Shown here piece after piece: positions 1-64,000 of a stretch of DNA of 64,000 nt; within the stretch, counting starts at the first letter, position 1, and each line of letters opens with the position of its first letter. The stretch lies in NCBI GenBank assembly GCA_013388745.1, contig JACAER010000042.1, positions 1-64,000 on the forward strand. The letters are read 5' to 3'. Below the pieces are notes generated by a model, which was not told where the DNA came from, ran no database searches, and saw nothing but the letters and a program-made list of their open reading frames with translations. The position numbers were made by a program, and so were the translations under genes. The DNA is from Chloroflexota bacterium. Lineage in GTDB: Bacteria > Chloroflexota > Anaerolineae > Aggregatilineales > Phototrophicaceae.

Positions 1-195
1 CGCCGTGTCGTGGGCGCGCGCCCACAACCGTTTTATCCCACAGGCGATATTCAGAAAGATATGCAAGTGTTCCGCGAGTTTTACCGCCAGTTCACGCCTG
101 CCGTGCCAGAAAATTTCGGCCCGGTGCGTGTGCGCCCGCACGAGACGGGCGAATGGCTGGCGGCGAAAACCCGCAGCGATGACGACACGCCCTAG
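1..195 (+). CDS. C-terminal fragment of a truncated CDS, product not recognised
   Basis: Frame 1 is open from base 1 (RRVVGARPQPFYPTGDIQKDMQVFREFYRQF...) to the stop at 193-195; N-terminus lies outside the window. Confidence 0.55.
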   Translation, partial: RRVVGARPQPFYPTGDIQKDMQVFREFYRQFTPAVPENFGPVRVRPHETGEWLAAKTRSDDDTP

Positions 196-1184
196 TCTTC
201 GGCGACTTTTTCGATCAGCACGCGCGCCTGCGGGTGCAGGCTGAGCACCCAATCGCGCAGCGCGCTGGCCGCTTTGTGTACGCCGCTGGTGGGGCGCGGG
301 TGACCGATAGTGCTGAGTTTCAGCGTGTATTCGTGCGCTGCGGGACGCGCCGCCAGCAAAAACGCGAAGTGCTGTTCGATCGTCGGCTCTTTGATGAAGG
401 TTTCGATCAACAGGCGCTGTGGATTGCGGTAGATGTCCATCCAATGGACATAGACCCCTGAGTCCAGGGTTTTATCCTGCCGCTGGAAACAGGCAAAAAT
501 CTCGTCGAGTGTCAGCGGCAGATGAACGACGACGTGCGGCATAGGCCAATCCTTGATTATAGGCACATCCGGCGCGGGGAACGCATTGCGGCGGTAGACG
601 AAATAATGGCAGGTGCGCCCGGCAAGCAGCGCCGCATTTTCATATTTGGTGCGGACGCCGCGCTCCGGCAGTTCATTGACCCACGCGCCAGGCAGCAGAT
701 TTTCGAGCTGCGGTGTGGCAGCCAGCAGTTCGGCGCTCATCGCGGCATACTCGCGAATGTCCGTCGCCAGATACAGGTGCCCGCCGGGTAGCAGACGGCT
801 GACCATCGCCTCCAGCGTATCGCGCTGCATCAGGCGCCGGTGGCTGTGGGCACGCTTGAACCAGGGGTCAGGAAAATTGATGTGAATCGCGCTAAGACTC
901 TGCGGCGCGCACAGATGGTGCAGCATGGTTTCGGCGGTAGCGTGGATCAGGCGTACATTGGTGAGCTTCTCACGTTCAACTGCGCGTTCGGTTTGTTCCA
1001 GACAGCGGCTGGCGATTTCGACCCCGACGATATTCGCTTCGGGGTGGCTGCGCGCCAGGTGCAGCAAAAACGCGCCATATCCAAAGCCAATTTCCAAAAG
1101 AATTGGCGCCTGTCGCCCAAACAACGCCGACCAATCCGTCGGCCATGCTAACATATGGCTGTGCAGTTTCGGGAGTTGTATCAT
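192..1184 (-). CDS. trmB: tRNA (guanine-N7-)-methyltransferase TrmB-like, with C-terminal extension
   Basis: LLEIGFGYGAFLLHLA SAM motif, INFPDPWFKRAHSHRRL, TDIREYA, RGVRTKYE; start chosen at MIQLPK. Confidence 0.88.
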   Translation of the reverse strand: MIQLPKLHSHMLAWPTDWSALFGRQAPILLEIGFGYGAFLLHLARSHPEANIVGVEIASRCLEQTERAVEREKLTNVRLIHATAETMLHHLCAPQSLSAIHINFPDPWFKRAHSHRRLMQRDTLEAMVSRLLPGGHLYLATDIREYAAMSAELLAATPQLENLLPGAWVNELPERGVRTKYENAALLAGRTCHYFVYRRNAFPAPDVPIIKDWPMPHVVVHLPLTLDEIFACFQRQDKTLDSGVYVHWMDIYRNPQRLLIETFIKEPTIEQHFAFLLAARPAAHEYTLKLSTIGHPRPTSGVHKAASALRDWVLSLHPQARVLIEKVAED

Positions 1185-1289
1185 GCGCTCATTGTAGCGA
1201 ATGGGCGCGTGCCTTTGAAGGATTGGATAGACAAAGCGCCGCATCCGGGAGTATGCTGAACACAAAATGTTAGTCGAGCGAGATGCAAT

Positions 1290-1886
1290 GTGATGGAAAC
1301 GACACCGCGTCCGGCAAAAAACAGCAAAGTGTCACCAGCCTTGATCGTGTTTTTGATTTTCCCGCTGTTGGGCTTGATCGCGGCGGCCATCACCGCTTTG
1401 AGCAGCAGCGCAGCTCCCCTGGATAATCTGTCAGGCGCGAACAGCGGCCAGGCTACCCTGCCGCGCATGGATTGGAACGCGCCCAATATCACACTCACCG
1501 CCCTGGACGGGACAGCGGTCGAAATCAGCGATTTTCGCGGGCGCGTGGTGTTTTTAAACTTCTGGGCGACCTGGTGTCCGCCGTGTGTGCGCGAAATGCC
1601 GGCCTTCAGCCAGTTCGCCGCCGAACAGGACGCGGAAAGCGGCGCGCTGGTGGTGGCGATCAACGTGGGCGAAAGCGCCGCCATCGTGGACGCTTTCCTC
1701 ACCGAAACCGCCATCAGCGGCATCACCGTGCTCCTCGACCCGCTCAATGCGGCGCGCAATCTGTACGGCGTCATCACAATGCCGACCACCTATATCATCG
1801 ACAGCGACGGCATCGTGCGCTTCTTTAAGTTCGGTGAAATGACGCTGGAAGATATGTACAGCTATATGGCTGAACTCGGCGGATAG
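1290..1886 (+). CDS. TlpA/ResA-like membrane-anchored thioredoxin-fold protein
   Basis: N-terminal TM segment plus VVFLNFWATWCPPCVREMPAF (CxxC) and cis-Pro region TMPTTYIID. Confidence 0.9.
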   Translation: MMETTPRPAKNSKVSPALIVFLIFPLLGLIAAAITALSSSAAPLDNLSGANSGQATLPRMDWNAPNITLTALDGTAVEISDFRGRVVFLNFWATWCPPCVREMPAFSQFAAEQDAESGALVVAINVGESAAIVDAFLTETAISGITVLLDPLNAARNLYGVITMPTTYIIDSDGIVRFFKFGEMTLEDMYSYMAELGG

Positions 1887-1959
1887 CACAGCGACCTTTT
1901 ACAGCGCCGCGTCTAACCGTTATAGTTGTAGCGGTTTTGGATGCAACGAAAGAAGGCCT

Positions 1960-4900
1960 ATGCTGCGCCGTCATTTGCCGCCTGTCCTGATTTTGCTGGC
2001 GCTGCCGCTGCTGCTGTTCTGGCAGCAGACGCTCGGCGGGCACACGCTGCTCCCCGCCGACAATCTCTATCAGACCGAACCCTATGCCAGCTATCGCCAG
2101 CAGGTGGGCGCGCCGGAAATCCCCCACAATCATCTTTTGGATGATCTTGTGCTGGAAAACTTGCAGTGGAAAGCCTTCATCCGCGAGAGCCTGGCGCTGG
2201 GTGAGTTCCCGCTGTGGAATCCGCACCAGTTCGCAGGGATTCCGTTTTTTGCCGCCGGGCAGCCTTCGACCCTGTATCCGTTTAACCTGCTGTACTATGT
2301 GATGGATTTGGGGCCGGCCTACGGCTGGTTCACGGTGCTGCAATTGTGGCTGGCGGGCGTGTGCATGTATCTGTTCGCCCTGGCCGGGCTGCGCTTGGGG
2401 CGTGCCGGCGCGCTGGTGGCCGGCACGACGTACCAACTGAGCGGCTTTTTTGTCATCAGCGCCGTTTTCCCCATGATTATCGCTGCCGCGGCGTGGCTGC
2501 CGCTGCTTCTGCTGATGATTGAGTTCATTATACGCCAGCAGCCAGCGTTCAAACAGCGCCCGACCAGCGTTGTCTGGGCGCTTATCGGCGCGCTGGCTTT
2601 GGGCTGCGCCGTGCTGGCCGGGCACGTCGAAATCACCTACTACACGCTCATCATTTCTGCCTATTACGCGGCGGCGCGGCTGGCGTGGGAACTGTGGCGG
2701 GACCTGCGGGAGATGCCCGAACGCCGTCCAGCACGCGCGGCGGCGCTGCATATCATCCGGCGCGGGCTGTGGCTGCTGGCGATGGTGGCGCTGGGGCTGG
2801 GGCTGGGCGCCGTGCAGTTCGTGCCCCTGTTTGAACTGGCCAGCCAGAATTTCCGCAGCGGGCGTTCCAGCTTTGAGCAGGTGCTCGGCTGGGCGCATCC
2901 CGCGCGCGATGTGCTGCAATTCGTCATGCCGAATTTTTACGGCAGCCCGGCACACCACAGCTATTTTGACGTGTTCAGCGCGCAAAATGTCTCTCTGATC
3001 GACACCCTTGTGAGTAACAGCAGCGGCCAGCGCATCGTCCATACCGAATGGGGTATGAAAAATTACGTCGAGGGCGCGCTGTACTTAGGGCTTTTGCCGC
3101 TGGCCCTGGCGCTGTATGCGCTGCTGCGACCTGTGGCCAAAGAGCATCCGCCCTACCGCTGGATTCTGACGGCGCTGGCGCTGTTGGGACTGACATTCAT
3201 GTTCGGGCTGCCGACCTATGCGCTGCTGTATTATCTGTTCCCCGGCATCGACCAACTGCATTCACCCTTCCGCTGGATTTTCGCGGTGACGCTGTGCGTG
3301 GCGGCGCTGGCAGGCATGGGCGCGCACGCGCTGCTCGATTCGACACACAAGCAGCGGACGGCGCGTTGGTTCGGCTTCGCACTGCTGGGCGCAGGCGCGC
3401 TGATTCTGACTGCGCTTGTTCTTTCTCGCGTATTTTACATGCAGCTTGAGCCTTTGCTCACACAACTTTTCCTTGCGCTGGCGAAAGCCCCCGACGCCTT
3501 TGCCGATGTGCGCATGTTTTACAGCTACCAGTTCGGCAATGTGCTGGTTTTCGGACTGGTGACATTAGCGGCAGGTTTGGTGTTTTTGCTGGCCAGCCAA
3601 GCTTGGCGCGGCACGGCGTGGGCTGTCGTTGGGCTGATCGCTGCCGATCTGTTGATCGCCGCATGGGGCTTTAACCCGGCGGCAGACCCCGCCTGGCTGA
3701 ACTTTCGCCCGCCGGCGGTGCAGTGGTTGCAGGAAAACAGCGACGGCTGGCGCTATACGACGTTGGACGATCCCACTCAGCGCCGGCTGCTGAACGCCAA
3801 TGTGGGGATGCGCTACGGGCTGGACGACATTCGCGGCTACGAAAGCATCATCCCGCGCCAGTACGTCGATTACATGCAAATGCTCATGCCGCAGGTGCTG
3901 TTGGAGTTCAACCGCATCGCGCCGCTTTATGTCGATCGTGCCGAGGCGCTGGAATCGCCGCTGCTCGACTTGTTGAACGTGCGCTATGTCGTCGCGCACC
4001 TGACAACCGATCTTCCCGGCTGGACAGTGGTTTATGAGGACGCAGCGCTGCGCATCTGGGAGAATCCCGGCGCTGTGCCCCGCGCCTACATCGTTCCTGG
4101 TGACAACTTCGACCCGGAGGCGCTGCGCGTGCCGGAAAACTACAGCGCCGCGACGATCACGCGCGACACAGGACGCGAGCAGTATATCGACCTGCACAGC
4201 GATACCCCCGCCTGGTTGATCGTCAGTCAGTCGTATTTCAGCGGCTGGCGTGCCTTTATCCGTCCGCAGGGCGGCACAGAGCAGCAGGAACAGCCGCTGG
4301 ATGTGCAGCGCGTACAGGGAAATTTTCAAGGCGTGTACTTGCCTGACGCCGGAAACTGGACAATCCGACTGATCTACAGCCCGACCAGTTTTCAGGCGGG
4401 CGCTTTTGCCACCGGACTCAGTCTGGCGCTGCTGCTGTTTATAGGCGGCGTCTACTTATGGCGTTTGTTTTTGACGCCGCAGCAGGACAGCGATGGCAGC
4501 AGCATCGCCCGCGTGGCCCGCAACAGCCTGGCGCCGATTCTGCTGAACCTGTTTAATCGCGGCATCGACTTTGCCTTTGCGATCATCATGCTGCGCATTC
4601 TTGGCCCGGCAGAAGCGGGGGTCTATGCCTACGTCGTGGTGATTTTCATGTGGTTCGACATCTTCACCAACTTCGGGCTGAACCTGTTTTTGGTGCGGGA
4701 GGTCGCGCGGGAAAAATCACGGGCAGGCTTCTACTTTTTGAATACCAGCGCGCTGCGTTTTCTGCTGATCGTGCTGGGAATTCCGCTGCTGGCGCTGTTT
4801 TTTGCGCTGCGGCAAAATCTGCCCGGCGCGCTGCCGCTCGATCCGGGCGCGCTGCTGGCCATCGCGCTGCTGTACATCGGCCTGCTGCCGAGCAGTCTAA

Positions 4901-5979
4901 GCACCGGACTCACGGCGCTGTACTACGCTTTTGAGAAAGCCGAATACCCGGCGGCGGTGCAAACCGTCACGACGATCAATAAGACGATACTGGGACTGGC
5001 GGCGCTGCTGCTGGGCTGGGGCTTTGTTGGGCTGGCGGGCGTGAGCATCGTCACCAACGCGCTGACACTGGCGATTCTGGCGTATAACGCCCGCGCGATG
5101 CTGCGCAATCCGCAGGCGGCGCCGCTGGAACGCCCGAACCCGGCGCTCATGCGCGGGATGGCGCGCGAAAGCCTGCCCTTGATGCTCAATCATTTTCTGG
5201 CGACGATTTTTTTCCAGATTGACATCGTGATTATCCAGCCGACATGGGGCGATCGCGTGGTCGGCCAGTACAGCACCGCCTATAAGTGGCTGCAAGCCAT
5301 CAACGTGATTCCGGCGTTTTTTACGCAGGCGCTGCTGCCGTTGATGTCGCGGCAGGCGCACGAAGACCGCGCGGCGCTGCGCCGCACCTATACCCTGGCG
5401 ATCAAGCTGCTGTCTACACTTGCGCTGCCCTGCGCTGTGTTGTTCACGGTGCTGGCTGTCCCGCTGACCGCGCTTCTGGGCGGCGCGGAATACCTGCCCG
5501 ACGGCGCGATTGCCCTGCAAATCATGATCTGGAGCATCCCGATCGGCTGGATGAACAGCCTGACACAGTATGTGCTGATCGCGCTCGACTTGCAGCGCAG
5601 CATCACGCGCGCCTTCTTGTTGGCGGTGGCGTTCAACCTTATCACCAATTTGATCTTTATCCCGCTGTATGGCTATCGCGCTGCTGCCGTGACAACGATT
5701 CTCTCAGAACTCATGCTGCTGCTGCCATTCGCCTGGCTGCTGCAAAAAGCGCTGGGACGCCTGAATTGGCTGGATATGCTCTGGCGGCCCACACTGGCGA
5801 GCGCCGCGCTGCTGCTGGCGCTGCTGGCCCTGTGGGATACGCTGCCGCTGCTGGCGCTGCCCTTAGGCGTGCTGGTCTACGGCGGCGTGCTGCTGCTGCT
5901 GCGTCCGCTGGACGCCGACGAAATGGCGCGCCTGAGTCCGCTGCTGCCGGCGCGGGTACGCGCGTTGGTTACAAGATAG
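1960..5979 (+). CDS. Fusion protein: N-terminal YfhO-family multi-TM protein and C-terminal Wzx/MATE-like polysaccharide flippase
   Basis: Uninterrupted 1339-aa ORF. N-terminal half is YfhO-like (LFWQQTLGGHTLLPADNL, FPLWNPHQFAGIPFFA). From about 4.5 kb it has flippase-like sequence (LNLFNRGIDFAFAIIMLRILGPAEAGVYAYVVVIF...). Confidence 0.8.
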   Translation: MLRRHLPPVLILLALPLLLFWQQTLGGHTLLPADNLYQTEPYASYRQQVGAPEIPHNHLLDDLVLENLQWKAFIRESLALGEFPLWNPHQFAGIPFFAAGQPSTLYPFNLLYYVMDLGPAYGWFTVLQLWLAGVCMYLFALAGLRLGRAGALVAGTTYQLSGFFVISAVFPMIIAAAAWLPLLLLMIEFIIRQQPAFKQRPTSVVWALIGALALGCAVLAGHVEITYYTLIISAYYAAARLAWELWRDLREMPERRPARAAALHIIRRGLWLLAMVALGLGLGAVQFVPLFELASQNFRSGRSSFEQVLGWAHPARDVLQFVMPNFYGSPAHHSYFDVFSAQNVSLIDTLVSNSSGQRIVHTEWGMKNYVEGALYLGLLPLALALYALLRPVAKEHPPYRWILTALALLGLTFMFGLPTYALLYYLFPGIDQLHSPFRWIFAVTLCVAALAGMGAHALLDSTHKQRTARWFGFALLGAGALILTALVLSRVFYMQLEPLLTQLFLALAKAPDAFADVRMFYSYQFGNVLVFGLVTLAAGLVFLLASQAWRGTAWAVVGLIAADLLIAAWGFNPAADPAWLNFRPPAVQWLQENSDGWRYTTLDDPTQRRLLNANVGMRYGLDDIRGYESIIPRQYVDYMQMLMPQVLLEFNRIAPLYVDRAEALESPLLDLLNVRYVVAHLTTDLPGWTVVYEDAALRIWENPGAVPRAYIVPGDNFDPEALRVPENYSAATITRDTGREQYIDLHSDTPAWLIVSQSYFSGWRAFIRPQGGTEQQEQPLDVQRVQGNFQGVYLPDAGNWTIRLIYSPTSFQAGAFATGLSLALLLFIGGVYLWRLFLTPQQDSDGSSIARVARNSLAPILLNLFNRGIDFAFAIIMLRILGPAEAGVYAYVVVIFMWFDIFTNFGLNLFLVREVAREKSRAGFYFLNTSALRFLLIVLGIPLLALFFALRQNLPGALPLDPGALLAIALLYIGLLPSSLSTGLTALYYAFEKAEYPAAVQTVTTINKTILGLAALLLGWGFVGLAGVSIVTNALTLAILAYNARAMLRNPQAAPLERPNPALMRGMARESLPLMLNHFLATIFFQIDIVIIQPTWGDRVVGQYSTAYKWLQAINVIPAFFTQALLPLMSRQAHEDRAALRRTYTLAIKLLSTLALPCAVLFTVLAVPLTALLGGAEYLPDGAIALQIMIWSIPIGWMNSLTQYVLIALDLQRSITRAFLLAVAFNLITNLIFIPLYGYRAAAVTTILSELMLLLPFAWLLQKALGRLNWLDMLWRPTLASAALLLALLALWDTLPLLALPLGVLVYGGVLLLLRPLDADEMARLSPLLPARVRALVTR

Positions 5980-6045
5980 CAATCGAGTTTGGGGCGGCGC
6001 TGGGTTAGTATTGACCAAAGGCAAACCCAGAAAGGAGCGAGGAAG

Positions 6046-6534
6046 ATGTCGGAAGCGCAGCGCATCGGCAACCAGCTTAAACGCTATTTTGTGGAAAAAA
6101 CGGGGGTGTTTTTGCCCTTTAACGCCGCGGTGGAGGGCTTAACGGCGGCGCAGTCCCTGCTCGTCCCGCGCCAAAAATTCAACAGCATTTGGGGCGTCGT
6201 CAACCATGTCTGCTACTGGCAGGAAGCCTCGCTGCTGCTGATCCAGGGATCGCCGAAAATGCCCGAAACGCCCGGCGAAAAAAGCGGCGGCTGGTTCGCG
6301 CCCACACAGGCCGCCGACGATGAGTGGCACGCGCTGGTAACACGCACCCTGGATATGAACGTGCAGTTGGCCGACGCGCTGGCCGCGCTCGACGAAGACG
6401 CGCTGCACAAAAAGAACGCTGTATGGAAGCAAACGCCTTATGAAATCGCCCTGTCGATTTTGACGCACAACAGCTATCACACCTGCGAGATCATCACGCT
6501 GCGCCACTTGCAGGGACTGTGGGTCGCAGCCTGA
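6046..6534 (+). CDS. DinB-like family protein
   Basis: MSEAQRIGNQLKRYF...WGVVNHVCYWQE...ILTHNSYHTCEIITLRHLQGLW; conserved His-rich four-helix pattern. Confidence 0.75.
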   Translation: MSEAQRIGNQLKRYFVEKTGVFLPFNAAVEGLTAAQSLLVPRQKFNSIWGVVNHVCYWQEASLLLIQGSPKMPETPGEKSGGWFAPTQAADDEWHALVTRTLDMNVQLADALAALDEDALHKKNAVWKQTPYEIALSILTHNSYHTCEIITLRHLQGLWVAA

Positions 6535-6565
6535 GCGCGCCTATACAAATCTGATAGGCGTGTTT

Positions 6566-6571
6566 TATAAT
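6566..6571 (+). promoter_or_regulatory. -10 element (TATAAT) of a promoter for the tmRNA-like RNA
   Basis: Perfect TATAAT 12 nt upstream of GGGGAUG; -35 region weak. Confidence 0.6.
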
Positions 6572-6582
6572 AGAATATAGAT

Positions 6583-6703
6583 GGGGATGAATCAGCTTCG
6601 ACGGGATAGACTGCTGGCGAGTAACGCGAAGGCGCACTGCAAAAACGTGAAACCCAGCTTACAAGGTCTATCGCGGACGCGCGGGCAGTACGCGCCATCT
6701 CCA
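6583..6703 (+). ncRNA. Compact tmRNA-like RNA (tRNA-like domain plus P2, no evident mRNA-like domain)
   Basis: 5' GGGGATGAATCAGCTTCGACGGGATAGAC. Acceptor 6583-6589 pairs with 6696-6702 (7 bp with G3-U). P2 GATAGAC 6605-6611 pairs with GTCTATC 6666-6672. CGGAC then GCGCG-GGCAGTA-CGCGC T-arm-like hairpin. Flanked by TATAAT and a Rho-independent terminator. Confidence 0.7.
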
Positions 6704-6715
6704 CACCAACGACAG

Positions 6716-6741
6716 CAGGAAGCACAGCGCTTCCTGTTTTT
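6716..6741 (+). terminator. Rho-independent terminator
   Basis: CAGGAAGC-ACAGC-GCTTCCTG followed by TTTTT. Confidence 0.85.
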
Positions 6742-6765
6742 GCTGGCAGCGAGCGAGGACAAATC

Positions 6766-7512
6766 ATGACGGTTAATTCTGAAAAAGATCTGATGGGCCT
6801 GCTGCGTATTGGACGCGTTGTCGGCATGACGCTGCAAAAAATGCGCGCGGCGCTGCGCCCCGGCATCACGACCGCCGAGCTTGACCATATCGGCGCGGAG
6901 TATCTGCGGCAGCACGGCGCGCGTTCCGCCCCCATTCTGACCTACAATTTTCCCGGCGCGACCTGCATCAGCCTCAACAACGAGGCCGCACACGGTATCC
7001 CCGGCAGCCGCGTGATTCAGATCGGCGATCTGGTCAATATCGACGTTTCGGCAGAACTCGACGGCTACTATGCGGACACCGGCGCGTCGTTCCCGATGCC
7101 GCCCGTCAAACCCGAATATCAACGTCTGCTCGACCACACACGCGCGGCGCTGGATGTGGCGATCGCTGCTGCGCGGGCGGGCGAAAAGCTCAACAATATC
7201 GGGCGCGCGGTCGAAACCTTTGCGCGCAAAGGGGGCTACAAAGTCATTCAGGATTTGCCGGGACACGGCGTCGGGCGCAAGCTGCACGAGCCGCCTACTG
7301 TCCCTAATTTTTATGTGCCCACGCTGAAAACACGCCTGACCGAAGGCATGGTGATTACGCTCGAGCCGTTCCTCTCGATGAGCGCCAACCGCGTTGTGCA
7401 GCAGCCCGACGGCTGGACGCTGAAAACCGAAGACGGCAGCATGGCCGCGCAGTACGAGCATACGGTCATCATCACGCGCGGGCGTCCGCTTCTCACGACG
7501 CTGGTATCGTGA
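6766..7512 (+). CDS. map: Type I methionyl aminopeptidase
   Basis: NNEAAHGIPGSRVIQIGDLVNIDVSAELDGYYADTGASF, GHGVGRKLHEPP, VITLEPFLS. Confidence 0.93.
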   Translation: MTVNSEKDLMGLLRIGRVVGMTLQKMRAALRPGITTAELDHIGAEYLRQHGARSAPILTYNFPGATCISLNNEAAHGIPGSRVIQIGDLVNIDVSAELDGYYADTGASFPMPPVKPEYQRLLDHTRAALDVAIAAARAGEKLNNIGRAVETFARKGGYKVIQDLPGHGVGRKLHEPPTVPNFYVPTLKTRLTEGMVITLEPFLSMSANRVVQQPDGWTLKTEDGSMAAQYEHTVIITRGRPLLTTLVS

Positions 7513-7516
7513 AGCG

Positions 7517-8788
7517 TTAGCTGACCCAACCCCACAGCGCAAAGGCCGCGACAAACATCAGTTGCAGCAGCACGCCGCCAATGATCCACAGGCCCGTCAG
7601 CAGGCGCGTGGTAAAGCGCTGCTGCTGCTGCAAGAGCAGCGCGATCACCATAAACGCCGGGAACATATAGAGCGCATAGCGCAAAATACCGTGAAACTGA
7701 AACGTGTCGTGCCCGCGCAGCAGGATAAAAAACAGCGTCGGCCACACCAGCAGCCAGTATTGTGGCTTTAAACGCCGCAGCGCAGCCACTCCCGTGAAAA
7801 CGATGAACACAAAAACCGCCATGCTGGCGAGGTCATGCAGCCGCGCCGTGCCGTCCAGCAGTACGCGCAGCGCCGCGATGATCGTCTCCCAAGGGGCTTG
7901 CACGCGCGTGTTCCAGGGCGGATTCAAAAAAGCTTCTTCGACACTGCCCATGCCTGTCCACTGCATCCCGAACACATAAGCGGCAGTCCCCAACACGCCG
8001 CCCAGCACCGCCGGCGACATCGGCAGCCCGACGCGCAGCGCCTCCAGCGGCTGCGCCAGATAATAACGAATGCCCGGCCAGAAACCGCCGCGCGCCTGTC
8101 CCATGCGTTCAAGAATGATGTAGGCAAACGGCAGCGCCAGCGCCCAGCCCTGCGCGCGTGTCAGCGCCGCGCAAAAGGCCAGCAGTCCGGCCAGCCAGTA
8201 GCGCTGCGCCCGCACCGCCAGCCAGGCCCCCAGCGCCAGCGCCATAAATGTGCTTTCTGTATAGCCCGCCACCAGATAGAACGCTGTCGGGAAACTGGCA
8301 TACAGCAGCAGCGTCAGCACGGCTAACTGATGACCATATTCCCCCGCCACCAGCCGATAGAGCAGGTAAAAAGCGATGATGCAAGCGACATTGCTCACCA
8401 GCAGGGCGGCCACCAGATAATCGCCGCCCATAAGCGGCGAGAGCAGGCGTACCAGCAGGGGATAAAACGGCGCGAAAATGATGGTTGGTGCGTCCGGCTG
8501 ATAGCCTTCATGAGCGATATAGAGATACCAGCCAGTGTCATAACGATACCAGGGGTCGAACCAGCCTCGCAGCGGCCCTTGCAAGATAAACGTCTCGCTG
8601 CGCAGTTCAATGATGCCATCTGGGAATACAGGGTACGGGCGCTGCGCAGCCGTGTTGACGCCATAGGCCACCAGCGCCGTGAGCAAGCGCATTGCGACGA
8701 ACAGCAGCAGCGCCCAACGCAGCGCGGGTTCCAGCCGCAGTTGCGCTGTCCGCGGCGCAGGAGAAGGGAGTGCAGCGGGTGTACTCAT
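7517..8788 (-). CDS. PIG-V-like mannosyltransferase family membrane protein
   Basis: Multi-TM; WFDPWYRYDTGWYLYIAHEGYQ..FAPFYPLLVRLLSPLMGGDYLVAALLVSN. Confidence 0.7.
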   Translation of the reverse strand: MSTPAALPSPAPRTAQLRLEPALRWALLLFVAMRLLTALVAYGVNTAAQRPYPVFPDGIIELRSETFILQGPLRGWFDPWYRYDTGWYLYIAHEGYQPDAPTIIFAPFYPLLVRLLSPLMGGDYLVAALLVSNVACIIAFYLLYRLVAGEYGHQLAVLTLLLYASFPTAFYLVAGYTESTFMALALGAWLAVRAQRYWLAGLLAFCAALTRAQGWALALPFAYIILERMGQARGGFWPGIRYYLAQPLEALRVGLPMSPAVLGGVLGTAAYVFGMQWTGMGSVEEAFLNPPWNTRVQAPWETIIAALRVLLDGTARLHDLASMAVFVFIVFTGVAALRRLKPQYWLLVWPTLFFILLRGHDTFQFHGILRYALYMFPAFMVIALLLQQQQRFTTRLLTGLWIIGGVLLQLMFVAAFALWGWVS

Positions 8789-9122
8789 GAATGCTCAGAC
8801 CTCCGAATAATGCCTCACTTTAAGTGTATATAGAATCGGCGGCGATCCGTATGTCGATTTGGCGTGCCAGCCGAATTTCTGACGCAAAAGAAACACCCAT
8901 TAGCGGCGATCTCTGCCCTGCCTTCTCGGCAGCACACCGGCTGCCATGATGGTTAGTCACTATTTGTTTACGGTTTGATAGCAGTTATAAAGAAAACTTT
9001 ACAAACACCGAACATAGAAAGAAAAATTTATAATTTCTTTAGAACTGTAATGTAGGCGATTGGTATATTATAAAAGTACAGATCGTTACATAAAATAAAT
9101 GAACTTCATCAGGAGCGATCTT

Positions 9123-9296
9123 ATGAGCACATCGACTTTTCCCCAATCCATCACACGCATTCTGGTTGCCTGGCTGGTCATTGCCCTGCTTACTATCGGG
9201 ATCATGAAGGTCAACGCCATCACCTCGACTTATAGTGATCTTCCGCTGTTCTATAGCGCCCCGGCGCTCAACTGGAGCGGTCACAACGCTTTCTAG
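9123..9296 (+). CDS. Small single-TM/secreted peptide, unknown
   Basis: MSTSTFPQSITRILVAWLVIALLTIGIMKVNAITSTYSDLPLFYSAPALNWSGHNAF; GGAG just upstream; isolated between AT-rich DNA and a strong terminator. Confidence 0.55.
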   Translation: MSTSTFPQSITRILVAWLVIALLTIGIMKVNAITSTYSDLPLFYSAPALNWSGHNAF

Positions 9297-9335
9297 CTTC
9301 GCTGAATTCATCTGCCTCCACCAGATCAACGCCGG

Positions 9336-9371
9336 CAGGAGAGTATCTGTACGATACTCTCCTGTCTTTTT
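9336..9371 (+). terminator. Rho-independent terminator
   Basis: CAGGAGAGTATC-TGTAC-GATACTCTCCTG followed by a T-rich run (TCTTTTTT). Confidence 0.9.
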
Positions 9372-9381
9372 TGCCAAGCGT

Positions 9382-9410
9382 TTGATTCTTTTCGGGCAAG
9401 TCTGTATAAT
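9382..9410 (+). promoter_or_regulatory. Sigma70-type promoter for the S1-domain gene
   Basis: TTGATT - 17 nt - TATAAT. Confidence 0.8.
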
Positions 9411-9460
9411 CACCCCGCATTAATTCTAGCCGTACCCATAAACGGTGGAGTTCCGTCATT

Positions 9461-10894
9461 ATGAATGACCGTTCAGACTTGGGTGAACGCGACGCGGTTC
9501 AGCCCGACACAGGGAGCCATGAGGTGTCGGAACCGCTGGCGAGCACCCCAACCAAGGCTGTGGACTTGACGCCCGAAGTGGCACAAGCCCCAGTTGCATC
9601 CTCTGACGAGGCCAGCGCTGCCCCCTCTGCCGTAGAAGAAACGCCATCGGCTGCCGAAGCGCCGCAGGAAGCGGCGCAGGAAACGCCATCGGCTGCCGAA
9701 GCGGCGGTCGAGGCTGCGCCTGCGCCCCTTGAAATGGCGGGCGAAGACGCGCCGGCGGCGATCGACGAGACGATCGAAACCGCGGCTGCGCCGATTCCCG
9801 CCGAATCGCCCAGCGGCAAGATTATGCGTGGGCAACTCATCGAAGGCACCATCAGCCGTACCACGCCTGTCGAAGTCTTTGTCGATCTGGGCGAGGGCAT
9901 TGAAGGCGTCATTCCCGGACGCGAACTTGACCGTATGACGCGCCCTATGGTGGAAAACCTGAAGATCGGCAGTCAGGTCATGGTCTATGTCGTAAACCCC
10001 CACGATCATCAGGGCAACGTACTGCTCTCGGTGAATCGGGCTGTCGAAGAAATGGATTGGCAGGAGGCAGAAGGCTTCCAGAAGAGCCAAAAAGTCTACG
10101 AAGGCCATGTCGCGGGCTACAACAAGGGCGGCCTGATCGTCCGTTTTGGGCGGCTGCGCGGTTTTGTCCCGCAGAGCCAGATCAGCGACGAACGGCGCAG
10201 CCTGCTCAGCGGCGATACCCCCCAGGAACAATGGGAAAAGATGGTGAACGAAGCCATCATGGTGAAAGTCGTCGAAGTTGACCGCAGCCGCAACCGCCTC
10301 ATCCTTTCCGAACGCGCTGCCGCCCGCGAATCGCGCGAAAAGCGCAAAGAAACGCTGGTGGGCGAACTGAACGTGGGCGATGTGCGCACCGGACGAGTCG
10401 TCAGCCTGGAAGATTTCGGCGCCTTCGTGGACATCGGCGGCGCCGAAGGCCTCGTCCACCTGACCGAACTGTCATGGAAGCATGTGACGCACCCGCGCGA
10501 AGCGCTGCGTGTCGGCCAGCAGGTGCGCGTCGAAGTCATCAGCCTAGACAAAAAGCGCAACCGTATTGGGCTGAGCATCAAGCGCCAGGAAGCCGATCCC
10601 TGGGACGAAGTGGCGACCACCTACAGCGTGGGCCAGCTTGTGCAGGGCACGGTGACCAAGCTAACCAAATTTGGCGCCTTTGCGCGCCTGGTGGATGCCC
10701 CCGACATCGAAGGGTTGGTACACATCTCTGAGCTTTCCGACGAACGGGTGACCCACCCGCGCGAAGTGGTACAGGAAGGCGACAAGCTGACGCTGCGCGT
10801 GGTCAAGATCGACGTAAAAAACCGCCGGCTGGGACTGAGCCTGAAGCGTGTTAACTCCGCCGAGTATCTCGACATGGACTGGGGCAAAGAATAG
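9461..10894 (+). CDS. rpsA: Ribosomal protein S1-like, four S1 domains with Ala/Glu/Pro-rich N-terminal extension
   Basis: Four S1 motifs: GQLIEGTISRTTPVEVFVDLGEGIEGVIPG, KVYEGHVAGYNKGGLIVRFGRLRGFVPQSQI, GRVVSLEDFGAFVDIGGAEGLVHLTELSW, GTVTKLTKFGAFARLVDAPDIEGLVHISELS. Confidence 0.88.
   Translation: MNDRSDLGERDAVQPDTGSHEVSEPLASTPTKAVDLTPEVAQAPVASSDEASAAPSAVEETPSAAEAPQEAAQETPSAAEAAVEAAPAPLEMAGEDAPAAIDETIETAAAPIPAESPSGKIMRGQLIEGTISRTTPVEVFVDLGEGIEGVIPGRELDRMTRPMVENLKIGSQVMVYVVNPHDHQGNVLLSVNRAVEEMDWQEAEGFQKSQKVYEGHVAGYNKGGLIVRFGRLRGFVPQSQISDERRSLLSGDTPQEQWEKMVNEAIMVKVVEVDRSRNRLILSERAAARESREKRKETLVGELNVGDVRTGRVVSLEDFGAFVDIGGAEGLVHLTELSWKHVTHPREALRVGQQVRVEVISLDKKRNRIGLSIKRQEADPWDEVATTYSVGQLVQGTVTKLTKFGAFARLVDAPDIEGLVHISELSDERVTHPREVVQEGDKLTLRVVKIDVKNRRLGLSLKRVNSAEYLDMDWGKE
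9638..9703 (+). repeat. 24-bp direct repeat inside the S1 gene N-terminal extension
   Basis: gaaacgccatcggctgccgaagcg at 9638-9661 and 9680-9703. Confidence 0.85.
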
Positions 10895-10921
10895 GCTTCT
10901 GTCAGATCGCAAAAGCAAACA

Positions 10922-10942
10922 AGGGGGCGTTAGCCTCTTTTT
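10922..10942 (+). terminator. Probable Rho-independent terminator after the S1 gene
   Basis: AGGGGGC-GTTA-GCCTCT with TTTTT; includes G-U pairs. Confidence 0.5.
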
Positions 10943-10945
10943 GTT

Positions 10946-12109
10946 TCAGGGGACAAGCTGATTAGCAAGCAGGAAGTCGGCTAGCGCCCGCGCCGCCAGC
11001 AAATAGCCAAAGGCCGAAGGGTGGCCGTCGCCGCTGTAGCCGCGTCCCGTCATCTCCAGCGCATTGGGGTCGAAACTGCGGCGCGCGTCGTAGTACATCA
11101 GATAGGTTTCCTCAATATCGCCACCGTCGCGCAGTACCGGCAGCAGATCAAGATAGGGGATGCCCGCGTCACTCGTTAGCTGCGCCAAAAACTGCTGTGG
11201 GATTGGGCCGAAGACCTCCGGCATCCCCAACTGCGCGACATCAGGGAACGCTATCAGCACGAGCGGGATATTGTGCTCCTGCAAGAGCCTGACCAACTCG
11301 GCGAAACGCCCCGCGTACACCTGCCAATAGGTCTGATATTCGGAACGCTGCGTCTCCAGAAAGGTCATATCCATATAGATTTGCTGGAAATTTTCGACCT
11401 GCGGCGCGACCTGTTCTACGGCCTGCTCGACCTGCTGCCCCGCGCGCCACTGGTTAAACAGCGCGTACAGCGCGACGTTATCCTGCAAAAACTGGCGCAG
11501 CGGGCTGGCCGTCTGTGTGGCGGCGGCCTGCGCCAGAATCACCGCGCGGCTCAGGCGTTGGCGCAGCGCCGGGTAGTGATCGAAAATGTCGTTGGTGTAA
11601 AAACCGACAATCACGACATCCGGCTGCAAGGCCAACCCTTTGTCGCGCAAATAAGCAATTTCGTCTTCCAGCGTGTAGCCGGGAATACCAGCGTTGAGCA
11701 CCTGTACCTGCGCGCCGGGCGCGAGCAAAACATTCAGGCGATCCTCTAAGCGCGACGGCCATGTTTCCTGATTATGGACATAGGCGCCAAACGTGAACGA
11801 ATCGCCCACTGCCAGAATGCGTATCACACTCTCGTCGGGGTTAAGTTCTTCTGTATTGCGCAGGCCGGCACTGTTGGTCTGCAAATAGTAGGGGCGAATA
11901 TCGTACAGGGGGACGACCAAACGCAGATTGGGCTGTAGATCGCCGTAGCCCCCCGCGCTGAAACCGTAGACCACCGCCGGCGCACTCGGCGCGGCCGCAA
12001 TCACAGGGCCGGGACGCCACAAAAACGCGCGCGCCAGCAGTTCCGCCGTCAGCAAAAAACCCAATGTGACCAGCACCATAATCCATGCGCTGCGCAGAAA
12101 ACGCATCAC
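10946..12109 (-). CDS. SGNH/GDSL-type hydrolase with N-terminal TM
   Basis: ILAVGDSFTFGAYV, VLNAGIPGYT, VIVGFYTNDIFD, SGDGHPSAFGY. Confidence 0.8.
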   Translation of the reverse strand: MMRFLRSAWIMVLVTLGFLLTAELLARAFLWRPGPVIAAAPSAPAVVYGFSAGGYGDLQPNLRLVVPLYDIRPYYLQTNSAGLRNTEELNPDESVIRILAVGDSFTFGAYVHNQETWPSRLEDRLNVLLAPGAQVQVLNAGIPGYTLEDEIAYLRDKGLALQPDVVIVGFYTNDIFDHYPALRQRLSRAVILAQAAATQTASPLRQFLQDNVALYALFNQWRAGQQVEQAVEQVAPQVENFQQIYMDMTFLETQRSEYQTYWQVYAGRFAELVRLLQEHNIPLVLIAFPDVAQLGMPEVFGPIPQQFLAQLTSDAGIPYLDLLPVLRDGGDIEETYLMYYDARRSFDPNALEMTGRGYSGDGHPSAFGYLLAARALADFLLANQLVP

Positions 12110-12168
12110 AATACCCTCAAAATCCCTGTAGCGAGTCTGCTGATTCTATGCGGACACAAGCCAAAAGA

Positions 12169-12200
12169 AAAGCCACTACCGTTTTGGGCAGTGGCTTTTT
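12169..12200 (-). terminator. Rho-independent terminator downstream of clpC
   Basis: AAAGCCACT...AGTGGCTTT inverted repeat with flanking T/A runs. Confidence 0.75.
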
Positions 12201-12222
12201 CATTCGGATTGCCTGCCGCGGG

Positions 12223-14727
12223 TTAAGCCGGCGGCGTTTCCATTTCCTGATTCTGCGGCTCGTCCACCGGTTCAAGCAGCAGCGTGTTTTCCGGGCTGAT
12301 GCTGACGCGGACAATGCTGCCGATGCGGAATTTGCCGGAGAGAATGCCATCGGAGAGCGCGTCTTCGACCTCGTTTTGCAGCAGGCGCCGCAGTGGACGC
12401 GCGCCAAATTCAGGGTCATAGCCCTTGTCTGCCAGCCAGCCGCGCGCCTCATCGGTCATTTCCAGCGTGATCGCATGTTCGATCAGGCGTTCACGCACCT
12501 TGTGCAGTTCCAGTTCGACAATTTGCTTGATTTCCTCGCGGGTGAGCGCGCGGAAAACAACCATCGCATCCACCCGGTTCAGGAATTCAGGGCGGAACGC
12601 GCGGCGAAGCTGCTCCAGTACGTTTTTGCGCATCTCGTCGTAGGCCAACTTTTCGTCCTGCGATTCGCTGCGCGGGAGGGCAAACCCTAACTGGGTGCCG
12701 CGTTTGATGGTATCGGCGCCGATGTTGCTGGTCATGACGATAATGGTGTTGCGGAAATCGACCCGGCGTCCGCGCGCGTCGGTCAGCGTACCTTCTTCCA
12801 TGACTTGCAAGAGCATGTTGAAGGCTTCGGGGTGCGCCTTTTCGATTTCATCGAAAACCACGATGCTGTAGGGACGCCGGCGAATCGCTTCCGTCAACTG
12901 GCCGGCATCTTCGTAGCCCACGTAACCGGGAGGCGCGCCAACCAGGCGCGTGACGCTGTGGCGTTCCATGAATTCGCTCATGTCGAGCTGAACAAGCGCG
13001 TCTTCGCTGCCGAACAGGAACTCTGCCAGCGTTTTGGTCAGTTCAGACTTACCGACACCCGTCGGACCAAGGAACATGAACGAGCCGATAGGGCGGCGCG
13101 GGTCTTTGAGGCCGGCACGCGCACGACGCACCGCCTTGCTGATGGCGTCGATGGCTTCATTCTGCCCGACAATACGCTTATGCAACGCGCCTTCCATCTC
13201 CATCAGGCGGGCGCTTTCTTCGCCGGCAATGCGCATTACCGGAATGCCCGTCCACATGGCGACAACTTCGGCGATGTCATCTTCGCTCAGACGCGGCTGA
13301 TTGGTTTCTTCGTTCCAATTGGCCTTGAGTTCTGTCAGCGTTTCGGCCAGGCTTTCGCGCTGAATCCGCACCCGTTCGAGTTCTTCAGAGTTAGCTTTTT
13401 CTTCTTCCAGCTCGCGCAGTTCGTTTTCCAGCTCGCGCAGTTCGCCTTCCATCCGACGCACCTGCGCCGCTTCGGGACTCTTGTACATGCGCAGGCGGGC
13501 AGCGGCTTCATCGATCAGATCAATGGCCTTATCCGGCAGGAAACGATCGGGGACATAACGCGCAGAAAGATTGGCCGCCGCTTCGATGGCCTCATCAGTG
13601 ATTTCGACATTGTGATGTTCCTGATAGGCAACTTTGATGCCTTGCAGGATTTCAATGGTTTCTTCGATAGTCGGTTCATCGACGACAATCGGCTGGAAAC
13701 GGCGTTCGAGCGCGGCGTCGCTTTCGATATGCTTGCGGTATTCATCCAGCGTGGTCGCGCCGATGCATTGCAGTTCCCCGCGCGAAAGCGCCGGCTTCAG
13801 GATATTGGCGGCGTCCACGCTGCTGCCCGCAGAACCCGCGCCAACCAGCATATGCACTTCGTCAATGAACAGAATACTGTCGGACGATTTGAGTTCTTCG
13901 ATCACACGCTTAAGGCGTTCTTCAAACTGACCACGATACATGGTGCCCGCGACCAGCGACCCCACATCCAGTTGCAGCACGCGCTTGTTGAGCAGCAGTT
14001 TGGGCGTATCGCCGGCGACAATGCGCTGCGCTAGCCCTTCCACAATCGCTGTCTTGCCCACACCCGGTTCGCCGATGAGCGCCGGATTGTTCTTGCGGCG
14101 GCGGCTGAGCACCTGGATCACACGCTCGATTTCGGTTTCGCGGCCAACAACCGGGTCGAGTTTCCCTTCCTGCGCCAGCGCCGTCAGATCAGTCGCCAGT
14201 TGATCGACCAGCGGGGTCTTGCCCGACTGCTTGGGCGCGGGTTTGGGCGTCGTGCCGGGGGTTTCTGGGCTGGTTTGCACCGGGCTTTCCTGCAAGACGC
14301 GGCGTGTCTGGCGGCGAATCTCTTCCGGGCTGATTCCCAGGCGCTTGAGGACATCAATGGCGACGCCTTCGGTCTGGCGCACCAACCCCAACAGGAGATG
14401 TTCTGTACCGATGTAATGATGCCCCATACGGCGGGCTTCATCCACAGCCAGTTCTAATACTTTCTTGGTGCCAGGAGAAAGGTCAAGCTGTGTGGTGCTG
14501 GTGCGCGGTGAGGCGCGTGTCATGCGTTCGACCAATTCTTCCACACGGCGTTGTTCGAGTCCCAGATCGCGCAGCACGCGCCCTGCAACACCACCCTCTT
14601 CACGCATCAGGCCGAGCAGCAAGTGCTCGGTGCCGATGTAATTGTGCTGCATACGCTCGGCTTCTTCTTGCGCCAAACTCAGCACACGGCGCGCCCGCTG
14701 CGTAAAGCGTTCCATTTTGTTCGCCAC
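12223..14727 (-). CDS. clpC: ATP-dependent Clp protease ATP-binding subunit ClpC
   Basis: Two Clp-N repeats, [31 protein letters not shown]-like region, [13 protein letters not shown]-terminal ClpB D2-small domain. Confidence 0.95.
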
Positions 14728-14939
14728 GGTTTTTGCCTCCGTCGCCCATCATAGCCGGGCGCATGAACTGACTCTAATTTTGTGCAATACGCGCATGATA
14801 ACCCATTATAGCAAGATGTTCCGGCGAAATATATAGGTCAAGCATCAATGTTGCGTTAGAGTAGACCAGGCTGCCGTTTTAATCCTGTTATCGGCCGATG
14901 ATTGTAACGCGGCCACCGCCACAACGGCTGACATTCTCA

Positions 14940-16256
14940 TCAATCGTTTGATCGGCGGCCTAGCCTGGCTTGCAGCGCCTTGAGCGCCTCCCATTCGCCG
15001 CGCGCGGCCAGCATGGCCTGTTCCGCCCATGTAGAGAGCGTCGGCGCCAGCCGCAAGCCGCCGCGTTTGAGAATCTCCCGCAGTTCTTCTTCGGGCGTAT
15101 CGGCCAGACGCGAAAACGTGCCGATGCCGTGCCCGATGAGCAGCGACGAGATTTTCGGGCCGATACCTTCGATGAGCGTCAAATCGTCGGTGTTCAAAGG
15201 CGCTTCAGCGGCGATCTCTGCGGTAGAGATTTCGAGCGTATCCTGCGGGTTGGCAGGACGCCCCAATTCGACAGGGGTAGCCTGAATCTCCTGCACCTGC
15301 TGCGCGGGCGACGGCTGCTCAATCAAGGGTGTATCGACAGGCAGCGCGCCGGGTTCCACGTAGGTTTCAACCGTCGAAAGCGGCGTTTCGGGTTTCTCTG
15401 CGGCCATCGGCGCGTCCTGAACAGCGGGTAGGGGGGGCGCATCGCTCTGTGGTTCAGCTTCCATACCCTTAAATTCGTGCGTGGCGTCTTCGGTAGGCGG
15501 TTTCTGGCGCGCCATCTCGCGCGTGCTGGTGGGCGGCAGCATCGAGGCGTCGATTTTGCGTGTGACATCCTCGGTATCGGGCTTCTCAGAGGCCATTTGC
15601 TCAGCAGAAAAGTCGGGTGTCGCGGCCAGCGCTTCGGCGCGCGCGCGCGCTTTGTCCAGCGCGCTTTCGAGTTCATCATCCGAAAAACGTTCGGTGGTGG
15701 CAGGCGTAGTTGGTTTTTGTATCGCCATCTCTTCGACGCTCAGCCCGCCGGGAGGGGTCATCAGGTCTCGGCGGGTTGGTTTAGTGATTGATGCGGGGTC
15801 AGACTCCTGCAAACGTTCGGCGTGTAAAGCTTCGGCGCGGCGGCGAGCGGCTTCCAGCGCGGTGTCCTCCAGCGTTGTCGTGGTTTCAGGCGTATCGGGC
15901 TTCTGGATCGCCATTTCTTCGGCGCTCAGGCCGAGCGTGTCAGTGGTTTGGGGCGTAACAGGAAGCATATCGGTGGCGCTGTCTGTCCCGGCGCTGGAGG
16001 AAGGAACTAATTTGGTGAGGACGACTTCTTGCGCGGGAGTAGAGGGCGTTCTGCCGACTTCCGTCGTGGGTTTGGCCGCTGCCTCCCCAGCGGGGCGGCG
16101 CAGCCATGTCCACACAACGAGCGCCAGTCCCACCAGCACGAACAGCCACCACCAGTCGGAAAAGGGAGCCGGCAGCAGCAGCCGGCTGAAACCTAACAGC
16201 AGCCCAACCAGGAACATCGCGATGCCAAGCATTTGCAGCGAAGAACGATCAGCCAT
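14940..16256 (-). CDS. Membrane-anchored protein with repeated EMAxQKP motifs and C-terminal helix-hairpin-helix-like domain
   Basis: Two N-terminal TM segments; at least five EMAIQKPDTPETT-like repeats; C-terminal LTLIEGIGPKISSLLIGHGIGTFSRLADTPEEELREIL. Confidence 0.75.
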   Translation of the reverse strand: MADRSSLQMLGIAMFLVGLLLGFSRLLLPAPFSDWWWLFVLVGLALVVWTWLRRPAGEAAAKPTTEVGRTPSTPAQEVVLTKLVPSSSAGTDSATDMLPVTPQTTDTLGLSAEEMAIQKPDTPETTTTLEDTALEAARRRAEALHAERLQESDPASITKPTRRDLMTPPGGLSVEEMAIQKPTTPATTERFSDDELESALDKARARAEALAATPDFSAEQMASEKPDTEDVTRKIDASMLPPTSTREMARQKPPTEDATHEFKGMEAEPQSDAPPLPAVQDAPMAAEKPETPLSTVETYVEPGALPVDTPLIEQPSPAQQVQEIQATPVELGRPANPQDTLEISTAEIAAEAPLNTDDLTLIEGIGPKISSLLIGHGIGTFSRLADTPEEELREILKRGGLRLAPTLSTWAEQAMLAARGEWEALKALQARLGRRSND

Positions 16257-16406
16257 AACGCGCCTCACTCAAAAAATGTCTGCTATCATTTATTACCATT
16301 ATGACATAGGCGCACGCCTTTTGCACACAGCCTTGCAAGCGTCCGGGGATAGTGATAGGCTGAACATAACATTTCCCCCACGCTCTCGTTTTGAAAGACA
16401 CGCTTT

Positions 16407-17636
16407 ATGCAGCAGAAGCCAACGCGCAGCACGATTTTGTTCATTTTAATCACCAGTCTGTTGAATTTGGCCGGGATTGGCATCATCGGGCCGGTAATTC
16501 CGTTTCTGGTGGAACGCTACACCGCGCAGCAGGATCAAGCGCTGGTGGTTTCGCTGTTATTCACCTCGTACTCGCTCTTTCAATTTCTGGCGACACCCAC
16601 ACTGGGGGCGCTCAGCGACCATTTTGGGCGGCGGCCTGTGCTGCTCCTCAGTCTGCTGGGGTCAGCTGCCGGCTATCTCATGCTCGGCATCGGCGGGTCG
16701 CTCGCGATGCTGTTTGCCGGGCGGATTATCGATGGGTTGACGGGCGGAAATCTGGCGACGATCTATGCTTATGCCGCCGACATCAGTGAACCGCAGGACA
16801 GAACCCGCTTTTTCGGGCGGCTGGGGGCGATTTCGGGCTTTGGTTTTATATTGGGGCCGGCCATCGGCGGGCTGGCTTACTGGATTACCGGCGCGGTAGA
16901 AGCCCCCATGTACCTGGCCGCGCTGCTGACGCTGGCAAACACTGTATGGGGTTACTTCGCCATGCCCGAAACGCTGACCAAGGAACGACGCAGCAAAGAG
17001 CTGCCTCTGGCGCGGCTGAATCCGCTGGGCCAACTGCTTGATATTCTGCGTATCCCGCAGCTCCGGCTGCTGTTGATCGCCGTGTTCTTGTGGGCGGTGT
17101 CGTTCGCTGTTTTGCAGTCAAATCTCAGCTATTTCGCCAAAGATCAGTTGGGATGGGACGCAAGCGGAACAAGCGCGATTTTTACGCTGGTGGGTATCGT
17201 AGCCATCATTACGCAGGATCGAGTCGTCCCCCGTTTGCTGCCCCGACTGGGCGAGGGACGTATGGCTGTGACCGGCATGTTGTCTCAAGCAGCCGGCTTT
17301 ATCCTCGTGGCACTGATCCCGCTCACGCAGTTTCCGGCGCAAGTCTTTCTCGCAGTGCTGTTCGTGGCGACAGGCAACGGGCTGGTGCTGCCCTCGCTGA
17401 CCGGTCTCCTCTCGCAGGCCGTAAGCCGCAACGAACAGGGACGGATACAGGGCGGCAACCAATCGATCCAGGCGTTGGGGCGAGTCTTGGGGCCGACTCT
17501 CGGCGGGGTGGCTTACGGAACCATCAGCCACAGCGCGCCTTATATTTCGGGCGCGCTGGGATTAGTGTTAGGGGCCATCACCGTCTCCGGGGCACTGGGA
17601 ACGCTGGCGCAGGCCAGGTCAGCCAGCAGCGATTAA
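16407..17636 (+). CDS. MFS transporter (drug-efflux/TetA-like)
   Basis: GALSDHFGRRPVLLLSLLGSAAGYL, FAGRIIDGLTGGNLATIYAYAADIS; 12 TM pattern. Confidence 0.88.
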   Translation: MQQKPTRSTILFILITSLLNLAGIGIIGPVIPFLVERYTAQQDQALVVSLLFTSYSLFQFLATPTLGALSDHFGRRPVLLLSLLGSAAGYLMLGIGGSLAMLFAGRIIDGLTGGNLATIYAYAADISEPQDRTRFFGRLGAISGFGFILGPAIGGLAYWITGAVEAPMYLAALLTLANTVWGYFAMPETLTKERRSKELPLARLNPLGQLLDILRIPQLRLLLIAVFLWAVSFAVLQSNLSYFAKDQLGWDASGTSAIFTLVGIVAIITQDRVVPRLLPRLGEGRMAVTGMLSQAAGFILVALIPLTQFPAQVFLAVLFVATGNGLVLPSLTGLLSQAVSRNEQGRIQGGNQSIQALGRVLGPTLGGVAYGTISHSAPYISGALGLVLGAITVSGALGTLAQARSASSD

Positions 17637-17723
17637 GCCTTGCCCCTGACATCCCTAGAAGCGAAAGGCTGTGCGTCTGTCGGCGCGGCAGACACGACCA
17701 GTTGCTCCTTGTAAATCGCAAAG

Positions 17724-18989
17724 CTACGCGGTCAGCAGCAGCCCAAAGAAGACATAACACACGAGCGCGCCAATCACAGCCATCGACAACCCGTAGAACA
17801 ACAAATGGCGGAACAACATATCGCGGTTTTCATGCGGCGCAGCGTTAGCAATGCACAGCGCGCCAAGCGTAGATAACGGGCTGACATCGACCAGATGGCT
17901 GCCCACATTAATCGACGACACAAGCGCTGCCGGACTGCCGCCGCCGAGTTTTTCGATCAGGCTGGGGACGATGGGGATGAAGGCGGGCATGACCACGCCC
18001 GATGAACTGGAATAAGCGGAGATGACGCCAGTGACAAAACCGAGCACAGCCGTGACATTGCCGATGCTGGCGACGCTGGCAAGAAGCGCCGTGAACAAGT
18101 CCATGCCGCCTGTGGTTTGCAATATCGAGATCAGCACGCTGACGCCGCAGACCATCATGATCGTGTTCCAGGGCACGGCTTTGATCGCCGCTTCCTGGTC
18201 AGCCGCGCCGAGCAGGCTGAGGAGAGAGGCTAAGGTGATCGCCAGATAACCAGGATCGAACTTGAAGAAGATCACGCCGCCGATCAGCGCCGCAATACTG
18301 GCAAGCGTCAGCAGTTGGTGGCGGTTAAAGGGCGTGTGCGCCCCGACAATCGCCTCCACCTGCACCGGCACATGATCTTCACGCAGCAGCTTGAGTCCGC
18401 CGAAGATCAAATAGCTGACGAGCGCGACAAAACTCTGCGCCAGCAGACTCGGCAGAAAAATCTGTGTCCAGGGGTTCATTTCGATCCCCAACTGGCGCAC
18501 AAGGCCGTTGGCGATAATGCCTGTGGGGGCGAACGGCGAAAACGCGCCGGCGTTAGCGCCGTTGGCGACCATAACCGTCATCAAAAAAGCGCTGATACCC
18601 ATTTTGCCAGCAGCCGCCATCGCCAGCGGGGCCAGCAGCGCGACCGCGCCGATGTTGCCCGGCCCGATGGCAGCAAAGATCAGGGCAAACACAAAAAACA
18701 CCAGCGGCACCAGCGCGCGGTGCCCATGTGTCAAACGCATCCCGATTTTAACAGCTTTATCGAGCGTGCCGTTGAGATGCGCCTGGCTGAAAAGAAACGT
18801 GATGCCAAAGAGGATGGTCGCCAGACCCAGCGGAAAAGCGCCGAGAATCTGGCTGAGCGTCATGCCAGCCAGATAAAAGCCGATGATCCAGGCAAAACTG
18901 ATGGCAAGAATGCCGACATTGAGGCGCGAAAAGCCGCTGATGACAATGGCGATCACCAGCGCAATTAACGAAATCAGGGCGATGTCCAT
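17724..18989 (-). CDS. MatC/SLC13-like carboxylate permease
   Basis: Multi-TM; VMVANGANAGAFSPFAPTGIIANGLV, VISAYSSSSGVVMPAFIPIVPSL; start chosen at MDIALIS. Confidence 0.65.
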   Translation of the reverse strand: MDIALISLIALVIAIVISGFSRLNVGILAISFAWIIGFYLAGMTLSQILGAFPLGLATILFGITFLFSQAHLNGTLDKAVKIGMRLTHGHRALVPLVFFVFALIFAAIGPGNIGAVALLAPLAMAAAGKMGISAFLMTVMVANGANAGAFSPFAPTGIIANGLVRQLGIEMNPWTQIFLPSLLAQSFVALVSYLIFGGLKLLREDHVPVQVEAIVGAHTPFNRHQLLTLASIAALIGGVIFFKFDPGYLAITLASLLSLLGAADQEAAIKAVPWNTIMMVCGVSVLISILQTTGGMDLFTALLASVASIGNVTAVLGFVTGVISAYSSSSGVVMPAFIPIVPSLIEKLGGGSPAALVSSINVGSHLVDVSPLSTLGALCIANAAPHENRDMLFRHLLFYGLSMAVIGALVCYVFFGLLLTA

Positions 18990-19205
18990 AAGCTGTGCTT
19001 CCGCCGTGCGCGTAGATATGTTTATATCGTCGCCCAAATTTGGCCGCGTGAGTAGTGATGAACATCCGCGAACGCCGGGTACAAGACGCTGATTCCGCCG
19101 TGCGGAACAGCAGCCGCTTCCCCCAAAGTTTTGGGTTTATAGAGCGCGGCGAATCTTTTACCATTGTAGGGGTTTTTGTTCAGCAAACAACACAGGAGAA
19201 ACTGT

Positions 19206-19754
19206 ATGCGTTACACGCGAATTCTGTTGATCGGATTGGCCGCGCTGTTTCTGGCAGCCTGCACAGTGGGACAAACGGGCGACACGGCCAACGACCCGCA
19301 AGCGGCACAGCGTTTCCTGCCGGATGTGCCCGGCTATACGGCGACCAACGCCACGAGTGTGTCGAGCGCGCTCAATACGGTGGGCGGCGGCGCATCGGCG
19401 CTGACCGGCAACCCCGCGCTCACAGTAGTGATTGAACGTGTGGACGCGCTGGTGCAGTGCTATACCAACGTCGGCGCAGTGGCCGCGCGTATCTATACGC
19501 CGACAACCTTTAACATCAGCAATCCACAAATGCCGGGCATTGGCGCGGTGGCGGTAATTAATCAAGATCGTCTGCGCGATAACTTCCTGGCGTGCGTGAC
19601 CAACAACAGCGGGCAGGATTTCTCGGCGCAAGCGGCGGTAGAACCCTGCTATGGGTCGGGGACATTCACCGATCAGGGCAACACCTTCTCCTACGTCTAC
19701 GCGGCCAGCGCGCCCGATCTTTGCACGGCGTTCGAGCGGGCGTTTACCCGCTGA
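19206..19754 (+). CDS. Predicted lipoprotein, unknown function
   Basis: MRYTRILLIGLAALFLAACTVG lipobox. Confidence 0.75.
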   Translation: MRYTRILLIGLAALFLAACTVGQTGDTANDPQAAQRFLPDVPGYTATNATSVSSALNTVGGGASALTGNPALTVVIERVDALVQCYTNVGAVAARIYTPTTFNISNPQMPGIGAVAVINQDRLRDNFLACVTNNSGQDFSAQAAVEPCYGSGTFTDQGNTFSYVYAASAPDLCTAFERAFTR

Positions 19755-19765
19755 AAGTCGTCCCT

Positions 19766-19790
19766 GGGGGCTGCGGCCCCCTTTTTCTTT
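19766..19790 (+). terminator. Rho-independent terminator
   Basis: GGGGG-CTGCGG-CCCCC followed by TTTTTC. Confidence 0.7.
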
Positions 19791-19791
19791 T

Positions 19792-20370
19792 TTAGGGCCG
19801 CGGGGATTTGGCTGCCCATTCGGGCGCTAACATGCTGAAGATATTATGATCGACGAAGTGATCGTAAAGCCATTCAGCCTGACGAATCACGCCCTCATGC
19901 GTGAAGCCCAGCCTGACGGCGACAGCGCAGCTCCGCGCGTTGTTGGTCGCGCAGCGAATCTCCAGGCGGTTGAGAGCGAGCGTGTAAAAGGCGTGGTCGA
20001 GCAGCGCCTGCGCAGCCAGCGTCATCAGTCCCTTGCCCTGCGCGTCCCGCGCCAGCCAGTAGCCCAAGGAGACAAATCGATGCGTCAGGCTGAGGCTGTG
20101 CAAGCCGATAACCCCGACTAACCGCCCCTGATACCACAGGCCGCAGTTGAAGCCCTCGTTTTCGGTTAATTGGCGTATCCCGCGCTGGATAAAGGCGCGC
20201 GTGTCCCACGGCGTGACGGTGGATTCCACCCAGGGCAGCCAGCGGCGCAGATGATCGCGGTTGAGGCTGGTCACCTGATACAGTTCTTGCGTGTGACGCT
20301 CCTCCAACAAGTAGAGTTCGGCCTCATCGCTCAACTTTTGATGCGCCAGAGGCAGGGTACGGTAGATCAT
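19792..20370 (-). CDS. GNAT N-acetyltransferase (RimJ/RimL-like)
   Basis: LRRWLPWVESTVTP, GVIGLHSLSLTHRFVSLGYWLARDAQGKGLMTLAAQALLDHAF, NNARSCAVAVRLGFTHEG. Confidence 0.88.
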   Translation of the reverse strand: MIYRTLPLAHQKLSDEAELYLLEERHTQELYQVTSLNRDHLRRWLPWVESTVTPWDTRAFIQRGIRQLTENEGFNCGLWYQGRLVGVIGLHSLSLTHRFVSLGYWLARDAQGKGLMTLAAQALLDHAFYTLALNRLEIRCATNNARSCAVAVRLGFTHEGVIRQAEWLYDHFVDHNIFSMLAPEWAAKSPRP

Positions 20371-20406
20371 AACACCAGGCTTTCGGCAATGGGCGCGCAG
20401 CCCTGC

Positions 20407-20778
20407 TTATGACTCAAGCTCCTGCGGAAAGGCAAACGTGCCATCGGCACGCGGCAGAAAAGCGGCCACGCGCACGACGGCGGCAGCGTTCAAGGCACCA
20501 TAAATGTGCGGGAACAACTCACCCTCATAATGGTGAGCGGGAATAGACGGATCAGGCGGTTCAAAACGCAGTTGCGCCGTGAGTTTGTGCGGATCGACCG
20601 CCAGCAGCAGTAAATCACGCTGGCCGCGAAAGACGGCATCTGCCACACGCACCACCTGTTCGCGGGACGAGCAGTGGATGAAGCCCTGCGTTTCAAGGCT
20701 GTCGGCCCGGTACACGCCGCTTGCGCGCGCGGCGTTCCAATCGGCAAGGGCGGCAATGTGATAGATCAAGGCGGCCAT
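20407..20778 (-). CDS. DUF952 family protein
   Basis: IYHIAALADWNAARASGVYRADSLETQGFIHCSSREQVVRVADAVF...GELFPHIYGALNAAAV. Confidence 0.85.
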   Translation of the reverse strand: MAALIYHIAALADWNAARASGVYRADSLETQGFIHCSSREQVVRVADAVFRGQRDLLLLAVDPHKLTAQLRFEPPDPSIPAHHYEGELFPHIYGALNAAAVVRVAAFLPRADGTFAFPQELES

Positions 20779-20950
20779 GCAATAATCAAATTAAGTTATT
20801 CATGCAGATGTTCCTCATTATACCCGTAGTAGGGGGTGAAAAAAGACACATTTTTGATAGGCCGATTGTCCCTAAAACAGTCTGGCTTTCGTGGCCAGCG
20901 CTCCCTATAATCGGCGCACATCGTCCGACAGTCCAAAGAAAATCCCCAAG

Positions 20951-22495
20951 ATGGCCAATTCAAAAATAGAGCGTGTACGCGGCGTCAATGATGTGCTGCC
21001 ACGCGAGTATCGCGCAATGCGCCACATCCAGGACACGCTGCAAGCCACCTTCGAACGCTTCGGCTACGCGCCGCTGGAACTGCCGGTGATCGAACACACG
21101 GATTTGTATCTGAAAAAGTCGGGCGAAGAAATTATCGCGCGCATGTATGATTTTCAGTATCGCAGCCGCCGCCTGTGCCTGCGCCCAGAGATGACGGCCT
21201 CTGTGATGCGCGCGTATATCGACAACTTGCAGAACGAGCCGCTGCCGCTGCGCCTGCACTACAGCGGGCCGGTCTTCCGCTACGAAAAGCCGCAAAAAGC
21301 GCGCTACCGCCAGTTTACGCAGATGGGCGTGGAGCTGATCGGCGCGTCGCAAGCGCTGGCCGATGCCGAAGTGATCCGCCTGGCCTATGGTGCTTTGCAG
21401 GCCCTGGGGCTGAAAGATTTTCGCGCGGTGATTGGGCATGTGGGTATTTTGTCGCGCTTCCTGCAAAACCTGAAGATCGACAGCCGACTGCGCAGCTTTT
21501 TGCTGCAAAATATGGAGGCGATGCAGAAAAAGGGCAGCGCCTTCGTTACCGAACGGCTGCGGCAGATCTACCCGGCCTTCGAGGACAGCAGCGCGCAGAC
21601 TATGCCCCGCAGCCAGCGCTTGACGGCACTGTTTCAGGAAATGGACGAAGCAGAAGCGCGGCTGGCGGTGCTGGACTTTTTGCAGAATATCAATATTCAT
21701 CTGGAAGGCAGCCGCGACGCCGATGAAATTATCGCGCGGCTGCTGACCAAAATACGCCGCCGCGACCAGACGCCGGGCTTGCAGAGCGCGCTGCGTTTCA
21801 TGGATGAAATCAGCAGGCTGTCGGGCAGCCCCGCGGCAGTGCTGCCAGAGGCGGAAAAAATCCTCGCCAGCTACGCTATTGACCGCTCGGCTCTGGATGC
21901 GCTGCGGGAACTGGTGCGCGCACTGGAACATTATGGGCTGGGCTGGGAACACATCAGTCTTGATCTGGGGCTGAGCCGGGGGTTGCAATATTATACCGGG
22001 ACAATCTTCGAAGTGCATCACGGCGGGTTGGGCGAGGAACGGCAGTTGTGCGGCGGCGGGCGCTACGACGATCTGATCGCGACGCTGGGCGGGCTAAACG
22101 ATATACCGGCGACGGGTTTCGCCTTCGGCCTGGAACGGCTGCATCTGGCGTTAGAAAGCGAAGGCGGCGCCAAAGGTGGCCCACAGCCGCTGGTCAGGGC
22201 GCTGATCGCGGCGATTGATGCGCAGGACTTCCCCTATGCAGTGGAAACCGCTGAGCGTTTGCGCGCACACGGCGTACCCGTTGAGCTTGATGTGCGCCAG
22301 CGCAGCGTCAAGAGCAATTTGCAGTATGCCGACAAGCGGGGAATCGCCTTTGTGGTGTTGATCGGCCCCACAGAACGCGCAGCGGGCGAAGTGGTGCTGC
22401 GCGCGATGGACACACGACAGGAAAAACGGGTGCGCGCGGAGGAGGTTTACGCGGCGATGCAGCAGATGAGGGGAGAAAACGATGGCCAAAGCTGA
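20951..22495 (+). CDS. hisS: Histidyl-tRNA synthetase
   Basis: RGVNDVLP, FRYEKPQKARYRQFTQMGVE, GLSRGLQYYTGTIFE, CGGGRYDDLIATLGG, C-terminal anticodon-binding domain. Confidence 0.85.
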   Translation: MANSKIERVRGVNDVLPREYRAMRHIQDTLQATFERFGYAPLELPVIEHTDLYLKKSGEEIIARMYDFQYRSRRLCLRPEMTASVMRAYIDNLQNEPLPLRLHYSGPVFRYEKPQKARYRQFTQMGVELIGASQALADAEVIRLAYGALQALGLKDFRAVIGHVGILSRFLQNLKIDSRLRSFLLQNMEAMQKKGSAFVTERLRQIYPAFEDSSAQTMPRSQRLTALFQEMDEAEARLAVLDFLQNINIHLEGSRDADEIIARLLTKIRRRDQTPGLQSALRFMDEISRLSGSPAAVLPEAEKILASYAIDRSALDALRELVRALEHYGLGWEHISLDLGLSRGLQYYTGTIFEVHHGGLGEERQLCGGGRYDDLIATLGGLNDIPATGFAFGLERLHLALESEGGAKGGPQPLVRALIAAIDAQDFPYAVETAERLRAHGVPVELDVRQRSVKSNLQYADKRGIAFVVLIGPTERAAGEVVLRAMDTRQEKRVRAEEVYAAMQQMRGENDGQS

Positions 22496-23507
22496 GGATG
22501 TGATGCTGCGGCTGGCGCTGCCGAGCAAAGGCGCGCTCGAAAAGCCGGCGATGGATTTTCTGGGCGCGGCGGGGCTGCGCGTGCACAAGCCCAACGAACG
22601 CCAGTACTCGGCGACGATCCCGTCGGCGCCGGGCGTGGAAGTGATTTTCCAGCGGGTAACGGATATTTTCGACAAGGTGGAAGAGGGCAGCGTCGATCTG
22701 GGAGTGACAGGCTTCGACGTAATGAGCGAAAACACCGAAGACGGCGACGATGTCGTGCTGGTGCAGCCGCTGGGATTCGGGCGCTGCGAACTGGTGCTGG
22801 CTGTGCCGGAAAGCTGGGTGGATGTGGCGTCGCTGGCGGAACTGGCCGATCTGGCGACGATGTACAAGGAAAAGGGACGCGAATTGCGCATCGCGACCAA
22901 GTATCGCAACCTGACACGCGCCTATCTCTATCAGCACGGCCTGAATTATTTCTCGCTGGTCGAGGCCGACGGCGCGCTGGAAGTCGCGCCGAGCATGGGC
23001 TACGCCGATATGATCGCGGACATCACCTCGTCAGGAACGACGCTGCGCGAAAACCGACTGAAGATGCTCGACGGCGGCACGATCTTAAAATCCGAAGCGG
23101 TGTTGATCGGCAACCGGCGCACACTGCTGGACAGCCGCGCAAAACTGCACCAGACGCGCCTGATTCTGGAATTGATCGAGGCGCATTTGCGCGCACGCAA
23201 GTTTTTGTCGATTACGGCCAACATGCGCGCGGAGTCGGCAGAAGGACTGGCACGGCTGCTGGCGCATGAGCCGAAATTGGCCGGGCTGATGGGGCCAAGC
23301 ATCGCGCCGGTGTATGGCAAAACGCGCGGCGAGCAGGCGTTCGCCGTGACGATCGTCGTGGAGCAGGGGCTGCTGCTGCCGACAGTCGATCATCTGCGCC
23401 AGCATCAGGGGACAGACATCACGGTCTTCGCCCTGGATTATTTTTTTGCCGCGCAGTCGTCGAGCTTCGAAAATCTCGTGGAGCTGCTGAAGCGGCAGCG
23501 GCGGTAA
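22482..23507 (+). CDS. hisG: ATP phosphoribosyltransferase, long form with C-terminal regulatory domain
   Basis: LRLALPSKGALEKPAMDFL, VDLGVTGFDV, ADMIADITSSGTTLRENRL; HisG_C-like AFAVTIVVEQGLLLPTVDHLRQHQGTDITVFALDYFF; overlaps hisS end. Confidence 0.85.
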   Translation: MAKAEDVMLRLALPSKGALEKPAMDFLGAAGLRVHKPNERQYSATIPSAPGVEVIFQRVTDIFDKVEEGSVDLGVTGFDVMSENTEDGDDVVLVQPLGFGRCELVLAVPESWVDVASLAELADLATMYKEKGRELRIATKYRNLTRAYLYQHGLNYFSLVEADGALEVAPSMGYADMIADITSSGTTLRENRLKMLDGGTILKSEAVLIGNRRTLLDSRAKLHQTRLILELIEAHLRARKFLSITANMRAESAEGLARLLAHEPKLAGLMGPSIAPVYGKTRGEQAFAVTIVVEQGLLLPTVDHLRQHQGTDITVFALDYFFAAQSSSFENLVELLKRQRR

Positions 23508-23602
23508 GCGCTATATCAAGCGTGAAAAGAAAAGCGGAAATCCGTACTCGGTGAACACTGAAATCTGGATGTCGGAGTATTTCTGGCCGTTTTTTACCAA
23601 TT

Positions 23603-23773
23603 ATGCTTACGAGGACATCATGCACCATCATTCACGGCGACAGCCGCGAGGATTTAAAGGCCTTTGCCGGCCAGGTTGATCTGATCGTGACTTCACCAGC
23701 AGCAGCGGCAGAAGAGCTAATCACGGCCACCACACGCCGAAGCGATCGAGCGCCGGGTTTTGCGTCAGATTGA
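23603..23773 (+). pseudogene. N-terminal remnant of a DNA methyltransferase (N4/N6 type)
   Basis: 57-codon frame MLTRTSCTIIHGDSREDLKAFAGQVDLIVTSPAAAAEELI...; matches (I)HGD..E.L......D(L)I(V)TSPP(Y) and stops matching after TSP. Confidence 0.6.
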
Positions 23774-24650
23774 TGGGATCGCCGACGGGCTGACCGTCTG
23801 CCAGGCGCAGGAGATAGATTTCTTCATCGCCACTGCGATTGCTGCTGAAAAGCACGCCCGAACTGTCGGGCAGCCACGCTGGATAAATGTCATCGCCGGG
23901 ATTATCGGTCAGGCGGCGCGGCTGCGTGCCATCGGTGCGCGCGCTGTAGAGTTCGAGGTTGCCATCGCGATTGGAATAATAAACGATAAAACGGCCATCG
24001 GGCGAGGCTCTGGGGGCGAAGTCGTCGCCCGGCTGTGGGCTGAGGTTGACAAGCTGGCTGTCGCCCAGCGCGGCGTCCATCTGATAGACATCGACATGAT
24101 CTTCTCCCCGAAACGACGAAAAAAGGATGGCCCGGCCATCGGCCGTCCACGAGGGAAAGCCGTCGTAACCGTCGTTATGCGTCAGGCGCAGCAGGTCGCG
24201 GCCATCGGCGTTCATGACGTAGATTTCGGCATCGCCGTTGCGCTGCGAAGCAAAAACGATGCGCCGGCCATCGGGCGACCAGATGCCAAAACTGTTGTCC
24301 AGCGGCAGCAGCGCCTGCGGTGTCACACGCGCAACACTGCCGCCGAGCGCGTCCATCGTATACAGACTGTAATTACCGCCGCGCGAGGACATAAACAGCA
24401 GCCTTCCCGCAGGCGACCAGGCAGGGTACAAATCGTGGTTAGGAAGCGGGTTATCGGTTAGCGGCCAGACGATTCGACGCTGCCTATCGAGCAGGTAAAT
24501 ATCCCAATCACTGCCGGAACGGGTGGAGGCAAAGGCCAGCCAGCCCCCGCCGGGCAGCAGCGCGCCCACCAGCAGCGCCAGCATAACCAACAGCAGCAGC
24601 GCCAGCAGCAGCGTCACACAGAGCAAAAACAGAGGGCGAAAAAGCGACAC
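23721..24650 (-). CDS. TolB/PD40-type beta-propeller protein with N-terminal TM
   Basis: Repeated WSPDGRRIVFASQRNGDAEIYVMNADG-type units. Confidence 0.88.
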   Translation of the reverse strand: MSLFRPLFLLCVTLLLALLLLVMLALLVGALLPGGGWLAFASTRSGSDWDIYLLDRQRRIVWPLTDNPLPNHDLYPAWSPAGRLLFMSSRGGNYSLYTMDALGGSVARVTPQALLPLDNSFGIWSPDGRRIVFASQRNGDAEIYVMNADGRDLLRLTHNDGYDGFPSWTADGRAILFSSFRGEDHVDVYQMDAALGDSQLVNLSPQPGDDFAPRASPDGRFIVYYSNRDGNLELYSARTDGTQPRRLTDNPGDDIYPAWLPDSSGVLFSSNRSGDEEIYLLRLADGQPVGDPINLTQNPALDRFGVWWP

Positions 24651-24727
24651 GTTGCATCTTCCATAAAAACCAGAGGATAATAAGCAGCAGTAGCTTATCT
24701 GTGAACTATAACATCGGAAATCAGCTT

Positions 24728-27700
24728 ATGGATGATCTGAGCGGACAGATTCTGCGCGGATACGAATTGCAACAACTGCTGGGTGCGGGCGGATTCGGCG
24801 CGGTGTATCGCGCCTTTCAGCCGGTGATCGGACGCGAAGTCGCGATCAAAGTGATTCTGCCGCAGTACGCCAATCAGCCGGACTTTATCCGACGCTTCGA
24901 AACAGAAGCACAGTTGGTCGCCCGGCTGGAGCATCCCCATATTGTGCCGCTGTACGACTTTTGGCGCGATCCGAGCGGCGCCTATCTGGTGATGCGCTCG
25001 CTGAAAGGCGGCAGTTTGCGCAGCCTGCTGGACAGCGGCCAATTAGACATCAAAGACACACTGCGTATTGTCGATCAGATCGCCTCGGCGCTGTATGTCG
25101 CGCACCGCGAAGGTGTGGTACATCGCGATCTGAAGCCCGACAACATTTTGCTGGACGATGATCGCAATGCGTACCTGGCGGATTTCGGCATTGCCAAAAC
25201 CGTAGCCGCCGATCAGGAAGCCGCGCGCCAGGCTGCCGAAGAGGAAGGCATCGTCGGTTCGCCTGCTTATATCGCGCCCGAACAGATCATGAGCGAACCG
25301 GTGACGGCGCAGACCGACATTTACAGCATGGGCGTGATGCTCTACGAGATGGTGACGGGCCGCCATGCCTTTGAAGGCTCGCCCGCCTCGACCATGATTA
25401 TGAAGCACCTCAACGAGCCGCTGCCGACGCTGCACGCCGTGCGCGCCGATTTGCCGGAAGCGCTGAACCAGGTGATTCAGAAGGCGACGGCCAAAAACCC
25501 ACAGCTTCGCTATATAAATGCGGTGGCCCTGGCGCTCGAATTCCGGCGCGCCCTGACGGGGAGCGCGCCGGCAGAATCCCCCGCAGGCAAAGTGCCCGGC
25601 AAACTGGACACAATGGAACTGGCGCGGCTGGGGATCACCGAAGAATTTATGGCGGGCGACTTCGAAGGCATTGCGCAGACCAATCCCTACAAAGGACTGC
25701 GAGCGTTCGAAGAAGCCGACGCTGACGACTTTTTCGGGCGCGAGGCGCTGACGCAGCGCTTGCTGAAACACTTCGAGACAGAGGATGGGCGTTTTCTGGC
25801 GGTCATCGGCCCCAGCGGCAGCGGTAAATCGAGCGTGGTGAAAGCCGGCGTGCTGCCGGCGCTGCGGCGCGGCGCGGTGCGCGGCTCCAACGATTGGTTT
25901 GTGGTAGAAATGACGCCCGGCGCGCAGCCGCTGCAGGAACTGGCCGACGCGCTGCTGCGCGTCGCCGTGCGCCCGCCGGAAAATCTCATGGCGGCGCTGG
26001 GGCAAAGTGAGCAGGGCTTAAACCGCGTCGTGCAGCTAATTCTGCCGCCATCGGCAAACACACACGCCGATAGCGAACTGGTACTGGTGATCGACCAGTT
26101 CGAGGAAGTGTTCACGCAGCTAGAAGATGAGGCGGCGCGCACGTTGTTTTTGGACAATCTGCTGACGGCCACCAAAGCGCGTGACAGCCGGCTGCGCGTG
26201 ATCGCCACGCTGCGCGCCGATTTTTATGATCGCCCGCTGCTTTATCCAACATTCGGTGAGCTGGTGCGGCAGAACACCGAAGTCGTGCTGCCGCTCACCA
26301 GCGAAGAACTGGAACGCGCGATCTCTCTGCCCGCCGAAAACGCCGGGCTGGGGCTGGAAGTCGGGCTGGTGACGGCGATTGTGGCGGATGTATCAGAGCA
26401 GCCGGGGGCGCTGCCCCTGCTGCAATACGCGCTGACGGAATTGTTCGAACGCCGCGATGGCCGCTGGCTGACGGTAGAGGCCTATAAGGCTGTCGGCGGG
26501 GTTTCTGGCGCGCTGGCAAAACGCGCCGACGAACTGTATGCCGAATTAGACGAAGCCGCAAAACGCGCCGCGCAGCAGATGTTTTTGCGGCTGGTGACGC
26601 TGGGCGAAGGCAGCGAAGACACGCGCCGGCGTGCGCGCCAGACGGAACTGCTGTCGCTGGAAAATCCGGCCCACATACAGCGCGTGATCGACCTGTTCGG
26701 CAAATACCGACTGCTGACGTTTGACCGCGATCCGCTGACGCGCGTGCCGACGGTGGAAGTGGCGCACGAAGCGCTGATCCGCAAATGGGGCCTGCTGCGC
26801 GGCTGGTTGAGCGAGAACCGCGAGGCCCTGCGCTTGCAGCGGCGGCTTTCTGCGGCGACGGAAGAATGGCTGACCGCGCGCAAAGACAGCAGTTTTTTGG
26901 CGTCAGGCACGCGCCTGGAACAGTTCGAGACCTTTGGCGCGCTGACGACGACCCTGGCGCTGACGAAAGAGGAAACGGAATATTTGCACGCCAGCCTGCT
27001 GCGGCGCCAACAAGAACGCGCCGAAGAAGCCGCGCGCCAGGCGAAACAACGCGCGATCGAGGCGCAATCGCGCCAACGCCTGCGCGCGCTGTTGGGCGTG
27101 ATGACGGCGGCGGCGGTGGTCGCCGTGCTGCTGTCGCTGCTGGCTTTTAACCAATCGCAGATCGCCAACAACAACGCCGCAACCGCAACAATCGCGCAGG
27201 GCGAAGCGCTGCTGCAATCGAACAACGCGGCGACGGCGGCGGCGGTGGCGCAGGCCAACGAACAGGCCGCGCGCGCGCTGGCGTTTGTCTCTGGCGCGCA
27301 GTTGGCGCTGAGCAACAACAATACCGATCTGGCCATACTGCTGGCGCGCGAGGCCAACACCGCCAACACCCCCACCATTCAAACCCTCGGCACGCTGGCG
27401 CAAGCCGCCTATACCGCAGGCACGCGCCGTGTGTTTGTGGGGCATGAGGCACGGATCACCAGTGTGGTCTTCAGCCCGGATGGCAGCCTGGCGCTCTCCG
27501 GCTCGCGCAGCAGCGAAATTATCCTCTGGGACGTGGCGACAGGGCAGGAAATTCGGCGTTTGCTGGGACACAGCGATTGGGTGTGGGACGTGGTTTTCAG
27601 TCCCGATGGCACGCGCGCGCTTTCAGCGGCAGCGGATGGCACGCTGATTCTGTGGGATGTGGCGTCGGGCGCTCAGGTGCGGCAGTTCGTCGGACACAAT

Positions 27701-29344
27701 GGCACCGTGCGCTGCGTGGCCTTCAGCCCGGATGGCACCCGCGCGCTTTCTGGTTCGGAAGACCGCACGCTGATTCTGTGGGATGTGGCGTCGGGCGCGG
27801 CCCTGCAAACGCTGAGCGGCCATACAGATACGGTCAACGCCCTCGCCTTCAGCAGCAGCGGCTTTACCGCGCTTTCAGGGTCGCAGGACGGCAGCGTGAT
27901 TCTGTGGAATCTCAACAGCGGACAGCCGTTGTTTACGCTGCGCGAAACCGACGACAACGAAAACAGCCCGGTGTGGAGTGTAGCTTATGCAGCGGGGGAA
28001 CTGGGTGTCTTCGCGGGAGACGACGACAACGAAGTCGTGCAGTGGAGCTTTGAAACCGGGCAAATCGCGCGGCGCTACCAAGGCCACAGCGCCCGTGTGA
28101 CGCGCATCGCCTTGAGTCCCGACGGCACGCGCATGGCGACAACTGGCGAAGACTCGTCGGTGATTCTCTGGGATGTGGCAACCGGCGCAGTCCTGCATCG
28201 CTTTTTGGGTCACACAGCGGTGATTTATGGGCTGGATTACAGCCCGAACGGCACGCAGTTGCTCTCTGGTTCGTGGGATGGCACGCTGCGGCTGTGGGAC
28301 ATCGACAGCGGCGCGCAAATGACACGCCTGCAAACCAGCACCGAAGTGTTGAGCGTGGCCTACAGCCCCAACGGGACGCTGGCCCTGGCCGGGCTGGAAG
28401 ATGGCAGCCTGCTGCTCTGGGACACGCAAAGCGGGCAGGTAGTGCGGCGCATGACCGGCCACAGTGCGGCAGTCACGGCGCTGGCCTTCAGCCCCGACGG
28501 GACGCTGGCGCTTTCCGGCAGTGAAGACTACGGCGTCATTCTGTGGGATCTGGCCAGCGGGAATCTGCTGTTGCAGATGGGCGGCGCGGCCAGCGCCCAA
28601 GGGCATAGCAACGGTGTGCTGACTGTGGCTTTCCGTCCTGACGGGCAGCAGGCAGTTTCTGGCGGACGCGACAATACCCTCATCATCTGGGATTTGACAA
28701 CCGGAGGTCAGCTAACGCGCTTGTTTGGGCATACCTTCCATGTGACCGGTGCGGCCTATAGCCCCGACGGACGGCAGATCATCTCCAGTTCGCGCGATAA
28801 TCTGTTAATTCTGTGGGACGCGGCCAGCGGCCAGGAGATCCGCCGTTTTGAGGGACACACGGACTGGGCGTTAGGGGTCGCATTCAGTCCCGATGGCCAG
28901 CGAATCGCTTCGTCGGGCGCGGATACCACAGTGATGCTGTGGGACGTGAGCAGCGGCACACGCTTGCAGACCTTCGAGGGACATACCGCGCAGGTCTTCA
29001 GCGTGGCCTATAGCCCCGATGGGCGTTATTTGCTTTCGGCCAGCGGCGACCGCATGGTCATTTTGTGGGATATCGCCAGCGGCAGCGAGTTCCAGCGTTT
29101 CGAAGGGCATGGCAACGATGTGCGCAGCGTGGTGTTCAGCGCCGACGGACGCACGGCGCTTTCCGGTTCGGGCGATGGCAGCGCGCGCCGCTGGCGGATT
29201 CTGACGACCTATGATGAATTGGTATCATGGATCACTGCGAATCGTTATGTGCGCGAACTGACATGCCAGGAACGCGAACGCTTCGCTGTGCCGCCGCTGT
29301 GCGCGACACCGACACCGGCGGTGAACCCGGAAAGCAGCGCCTAA
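24728..29344 (+). CDS. Ser/Thr protein kinase - STAND NTPase - TM - 14x WD40 fusion
   Basis: Kinase: VVHRDLKPDNILL, DFGIAKT. NTPase: VIGPSGSGKSSVVKAGVLPAL and LVLVIDQFEEVF. TM: ALLGVMTAAAVVAVLLSLLAF. WD40: 14 GH..V..VAFSPDG..ALSGS.D..ILWD units. Confidence 0.92.
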   Translation: MDDLSGQILRGYELQQLLGAGGFGAVYRAFQPVIGREVAIKVILPQYANQPDFIRRFETEAQLVARLEHPHIVPLYDFWRDPSGAYLVMRSLKGGSLRSLLDSGQLDIKDTLRIVDQIASALYVAHREGVVHRDLKPDNILLDDDRNAYLADFGIAKTVAADQEAARQAAEEEGIVGSPAYIAPEQIMSEPVTAQTDIYSMGVMLYEMVTGRHAFEGSPASTMIMKHLNEPLPTLHAVRADLPEALNQVIQKATAKNPQLRYINAVALALEFRRALTGSAPAESPAGKVPGKLDTMELARLGITEEFMAGDFEGIAQTNPYKGLRAFEEADADDFFGREALTQRLLKHFETEDGRFLAVIGPSGSGKSSVVKAGVLPALRRGAVRGSNDWFVVEMTPGAQPLQELADALLRVAVRPPENLMAALGQSEQGLNRVVQLILPPSANTHADSELVLVIDQFEEVFTQLEDEAARTLFLDNLLTATKARDSRLRVIATLRADFYDRPLLYPTFGELVRQNTEVVLPLTSEELERAISLPAENAGLGLEVGLVTAIVADVSEQPGALPLLQYALTELFERRDGRWLTVEAYKAVGGVSGALAKRADELYAELDEAAKRAAQQMFLRLVTLGEGSEDTRRRARQTELLSLENPAHIQRVIDLFGKYRLLTFDRDPLTRVPTVEVAHEALIRKWGLLRGWLSENREALRLQRRLSAATEEWLTARKDSSFLASGTRLEQFETFGALTTTLALTKEETEYLHASLLRRQQERAEEAARQAKQRAIEAQSRQRLRALLGVMTAAAVVAVLLSLLAFNQSQIANNNAATATIAQGEALLQSNNAATAAAVAQANEQAARALAFVSGAQLALSNNNTDLAILLAREANTANTPTIQTLGTLAQAAYTAGTRRVFVGHEARITSVVFSPDGSLALSGSRSSEIILWDVATGQEIRRLLGHSDWVWDVVFSPDGTRALSAAADGTLILWDVASGAQVRQFVGHNGTVRCVAFSPDGTRALSGSEDRTLILWDVASGAALQTLSGHTDTVNALAFSSSGFTALSGSQDGSVILWNLNSGQPLFTLRETDDNENSPVWSVAYAAGELGVFAGDDDNEVVQWSFETGQIARRYQGHSARVTRIALSPDGTRMATTGEDSSVILWDVATGAVLHRFLGHTAVIYGLDYSPNGTQLLSGSWDGTLRLWDIDSGAQMTRLQTSTEVLSVAYSPNGTLALAGLEDGSLLLWDTQSGQVVRRMTGHSAAVTALAFSPDGTLALSGSEDYGVILWDLASGNLLLQMGGAASAQGHSNGVLTVAFRPDGQQAVSGGRDNTLIIWDLTTGGQLTRLFGHTFHVTGAAYSPDGRQIISSSRDNLLILWDAASGQEIRRFEGHTDWALGVAFSPDGQRIASSGADTTVMLWDVSSGTRLQTFEGHTAQVFSVAYSPDGRYLLSASGDRMVILWDIASGSEFQRFEGHGNDVRSVVFSADGRTALSGSGDGSARRWRILTTYDELVSWITANRYVRELTCQERERFAVPPLCATPTPAVNPESSA

Positions 29345-29380
29345 TAAGAGTGACAGGTGAAGTGAGGAAAACCGAACCGT

Positions 29381-30442
29381 ATGTATATTTTGGGCATTGA
29401 AACATCGTGCGATGAGACAGCGGCGGCCGTAGTGATCGACGGCAAGACCATTGCGTCCAACATCGTCGCATCGCAGATTGATCTGCACGCGCAGTATGGG
29501 GGCGTATTCCCGGAAATGGCCTCGCGCGCGCATGTGGAAGCGATCAGCCCCGTCGTCGAGGAAGCGCTGCGTGACGCGGGCATCGGCTATGAGCACGTGG
29601 ACGCCATCGCCGTCACGCGCGGGCCGGGACTGGTGGGGTCGCTGCTGGTGGGCGTAAATTACGCCAAAGGGCTGGCATTGGCGACAGGCAAGCCGCTGCT
29701 GGGAATCAACCATCTGGAAGGGCATGTATATTCACTATGGCTGACGCAGCCGTTCCGCGAAATCCTGTTTCCCGTGGTGGTCCTGATCGTTTCCGGCGGG
29801 CACAGCGAACTGCTGTTGATGACCGGCCACGGGCAGTATCAACGCCTCGGCGGCACACTGGACGATGCGGCGGGCGAAGCGTTCGACAAAGTGGGGCGGA
29901 TTCTGGGGCTGCCGTTCCCCGGCGGGCCGAATATCGAACGCGCCGCGTCGTTGGGCAACGCGCGCGCCTATAATTTCCCGCGCGCCAAACGCGACGACAG
30001 CTACGATTTCAGCTTTTCCGGGCTGAAAACGGCAGTGCTGCGCGAAAGCACCGTGCCCTCATCGGCGGCGGCACGCCGCGGCGAACGCGGCACAGACCGC
30101 ACCCCGAAACTGCGCACCGATATCTCGGTCAACGATGTAGCAGCCAGTTTTCAGAGCGCGCTGGTTGAAATTCTGGTCGAAAAGGCGACGCGCGCAGCCA
30201 AAGCCTATCAGGCGACCGAAGTGCTGATGGCCGGCGGCGTCAGCGCCAACAGTCTGCTGCGGCAGATGATGCGCAGCGCCAGCGAGCTGCCTGTGCGCTA
30301 TCCGCCGCTGAATCTCTGCACCGATAACGCGGCGATGATCGCGGCGGCGGGTTATTTCCGCTACAACGCCGGGCTGCGCGATGATTTGTCGCTCGACGTG
30401 GCGGCGATGTGGCCGCTGACAAGCGCAAGCTACGACCGCTAG
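29381..30442 (+). CDS. tsaD: tRNA N6-adenosine threonylcarbamoyltransferase
   Basis: MYILGIETSCDETAAAVV, VTRGPGLVGSLLVG, NHLEGH, LIVSGGHSELL, AGGVSAN. Confidence 0.95.
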   Translation: MYILGIETSCDETAAAVVIDGKTIASNIVASQIDLHAQYGGVFPEMASRAHVEAISPVVEEALRDAGIGYEHVDAIAVTRGPGLVGSLLVGVNYAKGLALATGKPLLGINHLEGHVYSLWLTQPFREILFPVVVLIVSGGHSELLLMTGHGQYQRLGGTLDDAAGEAFDKVGRILGLPFPGGPNIERAASLGNARAYNFPRAKRDDSYDFSFSGLKTAVLRESTVPSSAAARRGERGTDRTPKLRTDISVNDVAASFQSALVEILVEKATRAAKAYQATEVLMAGGVSANSLLRQMMRSASELPVRYPPLNLCTDNAAMIAAAGYFRYNAGLRDDLSLDVAAMWPLTSASYDR

Positions 30443-30469
30443 CGGCTGCCCCTGTTCACTTTTCACTAG

Positions 30470-30509
30470 AAAACGCCAGCCCCAGAGTCTGTTTTGGCGC
30501 TGGCGTTTT
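30470..30509 (+). terminator. Rho-independent terminator after tsaD
   Basis: AAAACGCCAGC...GCTGGCGTTTT. Confidence 0.8.
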
Positions 30510-30538
30510 GATTCTTGAGAGAAAACTAAAATTGTATA

Positions 30539-30566
30539 TTGATACAAAGTTGAAACAGCATAAAAT
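30539..30566 (+). promoter_or_regulatory. Candidate sigma70 promoter upstream of sortase 1
   Basis: TTGATA - 16 nt - TAAAAT in AT-rich DNA. Confidence 0.5.
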
Positions 30567-30643
30567 CTCAATGGTTATATCAACTTTTTATCAATTATTA
30601 TAACCCCTAGATGTCGTGATGCATTTCACAGAAGAAAGCGCCT

Positions 30644-31171
30644 ATGGGCACCCTCTACAAGCATTTTCTCCCGACACTGGTTTGCCTTATTATGATCGGC
30701 CTGCTGCTGAGTTTGCTGCCAGCAGCGCAGGCCACCGACAGCATCACGCTGAGCATCCCGGCGATCAACGTCAACACCCCTATCGTCACCGTGTATATCG
30801 CGCGCCTGCCCGAAGGCCGGACGTGGGATGTGCGGCGGCTGGGGAACAGCGTCGGGCGTTTAGATGGGACAGGGAATTTCGGACAGATGGGTAATACGGT
30901 CTTGGCGGGTCACAGTGAAACCCCGAATCGCAGCGCAAGCATCTTCTACAATCTGGGTAATTTGCAGGTGGGCGATCCGATTATGGTGAATGTCAACGGC
31001 ACACAATATCACTACAGTGTGAACAGTGTCCAGCGCGTGCCGATTACTGATCTGAGCGTGCTGTATCCCTCGTCGGACGAACGCTTGACGCTGATGACGT
31101 GCGACCCGGCGTCGTACAGCGGTGGCAGCTACACCCAGCGTATCATCGTGACGGCGCTGCGCAGCGCATAA
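30644..31171 (+). CDS. Sortase-family transpeptidase (copy 1)
   Basis: Signal/TM N-terminus; NTVLAGHSE (His), LTLMTCDPASY (Cys), YTQRIIVTA (Arg). Confidence 0.85.
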   Translation: MGTLYKHFLPTLVCLIMIGLLLSLLPAAQATDSITLSIPAINVNTPIVTVYIARLPEGRTWDVRRLGNSVGRLDGTGNFGQMGNTVLAGHSETPNRSASIFYNLGNLQVGDPIMVNVNGTQYHYSVNSVQRVPITDLSVLYPSSDERLTLMTCDPASYSGGSYTQRIIVTALRSA

Positions 31172-31231
31172 GACCGCGCTCCGCTTTCGACAATTGGCGC
31201 TGCGCCAAGACGCGGAATTCGGACAGGGAGC

Positions 31232-31258
31232 GGGCGGTGAAAAAGACCGCCCTTTTTT
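31232..31258 (+). terminator. Rho-independent terminator
   Basis: GGGCGGT-GAAAAAG-ACCGCCC TTTTTT. Confidence 0.9.
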
Positions 31259-31407
31259 GCTTCCAGCGTTGAGATTGTATTGGGGCAGCGCTAGAAGACT
31301 GTAACGCAACCAACTTATAACGAACATCTGTACGAAACCTAACGACATCCTTGAGACAAATTCAATATGCTTAATACAAGACCTTTTTCGCAGCGGAGAA
31401 ACACACA

Positions 31408-31941
31408 ATGCGTAAAAAATCATGGATGTTACGGTTGACAGCAGTCTTGCTTGTGCTGCTGCTGGCCCTGCTGCAACTGCCCGCCGCCGGCGCTGGTTCG
31501 GGAATCACGTTGAGCATTCCGGCGCTGGGCATTGATACGCAGGTCGTGACTGTGCGGCTGGCGGTCTTCGCCGATGGCGCGGTGACATGGGATGTGCGGC
31601 GTCTGGGTTGGAACGCCGGGCGGTTGGACGGCACGGCCAATATCGGCGAAATGGGCAATACCGTGTTGGCCGGTCACAGCGAACTTTCGCGGCGGCGGCA
31701 GGGGATTTTTTATCATCTGGGTAGTGTGCCGATAGGCAGCGAAATCCTGATTAATGTGAATGGCATAGACTATCGCTATTCGGTAGTCGGCATCCAAAAT
31801 GTGGATATTTGGGATATGAGCGTAGTATCCCCCACGGGCGATGAACGAATTACACTCATTACCTGCGATCCGTCGTCCTATAACGCGGCGACAGGCGGTT
31901 ATGATCGCCGCCTGGCAGTGATCGCCGCGCGCGTTGGCTAA
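31408..31941 (+). CDS. Sortase-family transpeptidase (copy 2)
   Basis: NTVLAGHSELSRRRQGIFYHLG, ITLITCDPSSY, YDRRLAVIAARVG; paralogous to copy 1. Confidence 0.85.
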   Translation: MRKKSWMLRLTAVLLVLLLALLQLPAAGAGSGITLSIPALGIDTQVVTVRLAVFADGAVTWDVRRLGWNAGRLDGTANIGEMGNTVLAGHSELSRRRQGIFYHLGSVPIGSEILINVNGIDYRYSVVGIQNVDIWDMSVVSPTGDERITLITCDPSSYNAATGGYDRRLAVIAARVG

Positions 31942-31995
31942 GCATCCCCCTCCGAATGATTTGACAGCAAACTAAAGGTCGCTAGACTCAACCTT

Positions 31996-33726
31996 ATGCG
32001 AACACTTCTGGCGACCTTACGTGATATGGATCCCGCGCTGCTGCCCATTTTGGCCGCGCGTTGGGGGGTTGATGTGCGTCTGATGGACAGCAGCGCAATG
32101 ATCGCGGCGCTGAACCAGGCCATGCTGGAATCTGAACGTGCGGCGCGTATCTGGGATGGGCTGGACAACGATCAGCGCGGGCGGTTGCAACTGCTGTTGA
32201 GTTCCGGCGGCAAGATGCCGAGCGTCAAATTCGCGCTGTTGAGCGGCGAAATCCGTAAGATGGGCGCGGCGCGTGTAGAACGCGAGCGCCCGCACGAACG
32301 CCCGGCCAGCATCGCCGAAGCCCTGTACTATCGCGGCTTGATCGCGCATACGTTTGAGCAGGGCGAAGCCGGGCTGCGTCCGGTGATTTACGTGCCCGAT
32401 GATCTGGCGCAGGTCCTGCCGCTGCACAAAACGTCATACAGCAACCTGGAAGACGACGAAGACGACACCGTGATACAGGGGCTAGAGAGCGGCAAACCGG
32501 TAGTGTCGCCGCTCAACAATGTGCCCAACGCGCGCCAGGCCGACACCACGATTGTCGATGACATGACAACCCTGCTCGCCTATTTGCAGGTGCGCGGAGC
32601 GGGAATCGAAGATGAAACCCTGGCGCGCGCCGATCGTGATGCGCTGGCGGTGCATCTGCTGACACGCGGCGAGGCACGGATGGCGTTTTTGCTCGGCGTG
32701 GGGCTAAGCGCAGAATTGATCGAAATTCAGGGGGGGCGCGCGTTCCCCAAACGTGCCGAAGCCCGGCGCTGGCTGGCGGAAAAACGCGCGGAACAGCTCA
32801 AGATACTGGCCTATGCCTGGCGCGGCAGCACCCTGTACCGCGATTTGTGGCATGTCGATGGGCTGTACCCGGAATCTTCTGAAGCCGGCGGCATGGCCTC
32901 CTATGATCCGGCGGATGCGCGCCAGGCCGTCATCAACCTGCTGGCGGATTTAGCGCCGCGCCAGGCCTGGTGGCCGCTGGAAGAATTTATCAGCGCGGTC
33001 AAGGACGAAAATGCCGATTTCCAGCGCAGCGATTACGACAGTTGGTACGTGCGCAACGACGATAACGAATATTTGCGCGGCTTCGAAAGCTGGGAGGCGG
33101 TCGAAGGCGCGCTGCTGGAATTCTACATCACTGGGCCGATGCACTGGCTGGGGTTGACCGATCTGGGCGACGATGCCGCGCGCCTGACAGCCTATGGGCG
33201 CGCCTTTGTTTTGGGCGCGCAGTGGCCGACTCCCGCCGAGCAAGAGGAAAAAGTGATCGTACAGCCGGACGGCACACTGCTGATTTCGCGCAAGGTAACG
33301 CGCATTGATCGCTTTCAGGCGGCGCGCTTCACCACCTGGGGCGCGATCAGCGGCGACAAGTATGTGTATAAACTGGACAACGCCGGCTTACAGCAGGCGG
33401 TTAAACAGGGCATCGAGATCAGCCATATCAGCAGTTTTTTGACGCGCGCGCTGGATAACGCGCCGCTGCCGCCCAACATCGCGCGGTTTTTAGAAAAAGG
33501 CGGCGCCCGGCCACCCGCCACGCAAAGTGTGAGCGTAGCGCGCGCGCTGGTGCTGCGCTGTACCGCGCCGGAAACGCTGGACTTTATTCTCGACACGCCG
33601 GCGCTGCGGCGTTATATGGGGGCGCGCCTGGGACCGATGGCGGCGATTGTGCGCGCGGGCGAATGGGAAGCGCTCAAAGATGCGCTGGCCGAGCGCGGAA
33701 TCGCAGCCGAGATGCTGGGCGAATAG
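31996..33726 (+). CDS. Helicase-associated (XPB/Ssl2-like C-terminal, Helicase_C_3-like) domain protein without helicase core
   Basis: VIVQPDGTLLISRKVTRIDRFQAARFTTWGAISGDKYVYKLDNAGLQQAVKQGI; N-terminal WGVDVRLMDSSAMIAALNQAML. Confidence 0.65.
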   Translation: MRTLLATLRDMDPALLPILAARWGVDVRLMDSSAMIAALNQAMLESERAARIWDGLDNDQRGRLQLLLSSGGKMPSVKFALLSGEIRKMGAARVERERPHERPASIAEALYYRGLIAHTFEQGEAGLRPVIYVPDDLAQVLPLHKTSYSNLEDDEDDTVIQGLESGKPVVSPLNNVPNARQADTTIVDDMTTLLAYLQVRGAGIEDETLARADRDALAVHLLTRGEARMAFLLGVGLSAELIEIQGGRAFPKRAEARRWLAEKRAEQLKILAYAWRGSTLYRDLWHVDGLYPESSEAGGMASYDPADARQAVINLLADLAPRQAWWPLEEFISAVKDENADFQRSDYDSWYVRNDDNEYLRGFESWEAVEGALLEFYITGPMHWLGLTDLGDDAARLTAYGRAFVLGAQWPTPAEQEEKVIVQPDGTLLISRKVTRIDRFQAARFTTWGAISGDKYVYKLDNAGLQQAVKQGIEISHISSFLTRALDNAPLPPNIARFLEKGGARPPATQSVSVARALVLRCTAPETLDFILDTPALRRYMGARLGPMAAIVRAGEWEALKDALAERGIAAEMLGE

Positions 33727-33755
33727 TCGCCCGTTTTGAGCGCAAAATACAGCCT

Positions 33756-34385
33756 TCAGACCGCCAGCCGCGCTTCGAGTTTTTCTAGCAGCGTTGCGAA
33801 AATGGCGTCGATGCTGCCCAGCGCATCCAGCCGCAGCCAGCGTTTCGGCTCAGCGCTGTACAGGTGGCGGTAGCCATCATACACACGCTTATAGAACTGC
33901 GATTCCATATCATCCAGGCGATTCCACTCCTCACCAAAGAGCGAGGCCTGACGTTTGCGGCGCAGCGCGTCCTGCGGCGTGATGTCGAAGTAAAACGTCA
34001 TATCCGGGCGCAGGTGGCCTGTAGCAAAATCGAGTATGACTTTAAGTGTGTCGAGGGGCAGGCCATGCCCGTAGCCCTGATAGGCCAGTGTTGAATCGGT
34101 ATAGCGGTCACAAATAACGATGCCACCGCGACGCAGATGCGGACGCAGCACCTCTTCGACCAACTGCGCGCGCGAGGCACAAAACAGCAGCAGCTCGGTG
34201 CGCGGATGCATGGCATCTTCGCTCGACTTTTTAAGCAGCACCTCGCGAATCTGATCGCCAATGAACGTGCCGCCGGGTTCGCGCGTCAGCAGCACATCGT
34301 GTCCCTGTGCGCGCAGATGCGCGGCCAGCCGCTGCGCCTGCGTGGTCTTGCCGCTGCCATCGATGCCCTCAAAGGTGATAAACAT
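33756..34385 (-). CDS. tmk: Thymidylate kinase
   Basis: MFITFEGIDGSGKTTQAQRLA, REPGGTFIGDQIREVLL, DRYTDSTLAYQGYG. Confidence 0.93.
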   Translation of the reverse strand: MFITFEGIDGSGKTTQAQRLAAHLRAQGHDVLLTREPGGTFIGDQIREVLLKKSSEDAMHPRTELLLFCASRAQLVEEVLRPHLRRGGIVICDRYTDSTLAYQGYGHGLPLDTLKVILDFATGHLRPDMTFYFDITPQDALRRKRQASLFGEEWNRLDDMESQFYKRVYDGYRHLYSAEPKRWLRLDALGSIDAIFATLLEKLEARLAV

Positions 34386-34445
34386 GTGCTGTACCCTTCT
34401 TTGCTCCCCACAGGCAGTATCGCCCACGACACCCAGCGGCGCAAC

Positions 34446-35858
34446 TCAGCCCAGGGCGCTAAACACGGCGATATACAGCGGAATGAGACAGGCGACAGCC
34501 ATAAACGCCAGCAGCGCCAGCGCGATAGTCACCGCATCCAGCACATTGCCGGGCGCGCTTTCACGTTCACCCTGATAGGGCGAACGGTTGTAGTAACCGC
34601 TGTCGGCAGGGGTTTGCGGGGGCGGCGGGCTGTTATAAAGCGGTGCGCCGGCCTGCTGCGGCTGATTCCACTGCGGATAGGCGGCATTCTGCGCGCTATA
34701 TGGGTTCTGCCCGGCCGGCGGCGGCGCGGGCGGACGCTGACCACCATACGACGGCGGCGGCGGCGCTTCGGGTGCGACGCTGTAACGCTGCGTGGGCATA
34801 GACTGCGGCAGCGGCGGCGGCACAGCCTGGGGATTATACGGCGAAACGGGTGTCGGCGGCAGATTGACCGGCGACTGACGCGGCTGCGTCGGCGTGCCCA
34901 TCAGCGGCGGCGGGGTGGCCGCGCCGGGCGGTGTGCTTTGTGGCAGCGTTTGCGGCGGCACGGGCAGATTAGGACTCTGGGTCGGCGCAGAGGGCGGCAG
35001 CACAATCGCTGGATTAGGCGCGGTTTCCTGGCGTCCGCGTTCTTTGTAGCTTTGCAGAATATGCCCCAACTGGTCGGCCATGCGGTAGCGCTGGTTGGGG
35101 TCTTTACTCATAACTTTTTCGACAATGCGCGCCAGGTTTTCGGGCACATTGGGGTTAAATTCGGTCGCCAGCGGAATGCGTTCGCGGATATGCGCCAGCG
35201 CTAATTCCTGCTGCGTCTGCCCCATATACGGCAAACGCCCGGTCAGCATCTCAAAAATCACGATGCCGATGGCATAAACATCAGCGGCGGGGTTGGGCTT
35301 TTCGCCGCGCGCCTGTTCGGGAGCGAAGTAGTGCGGGCTGCCCCAGACCACATCCTGGCGCTGGCCAGGATGCGTGTCGCTGAAAGCTTGCGCGATGCCG
35401 AAATCGGTGATTTTGACCACATCTTCTTTGGTAACCAGCACATTTTGCGGCTTGATGTCGGCGTGGACGAGGCCGGCGCGGTGGGCGAAGCCGATGCCGG
35501 CGCAAATTTGAATGCCCAGATTCAGGACGCGATCAATGGACAGCGCGCCGTAGGTTTTGATGACTTCTTTGAGATTCTGGCCTTCCACAAATTCCATGAT
35601 GATGTAGTAGGCCTGGCCTTCGCTGCCGAAGTCGTGGACGGTGACGATGTTAGGATGCGACAAATTGGCGACACTGCGCGCTTCTTCGCGGAAGCGATCG
35701 AGAAAGGCGCGATCCTGTGTCAGGCTGGGACGCAGCACTTTGACGGCCACCGTGCGGCCCAGTGCCAGATCAACGGCTTTGTAGATGACAGCCATCCCGC
35801 CCGCACCCTGTTGGGCAATCAGGCGATAACGTCCATTAAGCAGAGTGTCGTTCGACAT
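34446..35858 (-). CDS. Ser/Thr protein kinase (PknB-type) with Pro-rich linker and C-terminal TM
   Basis: GAGGMAVIYKAVDLALGRTVAVKVL, LVHADIKPQNVLVTKEDVVKITDFGIAQ, WGSPHYFAPEQA; long Pro/Gln linker, TM at C-terminus. Confidence 0.92.
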   Translation of the reverse strand: MSNDTLLNGRYRLIAQQGAGGMAVIYKAVDLALGRTVAVKVLRPSLTQDRAFLDRFREEARSVANLSHPNIVTVHDFGSEGQAYYIIMEFVEGQNLKEVIKTYGALSIDRVLNLGIQICAGIGFAHRAGLVHADIKPQNVLVTKEDVVKITDFGIAQAFSDTHPGQRQDVVWGSPHYFAPEQARGEKPNPAADVYAIGIVIFEMLTGRLPYMGQTQQELALAHIRERIPLATEFNPNVPENLARIVEKVMSKDPNQRYRMADQLGHILQSYKERGRQETAPNPAIVLPPSAPTQSPNLPVPPQTLPQSTPPGAATPPPLMGTPTQPRQSPVNLPPTPVSPYNPQAVPPPLPQSMPTQRYSVAPEAPPPPSYGGQRPPAPPPAGQNPYSAQNAAYPQWNQPQQAGAPLYNSPPPPQTPADSGYYNRSPYQGERESAPGNVLDAVTIALALLAFMAVACLIPLYIAVFSALG

Positions 35859-35925
35859 GCAGCAAGTCCTCACAATTGGCGGCAGCGGCTCACTCCTATG
35901 AGTGTATCTGTCAATTAGGAAACAC

Positions 35926-37077
35926 TCAAGGGCGCATCAGCGGGTCGAACAAGCGCCGATATTCAGCCTGCGCGCTGCGATCGGTCAGGCTGGCGATGTA
36001 ATCGGCGACGACCCGCGGCAAACTGTCGCGGGCGGTTTTCTCGCGGTAATCTTTGGGCAGTTGACGCGGCTCGCTGATATAGCTGGCGAAAATTTCCTCG
36101 ATAAAATGCTGCGCCCGCTTGGCCATGCGAATCACGCGGAAATGACTGTACATATTAGCGTACAGAAAGTCCTTAAGCTGCCGATTCATATTCTGGAAAG
36201 ACACGCTGTAGGCCACCACATTATCCGTATGACGCTGCACATCCTCCGGCATGCGCGGCTGGAGCGCGTCGAGCCGGCGCTGCGTCTCCTGAATGACATC
36301 CTCGATTTCAACGCCGACAATTTCACGCACGAAACGATGGCGGTCAATTTCGCTCAGGCGGCCCCCTTTCCAGCCCAACTGCTCGCACAACATGCGCCAC
36401 AATTCCAGGTCGGCCAATTGTTCGGGCACAAGCAGGCCGGATTGCAGGCCGTCGTCGAGATCATGCGCGTTGTAAGCCAGTTCGTCGGCGATGTTGGCGA
36501 TCTGCGCTTCGACGCCGCCGCGCAGTTCAGGTTCCAGGCCGGCGACAGCACTCAGGTCGTATTCACTCTCGTGCTTGGCGATACCCATGAGCGTTTCATA
36601 AGTGAGATTCAGGCCGGGCCACTGCGGATAGCGCTGTTCTAATTCGTTGACGACGCGATAACTCTGATGATTATGGTTAAAGCCGCCGTCTTCTTGCAGC
36701 AGGGCGTTGAGCACGCCTTCGCCGGCATGGCCGAAAGGGGGATGCCCCAGATCATGCGCCAGGCAAATCGCTTCCACCAGGTCCTCGTTGACGGCCAGCG
36801 TGCGCGCCAGCGTGCGCCCAATCTGCGCGACTTCCAGCGTATGGGTGAGGCGCGTGCGGTAGTAATCGCCCTCGTCGTTGACAAAAACCTGGGTTTTGTA
36901 TTCCAGCGCGCGGAAGGCCGCCGCGTGAATGATGCGGTCACGGTCACGTTGAAACGAAGTGCGATACTTCGGTTCGTGATCGTGATGCCGCCTGCCACGG
37001 CTGTTTTTGCTCAGGAGCGCGTAGGGCGCGAGACTCGCGGCTTCAATCTCTTCCAGGCGCTGACGTGTGATAGACAT
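35926..37077 (-). CDS. dgt: Deoxyguanosinetriphosphate triphosphohydrolase (HD domain)
   Basis: YRTSFQRDRDRIIHAAAFRALEYKTQVF, RLTHTLEVAQIGRTLA, AICLAHDLGHPPFGHAGE. Confidence 0.92.
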   Translation of the reverse strand: MSITRQRLEEIEAASLAPYALLSKNSRGRRHHDHEPKYRTSFQRDRDRIIHAAAFRALEYKTQVFVNDEGDYYRTRLTHTLEVAQIGRTLARTLAVNEDLVEAICLAHDLGHPPFGHAGEGVLNALLQEDGGFNHNHQSYRVVNELEQRYPQWPGLNLTYETLMGIAKHESEYDLSAVAGLEPELRGGVEAQIANIADELAYNAHDLDDGLQSGLLVPEQLADLELWRMLCEQLGWKGGRLSEIDRHRFVREIVGVEIEDVIQETQRRLDALQPRMPEDVQRHTDNVVAYSVSFQNMNRQLKDFLYANMYSHFRVIRMAKRAQHFIEEIFASYISEPRQLPKDYREKTARDSLPRVVADYIASLTDRSAQAEYRRLFDPLMRP

Positions 37078-37143
37078 GGGCGCATCCTTGCCTAATCGGT
37101 GTAGAATAGACACTATTCGCAAACTATTCTTCATCGTGATTAT

Positions 37144-38382
37144 ATGTCTGAAGCCATTCGTGTGCTGCATTTTGCCGATGTGCATATCGGCATGGAAAAT
37201 TATGGGAGAAACGATCCAGCCACGGGGCTGAATTCGCGCGTGGTAGATTTTATCCGGCGCCTGGACGATATGGTGGACTACGCGCGGCAAAATGATGTCG
37301 ATCTGACTATTTTTGCGGGAGACGCCTTCAAAACACGCGCGCCCAATCCGACGTTTCAGCGCGAATTCGCGCATCGGGTGCGCGATCTGGCGGCGCTGGC
37401 GCCGGTGGTGCTGCTCGTGGGCAACCACGATCTCCCACCGAGCGCCCTTAAGGCTTCCAGCATCGAGATTTACGATACCCTGCAAGTGCCCAATGTGTGG
37501 GTGGCGGACGATTATGAACTGAAGGTGATGGATACCAAACGCGGGTCTGTCGCTGTTGGCGCCGCCCCCTACCCCATTCGTGCGCGCCTGTTGGAAAAAA
37601 TCCCAACCACGGGCATGACGATTGGCGAAACCGATGCCAGGCTGCAAGGGGTATTGAGCGCGATTCTGGAGGAACTGGCGCAGGAAGCCGACCAGTACGA
37701 CATGCCGCGCCTGCTCACCGGGCATTTTACGGTGAACGGCGCGGTGCTGGGCAGCGAACGCAACATTATGTTGGGACGCGATGTGCAAGTGCTGCCGTCG
37801 GCGCTGGCCGACCCGCGCTGGGATTATGTGGCGCTGGGGCATATTCACAAACATCAGAATTTGACCGATGGCCGCCGCGACGTGCCGCCGGTGGTCTACA
37901 GCGGCAGCATCGAACGCATCGACTTTGGCGAAGCGGGCGACGACAAAGGCTTTTGCTGGTTAGAAATGACACGCGGAAAAACGCGCTGGCAGTTTGTCCC
38001 GCTGAAGGCGCGCGATTTTATTACGCTGCGCAAAGACTTACGCCGCAGCACAAATCCGACAGACGAAATTGTGCAGATGATCGAAAGCCATCATCTGGTA
38101 GGGGCCGTGGTCAAGCTGCATGTTGAACTGTCGCCAGAAAGCGAAAGCCGCCTGAACGAGGCGGCGGTGCGCGAGGCGCTGCGGCGCGCAGAAGCGCACT
38201 TTATCGCGCCATTTCGTAAGGAGATCGAACAGCCAGCGCGGGCGCGGCTGGGCGGCAGCCCAGAAGGCATGACGCATCTGCAACTGCTGGAACGCTATCT
38301 GCTGAGCAAGGAAATAGCTGTCGAACGCCGCGAGGAGCTGCTGCAAGCTGCGCTGGAGATTTTCGAAGAGGCGGCCGAGTGA
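37144..38382 (+). CDS. sbcD: Exonuclease SbcD-type metallophosphoesterase
   Basis: VLHFADVHIGMENYG, IFAGDAFKTRAP, LLVGNHDLPPS, LTGHFTVNGA, ALGHIHKHQ. Confidence 0.92.
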   Translation: MSEAIRVLHFADVHIGMENYGRNDPATGLNSRVVDFIRRLDDMVDYARQNDVDLTIFAGDAFKTRAPNPTFQREFAHRVRDLAALAPVVLLVGNHDLPPSALKASSIEIYDTLQVPNVWVADDYELKVMDTKRGSVAVGAAPYPIRARLLEKIPTTGMTIGETDARLQGVLSAILEELAQEADQYDMPRLLTGHFTVNGAVLGSERNIMLGRDVQVLPSALADPRWDYVALGHIHKHQNLTDGRRDVPPVVYSGSIERIDFGEAGDDKGFCWLEMTRGKTRWQFVPLKARDFITLRKDLRRSTNPTDEIVQMIESHHLVGAVVKLHVELSPESESRLNEAAVREALRRAEAHFIAPFRKEIEQPARARLGGSPEGMTHLQLLERYLLSKEIAVERREELLQAALEIFEEAAE

Positions 38383-38500
38383 GGGCGTAAAAGGTCAGTT
38401 CTCAGCTTTCGTTTAGGAGAACGGGCGGCAGTGGAGATACAATGAGAAGCGCTGCCGCGTACAATGTTTCTGATATTACGGGATAAAGACTGCGGGATTT

Positions 38501-40345
38501 ATGCTGCCTATTGTTCTGGAAATCAAAAATTTTCTGGCGTATCGTTCGCCAGACATGCTGCGCTTCGAGGGCATTCATCTGGCGTGCCTGACAGGCGCTA
38601 ACGGCGCGGGCAAATCGTCGCTGCTGGACGCGATAACCTGGGCGCTCTGGGGCAAGGCCCGCGCGCGCCGGGACGAAGAACTGATCCATATGGGCGAGCA
38701 GGAAATGTACGTGCGCCTCGATTTTGAGCAGGAGGGCGCTATTTACCGCGTGATTCGTCATCGTTCGCGCCGCCGCGGCGGCGAAGGCCGCCTGGATTTG
38801 TTCGTGCTGCATGAAGATGGCACGCTCGAAACCCGCTCTGAGCCCTCCATGCGTATGACACAGGAGCGTATCAACAGCCTGCTGCGGCTGGATTACGAAA
38901 CATTCGTGCATTCGGCGTTTTTGCAGCAGGGCAAGGCCGACGCTTTCACCACCAAAGCCCCCGCCCAGCGCAAGCAGATTCTGGCCGATATTCTGGGGCT
39001 GGCGCAGTGGGAACACTATGAAGAAAAGGCCAAAGAGCGGCTGAAAATCATCCAGAATGATCTGGCCGTGATCAAAGGCCGCATCGCCGACATCGACGCC
39101 GAATTGCAGCGCGAACCGGGGCTGCGCGCGGATCTGGAACGCGCGCACAAAGCACATGGCGAAGCGCAAGCGCTGCTGGCCGCCGCCGAACAACGGCTGG
39201 AAGAAGTCGCGCACGCGCCGCGCGAACTGGAAAACACGCGCGCCCGCCAGGCCGAAAGCGAACGGCGGATCCGCGAGTATCAGCGCGATCTAGAGGGCGT
39301 CGCCGCCGAAATCCAGCAGCAGCAGCAGCGCATCGCCGAATACCAGGCAGACATCGACGACCGCCTGTTGATCGAAGCAGGCTACCAGCAGCTTCAGGCC
39401 GCGCGCGAAGCCGATCACGCGCTGGGGGACAAGCTGCGGCTGCTGCGCGAAATCGACGATCAGCGCCACGAACTGGAAAAGCAGATCGAAAGCGAACGCC
39501 GGCAAATGGAAAATGAGGTCAGCGGTTATGAGGCGCGCATAGAGGAGTTGCAGCGCACCATCGACCAGGCCGACGAAGGGCAGATGACGCAGGTCAGCGC
39601 CGAAGTCAGCGCGCTGCAAGAGATCGAACTGCAACGCGCTGTGCTCAACGACGAGGTTTTGCAGTTGGAAAAACGGCGCGCGGAACTGCAAGCCGCCAAC
39701 CATATGATGACGCCCGAAGGCAAAAAGCTGCGCGAGCGTGTCGAGACACTGGAAAAAACCGAAGGCGCGGTTTGCCCGTTGTGCGGGCAGCCGCTCGATG
39801 AAACGCACCGCCACCGGTTGATCCAAGAACTCAGCGTCGAACTGCAAGCGCATCGCGAAAAATATCGCCAAAATCAGGATGAGATCGCGCGCACCAAACA
39901 CGACATCAGTAACCGCAAAGGCGATGTCGAGCGCCTGGAAGAAGACCTGAAACGGCTGCGCCCGCTGATCGAACGCGCCGGGGCCCTGCAAGCGCAGTAT
40001 GACGCCGCGCAGCGCGCGGCCAATGCCCTGTCGGAAACCGAATCGCTGCTGTACACCGTGCGCAGCGTGTTGAGCGCCGAAGCCTTCGCGCAGCAGGCGC
40101 GCGCCCAATTGGCGCAGTTGGAGGCCCAGCGCGCGCAACTGGGCTATGACCCCGGCTCGCACGATGCGGCGCGTCAGCAGATGCAGGCTTACCGCGCATA
40201 CGAAGTGCGCTACAACCGTTTGCAGCTTGCCATCAGCGCCCTGCCCGACGTGAAAAGCGCGCTGGCGCGGGCGATTCAGCGCCGCGATAATCTGGACAAA
40301 GCGATTGACCAAGAACGCGCGCTGGTCGAAACGCTGGCGGTGTAA
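38501..40345 (+). CDS. sbcC: SbcC N-terminal part: Walker A, coiled coil, zinc hook, second coiled coil; ends at in-frame TAA
   Basis: LTGANGAGKSSLLDAITWALWG; zinc hook CPLCGQPL at about 39773. Confidence 0.9.
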   Translation: MLPIVLEIKNFLAYRSPDMLRFEGIHLACLTGANGAGKSSLLDAITWALWGKARARRDEELIHMGEQEMYVRLDFEQEGAIYRVIRHRSRRRGGEGRLDLFVLHEDGTLETRSEPSMRMTQERINSLLRLDYETFVHSAFLQQGKADAFTTKAPAQRKQILADILGLAQWEHYEEKAKERLKIIQNDLAVIKGRIADIDAELQREPGLRADLERAHKAHGEAQALLAAAEQRLEEVAHAPRELENTRARQAESERRIREYQRDLEGVAAEIQQQQQRIAEYQADIDDRLLIEAGYQQLQAAREADHALGDKLRLLREIDDQRHELEKQIESERRQMENEVSGYEARIEELQRTIDQADEGQMTQVSAEVSALQEIELQRAVLNDEVLQLEKRRAELQAANHMMTPEGKKLRERVETLEKTEGAVCPLCGQPLDETHRHRLIQELSVELQAHREKYRQNQDEIARTKHDISNRKGDVERLEEDLKRLRPLIERAGALQAQYDAAQRAANALSETESLLYTVRSVLSAEAFAQQARAQLAQLEAQRAQLGYDPGSHDAARQQMQAYRAYEVRYNRLQLAISALPDVKSALARAIQRRDNLDKAIDQERALVETLAV

Positions 40346-40360
40346 ATCGCGCGGCTGTTA

Positions 40361-41050
40361 GTGTTGGTGAGCGAATACCAGCAGCGGCAGCTCGAAGTCA
40401 ACCGGCTGCGCACTCAGGAGCGCACCATGCACGAACGGGTGATTGTGGCGCAGCAAAGTTTAGAGGCGCTGCAACAACTGCGCACACGGCGCGATAAGCT
40501 GGAAAAAGACCGCGCGCTAAAGACGCATCAGGAAGGCATCTGCGAGGAACTGAAAACGGCTTTCGGTAAAAATGGCGTGCCCGCTATGATTATCGAAACG
40601 GCGCTGCCCGCATTAGAAGCGACGGCCAATGACCTGCTGGCGCGTATGACCGACGGGCGTATGCATTTGCGGCTGATGACGCAGAAAGAAAAAGTCACCG
40701 GCGGCGTTTCCGAAACGCTCGATATCGAAATCGCCGACGAACTCGGCACACGTAGCTACGAATTGTACAGCGGCGGCGAAGCCTTCCGTATCAATTTCGC
40801 GCTGCGGGTGGCGCTGTCGCAGCTCTTGGCGCGGCGGGCGGGCGCCCATCTGCGCACGCTGTTCGTGGACGAGGGCTTCGGCACGCAGGACGAGGACGGG
40901 CGCAACAAACTGGTCGAGGCGATCAATGCTGTCCAGAGCGAATTCGACATGATCCTCATCATCACGCATCTGGACGACCTGCGCGATTCGTTCCCCGTAC
41001 ACATCGTTATCGAAAAAACCGGCCATGGCAGCCGCGTGGCCGTGCGTTAG
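40361..41050 (+). CDS. sbcC: SbcC C-terminal part (signature and Walker B), same frame as upstream part
   Basis: YELYSGGEAFRINFALRVALSQLLARR, LRTLFVDEGFGTQDEDGRNKLVEAI, IITHLDDLRDSFP. Confidence 0.85.
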   Translation: MLVSEYQQRQLEVNRLRTQERTMHERVIVAQQSLEALQQLRTRRDKLEKDRALKTHQEGICEELKTAFGKNGVPAMIIETALPALEATANDLLARMTDGRMHLRLMTQKEKVTGGVSETLDIEIADELGTRSYELYSGGEAFRINFALRVALSQLLARRAGAHLRTLFVDEGFGTQDEDGRNKLVEAINAVQSEFDMILIITHLDDLRDSFPVHIVIEKTGHGSRVAVR

Positions 41051-41077
41051 GGGCTAGAATTCATATGAGGGTAGCTT

Positions 41078-42091
41078 GTGAATAGATGGCATTTTCTGCG
41101 CTGGCTGCTGATCGGCGCCCTGGCGTTGGCAGGCTGCGGCGCTGCGTTTGAGCAAACCCTGCCAACGGCGCGCCCCACCGAGACGGCCACCTTTACGCCA
41201 ACCATGACACGCACGCCTGGCGCGGGTGAACCCACCGCGACGCGCACGCTCAGCCCACAGGCCGCCACCAGCGGGCCTTCGCCGACACCGCTGATCGCTT
41301 TTGCTACATCGGCCGTCGCGGCCAACACCACCGCGACGGCAGCCCTGAATCCGAATGCGCCGCGCATCGAATTTTTCACCTCAGACAATATTCTCGGCGT
41401 CGCGCCGGGCAGTACGTTGACGCTGTTCTGGTCAACACGCGCAGCAGATACCGTCATCATTTACCGCACAAACCGCAGCGGCCAGCGCACGCAGGTCTGG
41501 AACGTGCCCCCCGATGGCAGCCTGGCGATTGCAACGCGCAGCACTGATCGCGGCACGGTGGATTTTGTGCTGCGCGCGGAGCAGGGCAGCCTGAGCGCGG
41601 AACTTACGCTGTCGATTCCGCTGGCCTGCCCGGATGCCTGGTTCTTTGCGCCGGCGCCCGATGACTGCCCGAACGGCCCCGCGCAGCCCGTGCCCCTGAT
41701 CGAAGAACCGTTTGAGCGCGGGCGTATGCTCCACAACGCCCTGAACGACACCGTGTACGCGCTGTTCAACGATGGCGCCGCGCCGGCCTGGGTGGCGTTC
41801 GATAACCGCTATGACCCGACGATTCATCCCGAAAGCGAAGCGGGGTTTGTGCCGCCGCCGGGCTTTTACCAGCCGACAGGCATTCTCGGTTTTTTGTGGC
41901 GCGGCAACGACACGGTGCGCAACCGCCTGGGACTGGCGCTGCTGCCGCCGGCGGATTACGAAGGCTTTGTGCAAAGCACCAGTGCTAACACGGGCGCGGA
42001 AAATCTCTATATCAGCAGCATCGATGGTTCGGTGCTGCTGCTGCTGCCGGACGGCGCTTCGTGGCAGATTATCGCGCCGCCGGCACCCTGA
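41078..42091 (+). CDS. Predicted lipoprotein with Thr/Pro-rich linker, unknown function
   Basis: LIGALALAGCGAAFE lipobox; PTARPTETATFTPTMTRTPGAGEPTATRT. Confidence 0.75.
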   Translation: MNRWHFLRWLLIGALALAGCGAAFEQTLPTARPTETATFTPTMTRTPGAGEPTATRTLSPQAATSGPSPTPLIAFATSAVAANTTATAALNPNAPRIEFFTSDNILGVAPGSTLTLFWSTRAADTVIIYRTNRSGQRTQVWNVPPDGSLAIATRSTDRGTVDFVLRAEQGSLSAELTLSIPLACPDAWFFAPAPDDCPNGPAQPVPLIEEPFERGRMLHNALNDTVYALFNDGAAPAWVAFDNRYDPTIHPESEAGFVPPPGFYQPTGILGFLWRGNDTVRNRLGLALLPPADYEGFVQSTSANTGAENLYISSIDGSVLLLLPDGASWQIIAPPAP

Positions 42092-42158
42092 GTTGCGCTA
42101 TAATGGCGCTGATGCGCCGCGAAAATCGTCGGCTGTACCCTTCTGGAGCATACGCTGC

Positions 42159-43472
42159 ATGTTAAACGAACCCGCTTCTTCTTCGGCTGACCGCCCCATT
42201 CAACGCGCGCCCGCGGCGGCTGGCCCCCTCGATCAGGACTATGAAAATGCGCGCGCGCTGGTCGAACAAATCCTGCGTATCGATCACGAGATACAGTATA
42301 GCCAGACGAATCCAGCGGACATCGAAATCTATATGATCTCGCCAGACAGCCGCCCCATCGCCAGCTTTTCCGGGCTGCTGCTGCTGGATTCCCAAGAAGC
42401 GTTCGCCCGCCTGGAAACGCAGTGCGCGGCGCTGAATTTTCTGCCGGCGTTCCGCACACGCGACGGCGATACAACATCGCCCCATATGGTGCATGTACTC
42501 AGCGGGCGTCCCAACCCCAAACCGCGCGGCTGGACGGTGAATCTGCTTTTGCTGCTGCTGACCGTGTTCACTATGCTGCTGGTCGGCGCCCCTATCGGGA
42601 TTGCCGAAGCGGGCATCTCGACCCAGCCGCTTGAGCAATGTGTACAGAACGGCACGCTGTTCGAAGTATGTCTCCTGCCCGAATTATGGCGCGGGCTGCC
42701 CTATGCGCTCAGTCTGCTGGCCATACTGGGCGCGCATGAACTGGGACATTATTTCCTGGCGCGGCGGCACAAGCTGGCGGTGACTCTGCCCTACTTTATC
42801 CCGTTTCCGATGGGATTTTTCGGGACGATGGGCGCTTTCATCCAACTGCGACAGCCGATGCCCAACCGCAAGGCGCTGCTGGATGTGGGCGCAGCGGGAC
42901 CGTTAATCGGCCTGCTGGTGGCGATTCCGATTCTGCTTCTGGGGATCGCCACCTCACGAGTCGAGGCCATCAGCGGGCCGGGCATCCTCGAAGGCAATTC
43001 GCTGGTCTACGCCCTGGCGAAAACGCTGCTCCTGGGGCAGTTTTACCCGGCCAACGGCATGGATATGATTATGAACCAGTTCGCCCAGGCGGGCTGGACG
43101 GGGCTGTTCGTCACGGCGCTCAACCTGATTCCTATCGGGCAGTTGGACGGCGGACATACGCTGTACGCGCTGATCGGCAAACGCGCCCGCCTCCTGTATT
43201 ACCCGCTGATCGCCGCAGTCATCGGCCTGTCGTTTTTGTCGCAGGTGTGGATTCTGTGGGTGATTCTGCTGTTCCTCTTCGGGCGCATCCACGCCACGCC
43301 GCTCGACGACATCACACCCTTGGACACGTTGCGCCAACGGATTGGGGTGCTGGCGCTGATCGTGTTTGTGGTCACTTTTGTGCCGATTCCCCTGACAATT
43401 TATGACGCAGGCACAGAGACGCCCAATCTGCTGCTGCCGCTGCTGTGCCTGCTGCTGCTGCCCAAGCGTTAA
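42159..43472 (+). CDS. Site-2 protease family (M50) membrane metalloprotease
   Basis: ILGAHELGHYFLARRH (HExxH) and NLIPIGQLDGGHTLYAL. Confidence 0.9.
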   Translation: MLNEPASSSADRPIQRAPAAAGPLDQDYENARALVEQILRIDHEIQYSQTNPADIEIYMISPDSRPIASFSGLLLLDSQEAFARLETQCAALNFLPAFRTRDGDTTSPHMVHVLSGRPNPKPRGWTVNLLLLLLTVFTMLLVGAPIGIAEAGISTQPLEQCVQNGTLFEVCLLPELWRGLPYALSLLAILGAHELGHYFLARRHKLAVTLPYFIPFPMGFFGTMGAFIQLRQPMPNRKALLDVGAAGPLIGLLVAIPILLLGIATSRVEAISGPGILEGNSLVYALAKTLLLGQFYPANGMDMIMNQFAQAGWTGLFVTALNLIPIGQLDGGHTLYALIGKRARLLYYPLIAAVIGLSFLSQVWILWVILLFLFGRIHATPLDDITPLDTLRQRIGVLALIVFVVTFVPIPLTIYDAGTETPNLLLPLLCLLLLPKR

Positions 43473-43548
43473 AGCAGCGCCCTTTTGGCGTTTCTCCCAA
43501 ATGGGCTATAATTGATATAATGTTATAACAACTTTGGGAGATTTGCTT

Positions 43549-45264
43549 ATGGCGCAAAAAGTGCGGGTCGCGGCAGTACAGTTCGGCGCGGGGACAGATG
43601 TGCAGGCGAATTTGCAAACCTGCCTGCGCATGATCGACGAAGCCGCCAAGCAGCAGCCGCAGTTGATGGTGCTGCCGGAATTTTGCAACCACGCCTCGTG
43701 GTACGACAACAAAGAACACTGTTATAACGTTTCCGTACCGCTGGATGGCGAATTTTTGCAGGCGGTGGCCGCCAAAGCCGCCGAACATCAATGCTACATC
43801 GTCATCAACGTCACGGTGCAGCACGCGAACGGCACGGTGACAGGCACCAGCATTTTGTATGATCCCCAGGGTCAGCGCCTGGCGATGAGCGACAAACAGG
43901 TGTTGATGGGGCACGAAAACGACTTTCTGCAACGCGCGCAAAGTGTGTGCCCCATCGTAGAAACCCCGTTTGGCCGTATCGCGATGTACGCCTGTATGGA
44001 CGGCGTGATTAACGAGACGCCGCGCGGGCTGGCCCTGCGCGGCGCGCATATCCTGTGCAACAGCCTGAACTCCTTCGCCCGCGATGAAGCCGCGCTCCAT
44101 GTGCCGGTGCGCGCGCCGGAGAACCGCGTGTTTATCGTCGCGGCCAACAAAGTCGCGCCGCTCATTCCCGAATTTCTGCTGGAGCCAGTGAGCCAGGCGA
44201 CCAACATCCCGGTTGAGTTTTTGCACGGCGCCGGCGAAAGCCAGATCGTCGCGCCCGATGGCACAGTGCTGGCCAAAGCGCCCCGGACAGGCGACGCAGT
44301 GGTCATCGCCGACATTGACGTGAGTGAGGCCGAAGACAAAACGCGCCCCGACGGCACAGACGTATTCGCGGCCCGCCGTCCCGCGCTGTACAGCGCGATC
44401 GCCCAGCCGCCGCAGGAACGCCACTACACGCCCGGCGCGGCAGAAATGCACGCGGCAGTCTTCCAGCCGCCCAGCGAAGGCGCAGCGGCGATTGAAGAAG
44501 CTGCCGCTGCGCTGAGTCAGGCGGCCAGTGTAGGTGCCCAGTTATTGGTGCTGCCAGAGTTGTTCTGCTTTGAAAACGGCCGCGTAAGCGATGCGCGCGA
44601 AGCCCTGATGCGTTCGCAAGCCGCGATTGACGCCCTGAGCGCCGCCTGCAAAGCGCAAAAACACGACATCTGGGTCGTAACGAGCCTGGCCCAGGCCGCA
44701 GACGGCGGTTACGCCCATGTCGGCCTGCTGATCGGGCGCGACGGCCTGCGCGCGCGCCAGCCGCAGCTTCATCGCAGCGCGCGCCACGCGGCCTGGGTCA
44801 ACGTGTTGGGCGACTATTTGCAGGTGCAGCAGCTGCCCTTCGGGCGGCTGGCCCTCATCGTGGGTGATGACGCGCTTTACCCGGAAACCTTCCGCCTGGC
44901 GGCGCTGCAAAACGCCGAAATCGCCGCTGTGCCGACACACCTTCTCGAAAAATGGGAACTGGAAACCGGACTGCGCGAACGCAGCGCAGAAAACCGCCTG
45001 TGTCTGGTTGTCGCCAGCCGGCCAACGGCCTTCGGCGCCAGCGCGCTCATGACGCTGCACGCAGATTTCACGCTGATGACGCCCTGGAAAACGCGCCCCT
45101 TCGACGGCAACATCAGCACCCCGCTGGTTACTGCTGCGGCGCACGCGCCGGGCCTGACGCACGCGGCGATCCACCCGGCCAACGCGCAAAACCGCTTCGT
45201 CTCGCACCGCACCGATGTGGTCGATGGCCGTCCCTGGTATCTGACGCAGGCGATTACCGGCTGA
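43549..45264 (+). CDS. Tandem nitrilase-superfamily (CN hydrolase) protein, second domain degenerate
   Basis: Domain 1: VLPEFCNHASW (Glu) and GRIAMYACMDGVINE (Cys). Domain 2: VLPELFCFENGR but GRLALIVGDDALYPE (no Cys). Confidence 0.85.
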   Translation: MAQKVRVAAVQFGAGTDVQANLQTCLRMIDEAAKQQPQLMVLPEFCNHASWYDNKEHCYNVSVPLDGEFLQAVAAKAAEHQCYIVINVTVQHANGTVTGTSILYDPQGQRLAMSDKQVLMGHENDFLQRAQSVCPIVETPFGRIAMYACMDGVINETPRGLALRGAHILCNSLNSFARDEAALHVPVRAPENRVFIVAANKVAPLIPEFLLEPVSQATNIPVEFLHGAGESQIVAPDGTVLAKAPRTGDAVVIADIDVSEAEDKTRPDGTDVFAARRPALYSAIAQPPQERHYTPGAAEMHAAVFQPPSEGAAAIEEAAAALSQAASVGAQLLVLPELFCFENGRVSDAREALMRSQAAIDALSAACKAQKHDIWVVTSLAQAADGGYAHVGLLIGRDGLRARQPQLHRSARHAAWVNVLGDYLQVQQLPFGRLALIVGDDALYPETFRLAALQNAEIAAVPTHLLEKWELETGLRERSAENRLCLVVASRPTAFGASALMTLHADFTLMTPWKTRPFDGNISTPLVTAAAHAPGLTHAAIHPANAQNRFVSHRTDVVDGRPWYLTQAITG

Positions 45265-45326
45265 CAGCACTTTGCACTTTGCAGGGGTCAGTAAAATGCC
45301 GCACCGGTTTGCTTGCTCCTGCCGCA

Positions 45327-46772
45327 TCAACTGCGCGCGGCCACGCCGACGACGCGCGTACCGCAGAAAAAGCGAAAGGTCTCCTCTGTGCCCTCTTCGC
45401 CAAAACCGCTCAGTCCCCAGGCCGGGCGCGGCGCAAGAGGGTGCAGCCCCACCAGACCGATGCCATTGATTTTGACACCGCCGCTGCGAATCTGGCGTCC
45501 CAGCCGCAGCGCGCGCGCTTCATCACGGCTGAAGACATAGCCCGCCAGTCCAAAAGGCGTTTGATTCGCCAGCGCCAGCGCCTCGGAATCGGTGGCAAAG
45601 CTGTGCATCACGGCGACGGGACCAAAAATCTCATCGAGCGTGTCCTGCGGCGCGCAGCCAGTGATGAGCGTCGGCGCGAGAAAATAACCGGGCAGTGCCG
45701 GCAGCGGTGTCGTGCTGTGCGCCGTGCCGCCTTTTTCCAGCAGCGCCGCGATCTGCCCCTGCACATGGCGCAGGTGTCCTGCGTGAATCAGCGGGCCCAT
45801 GGCGCTTTCGGGCGCGCGCGCATCGCCGATCTGCACATCGGCCAGCAGCGTTAACACGCGGTTGAGCAGCAAATGCGCAAGACTCTCATGCACGAGCAGG
45901 CGTCCCAGCGCGCGGCACCACTGGCCGTTGAGCGTGATTAACCCGTAAACGACGGCCTGCGCCGCCAATTCGACATCGGCGTCTTCCAGAATCACCATCG
46001 GATTGTTGCCGCCCAGTTCAAGCTGCGCGGGCTTAAAATCGTGCGCGCAGGCCGCGGCCACCGCGCGCCCGCCGTTCAGCCCCCCGGTGAATGAAACCGC
46101 GCGAATACGCGAATCGTGCACCAGCGCTGCGCCTACCTCCGCGCCGCCATGCACAAGCTGAAAAACGCCCGGCGGCAGCCCAACCGCTTCGATGGCGTCG
46201 GCGATCAGGTTACAGGTCGCGGGCGCGAATTCCGACGGCTTGAGGATAGCCGGGCAGCCCGCTGCCAGCGCGTTGGCAGTTTTGTGCGCGGCAATCGGCC
46301 CCGGCGCGTTCCAGGGGGCGATCAGCGCCGCCGCGCCCCAGGGCTGGCGCAGCACCTCTACTGCGCCGTGCGGCCCCGGCAGCGTCGAACGCGTCCAACC
46401 GCTGCGTAACTGTGCCGCCGCCTGGCGAAACGTCAGCGGCGCGATCTGCATCAGCAGGCGTGTCAGCGTGATGACTACGCCGGTGGTCAGCGCTTCCTGC
46501 TGCGCCATGTCCTCGATGCGTTTTTCGAGTTCGGCGGCGATCTGTTCCATGAGTTCGGCACGATCTGCGCGCGCCGCCCACGTGCCGGACTCATGCACCC
46601 GCGCGGCGGCGGCCAAAGCGCGCTCGATTTGCGCCGGGCTGCTGGCGCGCTGCGGCTGCAAACGTTCGCCCGTGTTGGGGTTGCACAGCCAGCCACCTAA
46701 CTCCGAATCTGGAGACAAACGCTGCCCGTCGATGAAATTCAATTGGGGATTTAAAACGATTTTTTCCGACAT
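45327..46772 (-). CDS. Aldehyde dehydrogenase family protein
   Basis: GAAALIAPWNAPGPIAAHKTANALAAGCPAILKPSEFAP, LELGGNNPMVILEDAD, NGQWCRALGRLLVHESL. Confidence 0.92.
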   Translation of the reverse strand: MSEKIVLNPQLNFIDGQRLSPDSELGGWLCNPNTGERLQPQRASSPAQIERALAAAARVHESGTWAARADRAELMEQIAAELEKRIEDMAQQEALTTGVVITLTRLLMQIAPLTFRQAAAQLRSGWTRSTLPGPHGAVEVLRQPWGAAALIAPWNAPGPIAAHKTANALAAGCPAILKPSEFAPATCNLIADAIEAVGLPPGVFQLVHGGAEVGAALVHDSRIRAVSFTGGLNGGRAVAAACAHDFKPAQLELGGNNPMVILEDADVELAAQAVVYGLITLNGQWCRALGRLLVHESLAHLLLNRVLTLLADVQIGDARAPESAMGPLIHAGHLRHVQGQIAALLEKGGTAHSTTPLPALPGYFLAPTLITGCAPQDTLDEIFGPVAVMHSFATDSEALALANQTPFGLAGYVFSRDEARALRLGRQIRSGGVKINGIGLVGLHPLAPRPAWGLSGFGEEGTEETFRFFCGTRVVGVAARS

Positions 46773-46789
46773 AAGAACAACCTCTGGCG

Positions 46790-47389
46790 CTATTTTTGGG
46801 GAAGGTCACTTCGCGTTTTTTGTTCAAAGACGCGCGTTTGCGGCGACTGTTCGTGTACCGGGCCGTCCAGGCCGCGCGGATCATCGGGCAGGCGGCGGGC
46901 GGCAGTGGGCGCCAGCTTGTGGCCGTTGGCGGTCAGCGTGCGCACGGCCACACCATTGCGATACAGCACCGTCGTGCGTGTGCGCGTGGCGGCGCTCAAC
47001 AGGCGGATACAATCCGGCTCGTTGTAGCGCTGCCACGCTTCACTGACAGCGCGCGCAACGAAAAACAGCACGCCCGGCCCCCCGGATACCCCGATATGGC
47101 CGGGATCCTGCGGGCCAAGCGGGTCGAATTCCAGAATGCCCGCGCGCAGCAGGCCGCTAAAGGTGCGCACATGCAAAGGCCGCCCGCGAAAAGTGACGTT
47201 GGTTTGCAGGTAGCGTTCGCCGTCGAAATCGATGTAGACCAGATTATCGAAGGGCGCAGCGCCGGGCGTGCCGCTGTGCGCGTCTTCCGCCAGCGGGCTG
47301 CCCGCCAGATCAAAGATCTCGACGTGATCGTGCCAGACGCCGCGCATCTGCGTCAGGCTGTGGCCAACGCTGCCAATAGGAAAGTTCAT
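46790..47389 (-). CDS. Hypothetical protein (199 aa), operonic with ALDH
   Basis: MNFPIGSVGHSLTQMRGVWHDHVEIFDLAGSP...; 17-nt gap to ALDH. Confidence 0.65.
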   Translation of the reverse strand: MNFPIGSVGHSLTQMRGVWHDHVEIFDLAGSPLAEDAHSGTPGAAPFDNLVYIDFDGERYLQTNVTFRGRPLHVRTFSGLLRAGILEFDPLGPQDPGHIGVSGGPGVLFFVARAVSEAWQRYNEPDCIRLLSAATRTRTTVLYRNGVAVRTLTANGHKLAPTAARRLPDDPRGLDGPVHEQSPQTRVFEQKTRSDLPQK

Positions 47390-47405
47390 GCCTGTTCCCC
47401 TGTGT

Positions 47406-47600
47406 TCACGGCGTTTCTGCCAAAAGCGCGCCCCAGACTTCTTCGGAGTAACCCCGGACAACGGCGGCATTGGCCTCGCTCCCCGGCGCGATGCTGATTT
47501 CTGCGTGAACAGGCAGATCGGCCAGCGGGTCGCGGCCATTGAGCGCGTTGAAGAAAACGAGCACAATACAGCGCCGCAACAAGATGCCCCTCTCCGCCAT
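47406..47600 (-). CDS. Small hypothetical protein (64 aa)
   Basis: Begins 2 nt after the adenine deaminase stop and ends 16 nt before the next ORF. Confidence 0.5.
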   Translation of the reverse strand: MAERGILLRRCIVLVFFNALNGRDPLADLPVHAEISIAPGSEANAAVVRGYSEEVWGALLAETP

Positions 47601-47602
47601 GT

Positions 47603-49309
47603 TTATACAAACAGCTCCACGACCTTAAACTGCTCGACATCGACCAGCCCGACATCGGTCAATTTCAGGCTGGGGATCACTTCCAGCGCCATAAAGCTCA
47701 TCGCCATTAACGGATCATGCATGGCGCTGCCGAGTTCATGGGCCGCGGCGATCACCTGGTCATACTCGCGGCGCACGGTTTCGATTGGCTGTTCGCTCAT
47801 CAGGCCGGCAACCGGCAGCGGCAGGCGCGCCAGCACACGTTCGCCATCGACAGCCACCAGCCCACCTTTCATCGCGATCACCGCGTTGACCGCCGCCCGC
47901 ATACTCGCGTCGTCTACGCCGATCACCACGAGATTATGATGATCGTGGGCGACTGTGCCGGCCAGCGCGCCGCGCTTGAGCCCAAAACCGCTGATAAAGC
48001 CTTTGCCCACATTGCCTGTCGCGCGGTGGCGTTCGACAACAGCCATCTTGAGGATGTCACGTTCGGTATCCGAAACAGCGTATCCATCGACAATTTTGGC
48101 GTTATCGACCAGATTGCCCGTGACCACCTGGGTGTCGCTGCCGCCGATCACGCGAATACGCTGGCTTTTGGCCGGAATGCTGAAATCGAGCGAATCCATG
48201 ACCACATTCATCGAACTGCGCAGGTCAAGCGGGCGCAGTGGCGGCGGCTGATAGAGCGTCTGGCCGTTTTCGGCTACCAGCACCCCGCCGCGAAAGACTT
48301 GTTCCGGGCGCAGATCGTACAGGTCGGAAAACACGATCATATCGGCCCATTTGCCCGGAGCGATCGCGCCGTAATCGCGCAGACCGAAGTAGTTGGCCGT
48401 GTTGATCGTCCCCATGCGCATCGCCATCATCGGGTCGATTCCGCGCGCGATGGCGATGCGCACCATATGGTCAATCGAACCATCGTCCAACAAATCGGCA
48501 GGGATGCGGTCATCGGTGCAGAAGCACAGGCGTGTGTGATTTTCTTTCGTCACCATCGGCAGCAGCGTTTCGAGATTGTGTGTGGTCGTGCCTTTGCGGA
48601 TAAATACCGTCATGCCCAGCCGCAGCTTCTCCTGCGCTTCGGTGACCGTCGTGCATTCATGGTCGCTCTGGATGCCCGCGGCGACATAAGCGATCAATTC
48701 TTTGCCCAACACGCCCGGCGCGTGACCATCGAGCACGTGCTCCTTGAACATGGTGATCTTGTCGAGCACCCCTTCGTCGGCATAGATCACGCCGGGAAAA
48801 TTCATCATCTCGGCCAGCCCCAACACCCACTTGTGATTCAGCAGTTGTTCCAGGTCTTCGGCTTCGAGCCGCGCGCCGCTGGTTTCCATGTGCGTGGCGG
48901 GTACGCAGCTAGACGCCATCACATACATATTGAGCGCGCCGTGTTTGGCCCGTTCCAGCATATAGCGAATGCCTTCCAGACCAAGCACATTGGCGATTTC
49001 GTGGGGATCGGTGACGACCGTAGTGACGCCGTGCGCCAGCACCGCCCGCGCGAACTCCGGCGGGATACACAGGCTGCTTTCGATATGCACATGCGCGTCG
49101 ATAAAACCGGGCGCCAGATAACGCCCTTTCAGGTCGATTTCGCGCAGCGCCGCGTAGCCCTGCCCCACAGCCGCGACATGCGACCCCTGTACCAGCACAT
49201 CGGTGGAGTAAATTTCGCCAGAAAGCACATTGACAAGCTGGGCATTGCGCAGCGCGAGTTCCGCCGGTTTGTCCCCGCGCGCGACCGCCAGACGATCTAC
49301 AAGACTCAT
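47603..49309 (-). CDS. ade: Adenine deaminase
   Basis: YLAPGFIDAHVHIESSLCIPPEFARAVLAHGVTTVVTDPHEIANVLG, FCTDDRIPADLLDDGSIDHMVRIAI, GTVAHDHHNLVVIGVDD. Confidence 0.93.
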   Translation of the reverse strand: MSLVDRLAVARGDKPAELALRNAQLVNVLSGEIYSTDVLVQGSHVAAVGQGYAALREIDLKGRYLAPGFIDAHVHIESSLCIPPEFARAVLAHGVTTVVTDPHEIANVLGLEGIRYMLERAKHGALNMYVMASSCVPATHMETSGARLEAEDLEQLLNHKWVLGLAEMMNFPGVIYADEGVLDKITMFKEHVLDGHAPGVLGKELIAYVAAGIQSDHECTTVTEAQEKLRLGMTVFIRKGTTTHNLETLLPMVTKENHTRLCFCTDDRIPADLLDDGSIDHMVRIAIARGIDPMMAMRMGTINTANYFGLRDYGAIAPGKWADMIVFSDLYDLRPEQVFRGGVLVAENGQTLYQPPPLRPLDLRSSMNVVMDSLDFSIPAKSQRIRVIGGSDTQVVTGNLVDNAKIVDGYAVSDTERDILKMAVVERHRATGNVGKGFISGFGLKRGALAGTVAHDHHNLVVIGVDDASMRAAVNAVIAMKGGLVAVDGERVLARLPLPVAGLMSEQPIETVRREYDQVIAAAHELGSAMHDPLMAMSFMALEVIPSLKLTDVGLVDVEQFKVVELFV

Positions 49310-49360
49310 CAGTTTACCCCTTGTGACGACTCTTTAAAGGAGTTTAGCAGAAAACGCTGC

Positions 49361-50638
49361 TCAGGTGCCAAACAAGGTCTGCGCCTGCGCCTCGACCACC
49401 ATTTTTGCCACTTCCAGCCGTCCACGTTCAGCCGGGAAGGCCTGCACCAGCCCCATCGACAGATCGCGCAGGCCGCGCGCAACCACGCCGCGATTGCCGG
49501 TATTGCTCGTGCCGCAGGCTTTGAAAGCGTTGACCGCCACCCGATACGCGGCTTCGCAGCTCGCGCCCTTGCACAACCGCCACATTTGAACCACTTTTTC
49601 TTTCGGCAGCAGCGGCGGTTCGGCGGTTTCCAACTCCAACTGACGCCGCAGCCACAGATACGCCGTCTCTAAATCGAGCGTCATTTGCCCGATGAGTTCC
49701 TGATGAAACGGGCTTTCGGCAATCGGTTTGCCGGTGTCCTGGAACTTCAGGTTCATCAGATAACCCAGCGCGAAATCATAAACTGCCTGCGCCGCCCCCA
49801 GATACACGGCCGTGCCCGCCAACTGGTTGCCGACGAAACTGCCGCGGCTCATCTGCATCATGCGCACAAAGGCGCCTTCCAGCGTCAGCGCGTTTTCGGC
49901 GGCAACGTAGACATTCTTGAGGTTGATGCCATGCGTGGCCGTCGCCCGCATACCCATAGCGTCCCAGTGCGCGCGTTCAGAAACCCCCTCAGCATCGCGC
50001 GCCACGAAAAACAGCGCCAGTCCCGCGGCGGTGGTTGTGCCCGCGATTTTGGCCGTCACCAGATATTCATCCGCCACACCCGTCGCGCAGCCAAACGATT
50101 TTGTGCCGTTGAGCAGCCAGCCGCCGGGCGCGGGCGCGGCCTCTGTGGTGATGGTGACGGCGCTGCCTGTGGTTTTGGTCGATTCGCTGGCGAAGTTAGC
50201 GAGCCACCGGCGTTCCGTGCCCATTTTGTGCAGCAGTTTTTCGGCGAAGCCGCGCACGATAGGCGCTTCCTCTGCCGAAAAAACCCCCGCCTCCAGCGCC
50301 TCCAACGCCAGCAGCCCGCGTGACGCACTGCTGCAATGGAAAAAATAGGCCAGCGCGGTAGAAGCGCAGGCCGATCCCATCGCAAAGGTCGCGCCTGCCA
50401 GATCGCGCAGCGTCCCCCCCAAACCGCCGTAGTCGCGCGGGACGATCAGGCCGAGCAGCCCGGCGTCGGCCAGTGTGCGCACATGCGGCAGATGAAATTC
50501 GCCGCGCGCATCGGCCTCATCCGCGGCGGCGCGCAGCGCGGGCAGCACGCTTTCCACAGCGCGCGCACGTTCGACTTCTTCCGTCGTCATACGCTCCACA
50601 AACAGCGCAGCAGTCAATTTTTCGGCGCTTGCTTCCAT
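49361..50638 (-). CDS. Acyl-CoA dehydrogenase-like flavoprotein
   Basis: LADAGLLGLIVPRDYGGLGG, WLLNGTKSFGCATGVADEYLVTAKI, LEGAFVRMMQMSRGSFVGNQLAGTAVYLGAAQAVYDFALGYL. Confidence 0.85.
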   Translation of the reverse strand: MEASAEKLTAALFVERMTTEEVERARAVESVLPALRAAADEADARGEFHLPHVRTLADAGLLGLIVPRDYGGLGGTLRDLAGATFAMGSACASTALAYFFHCSSASRGLLALEALEAGVFSAEEAPIVRGFAEKLLHKMGTERRWLANFASESTKTTGSAVTITTEAAPAPGGWLLNGTKSFGCATGVADEYLVTAKIAGTTTAAGLALFFVARDAEGVSERAHWDAMGMRATATHGINLKNVYVAAENALTLEGAFVRMMQMSRGSFVGNQLAGTAVYLGAAQAVYDFALGYLMNLKFQDTGKPIAESPFHQELIGQMTLDLETAYLWLRRQLELETAEPPLLPKEKVVQMWRLCKGASCEAAYRVAVNAFKACGTSNTGNRGVVARGLRDLSMGLVQAFPAERGRLEVAKMVVEAQAQTLFGT

Positions 50639-50660
50639 AAATATCTCCCTGAAAAGCACC

Positions 50661-52334
50661 TTAGCCGCTAAACAAAGCGCTGCTCGGCAGTGCCAGCCAG
50701 TAGAGCAGCACCGACTGCGCCAACGCGACCAGCCAGGCGCGCTGCTGCAAATGGCTGAGCAAACGACCAAACAGCACGACCAACGCCAGCACGATCAACC
50801 CCTGCAAGGCGCCGATCATCCCGGAAAGCGAACCCAACACGCCGAACAGCAGCGCCAGCAAGAAAAACGGAAACAGGCCGATGAGTGTCAGCGCCCACTG
50901 CGGCGCGGCGCGGCGCGTCAGCGCGGCGAGCATCCGCGCTTCGTGCGCGCCGATCCAAAAACCGAGCGCCGTGATCGGCGTGAACAGCGCCAGCCAGAAC
51001 AGGCGCGTCGGCGTGGGTATGGGATTAAACCAGCCCGTGGCAGCATATAAGCCTGTCGCCGCCAGCATGACGGCGGTGAGGCCGATGGTCAGCCAGATCC
51101 CACCGGGCTTTTCGCCCGCGCCAAAGCGCAGTCTGCCGCGCGTGGCCGGCATTTTACCGAAACGATAGAGCGCCCACAGCAGCAGCCCGTATGCGCCGAT
51201 GAAGCCGACATAGACGAGGTTAAAAACGGGGCTGGGAACCGGCAGGAAAACCAGCGCCCCGACCAAAACGACACTGAGCGGCAGCGCCGCCAGCCACAAC
51301 AGCAGCTTGGCCCACAGGAAATGCGACACAACCATAATCTGCACTTGACCGTTCGGGCTGTTTGCCATCGGGCGCTTATAGGCCGTGCCGCCGCCCAGCG
51401 CCAGGAAAAATCCCGCCACGCCGACCAGCCACCAGACAAGCCGATTCTCGGCTGTGGGCACTGCTGCTTCTGGGGATGCAGCGAAGCTCCGAGACAGGAA
51501 CAGATCCGCAAAAAACATGACCGAACCAACCGTAGACGGCGCATATATTTCGTAGTTGTGAAACAGCGCATCCGGCAGCATGAGCGCGCGATAATCGGCG
51601 TTTTGACCGTAGAACTCGATGTCCGTGTTGAGCACAGGGATTGTGGACATTTCGGCAGCGGCGGGCAGCAAACGGCCAAAAAGCTGCTGCGCATTGGCCG
51701 GCGTCAGAATATCGTCCCATTGGCCGCTGATGAGCGCGATAGAAACGGGCGGGTTGCCGACACCCAGATTTTGTACCCACGCCAAATCAGTATCGCTTGT
51801 GCCCGTGAAAAACTCGGCCTGCGTGTTCGTCGAAAGGTTAATCTGCGTCCCCAGCAGAATCAGTCCCGCCACCGCCTGCGTGTCCATTGTCGCCGCCTGC
51901 AAAGCAGAACGCGCGCCCATGCTGTGCCCGACAACCAAAATTTGCGCATCGCTCAAGCCCGACAGCCGCTTGAATTCTTCTTTGGCGGCCAGCGCCTGCC
52001 GTGCGATGCGGTCTGTGCGCGCGTTGTCGAAGCGCAGCGCGCCGTCGGAAAGGCCGTGCCCGGAATAATCGAACGTGAAAATGTGCAGGCCGCGCCGCGC
52101 GAATTCGCCGGCCAGCGGACGCATCATGGCCTGATTACCCGCGAAACCCGGCAGCAGCAGCACCCCCGCCGGCTGCGTGCCCGGCACATACGTCGCTGCC
52201 AGTGTGTCGCCTTCGGGCGAAGCAAACGACAGCGCACGAGCGCCAGCCAGCGGCGCATCACCCGCCCAGAGCGCGCCAAGCGAAAAACACACTAGAAGCA
52301 CACCACACACCGTAAGCACTACGCTGAGTCGCAT
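50661..52334 (-). CDS. Alpha/beta hydrolase fused to multi-TM C-terminus
   Basis: GVLLLPGFAGNQAMMRPLAGEFARRGLHIFTFDYSGHGLSDG, ILVVGHSMGARSAL; multiple C-terminal TM helices. Confidence 0.8.
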   Translation of the reverse strand: MRLSVVLTVCGVLLVCFSLGALWAGDAPLAGARALSFASPEGDTLAATYVPGTQPAGVLLLPGFAGNQAMMRPLAGEFARRGLHIFTFDYSGHGLSDGALRFDNARTDRIARQALAAKEEFKRLSGLSDAQILVVGHSMGARSALQAATMDTQAVAGLILLGTQINLSTNTQAEFFTGTSDTDLAWVQNLGVGNPPVSIALISGQWDDILTPANAQQLFGRLLPAAAEMSTIPVLNTDIEFYGQNADYRALMLPDALFHNYEIYAPSTVGSVMFFADLFLSRSFAASPEAAVPTAENRLVWWLVGVAGFFLALGGGTAYKRPMANSPNGQVQIMVVSHFLWAKLLLWLAALPLSVVLVGALVFLPVPSPVFNLVYVGFIGAYGLLLWALYRFGKMPATRGRLRFGAGEKPGGIWLTIGLTAVMLAATGLYAATGWFNPIPTPTRLFWLALFTPITALGFWIGAHEARMLAALTRRAAPQWALTLIGLFPFFLLALLFGVLGSLSGMIGALQGLIVLALVVLFGRLLSHLQQRAWLVALAQSVLLYWLALPSSALFSG

Positions 52335-52344
52335 AGGATTTCGT

Positions 52345-53820
52345 TTACAGCTTTTGAGGATTTGTCTGGGGGCGGCGCAGGTATTGACCTGCGGGCTGGC
52401 CGACCACGCTGCCATTGTGATAGATCAGCTTGCCGCGCAGGAATGTACTCTTGACACGGCCTGTCAGTTCCTGCCCCTCGAATGGCGTGTACCCCTGCTG
52501 CGATTCAGATTCGGTGGCCCGCACGATAAAGGTCTCGCCTGGGTCAAGCAGCACGAGGTCTGCATCGTAACCCGGCGCGATATCGCCCTTGTGATGCAGC
52601 CCGTAGCGCTGCGCCGGATTCCAGCACAGCAGTTCCGCCATATGATGATACGACATGCCGCGTTTGCTGCCCTCGCTCAACACGCCAGAAAGCAGATACT
52701 CCGTGCCGCCGAAACCAGATTTTGCCAGCCAGATATTGTCCGGCGACTGCGGGTTGACCTTCAGTTCATGCGCGCAGCAGGCATGGTCGCTGACGATCCA
52801 ATCGACCTTACGATCGAGCACAGCCTGCCAGAGATATTCAACATCGGCGCGCGGGCGAATCGGCGGGTTGACCTTTGCCAGCGCCGCCGCCGTGCTGTCC
52901 ACATCAAGCAGCAGATGGCCCACTGTGACTTCGCGGCGGAAATTGATGTGCGGAAAAATCGTCTGAATCATCAGCGCGGCGTCAATGGCCTTGCGCGAAC
53001 TGAGATGCAGCAGGTTGATATTCAGGCAGTCCGTTTCGTAAGCCAGATAGGCCGCAATCCAGATCGCCAGCCCTTCGGAATGCGGCGGACGCGCGGCGCT
53101 GTAGGCGCGCAGACCGCTCAAACTGCCGTCGCGTTCGACCATTTTGGTGTAGGCGTTGAGGATGTCAGCGACTTCGCAGTGCAGGCTCAGGCTGATGCTC
53201 TCGGCTACCTGCGGATACTTCTGCATCAGGCGGGTTACGCCGCGCATGATGAATTCGAAATGCGCCAGATCGTACTTTTCCTCTTCGCCGATCATCAAAA
53301 ATTTGTGCTGCTCGTTGGATTTGCCGTGCAGCCCATAGCCGCCGTAGAACATGAAAATCTTAAACGACGAAACGCCGTATTCGCTCAACAGCATGTCCAT
53401 TTCGTCGATATGGCTGCTGCTGATCGGCGCGAGATGGTAGCCGTAATCGACGTGATATTTGCCGTCGGAGATCGCCAGCACTTCGGGGAAAAAGTCGCGG
53501 TACGCGCCGCCTTTGTTCAGATAATACTGCCCCGTGCGGAAATAGGTAAGCGCGCTGGTCACGCCGCCCATCGCCGCCGCGCGGCTTTCGCTGACCGCAT
53601 CCTGCGCCAGCGGCGCATAAATGCCGACATGCATATGCGCATCGGTCAAACCGGGAAAACCAAGCAGATTTTTGGCGTCGAACACCTCTTGCGCTTCTTC
53701 CGCCGGAATTTCCGGGGCGATGCGCGCGAACTTGCCATCCTGAATGCCCAAATCGAGCAAATCGACCGCGGGCTTATGCGGGCGTACCACGCGCACATTC
53801 TTGATGATTTTGTCGAGCAT
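52345..53820 (-). CDS. Hydantoinase/dihydropyrimidinase-like amidohydrolase
   Basis: LLGFPGLTDAHMHVG, SSFKIFMFYGGYG, SLHCEVADILNAYTKM, WIVSDHACCAHELK, GDIAPGYDADLVLLDP. Confidence 0.88.
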   Translation of the reverse strand: MLDKIIKNVRVVRPHKPAVDLLDLGIQDGKFARIAPEIPAEEAQEVFDAKNLLGFPGLTDAHMHVGIYAPLAQDAVSESRAAAMGGVTSALTYFRTGQYYLNKGGAYRDFFPEVLAISDGKYHVDYGYHLAPISSSHIDEMDMLLSEYGVSSFKIFMFYGGYGLHGKSNEQHKFLMIGEEEKYDLAHFEFIMRGVTRLMQKYPQVAESISLSLHCEVADILNAYTKMVERDGSLSGLRAYSAARPPHSEGLAIWIAAYLAYETDCLNINLLHLSSRKAIDAALMIQTIFPHINFRREVTVGHLLLDVDSTAAALAKVNPPIRPRADVEYLWQAVLDRKVDWIVSDHACCAHELKVNPQSPDNIWLAKSGFGGTEYLLSGVLSEGSKRGMSYHHMAELLCWNPAQRYGLHHKGDIAPGYDADLVLLDPGETFIVRATESESQQGYTPFEGQELTGRVKSTFLRGKLIYHNGSVVGQPAGQYLRRPQTNPQKL

Positions 53821-53847
53821 AATACACTCTTTGGCAAAAAAGCCGCT

Positions 53848-53880
53848 AAAAAAGAGCCGCCTATAGATTATAGACGGCTC
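53848..53880 (-). terminator. Rho-independent terminator (minus strand)
   Basis: GAGCCGtCTATA-atc-TATAGgCGGCTC TTTTTT read on the minus strand. Confidence 0.8.
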
Positions 53881-53889
53881 ACGACACTT

Positions 53890-55296
53890 TCACGATTTTT
53901 TGCGCGCTTTCCACAACTCGCGGAAGGGTTTGGGCGCGAACGGCGGAAAATCGCGGTGCTTCGTCCAGCCCGCCAGCGGCCCCGGCAGGTTTTCGGGCAG
54001 AAAGCGCGTGCCGAAACGCGCCGCCGCCCCGCCCAGCGCGAACAACGCCGGCGCACGATTGCCCAACGACCACACCTTAAGACCGAGATCGAACTGCTTG
54101 TCGCTGAGACCCCGCTCGACCTGATCGTGGCGCAGCTCCAGCAGCATACGCGGAATATCGATGTCTACCGGACACACCTGCTTGCACTTGCCGCACAGAC
54201 TGCTGGCCTGCGGCAGCGGCGTGGCGTTTTCCAGCCCGTTAAGCAGCGGCGTGACCACCGCACCAATCGGGCCGGAATAGACCCAGCCATAGGCATGGCC
54301 GCCCGTCACCTGATACACCGGGCAGGCGTTGAGGCACGCGCCGCAGCGAATGCAGGCCAGCGCTTCGCTGTATTTTGTGCCGTAAATGTTGCTGCGCCCA
54401 TTATCGACCAGAATCACATACACCTCGTCCGGGCCGTCAGCTTCGTCGGCGCGGCGCGGGCCGTTAATCATCTGCGTATACACTGTCATCTGCTGGCCAG
54501 TGGCGCTGCGCGGCAGAATTTGCGTCAGCGTAGCATAGTCCGTCACGCTTTCGATCACTTTTTCGATGCCAACAATGCCAATATGGATACGCGGCAGCGC
54601 CGTCACCATGCGTCCGTTGCCTTCGTTGGTCACCAGACACAGCGTTCCGGTTTCGGCAATGATGAAGTTGCCGCCGGAGATGCCCATATCGGCGTTGATA
54701 AACACCTGCCGCAGATGATCGCGGATAAAGGCCGTCATCACGGCGGCGTCATCGGTGTAAGGCATATTCAGTTCGCGCATGAACAGGTCGCGCACCGAAT
54801 CTTTGGTGCGGTGGATGACGGGCATCACGATGTGACTGGGGGTTTCTCTGGCGAGCTGCACGATGTACTCGCCAAGATCGGTTTCTACCACTTCAATGCC
54901 ATTGGCTTCGAACATTTCGTTGAGCGCGACTTCCTCGCTAATCATGCTTTTGCTCTTGGCCACGCGCTTGACATTGTTCGTGCGGGCGATTTCCAAAACG
55001 AGGCCCTGCACCTCGGCGGCCGTTTCCGCCCACAGCACGTTGATACCATTCGCCATCATGTTCTTTTCGGCCCATTCCAGCAAATCCGGCAGTTTGCGCA
55101 TGGCGCGGCGGCGCATTTCGCCGGCCTGCATACGCATAGCTTCGCCGTGCGCCTGGCCGTTAGCGAACAAACTGGCGAGACGCTTGCTGTAGCCGTTAAA
55201 GGTGCCCAGCGTTACGGCCTGCTGCAAATCAGGATCCCGAATCGCCTCCTGCGCAACAGCGACAAAATTGTTGGAGGAAACAGGCATTCCACTCAT
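53890..55296 (-). CDS. LutB-like LUD-domain iron-sulfur protein
   Basis: VAKSKSMISEEVALNEMFEANGIEVVETDLGEYIVQLARETPSHIVMPVIH; CIRCGACLNACPVYQVTGGHAYG and CGKCKQVCPVDI. Confidence 0.92.
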   Translation of the reverse strand: MSGMPVSSNNFVAVAQEAIRDPDLQQAVTLGTFNGYSKRLASLFANGQAHGEAMRMQAGEMRRRAMRKLPDLLEWAEKNMMANGINVLWAETAAEVQGLVLEIARTNNVKRVAKSKSMISEEVALNEMFEANGIEVVETDLGEYIVQLARETPSHIVMPVIHRTKDSVRDLFMRELNMPYTDDAAVMTAFIRDHLRQVFINADMGISGGNFIIAETGTLCLVTNEGNGRMVTALPRIHIGIVGIEKVIESVTDYATLTQILPRSATGQQMTVYTQMINGPRRADEADGPDEVYVILVDNGRSNIYGTKYSEALACIRCGACLNACPVYQVTGGHAYGWVYSGPIGAVVTPLLNGLENATPLPQASSLCGKCKQVCPVDIDIPRMLLELRHDQVERGLSDKQFDLGLKVWSLGNRAPALFALGGAAARFGTRFLPENLPGPLAGWTKHRDFPPFAPKPFRELWKARKKS

Positions 55297-55309
55297 GGAG
55301 CGTTATCCT

Positions 55310-56104
55310 CTATAAATCAATCGGTTCGGGTTGTTTTGTGTGCTTAAGCGCCTCGCCCAGAACAGCGGCGATATGGCGCACCCGCTTGGCAGACTTGTGG
55401 CGCGATAGGCCGCCGTTCATCTGTGTCATGCAGCTTACATCGCCCGTGACAATCGTCTCTGCCGGGCAGGCTTCGATACATTCCAGTTTTTTGCCCAGCA
55501 TCGCCGCGCTCACCTCCGGCATTTTGACACTGAACAGCCCCCCAAAACCACAGCAGGCGTCGGCGTCCTTCAACTCCTCGATGCTGGCGTTTTCGACATG
55601 TGTCAGCAGCGCGCGCGCCTCCGCTCCCAATCCCAACAGGCGCAAGCCGTGACAGGCATCGTGAAAGGCGAAAGTCTGCGGCTGCCGCAGCCGCAGCTTC
55701 AGATCGGTGATACCCAGCCCCGCAACAATGAATTCGCTGAATTCCCACGTACACGCGGCGGCGCGGTCAGCGTGCGCCCGCCACACGCGATCAGCCGCGA
55801 ACAACTGCGGGTACTCGTGGCGTATCATCGCCGCGCATGAGCCGGAAGGCGTAACAATCACCTCAGCTTCGGCGAACACGCGCAAGAAATGCTCGGCGAC
55901 CGCGCGCGCTTCGGCGCGATAGCCGCTGTTATAACCTGGCTGCCCGCAGCAGGTCTGCGCTTCGGGAAAATCGACCTCAACGCCCAGGTGCTCAAGAATA
56001 TCGACGACAGATAGGCCAACGTCGGGATACACCATGTCCATAATACAGGTGACGAAAAGGGAGACTTTTTTTCCTCTGGGGGAGGCGCGCAGCGGCAGTG
56101 CCAT
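55310..56104 (-). CDS. LutA-like (Fe-S)-binding oxidoreductase subunit
   Basis: CCG-type motifs TCCGQPGYNSGYR and ACCGFGGLFSVKMPEVSAAML. Confidence 0.9.
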   Translation of the reverse strand: MALPLRASPRGKKVSLFVTCIMDMVYPDVGLSVVDILEHLGVEVDFPEAQTCCGQPGYNSGYRAEARAVAEHFLRVFAEAEVIVTPSGSCAAMIRHEYPQLFAADRVWRAHADRAAACTWEFSEFIVAGLGITDLKLRLRQPQTFAFHDACHGLRLLGLGAEARALLTHVENASIEELKDADACCGFGGLFSVKMPEVSAAMLGKKLECIEACPAETIVTGDVSCMTQMNGGLSRHKSAKRVRHIAAVLGEALKHTKQPEPIDL

Positions 56105-56453
56105 CACACAGCAACCTATCTTTATCGCATCAACAGCGTCCCTGATGATAACTCACCCACATTCGGGGAGCGAATCGTCGATTTCGCTGAGAAAGCCGAT
56201 CGCTTCTTCGCGCCTGACGAACAGGCGAATGCCCACGTTTAAGCAGCGCACCAGCAGCAGCCCTGCGAATCAGCGGCCCTGTAATCGCCACAAACTTTGA
56301 TTTCCATGACATCATCCTTCACCAGCCGATCTACCGTATATAGCATACTGCCTCTCATACTGCCTCTCACCTGTGTCGGCGGCGGCCATCGCCCGTTATA
56401 GCTCCATCCGACTACACCCCAAATTATGTTTCAGTATACCGCGCATATATAGC

Positions 56454-56473
56454 GCCTGGTCATATGACCAGGC
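56454..56473. promoter_or_regulatory. 20-bp perfect palindrome, candidate operator
   Basis: GCCTGGTCATATGACCAGGC equals its own reverse complement. Confidence 0.7.
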
Positions 56474-56556
56474 CAGGTGACTAACCTGTAAGACGGTTTT
56501 TGGAGACAACCCATGATGTAAATAATATTTGCCGTTATAATGTGAGGTTAGTATTC

Positions 56557-56573
56557 GGTTATATTTTATAACC
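56557..56573. repeat. 17-nt inverted repeat (7-bp arms) in the AT-rich upstream region
   Basis: GGTTATA-TTT-TATAACC; a TATAAT lies at 56536-56541. Confidence 0.55.
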
Positions 56574-56636
56574 ATTCGCCAATAAAAGTTACAGGATTGT
56601 ATGAAGATCTGGTTGTAATTTTGTGGAGATTCGTTT

Positions 56637-56699
56637 ATGCTTAATGCAGTTAAAGTGAGAGAGATGATTGAAAGCATTGTTTTCTATGTTCCTGCCTAA
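56637..56699 (+). CDS. Candidate 20-aa leader peptide
   Basis: MLNAVKVREMIESIVFYVPA with GTGGAG 8 nt upstream. Confidence 0.3.
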   Translation: MLNAVKVREMIESIVFYVPA

Positions 56700-56914
56700 T
56701 ACATCTTAATTTTGAACGCGATTTGCAACAAGTTGTGACGTAATGTGATTTGTAACTCAAAATCTGCGTGCTGCCACAGACAGATCTGGACAAGACACCA
56801 ACATCGCTGACTCCGGAGGGATGTCACCAACACCCCTCCGGCTTCTATCCTCACAGTGCGCTTCTCCAGCTATCACGCATTGAGCGGTTTTTCGGGGGTT
56901 TCGGGTGCGGGCCG

Positions 56915-59900
56915 ATGAAAAAACACATCTTTCTCAGTTACCGCAGTATAGAAGTTGAATTCGCGCTGCGTCTCGCTGCGGATCTCAAAAATGCCGGCGT
57001 CAACCTGTGGATGGATCGCCTCGACATCAAGCCGGGTGACGACTGGATGAAAGCGCTGGGCAATGCTGTCAATAACTGCGCCGCGCTGATCTCGGTGCTG
57101 ACTCCCGAATACGTGAGTTCCAAATACTGCCAGCGTGAACTGGCGCGTGCCGACCGCATTGGCCGCCCGATCTTTCCCGTGATTCTGCGCCCGGTATCCG
57201 CCGACGACTGGCCGATGGAAATCGAACTCCAGCAGTACATTGATTTCAGCGAGTGGCGCAGCGAAACCGTATATCAGCAGCGGTTGGCGCAGTTGCTCGA
57301 CGCGCTCAAGAAACGCTTCGGCGAGCAGATCGCTCATATTCCCGCCCCCGAAACGCGCTATCTGAACACCCTGATCTCTGAATTAGAGACGTATCGTGGC
57401 ATTCTGGACTACGTGGCGACACAGCCCGACAGCGCGATGAACGACGAAGCCCGCCCCGCCCCCTCGTTTCTGCGCGTCTGGACACGTTTTGGCACCTTCA
57501 CTATCCAGGAAGACACCACAAGCCATCCCAACCCACTCGAAGGCGGTATCGACGCGGCGGCAGCCCAGCACGCGCGTTTTGTGCTGCTCGGCACCCCCGG
57601 CGCCGGCAAGAGCACCGTCCTGCAATATCTGGCGCTGGAAGCAGCGCGCGCCCGCCAGAAAAATGCGCGTGCCCCCTTACCATTGCTGCTGAAACTGATC
57701 CAGTGGGATCAGGATACGCCCCTGGGTGATTTTGTCCGCGCCCAGTGGCCGCTGGACAGCGACGTGCTGAAGCTTTTGGCCAAGGGCGAAATCGCGCTGT
57801 ATCTCGACGGCCTGAGCGAAATTCCCGCCGCCCAGGCCAAACGACTGCGCGCCTGGCTGCACAGCGACGACAGGCCTGCCCGCGTGGTCGTCACCTGCCG
57901 CGCCGCCGATTATCAGGGCGATTATGTGCTCGATCTGCCCATCATCAGCACCACGGATATGCAAGAAAAGGCTATTCAACAGTTTGTCTACGAATACATG
58001 GGCAACGAAGAAGCGCCGCTGCTGCTGCAGCGCATGACCCCACAGCTTTATGAGCTGGCGGGCAATCCCTTTTTGCTGACAGTCCTGATCCTGGCGCACA
58101 AACGCTCCCGCCAGCAGGATTTGCCACAGACGGCGGGCACCCTCCTGCGCCTGCTCACCATGCAGCTCTGGGAACTGGAACACGCGCGCCGCCCTGGCGA
58201 AATCGCTTCTTTCGCCGAACTCGAAGCCGCGCTGACCGATCTGGCTTTCCACATGACGCAGGCCGAAATGCCAACCTATGTCAACATCGATTACGCGCTG
58301 CAATATGCCGGCAGCCGCGCCCTGCTGGAAACAGCAGCCAACGCCAATTTCCTCGAAATCGAGGGCGAAAATGTGCGCTTCTTCTATCAACCGATGCAGC
58401 AGTATTTCGCGGCCCTGGGGCTGGCGCGCGTCGGACTGCTGCCGCGTTTGCAACCGCCGCGCTTCAACAGCGCTGGGCTGCGTCAGCCGCAGAAATGGGA
58501 CCGCACCGTCGTCCTGCTGGCCGGCATCACCGATAACCCCGATGTCATGTTGGATGGCGTCGCCGATGTAGACCCTTATCTGGCGTTGGAATGCATAACC
58601 GAAGGCACACGCGTCGGCGACGGTTTGCGGCAGGAAGTGTTGGCGCGGGTGCTCAACGGCACACAGCACGGCCGTGTCGAAGCGGCGCGCCTGTTGGCAA
58701 GGCTCGATCTGCCCGCCGCTGTGCGTCTGCTGCTGGAAACCATGCGCGAGGGCGATTGGGAAGCCCGCCTTCAGGCCAACAAGCTGCTGCAAGGTCTGTC
58801 CCTTCCCATGCTGGAAGGCGTCACCGCCATTCTGCATGATCTGGAAAGCGACATTCGCTCCGCCGCCGCGATGGGGCTGCGGCAGTTGGATGAAGCCGCC
58901 CTGCCCACGCTGCTGCAACTGTTGTATCACGACAAATGGTTCGTGCGGCGCGGCGCGGCGTGGGGACTGAAGGAGATCCGTGATCGTGCAGCCGTGCCCG
59001 CGCTGACCGACGCGCTGACCGACAAAGATAACCTGGTCTTCGCCGAAGCCGCGCTGGCGCTGGGGTGGATTCGCGACGAAGCAGCGGTGCCGGCGCTGGT
59101 CAGGGCGCTCCATCACAAAAATATGCGTGTGCGCCGCGCAGTAGCCGAAGCATTGGGTTGGATCGGCAAACCCGCACAGAGCGGACTGCTCGGCGCGCTG
59201 GCTGACCCCAGCGACGATGTGCGGCGCGCCGCGCTCGAAGCACTTAAAGGCAGCCGCGAACCGGCTGTCATCAAAGCTATTCTAAAAATTTCTTATGACG
59301 AAAATGTCGAAATCCGCAGCGCCGCGCTAGAGGCTCTGAAAGACGTGGAGGACGCCATTGTGCTAAAAAGGTTAATCCAAGCGCTATTTGATAATGCCCG
59401 CACGCGCTCCACCAAGCAGCGGATTGCCGATATTGCCGCCAAGATCCTGGAAGCCTTCGGCAGCGAGAGCGCCAAAACGGCCCTAGAACGCTGGCGCAGC
59501 GGCGAACTGCGGCCAGAAACGCCCGCCCCCAAGCGCACCGCCGCCCAGGCGCACAAACGCATGAAAGACGGCTCGCGCACACAAAACGCCCTGGCGCAGC
59601 ATATGGAAAACCTGCGTGACAGCGATTGGACAGTGCGGCGCAAAGCAGTCCAGGATATTACCCATCTGAACCCGGCGGGCGCCCTGCCAGAACTCGTGCG
59701 CATGTTAAACGACGAAGACACCCAGGTGCGTGTCACCGTCATCAAAGCCCTGGCGACAATCGGCAGCGATGGCGCGCTGCGTGGGCTGCTGCAAGCGCTC
59801 ACCGATCAGGAACCGCTGGTGTGTGACGCCGCCGCCGAAGCCCTCAAACGCATCGGTAAACGCGCTGTGCCGGGGCTTCTGGAAACACTCCGCAGCGATA

Positions 59901-60898
59901 ACCCCAACACGCGCGGCGCGGTCATCGAAATCTTGAGCAAGGTCGATGACGGCACAGCAGTCAAAGAGTTGATGGCCTGCCTGGACGATCAGCGTAAGCC
60001 CTGGCTAAGCGAGCTGCGCGTGTGCGATATGGCCGCGCGCGCCTTAGAAAACATCGGCACGCCCGAAGCCATCAAAGCGGTGCGCACCTGGCGCGAAACC
60101 GTCGGCGCTGCGCCCCTCCCGTCGCTCTCTAACGGAGATGCTACCGAAGCGCGGCGTGAAATTGTCATGGAGCTGCTGGAAGCGCTGCACAAAACCGAAT
60201 GGACAGCACGCCACGATGCCGCCAAAGCGCTGCGCGAATATGCCAAAGTGCTGCACGACACCCACGAGCCGCAGATCGTCAAGCGGCTGATCGAAGCGCT
60301 CGAAGACCCGGATTGGGTGGTGCGCTGGTCCGTGACCGAAGCGCTCGCCTGGATCGGCGACAAAAGCGCTGTGCCGCCGCTCATCAAGCAGCTTCCTGAT
60401 CGCAATTGGACGGTACAGGTCGCCGTGATTCGCGCGCTGCTGGAAATTGGCGACAAATCGGCGGCTTCAGCCGTGCTGCCATATCTGCGCGATAAAAATG
60501 CCAATGTGCGCGAAGCCGCTGCCGAAGCGCTCGGCGTTCTGGGCGATAACACGCTGGTCAACGACCTGCTCAAAGCCCTTACTGACCCCGATCATCTCGT
60601 GCGCCTGGCAGCGATTCAGGCGCTGGGACGCATCGGCGATAAACGCGCCGTCCCCGTGCTGCTGCGGCTGCTGGTCGAGGCCGAAAGCGACCGGCGCTGG
60701 TTTGCCGCGCAGGCCTTGGGCCAGATCGGCGACGCTTCCGCTGTTCCCGCTTTGATCGAACATTTGCAGGACAGTGCGCTGCCCCAGTGGGCAGAAGGTC
60801 AGCGCGTCTGTGATATCGCGCTGTTGGCCTTGGAAGCCATCGGCACACCGCAGGCGCAGCAAGCAGCCCAGCAGGCGCGCAAAGTCGCCTCATCCTAG
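56915..60898 (+). CDS. TIR-NACHT-HEAT repeat protein (NLR-like)
   Basis: TIR: HIFLSYRSIEVEFALRLAADLKNAGVNLWMD..SSKYCQRELARA. NACHT: FVLLGTPGAGKSTVLQYLALEAA, IALYLDGLSEIP. Then about 700 aa of HEAT repeats (AVPALVRALHHKNMRVRRAVAEALGWIG). Confidence 0.93.
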   Translation: MKKHIFLSYRSIEVEFALRLAADLKNAGVNLWMDRLDIKPGDDWMKALGNAVNNCAALISVLTPEYVSSKYCQRELARADRIGRPIFPVILRPVSADDWPMEIELQQYIDFSEWRSETVYQQRLAQLLDALKKRFGEQIAHIPAPETRYLNTLISELETYRGILDYVATQPDSAMNDEARPAPSFLRVWTRFGTFTIQEDTTSHPNPLEGGIDAAAAQHARFVLLGTPGAGKSTVLQYLALEAARARQKNARAPLPLLLKLIQWDQDTPLGDFVRAQWPLDSDVLKLLAKGEIALYLDGLSEIPAAQAKRLRAWLHSDDRPARVVVTCRAADYQGDYVLDLPIISTTDMQEKAIQQFVYEYMGNEEAPLLLQRMTPQLYELAGNPFLLTVLILAHKRSRQQDLPQTAGTLLRLLTMQLWELEHARRPGEIASFAELEAALTDLAFHMTQAEMPTYVNIDYALQYAGSRALLETAANANFLEIEGENVRFFYQPMQQYFAALGLARVGLLPRLQPPRFNSAGLRQPQKWDRTVVLLAGITDNPDVMLDGVADVDPYLALECITEGTRVGDGLRQEVLARVLNGTQHGRVEAARLLARLDLPAAVRLLLETMREGDWEARLQANKLLQGLSLPMLEGVTAILHDLESDIRSAAAMGLRQLDEAALPTLLQLLYHDKWFVRRGAAWGLKEIRDRAAVPALTDALTDKDNLVFAEAALALGWIRDEAAVPALVRALHHKNMRVRRAVAEALGWIGKPAQSGLLGALADPSDDVRRAALEALKGSREPAVIKAILKISYDENVEIRSAALEALKDVEDAIVLKRLIQALFDNARTRSTKQRIADIAAKILEAFGSESAKTALERWRSGELRPETPAPKRTAAQAHKRMKDGSRTQNALAQHMENLRDSDWTVRRKAVQDITHLNPAGALPELVRMLNDEDTQVRVTVIKALATIGSDGALRGLLQALTDQEPLVCDAAAEALKRIGKRAVPGLLETLRSDNPNTRGAVIEILSKVDDGTAVKELMACLDDQRKPWLSELRVCDMAARALENIGTPEAIKAVRTWRETVGAAPLPSLSNGDATEARREIVMELLEALHKTEWTARHDAAKALREYAKVLHDTHEPQIVKRLIEALEDPDWVVRWSVTEALAWIGDKSAVPPLIKQLPDRNWTVQVAVIRALLEIGDKSAASAVLPYLRDKNANVREAAAEALGVLGDNTLVNDLLKALTDPDHLVRLAAIQALGRIGDKRAVPVLLRLLVEAESDRRWFAAQALGQIGDASAVPALIEHLQDSALPQWAEGQRVCDIALLALEAIGTPQAQQAAQQARKVASS

Positions 60899-60967
60899 GG
60901 CAGCACACAAGAGCGGGCGGCCTCTTGAGATACAGTCTTTTCACTTTTGATGTGGGGGGCGAGCGTT

Positions 60968-62503
60968 ATGCGTTTATTTGTGAGCTATGCACGGGTTTAT
61001 AAACCCTATTGTATTCAAATCGTAGACACGTTAGAGGTGCATGAGGTCTGGTTTGACCAGCGCCTTTACGCCGGGCAGCAGTGGTGGAAAGAGATCCTCC
61101 GCCGCCTGGATTGGTGCGAGGGCTTCGTCTATTTGCTCTCGCCCGATTCCGTCGGCTCAGAATACTGCCGGCGCGAATTTGACCTGGCGCTGAATCTGGG
61201 GCGTCCCATCTTTCCCGTCTTGATCCACGAAAAAACGCCCATCCCCGACGCTCTGCGCGAAGTCCAGTATGCCGATCTCAGCAAGGGGTTGACGCCAGAA
61301 GCCGTGCGCGTCCTCTTGAGTTCCATTCAAATCGCCGAACGCCAGAAAGCCAGTCACAACGCCGCTTACCCCACCGCCATCACCGCCGACGAAATCAAAC
61401 TGCCGACCATCAATTCGGCCAACGTCATCAGCGAAGCCGCCGCCGCGATGGAAAAAGGCCAGTTCGACCAGGCCGTCTTTTTGCTCAAGCAGGCCAAAGG
61501 CAGCGGTTTTAAACCCAAGTTCATCAACATTGATGCGCTGCTGGAAGAAGCCGAAATGGCGCTCAACCGCCAGACGTATCTGCGCGAGGCTGAACGCGAA
61601 TACAAACAAATCGTGCATCTGGTGAAGCTCAAGCGCACACGCAAATTGGGCTGCGAAGCCTTCGGCGCCTTCCGCCGCGATTTCCCCGATTACGACCCCG
61701 ACCAATTGGCGCAGCTTTGCGCTGAACTGAGCGCGTCCACCAGCTCCGTGAATGGTGCCAAACTGGATACGCCGCCCGCCCCGCCCAAGAACGATTTCAC
61801 CCTCAACCTCCTGGAATGGTGCGACATCCCCGCCGGGATGCTCCTGCTGGATGAGGCCGACGGCAAAACCAAGAAACAGATGTTCATTGACGGCTTCAAG
61901 ATGAGTCGTTATCCCATCACCAATGCCCAGTATCAGGCTTTTCTCGATGATCCCATGGGCTATGCCAACCTCAGTTGGTGGCAGTATTCGACCCACGCGC
62001 ACGAATGGCGTATGGCCAATCCACAGCCACAGCCTTCCCGCTATCAGGGCGATGAGCGCCCACGCGAGATGGTCAACTGGTACGATGCCCTGGCGTTTTG
62101 CCACTGGTTAAGCGCGCGCTTGGGCGTCAAAGTCACCCTGCCGACACAGCGTCAGTGGCAGCGCGCCGCGCGCGGCGACGATGCGCGCCAGTATCCCTGG
62201 GGCAGCAGCTTCGACAAAAGCTACGCCAACACGCGCGAAAGCGAACTGAAGATGACCACCTTTGTCACACGCTATGCCAACGCCGTCAGCCCCTACCAGG
62301 TGTGGGATATGGCAGGCAATGTCTGTGAATGGTGTCTCGACAGCAAGGGGGGCAGCACAGAACTGACCAATGAAGACGAGCGCATCGTGATGGGCGGCTC
62401 GTTCGTCAGCGACTGCTCGCGCGCGGCGATTTCGTTCCATTACCTGCTGAATCCCAAAACGCTGTTCGGGTCGATCGGCTTCCGCGTCGTGCGCGAGGCA
62501 TAA
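60968..62503 (+). CDS. TIR - helical linker - FGE-sulfatase/C-type-lectin-fold fusion protein
   Basis: TIR: MRLFVSYARVYKPYCIQIVDTLEVHEVWFDQRLYAGQQWWKEI..GSEYCRREFDLA. FGE-like: MSRYPITNAQYQAFLDD, WYDALAFCHWLSARLGVKVTLPTQRQWQRAARG, YPWG, WDMAGNVCEWCLD, VMGGSFVSDCSRA, GFRVVREA. Confidence 0.93.
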   Translation: MRLFVSYARVYKPYCIQIVDTLEVHEVWFDQRLYAGQQWWKEILRRLDWCEGFVYLLSPDSVGSEYCRREFDLALNLGRPIFPVLIHEKTPIPDALREVQYADLSKGLTPEAVRVLLSSIQIAERQKASHNAAYPTAITADEIKLPTINSANVISEAAAAMEKGQFDQAVFLLKQAKGSGFKPKFINIDALLEEAEMALNRQTYLREAEREYKQIVHLVKLKRTRKLGCEAFGAFRRDFPDYDPDQLAQLCAELSASTSSVNGAKLDTPPAPPKNDFTLNLLEWCDIPAGMLLLDEADGKTKKQMFIDGFKMSRYPITNAQYQAFLDDPMGYANLSWWQYSTHAHEWRMANPQPQPSRYQGDERPREMVNWYDALAFCHWLSARLGVKVTLPTQRQWQRAARGDDARQYPWGSSFDKSYANTRESELKMTTFVTRYANAVSPYQVWDMAGNVCEWCLDSKGGSTELTNEDERIVMGGSFVSDCSRAAISFHYLLNPKTLFGSIGFRVVREA

Positions 62504-62506
62504 CGC

Positions 62507-63238
62507 TCAGCCCGCTAACAGCGCATAGGAGCGCACAAGCCAATCATGCCCCACGACGGCCAACGCCCCGACAAAATCTTTCGCCGGGCGCAAATCCAAC
62601 AGCGTCCAGGCCGCCGCGCTTTGTGCATCGCCGCGCACCGCCAGCACACGCGCCGCTGCGCCCGGTTTCAGGCTGACATCAAAATCGGCCAGCGGGTAAG
62701 ATAACCCCTCGCCCATCGCCTTGATAAAGGCCTCTTTGCGCGTCCAGCAGTTAAAGAATCCTGCGCTTTTCTGCGCCGCCGGCAGCGCGCGATACATACG
62801 CTGTTCTGTGGCCGAAAACATGCTGGACACAACATCTTCCATGTCCGGCATGGGGTGCATATGCTCAAGATCGACGCCCAGCGCCTGATAGCGCGCAAAG
62901 GCAAAAAGTGCCCTGTCTTCTGCGTCCGCCACGTTAAAGTGCAGCGGATAACCCGGCAAATACGGCTTACGATGCAGCGTGTACGCAAATTTCAGCGTTT
63001 GCGCCTCCTGCGACAGGTAAACGCCAAGAAGCTGTCGTAGCAGCCCCCGCCGCACGATGAAACGCCGCCGATCCTGTTCAAAACGCAAACGCTGCGCGCG
63101 CTCCTGCTCATCTGCGCTCAGCAGATGCGTCAGAGTCCCGCTGTGGTGAATATCAAGAACTGCGCTGTAAAGATGAATTTCGCTCTGTACTAAAGGAGCG
63201 ATGGGTTGGGCAACCGCTGTCCACTCCACAAGTGACAC
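62507..63238 (-). CDS. 4'-phosphopantetheinyl transferase superfamily protein
   Basis: FNVADAEDRALFAFARYQALGVDLEHM and FFNCWTRKEAFIKAMGEGLSYPLADFDV. Confidence 0.85.
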   Translation of the reverse strand: MSLVEWTAVAQPIAPLVQSEIHLYSAVLDIHHSGTLTHLLSADEQERAQRLRFEQDRRRFIVRRGLLRQLLGVYLSQEAQTLKFAYTLHRKPYLPGYPLHFNVADAEDRALFAFARYQALGVDLEHMHPMPDMEDVVSSMFSATEQRMYRALPAAQKSAGFFNCWTRKEAFIKAMGEGLSYPLADFDVSLKPGAAARVLAVRGDAQSAAAWTLLDLRPAKDFVGALAVVGHDWLVRSYALLAG

Positions 63239-63688
63239 ACTTTCAGATAGAAGTGACCGCTCACTCCGCTAATGCCGGTTAGAGATTTGGGGCTAGCTGC
63301 CGCAAGCCCCGGATTTCGATTCCACACAGTGGGAGTCGTTCGCGTTCCCATCTGCTCATTGTACCCGATACATCCGTTTTCTTTAATCCAGCACTGACTA
63401 CATCATGCTCCCAAAATCCAACTTTGGTTAGATGACGGCGCGCGGGTTGACGGCTAGGCTGATACTGAGCCAAAAATTCAGGAGCTGTCCATGCGCGCCG
63501 CTTATGCTTATTTCACAGATGACCCCTATCCTTTCAAACTTCCTACAAATCGTCTTACTCCCCGTGCTATACTGAGAGTAGAAGCGCCTGCTGCTGTCTC
63601 TCGCCCTTATGCTGCAACCCTGCGCGCGGCTGCCACGTATAGCGATGTGACGGCGTATGGTCTCTGCCATGCGTGTGGAGAAATCAAC

Positions 63689-64000
63689 GTGTCTGATCCG
63701 ACAGTCAATGAGTGGGTGAATGCTGCACTGGCTGGCGACCACGATGCCTTTGCCGAACTGGTCTATGCCTTCCAGGATTCGGTCTATAACCTGTGTTATC
63801 GCATATTGGGCGAGCGCATGGAAGCCGAAGACGCGGCCCAGGAGGCGTTCTTGCGCGCCTATTCCAATTTACACCGTTACGACCCGCTGCGTCCCTTCAA
63901 AACCTGGCTGTTGGCCATCGCCTCCAATCACGCCATTGACCGTATTCGCAAACGCCGGCTGACCTGGATTTCGATCGACAGCGAAGAACCGGGGCCGCAG
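63689..64000 (+). CDS. ECF-type RNA polymerase sigma-70 factor, truncated by window end
   Basis: GTG start with GGAG upstream; VSDPTVNEWVNAALAGDHDAFAELVYAFQDSVYNLCYRILGERMEAEDAAQEAFLRAYSNLHRYDPLRPFKTWLLAIASNHAIDRIRKRR; not in the ORF track because it has no stop in the window. Confidence 0.9.
   Translation, partial: MSDPTVNEWVNAALAGDHDAFAELVYAFQDSVYNLCYRILGERMEAEDAAQEAFLRAYSNLHRYDPLRPFKTWLLAIASNHAIDRIRKRRLTWISIDSEEPGPQ

What the first reader, a model, noticed from the sequence alone, without database searches (positions are those of the whole stretch)
6566..6741. Miniature tmRNA-like RNA of about 120 nt with its own promoter and terminator
Seen directly: TATAAT at 6566-6571, then GGGGATGAATCAGCTTCGACGGGATAGAC. 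The 5' GGGGATG (6583-6589) pairs with CATCTCC (6696-6702), giving a 7-bp acceptor stem with a G-U at the third pair. GATAGAC (6605-6611) pairs with GTCTATC (6666-6672) like tmRNA P2, extended by GCTGG/CCAGC (6613-6617/6654-6658). CGGAC is followed by a 5-bp/7-nt T-arm-like hairpin GCGCG-GGCAGTA-CGCGC. A Rho-independent terminator follows at 6716-6741. Established: tmRNA has a tRNAAla-like domain with G3-U70, a conserved UUCGACGGG-type D region and GGAC before the T arm, but bacterial one-piece forms are usually about 300-400 nt with a tag ORF and pseudoknots. Only about 54 nt lie between the P2 strands and no tag ending in LAA is visible; the only very short GCA-start frame is GCA AAA ACG TGA. 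The T-loop GGCAGTA lacks canonical TTCRANY. Inference: either a radically reduced tmRNA, a non-messenger tRNA-like RNA derived from tmRNA, or a deletion derivative.
Basis: partly seen in the sequence, partly recalled or inferred. Interest (0 to 1): 0.88.

Follow-up and report, generated by a model that had tools for sequence, protein, structure and literature searches.

The report
Conserved tagless miniature tmRNA-like RNA
This is a real, evolutionarily conserved small RNA of about 121 bases that keeps the tRNA-like half of tmRNA (the RNA that rescues stalled ribosomes) but replaces the tag-coding half with a small conserved hairpin; it sits in certain Chloroflexota bacteria, usually beside a normal tmRNA gene, and in one phage, so it is probably a natural modulator of ribosome rescue.

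Summary
Window 6583-6703 belongs to a conserved RNA family of 110-129 nt. It is found in 22 of 154 genomes of the window's order and on one tailed-phage contig, and in no genome sampled outside that order. It has a tmRNA-type tRNA-like domain: a 7-bp acceptor with G3·U70 in every copy, a stemless D-loop, RGAC and a T-arm. A P2 arm is capped by a conserved AGUA / 3-bp stem / GAAGGCGCA-loop / GAA hairpin. There is no shared tag reading frame and no pseudoknot. Twenty-four of 28 modelled pairs show changes on both sides, and two TLD tertiary or near-tertiary contacts also covary. Nearly all copies have a -10 box just upstream, and most have a terminator. The hosts keep smpB (21/22) and a normal ~385-nt ssrA (20/22), so the RNA is a paralogue, not a reduced or decayed ssrA. 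CDS-less tmRNAs are known from mitochondria, plastids and phage DS6A, so this is a new variant. Best mechanism, inferred: an alanylated, SmpB-binding, tagless competitor that tunes trans-translation.

The parts
6542..6571 (+). Promoter-like element: weak -35 (TATACA 6542-6547), 18-nt spacer, -10 TATAAT 6566-6571, 11 nt before the mature 5' end
   Evidence: A -10 hexamer with at least 5/6 matches lies 4-13 nt before the 5' G in 19 of 21 modelled homologues.
6583..6703 (+). Tagless mini-tmRNA gene (121 nt to the discriminator A; CCA not encoded)
   Evidence: Model R2 match of 119.5 bits, E 8.9e-29; covariation.
6583..6589 (+). Acceptor 5' strand GGGGATG, G3 of G3.U70 at 6585
   Evidence: pair 3 is GU in 23/23 while pairs 4 and 5 change on both sides.
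6590..6604 (+). Stemless D region AATCAGCTTCGACGG; A18 equivalent 6594, SmpB-site G19/A20 equivalents 6600-6601, C21 equivalent 6602
   Evidence: SmpB-site residues as named in PMC2584231.
6605..6617 (+). P2 5' strand (GATAGAC 6605-6611; extension GCTGG 6613-6617)
6620..6651 (+). P2 cap: AGTA 6620-6623, 3-bp stem ACG/CGT 6624-6626/6646-6648, loop with GAAGGCGCA 6628-6636 and A-rich 3' side, GAA 6649-6651 (AGUA/GAA suggests a bulged-G motif)
   Evidence: Alignment. The stem covaries (GC, GU, AU, CG at its first pair; CG/GC/UA at its second). Cap motif in 23/23 minis and in none of 20 full-length ssrA loci.
6654..6672 (+). P2 3' strand (CCAGC 6654-6658; GTCTATC 6666-6672)
6674..6678 (+). CGGAC box; G6675 is the G333 equivalent that covaries with position 21
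   Evidence: C-G in 9, T-A in 14, no exception
6679..6695 (+). T-arm, 5 bp, loop GGCAGTA with G55 (6685)
   Evidence: weak alpha_tmRNA 3'-part match 23.3 bits
6696..6703 (+). Acceptor 3' strand CATCTCC and discriminator A
6716..6741 (+). Terminator-like hairpin CAGGAAGC-ACAGC-GCTTCCTG plus TTTTT
   Evidence: Sequence; not listed by the simple scan; similar hairpin-T stretches follow most homologues.

Best explanation
The locus encodes a stable, independently transcribed paralogue of tmRNA reduced to its tRNA-like domain plus a P2 arm closed by a conserved 30-nt cap. Shown here: conserved TLD fold, G3.U70, elbow contacts, no tag frame, coexistence with ssrA and smpB. Inferred: AlaRS charges it, SmpB and EF-Tu bind it, and it enters, or competes for, ribosomes stalled without an A-site codon. 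It has no resume codon, so it cannot switch template or tag. Its likely net effect is to compete with full-length tmRNA and so lower or tune trans-translation, with the cap perhaps binding a partner that sets when this happens.
For: Family and fold. G3.U70 is GU in 21/21 while pairs 4 and 5 vary on both sides in 11 and 9 sequences, which fits selection for alanylation. D18/T55 goes AG with NGC or GG with TTC: 19 and 3 minis with one ambiguous; full-length ssrA 11 and 6. The 21-333 pair is C-G or U-A in 23/23. D-loop/T-loop contacts are reported as needed for SmpB binding (PMC3968760). smpB in 21/22 and full-length ssrA in 20/22 hosts. A TLD-only RNA, whether or not chargeable, strongly inhibits tmRNA, perhaps by titrating SmpB (Mao et al. 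2009, as reported in PMC4131195). Loss of the resume codon is lethal in H. pylori (PMC2584231), so a codon-less form should not complete rescue. A tailed phage carries a member.
Against: No expression, charging, SmpB-binding or phenotype data. A pure SmpB sponge would not need an invariant G3.U70, so simple titration does not explain everything. Presence is patchy (22/154), so the role is not essential to the order. Nothing here explains the conserved GAAGGCGCA loop; it shows no unusual complementarity to the 23S rRNA locus tested.
Confidence: 0.5

Rival explanations
1. Tagless rescue factor: the alanylated RNA with SmpB accepts the nascent chain on stalled ribosomes, adds one alanine, and another factor (a peptidyl hydrolase or subunit-splitting route) finishes release, as suggested for CDS-less mitochondrial tmRNA.
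For: Charging and elbow features conserved. Mitochondrial tmRNAs lack a tag frame yet are kept together with SmpB (PMC11915505).
Against: These hosts already have full ssrA. The resume codon is needed for rescue in H. pylori (PMC2584231). No partner factor identified.
Confidence: 0.2
2. Dedicated alanine donor or scaffold outside trans-translation: the charged RNA feeds a tRNA-dependent transferase, and the cap recruits the enzyme.
For: Invariant G3.U70 with a conserved cap that is not part of ssrA.
Against: No conserved neighbouring transferase; neighbours are unrelated housekeeping genes that differ between genera. SmpB-site residues and the C21-G333 contact are kept.
Confidence: 0.15
3. The reduced RNA is the host's only tmRNA.
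For: No full-length ssrA found in the window's own genome.
Against: That assembly is 88.9% complete; the same-genus genome G001 has both, as do 20 of 22 hosts.
Confidence: 0.04
4. Decayed ssrA copy or chance tRNA-like sequence.
For: No tag frame; no Rfam gathering hit in the window.
Against: Compensatory changes in 24/28 pairs; conserved cap, promoters and terminators; family across several families of an order and a phage.
Confidence: 0.02

Closest known systems
Mycobacteriophage DS6A TLD-only tmRNA (Mao et al. 2009, cited in PMC4131195 and PMC11915505)
   Same: Little more than the tmRNA tRNA-like domain, no CDS; such an RNA is reported to inhibit endogenous tmRNA.
   Different: The DS6A-type form is described as similar to ~65-bp plastid forms and from one phage. 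Here 110-129 nt, with a P2 extension and conserved cap, mainly on bacterial chromosomes. The DS6A record was not in the collection, so no direct alignment was made.
Mitochondrial tmRNA (RF02544; jakobids, oomycetes)
   Same: Lacks a tag reading frame and keeps SmpB in the cell; altered T-loop in Reclinomonas (PMC1168896).
   Different: Usually permuted genes and the only tmRNA of the organelle; here one-piece and usually coexisting with a full ssrA.
Standard bacterial ssrA / tmRNA (RF00023)
   Same: Acceptor with G3.U70, stemless D-loop with UCGA, RGAC, T-arm, P2; four homologues pass the family cut-off.
   Different: No tag frame, no resume or stop codon, no pseudoknots; about 121 instead of about 385 nt.
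Alphaproteobacterial two-piece tmRNA (RF01849)
   Same: T-loop of the GGCRGUA type; weak match of the 3' part (23.3 bits); U55 to G in Caulobacter (PMC1168896).
   Different: Not permuted, one piece, no coding piece; the likeness is best read as a recurrent D18/T55 swap, also seen in this clade's own ssrA.

Membership tests
Standard tmRNA (ssrA, RF00023) | 7-bp acceptor with G3.U70 and A discriminator | tested here: met
   23/23 copies
Standard tmRNA (ssrA, RF00023) | Stemless D-loop with UCGA, RGAC box, 5-bp/about 7-nt T-arm, elbow contacts | tested here: met
   18/55 and 21/333 covariation. One copy (G003, L070) departs at UCGA, at the RGAC box and in D-loop parsing.
Standard tmRNA (ssrA, RF00023) | Tag reading frame with resume codon and in-frame stop | tested here: not met
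   No shared open frame with a stop in 23 copies
Standard tmRNA (ssrA, RF00023) | Pseudoknots PK1-PK4 / length 300-400 nt | tested here: not met
   110-129 nt; only a small hairpin cap on P2
Standard tmRNA (ssrA, RF00023) | Score over Rfam gathering cut-off | tested here: inconclusive
   Window copy no; G009, G098, G045 and phage copies yes
Standard tmRNA (ssrA, RF00023) | SmpB binding, alanylation, trans-translation | not testable with these tools
   Only smpB presence shown: 21/22 hosts
CDS-less / TLD-only tmRNA-like RNA | tmRNA TLD retained, mRNA domain absent | tested here: met
CDS-less / TLD-only tmRNA-like RNA | Inhibits endogenous tmRNA | not testable with these tools
   Reported for a DS6A-like RNA only (PMC4131195)

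The most novel reading that the evidence does not exclude
Chromosomes of one Chloroflexota order, and at least one phage, encode a dedicated, alanine-chargeable, tagless tmRNA paralogue with its own sensor-like cap that regulates (or is used by phage to block) trans-translation: a natural RNA antagonist or modulator of ribosome rescue acting beside the normal tmRNA.
Probability: 0.45. Interest if true: 0.88.

Novelty: new variant of a known kind. Interest (0 to 1): 0.76.

Why it matters
Tagless tmRNAs were known from organelles, a phage and a couple of doubtful bacterial cases; a 2025 survey of 97,179 tmRNA sequences lists only 9 'standard, no CDS' forms (PMC11915505). A conserved, independently transcribed tagless paralogue living beside a normal ssrA separates the tRNA role of tmRNA from its messenger role by natural selection. 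It makes testable whether cells regulate trans-translation with an RNA competitor, and whether phages use the same device. It also gives clean natural covariation for two TLD contacts: 18-55, and the 21-333 pair, which was only 'weakly supported' in earlier alignments (PMC1168896).

Tried and rejected
Tag frame: frames through the loop differ in phase and stops between members, so the GCA AAA ACG TGA frame is not kept. Pairing of the GAAGGCGCA loop with 23S rRNA: the best run of 9 equals the shuffle mode; pairing with the host's ssrA: best run 7, no control run. Mobile or prophage location of the bacterial copies: neighbours are ordinary chromosomal genes, conserved only within genera. Weak model hits L076, L077, L130 and L131-L135 were rejected: L076 and L077 are 77-nt hits in what reads as coding sequence, not followed further; L130 is a CRISPR array; the others are 3' ends of full-length ssrA. 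G006:C39 88-nt hit looks like an ordinary tRNA in an array. INPHARED search with the window copy found nothing; the phage copy matched mostly tRNA/tmRNA T-arms only. DS6A could not be fetched.

Full report
1. The observation. ARAGORN finds no tRNA or tmRNA in the window and no Rfam family reaches its gathering score. With only the RNA given, Rfam's best matches are the 3' part of alphaproteobacterial tmRNA (23.3 bits) and permuted tmRNA (22.2 bits). Alone, the sequence folds into the proposed cloverleaf-like form at -43.8 kcal/mol (z -2.5).

2. It is a family. BLASTN found four copies in relatives at 74-79% identity. A model of these five sequences with the window's structure found 21 copies in 154 genomes of the order (one weak extra hit is a full-length ssrA end). 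The improved model found 22 and weak hits that proved false. Samples of 396 genomes of the class and 400 of the phylum gave no credible copy outside the order. Named records with the cap motif are all Chloroflexi/Anaerolineae MAGs; the contig length of one (NAT290, NZXX01000012.1) equals that of G009's contig. A 75-kb IMG/VR contig also carries one copy. It encodes major head protein, tape measure, endolysin and a weak terminase match, so it is a tailed phage.

3. Structure is under selection. In 21 sequences 24 of 28 pairs have changes on both sides; 98.9% of cells pair against 69.7% in shuffles; sliding the partners abolishes the signal. An unconstrained MAFFT/RNAalifold run on 23 sequences gives the same fold, 23 of 25 pairs with double changes. 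The alignments fitted to the model lean towards it, so the second run is the cleaner control. The G3·U70 pair is GU in every copy while its neighbours 4 and 5 are GC, CG, UA or AU. Two further contacts covary. D-loop 18 with T-loop 55 is A with G in 19 minis, G with U in 3 (G045, G025, phage), and unclear in G003. The full-length ssrA that could be parsed show the same two states (11 and 6), and in six genomes mini and ssrA are in different states, so the swap has happened repeatedly. Position 21 with 333 is C-G in 9 and U-A in 14, no exception. These contacts and the UCGA of the D-loop lie at the tmRNA elbow, where SmpB binds (PMC3968760, PMC2584231).

4. What replaces the messenger. Between the P2 strands lie AGUA, a covarying 3-bp stem, a loop with GAAGGCGCA or a close variant followed by an A-rich stretch, then GAA. 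AGUA facing GAA suggests a bulged-G (loop-E type) motif; this is inference from sequence. The cap motif is in all 23 minis and absent from 20 full-length ssrA loci of the same genomes. Frames and stops through the loop are not shared, so there is no tag.

5. Gene and surroundings. In 19 of 21 modelled loci a -10 hexamer with at least 5/6 matches lies 4-13 nt before the first G, and most are followed by a hairpin and T-run. In the window the gene sits between a DinB-superfamily gene and an M24-family (methionine-aminopeptidase-like) gene; the same downstream neighbour occurs in G001. Other genera have other, constant neighbours (pfkA-like, DnaJ-like, SIS-domain). This looks like vertical inheritance within genera with patchy gain or loss.

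6. Partners. smpB is found in 21 of 22 hosts and a full-length ssrA in 20 of 22. The window's genome has smpB but no ssrA was found; it is 88.9% complete, and its congener has both. G079 lacks calls for both. Hence the mini-RNA is a paralogue in addition to ssrA in nearly all hosts.

7. How it most likely works. Shown: a conserved TLD with alanine identity and elbow contacts, no coding part, and a conserved cap. Inferred: it is charged with alanine, bound by SmpB and EF-Tu, and competes with tmRNA at stalled ribosomes. Published work supports competition: a TLD-only RNA strongly inhibits tmRNA in E. coli, charged or not, perhaps by titrating SmpB (Mao et al. 2009 as reported in PMC4131195 and PMC11915505; I could not read the original). 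Abolishing the resume codon abolishes rescue in H. pylori (PMC2584231). The invariant G3·U70 says that charging matters here, so the RNA probably acts on the ribosome or as an alanine carrier, not only as a sponge. A tagless rescue role, as proposed for mitochondrial tmRNA, remains possible.

8. Known or new. CDS-less tmRNAs are known in mitochondria, two plastids and phage DS6A, and two bacterial groups may lack tags (PMC11915505). My searches of the paper library found no chromosomal tagless tmRNA paralogue beside a normal ssrA; that library is incomplete. I therefore rate this a new variant of a known kind. It is not filed as a functional tmRNA, because the tag frame was tested and not met.

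Noticed in passing
L136 (G020:C61) 16737-16800 +: A 64-nt TLD-only tmRNA-like RNA with P2 closed by a GCGA tetraloop (67.6 bits to RF00023) on a phage-like contig with primase, ParB and exonuclease genes; much like the DS6A form. About 150 nt upstream a second tRNA-like sequence with G3-T70 and T-loop TGCAAAT.
   Followed up: partly
L130 (G053:C212) near 1500-1605: A CRISPR array in which one spacer reads TCCGGACGGCGGTTCAATTCCGCCCACCTCCA, i.e. looks like the 3' end of a tmRNA (RGAC box, T-arm, acceptor), perhaps taken from a phage tmRNA or an att site.
   Followed up: no
L033 (G001 full-length ssrA), L097/L098 (G084/G087), L050 (G021): Full-length ssrA of this clade often have T-loops without TTCRANY (GGCAGAA, GGCAGTA, TGCAAAT); ARAGORN misses the G001 copy.
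   Followed up: partly
G079; G064: G079 has a mini-tmRNA but neither ssrA nor smpB was found in a 95% complete assembly; G064 has two smpB genes. Could be assembly artefacts.
   Followed up: no
L071 1050-1442 + (G045): The gene just upstream of the mini-tmRNA in G045 is an S30AE-domain (ribosome hibernation factor type) protein; not conserved at other loci.
   Followed up: no
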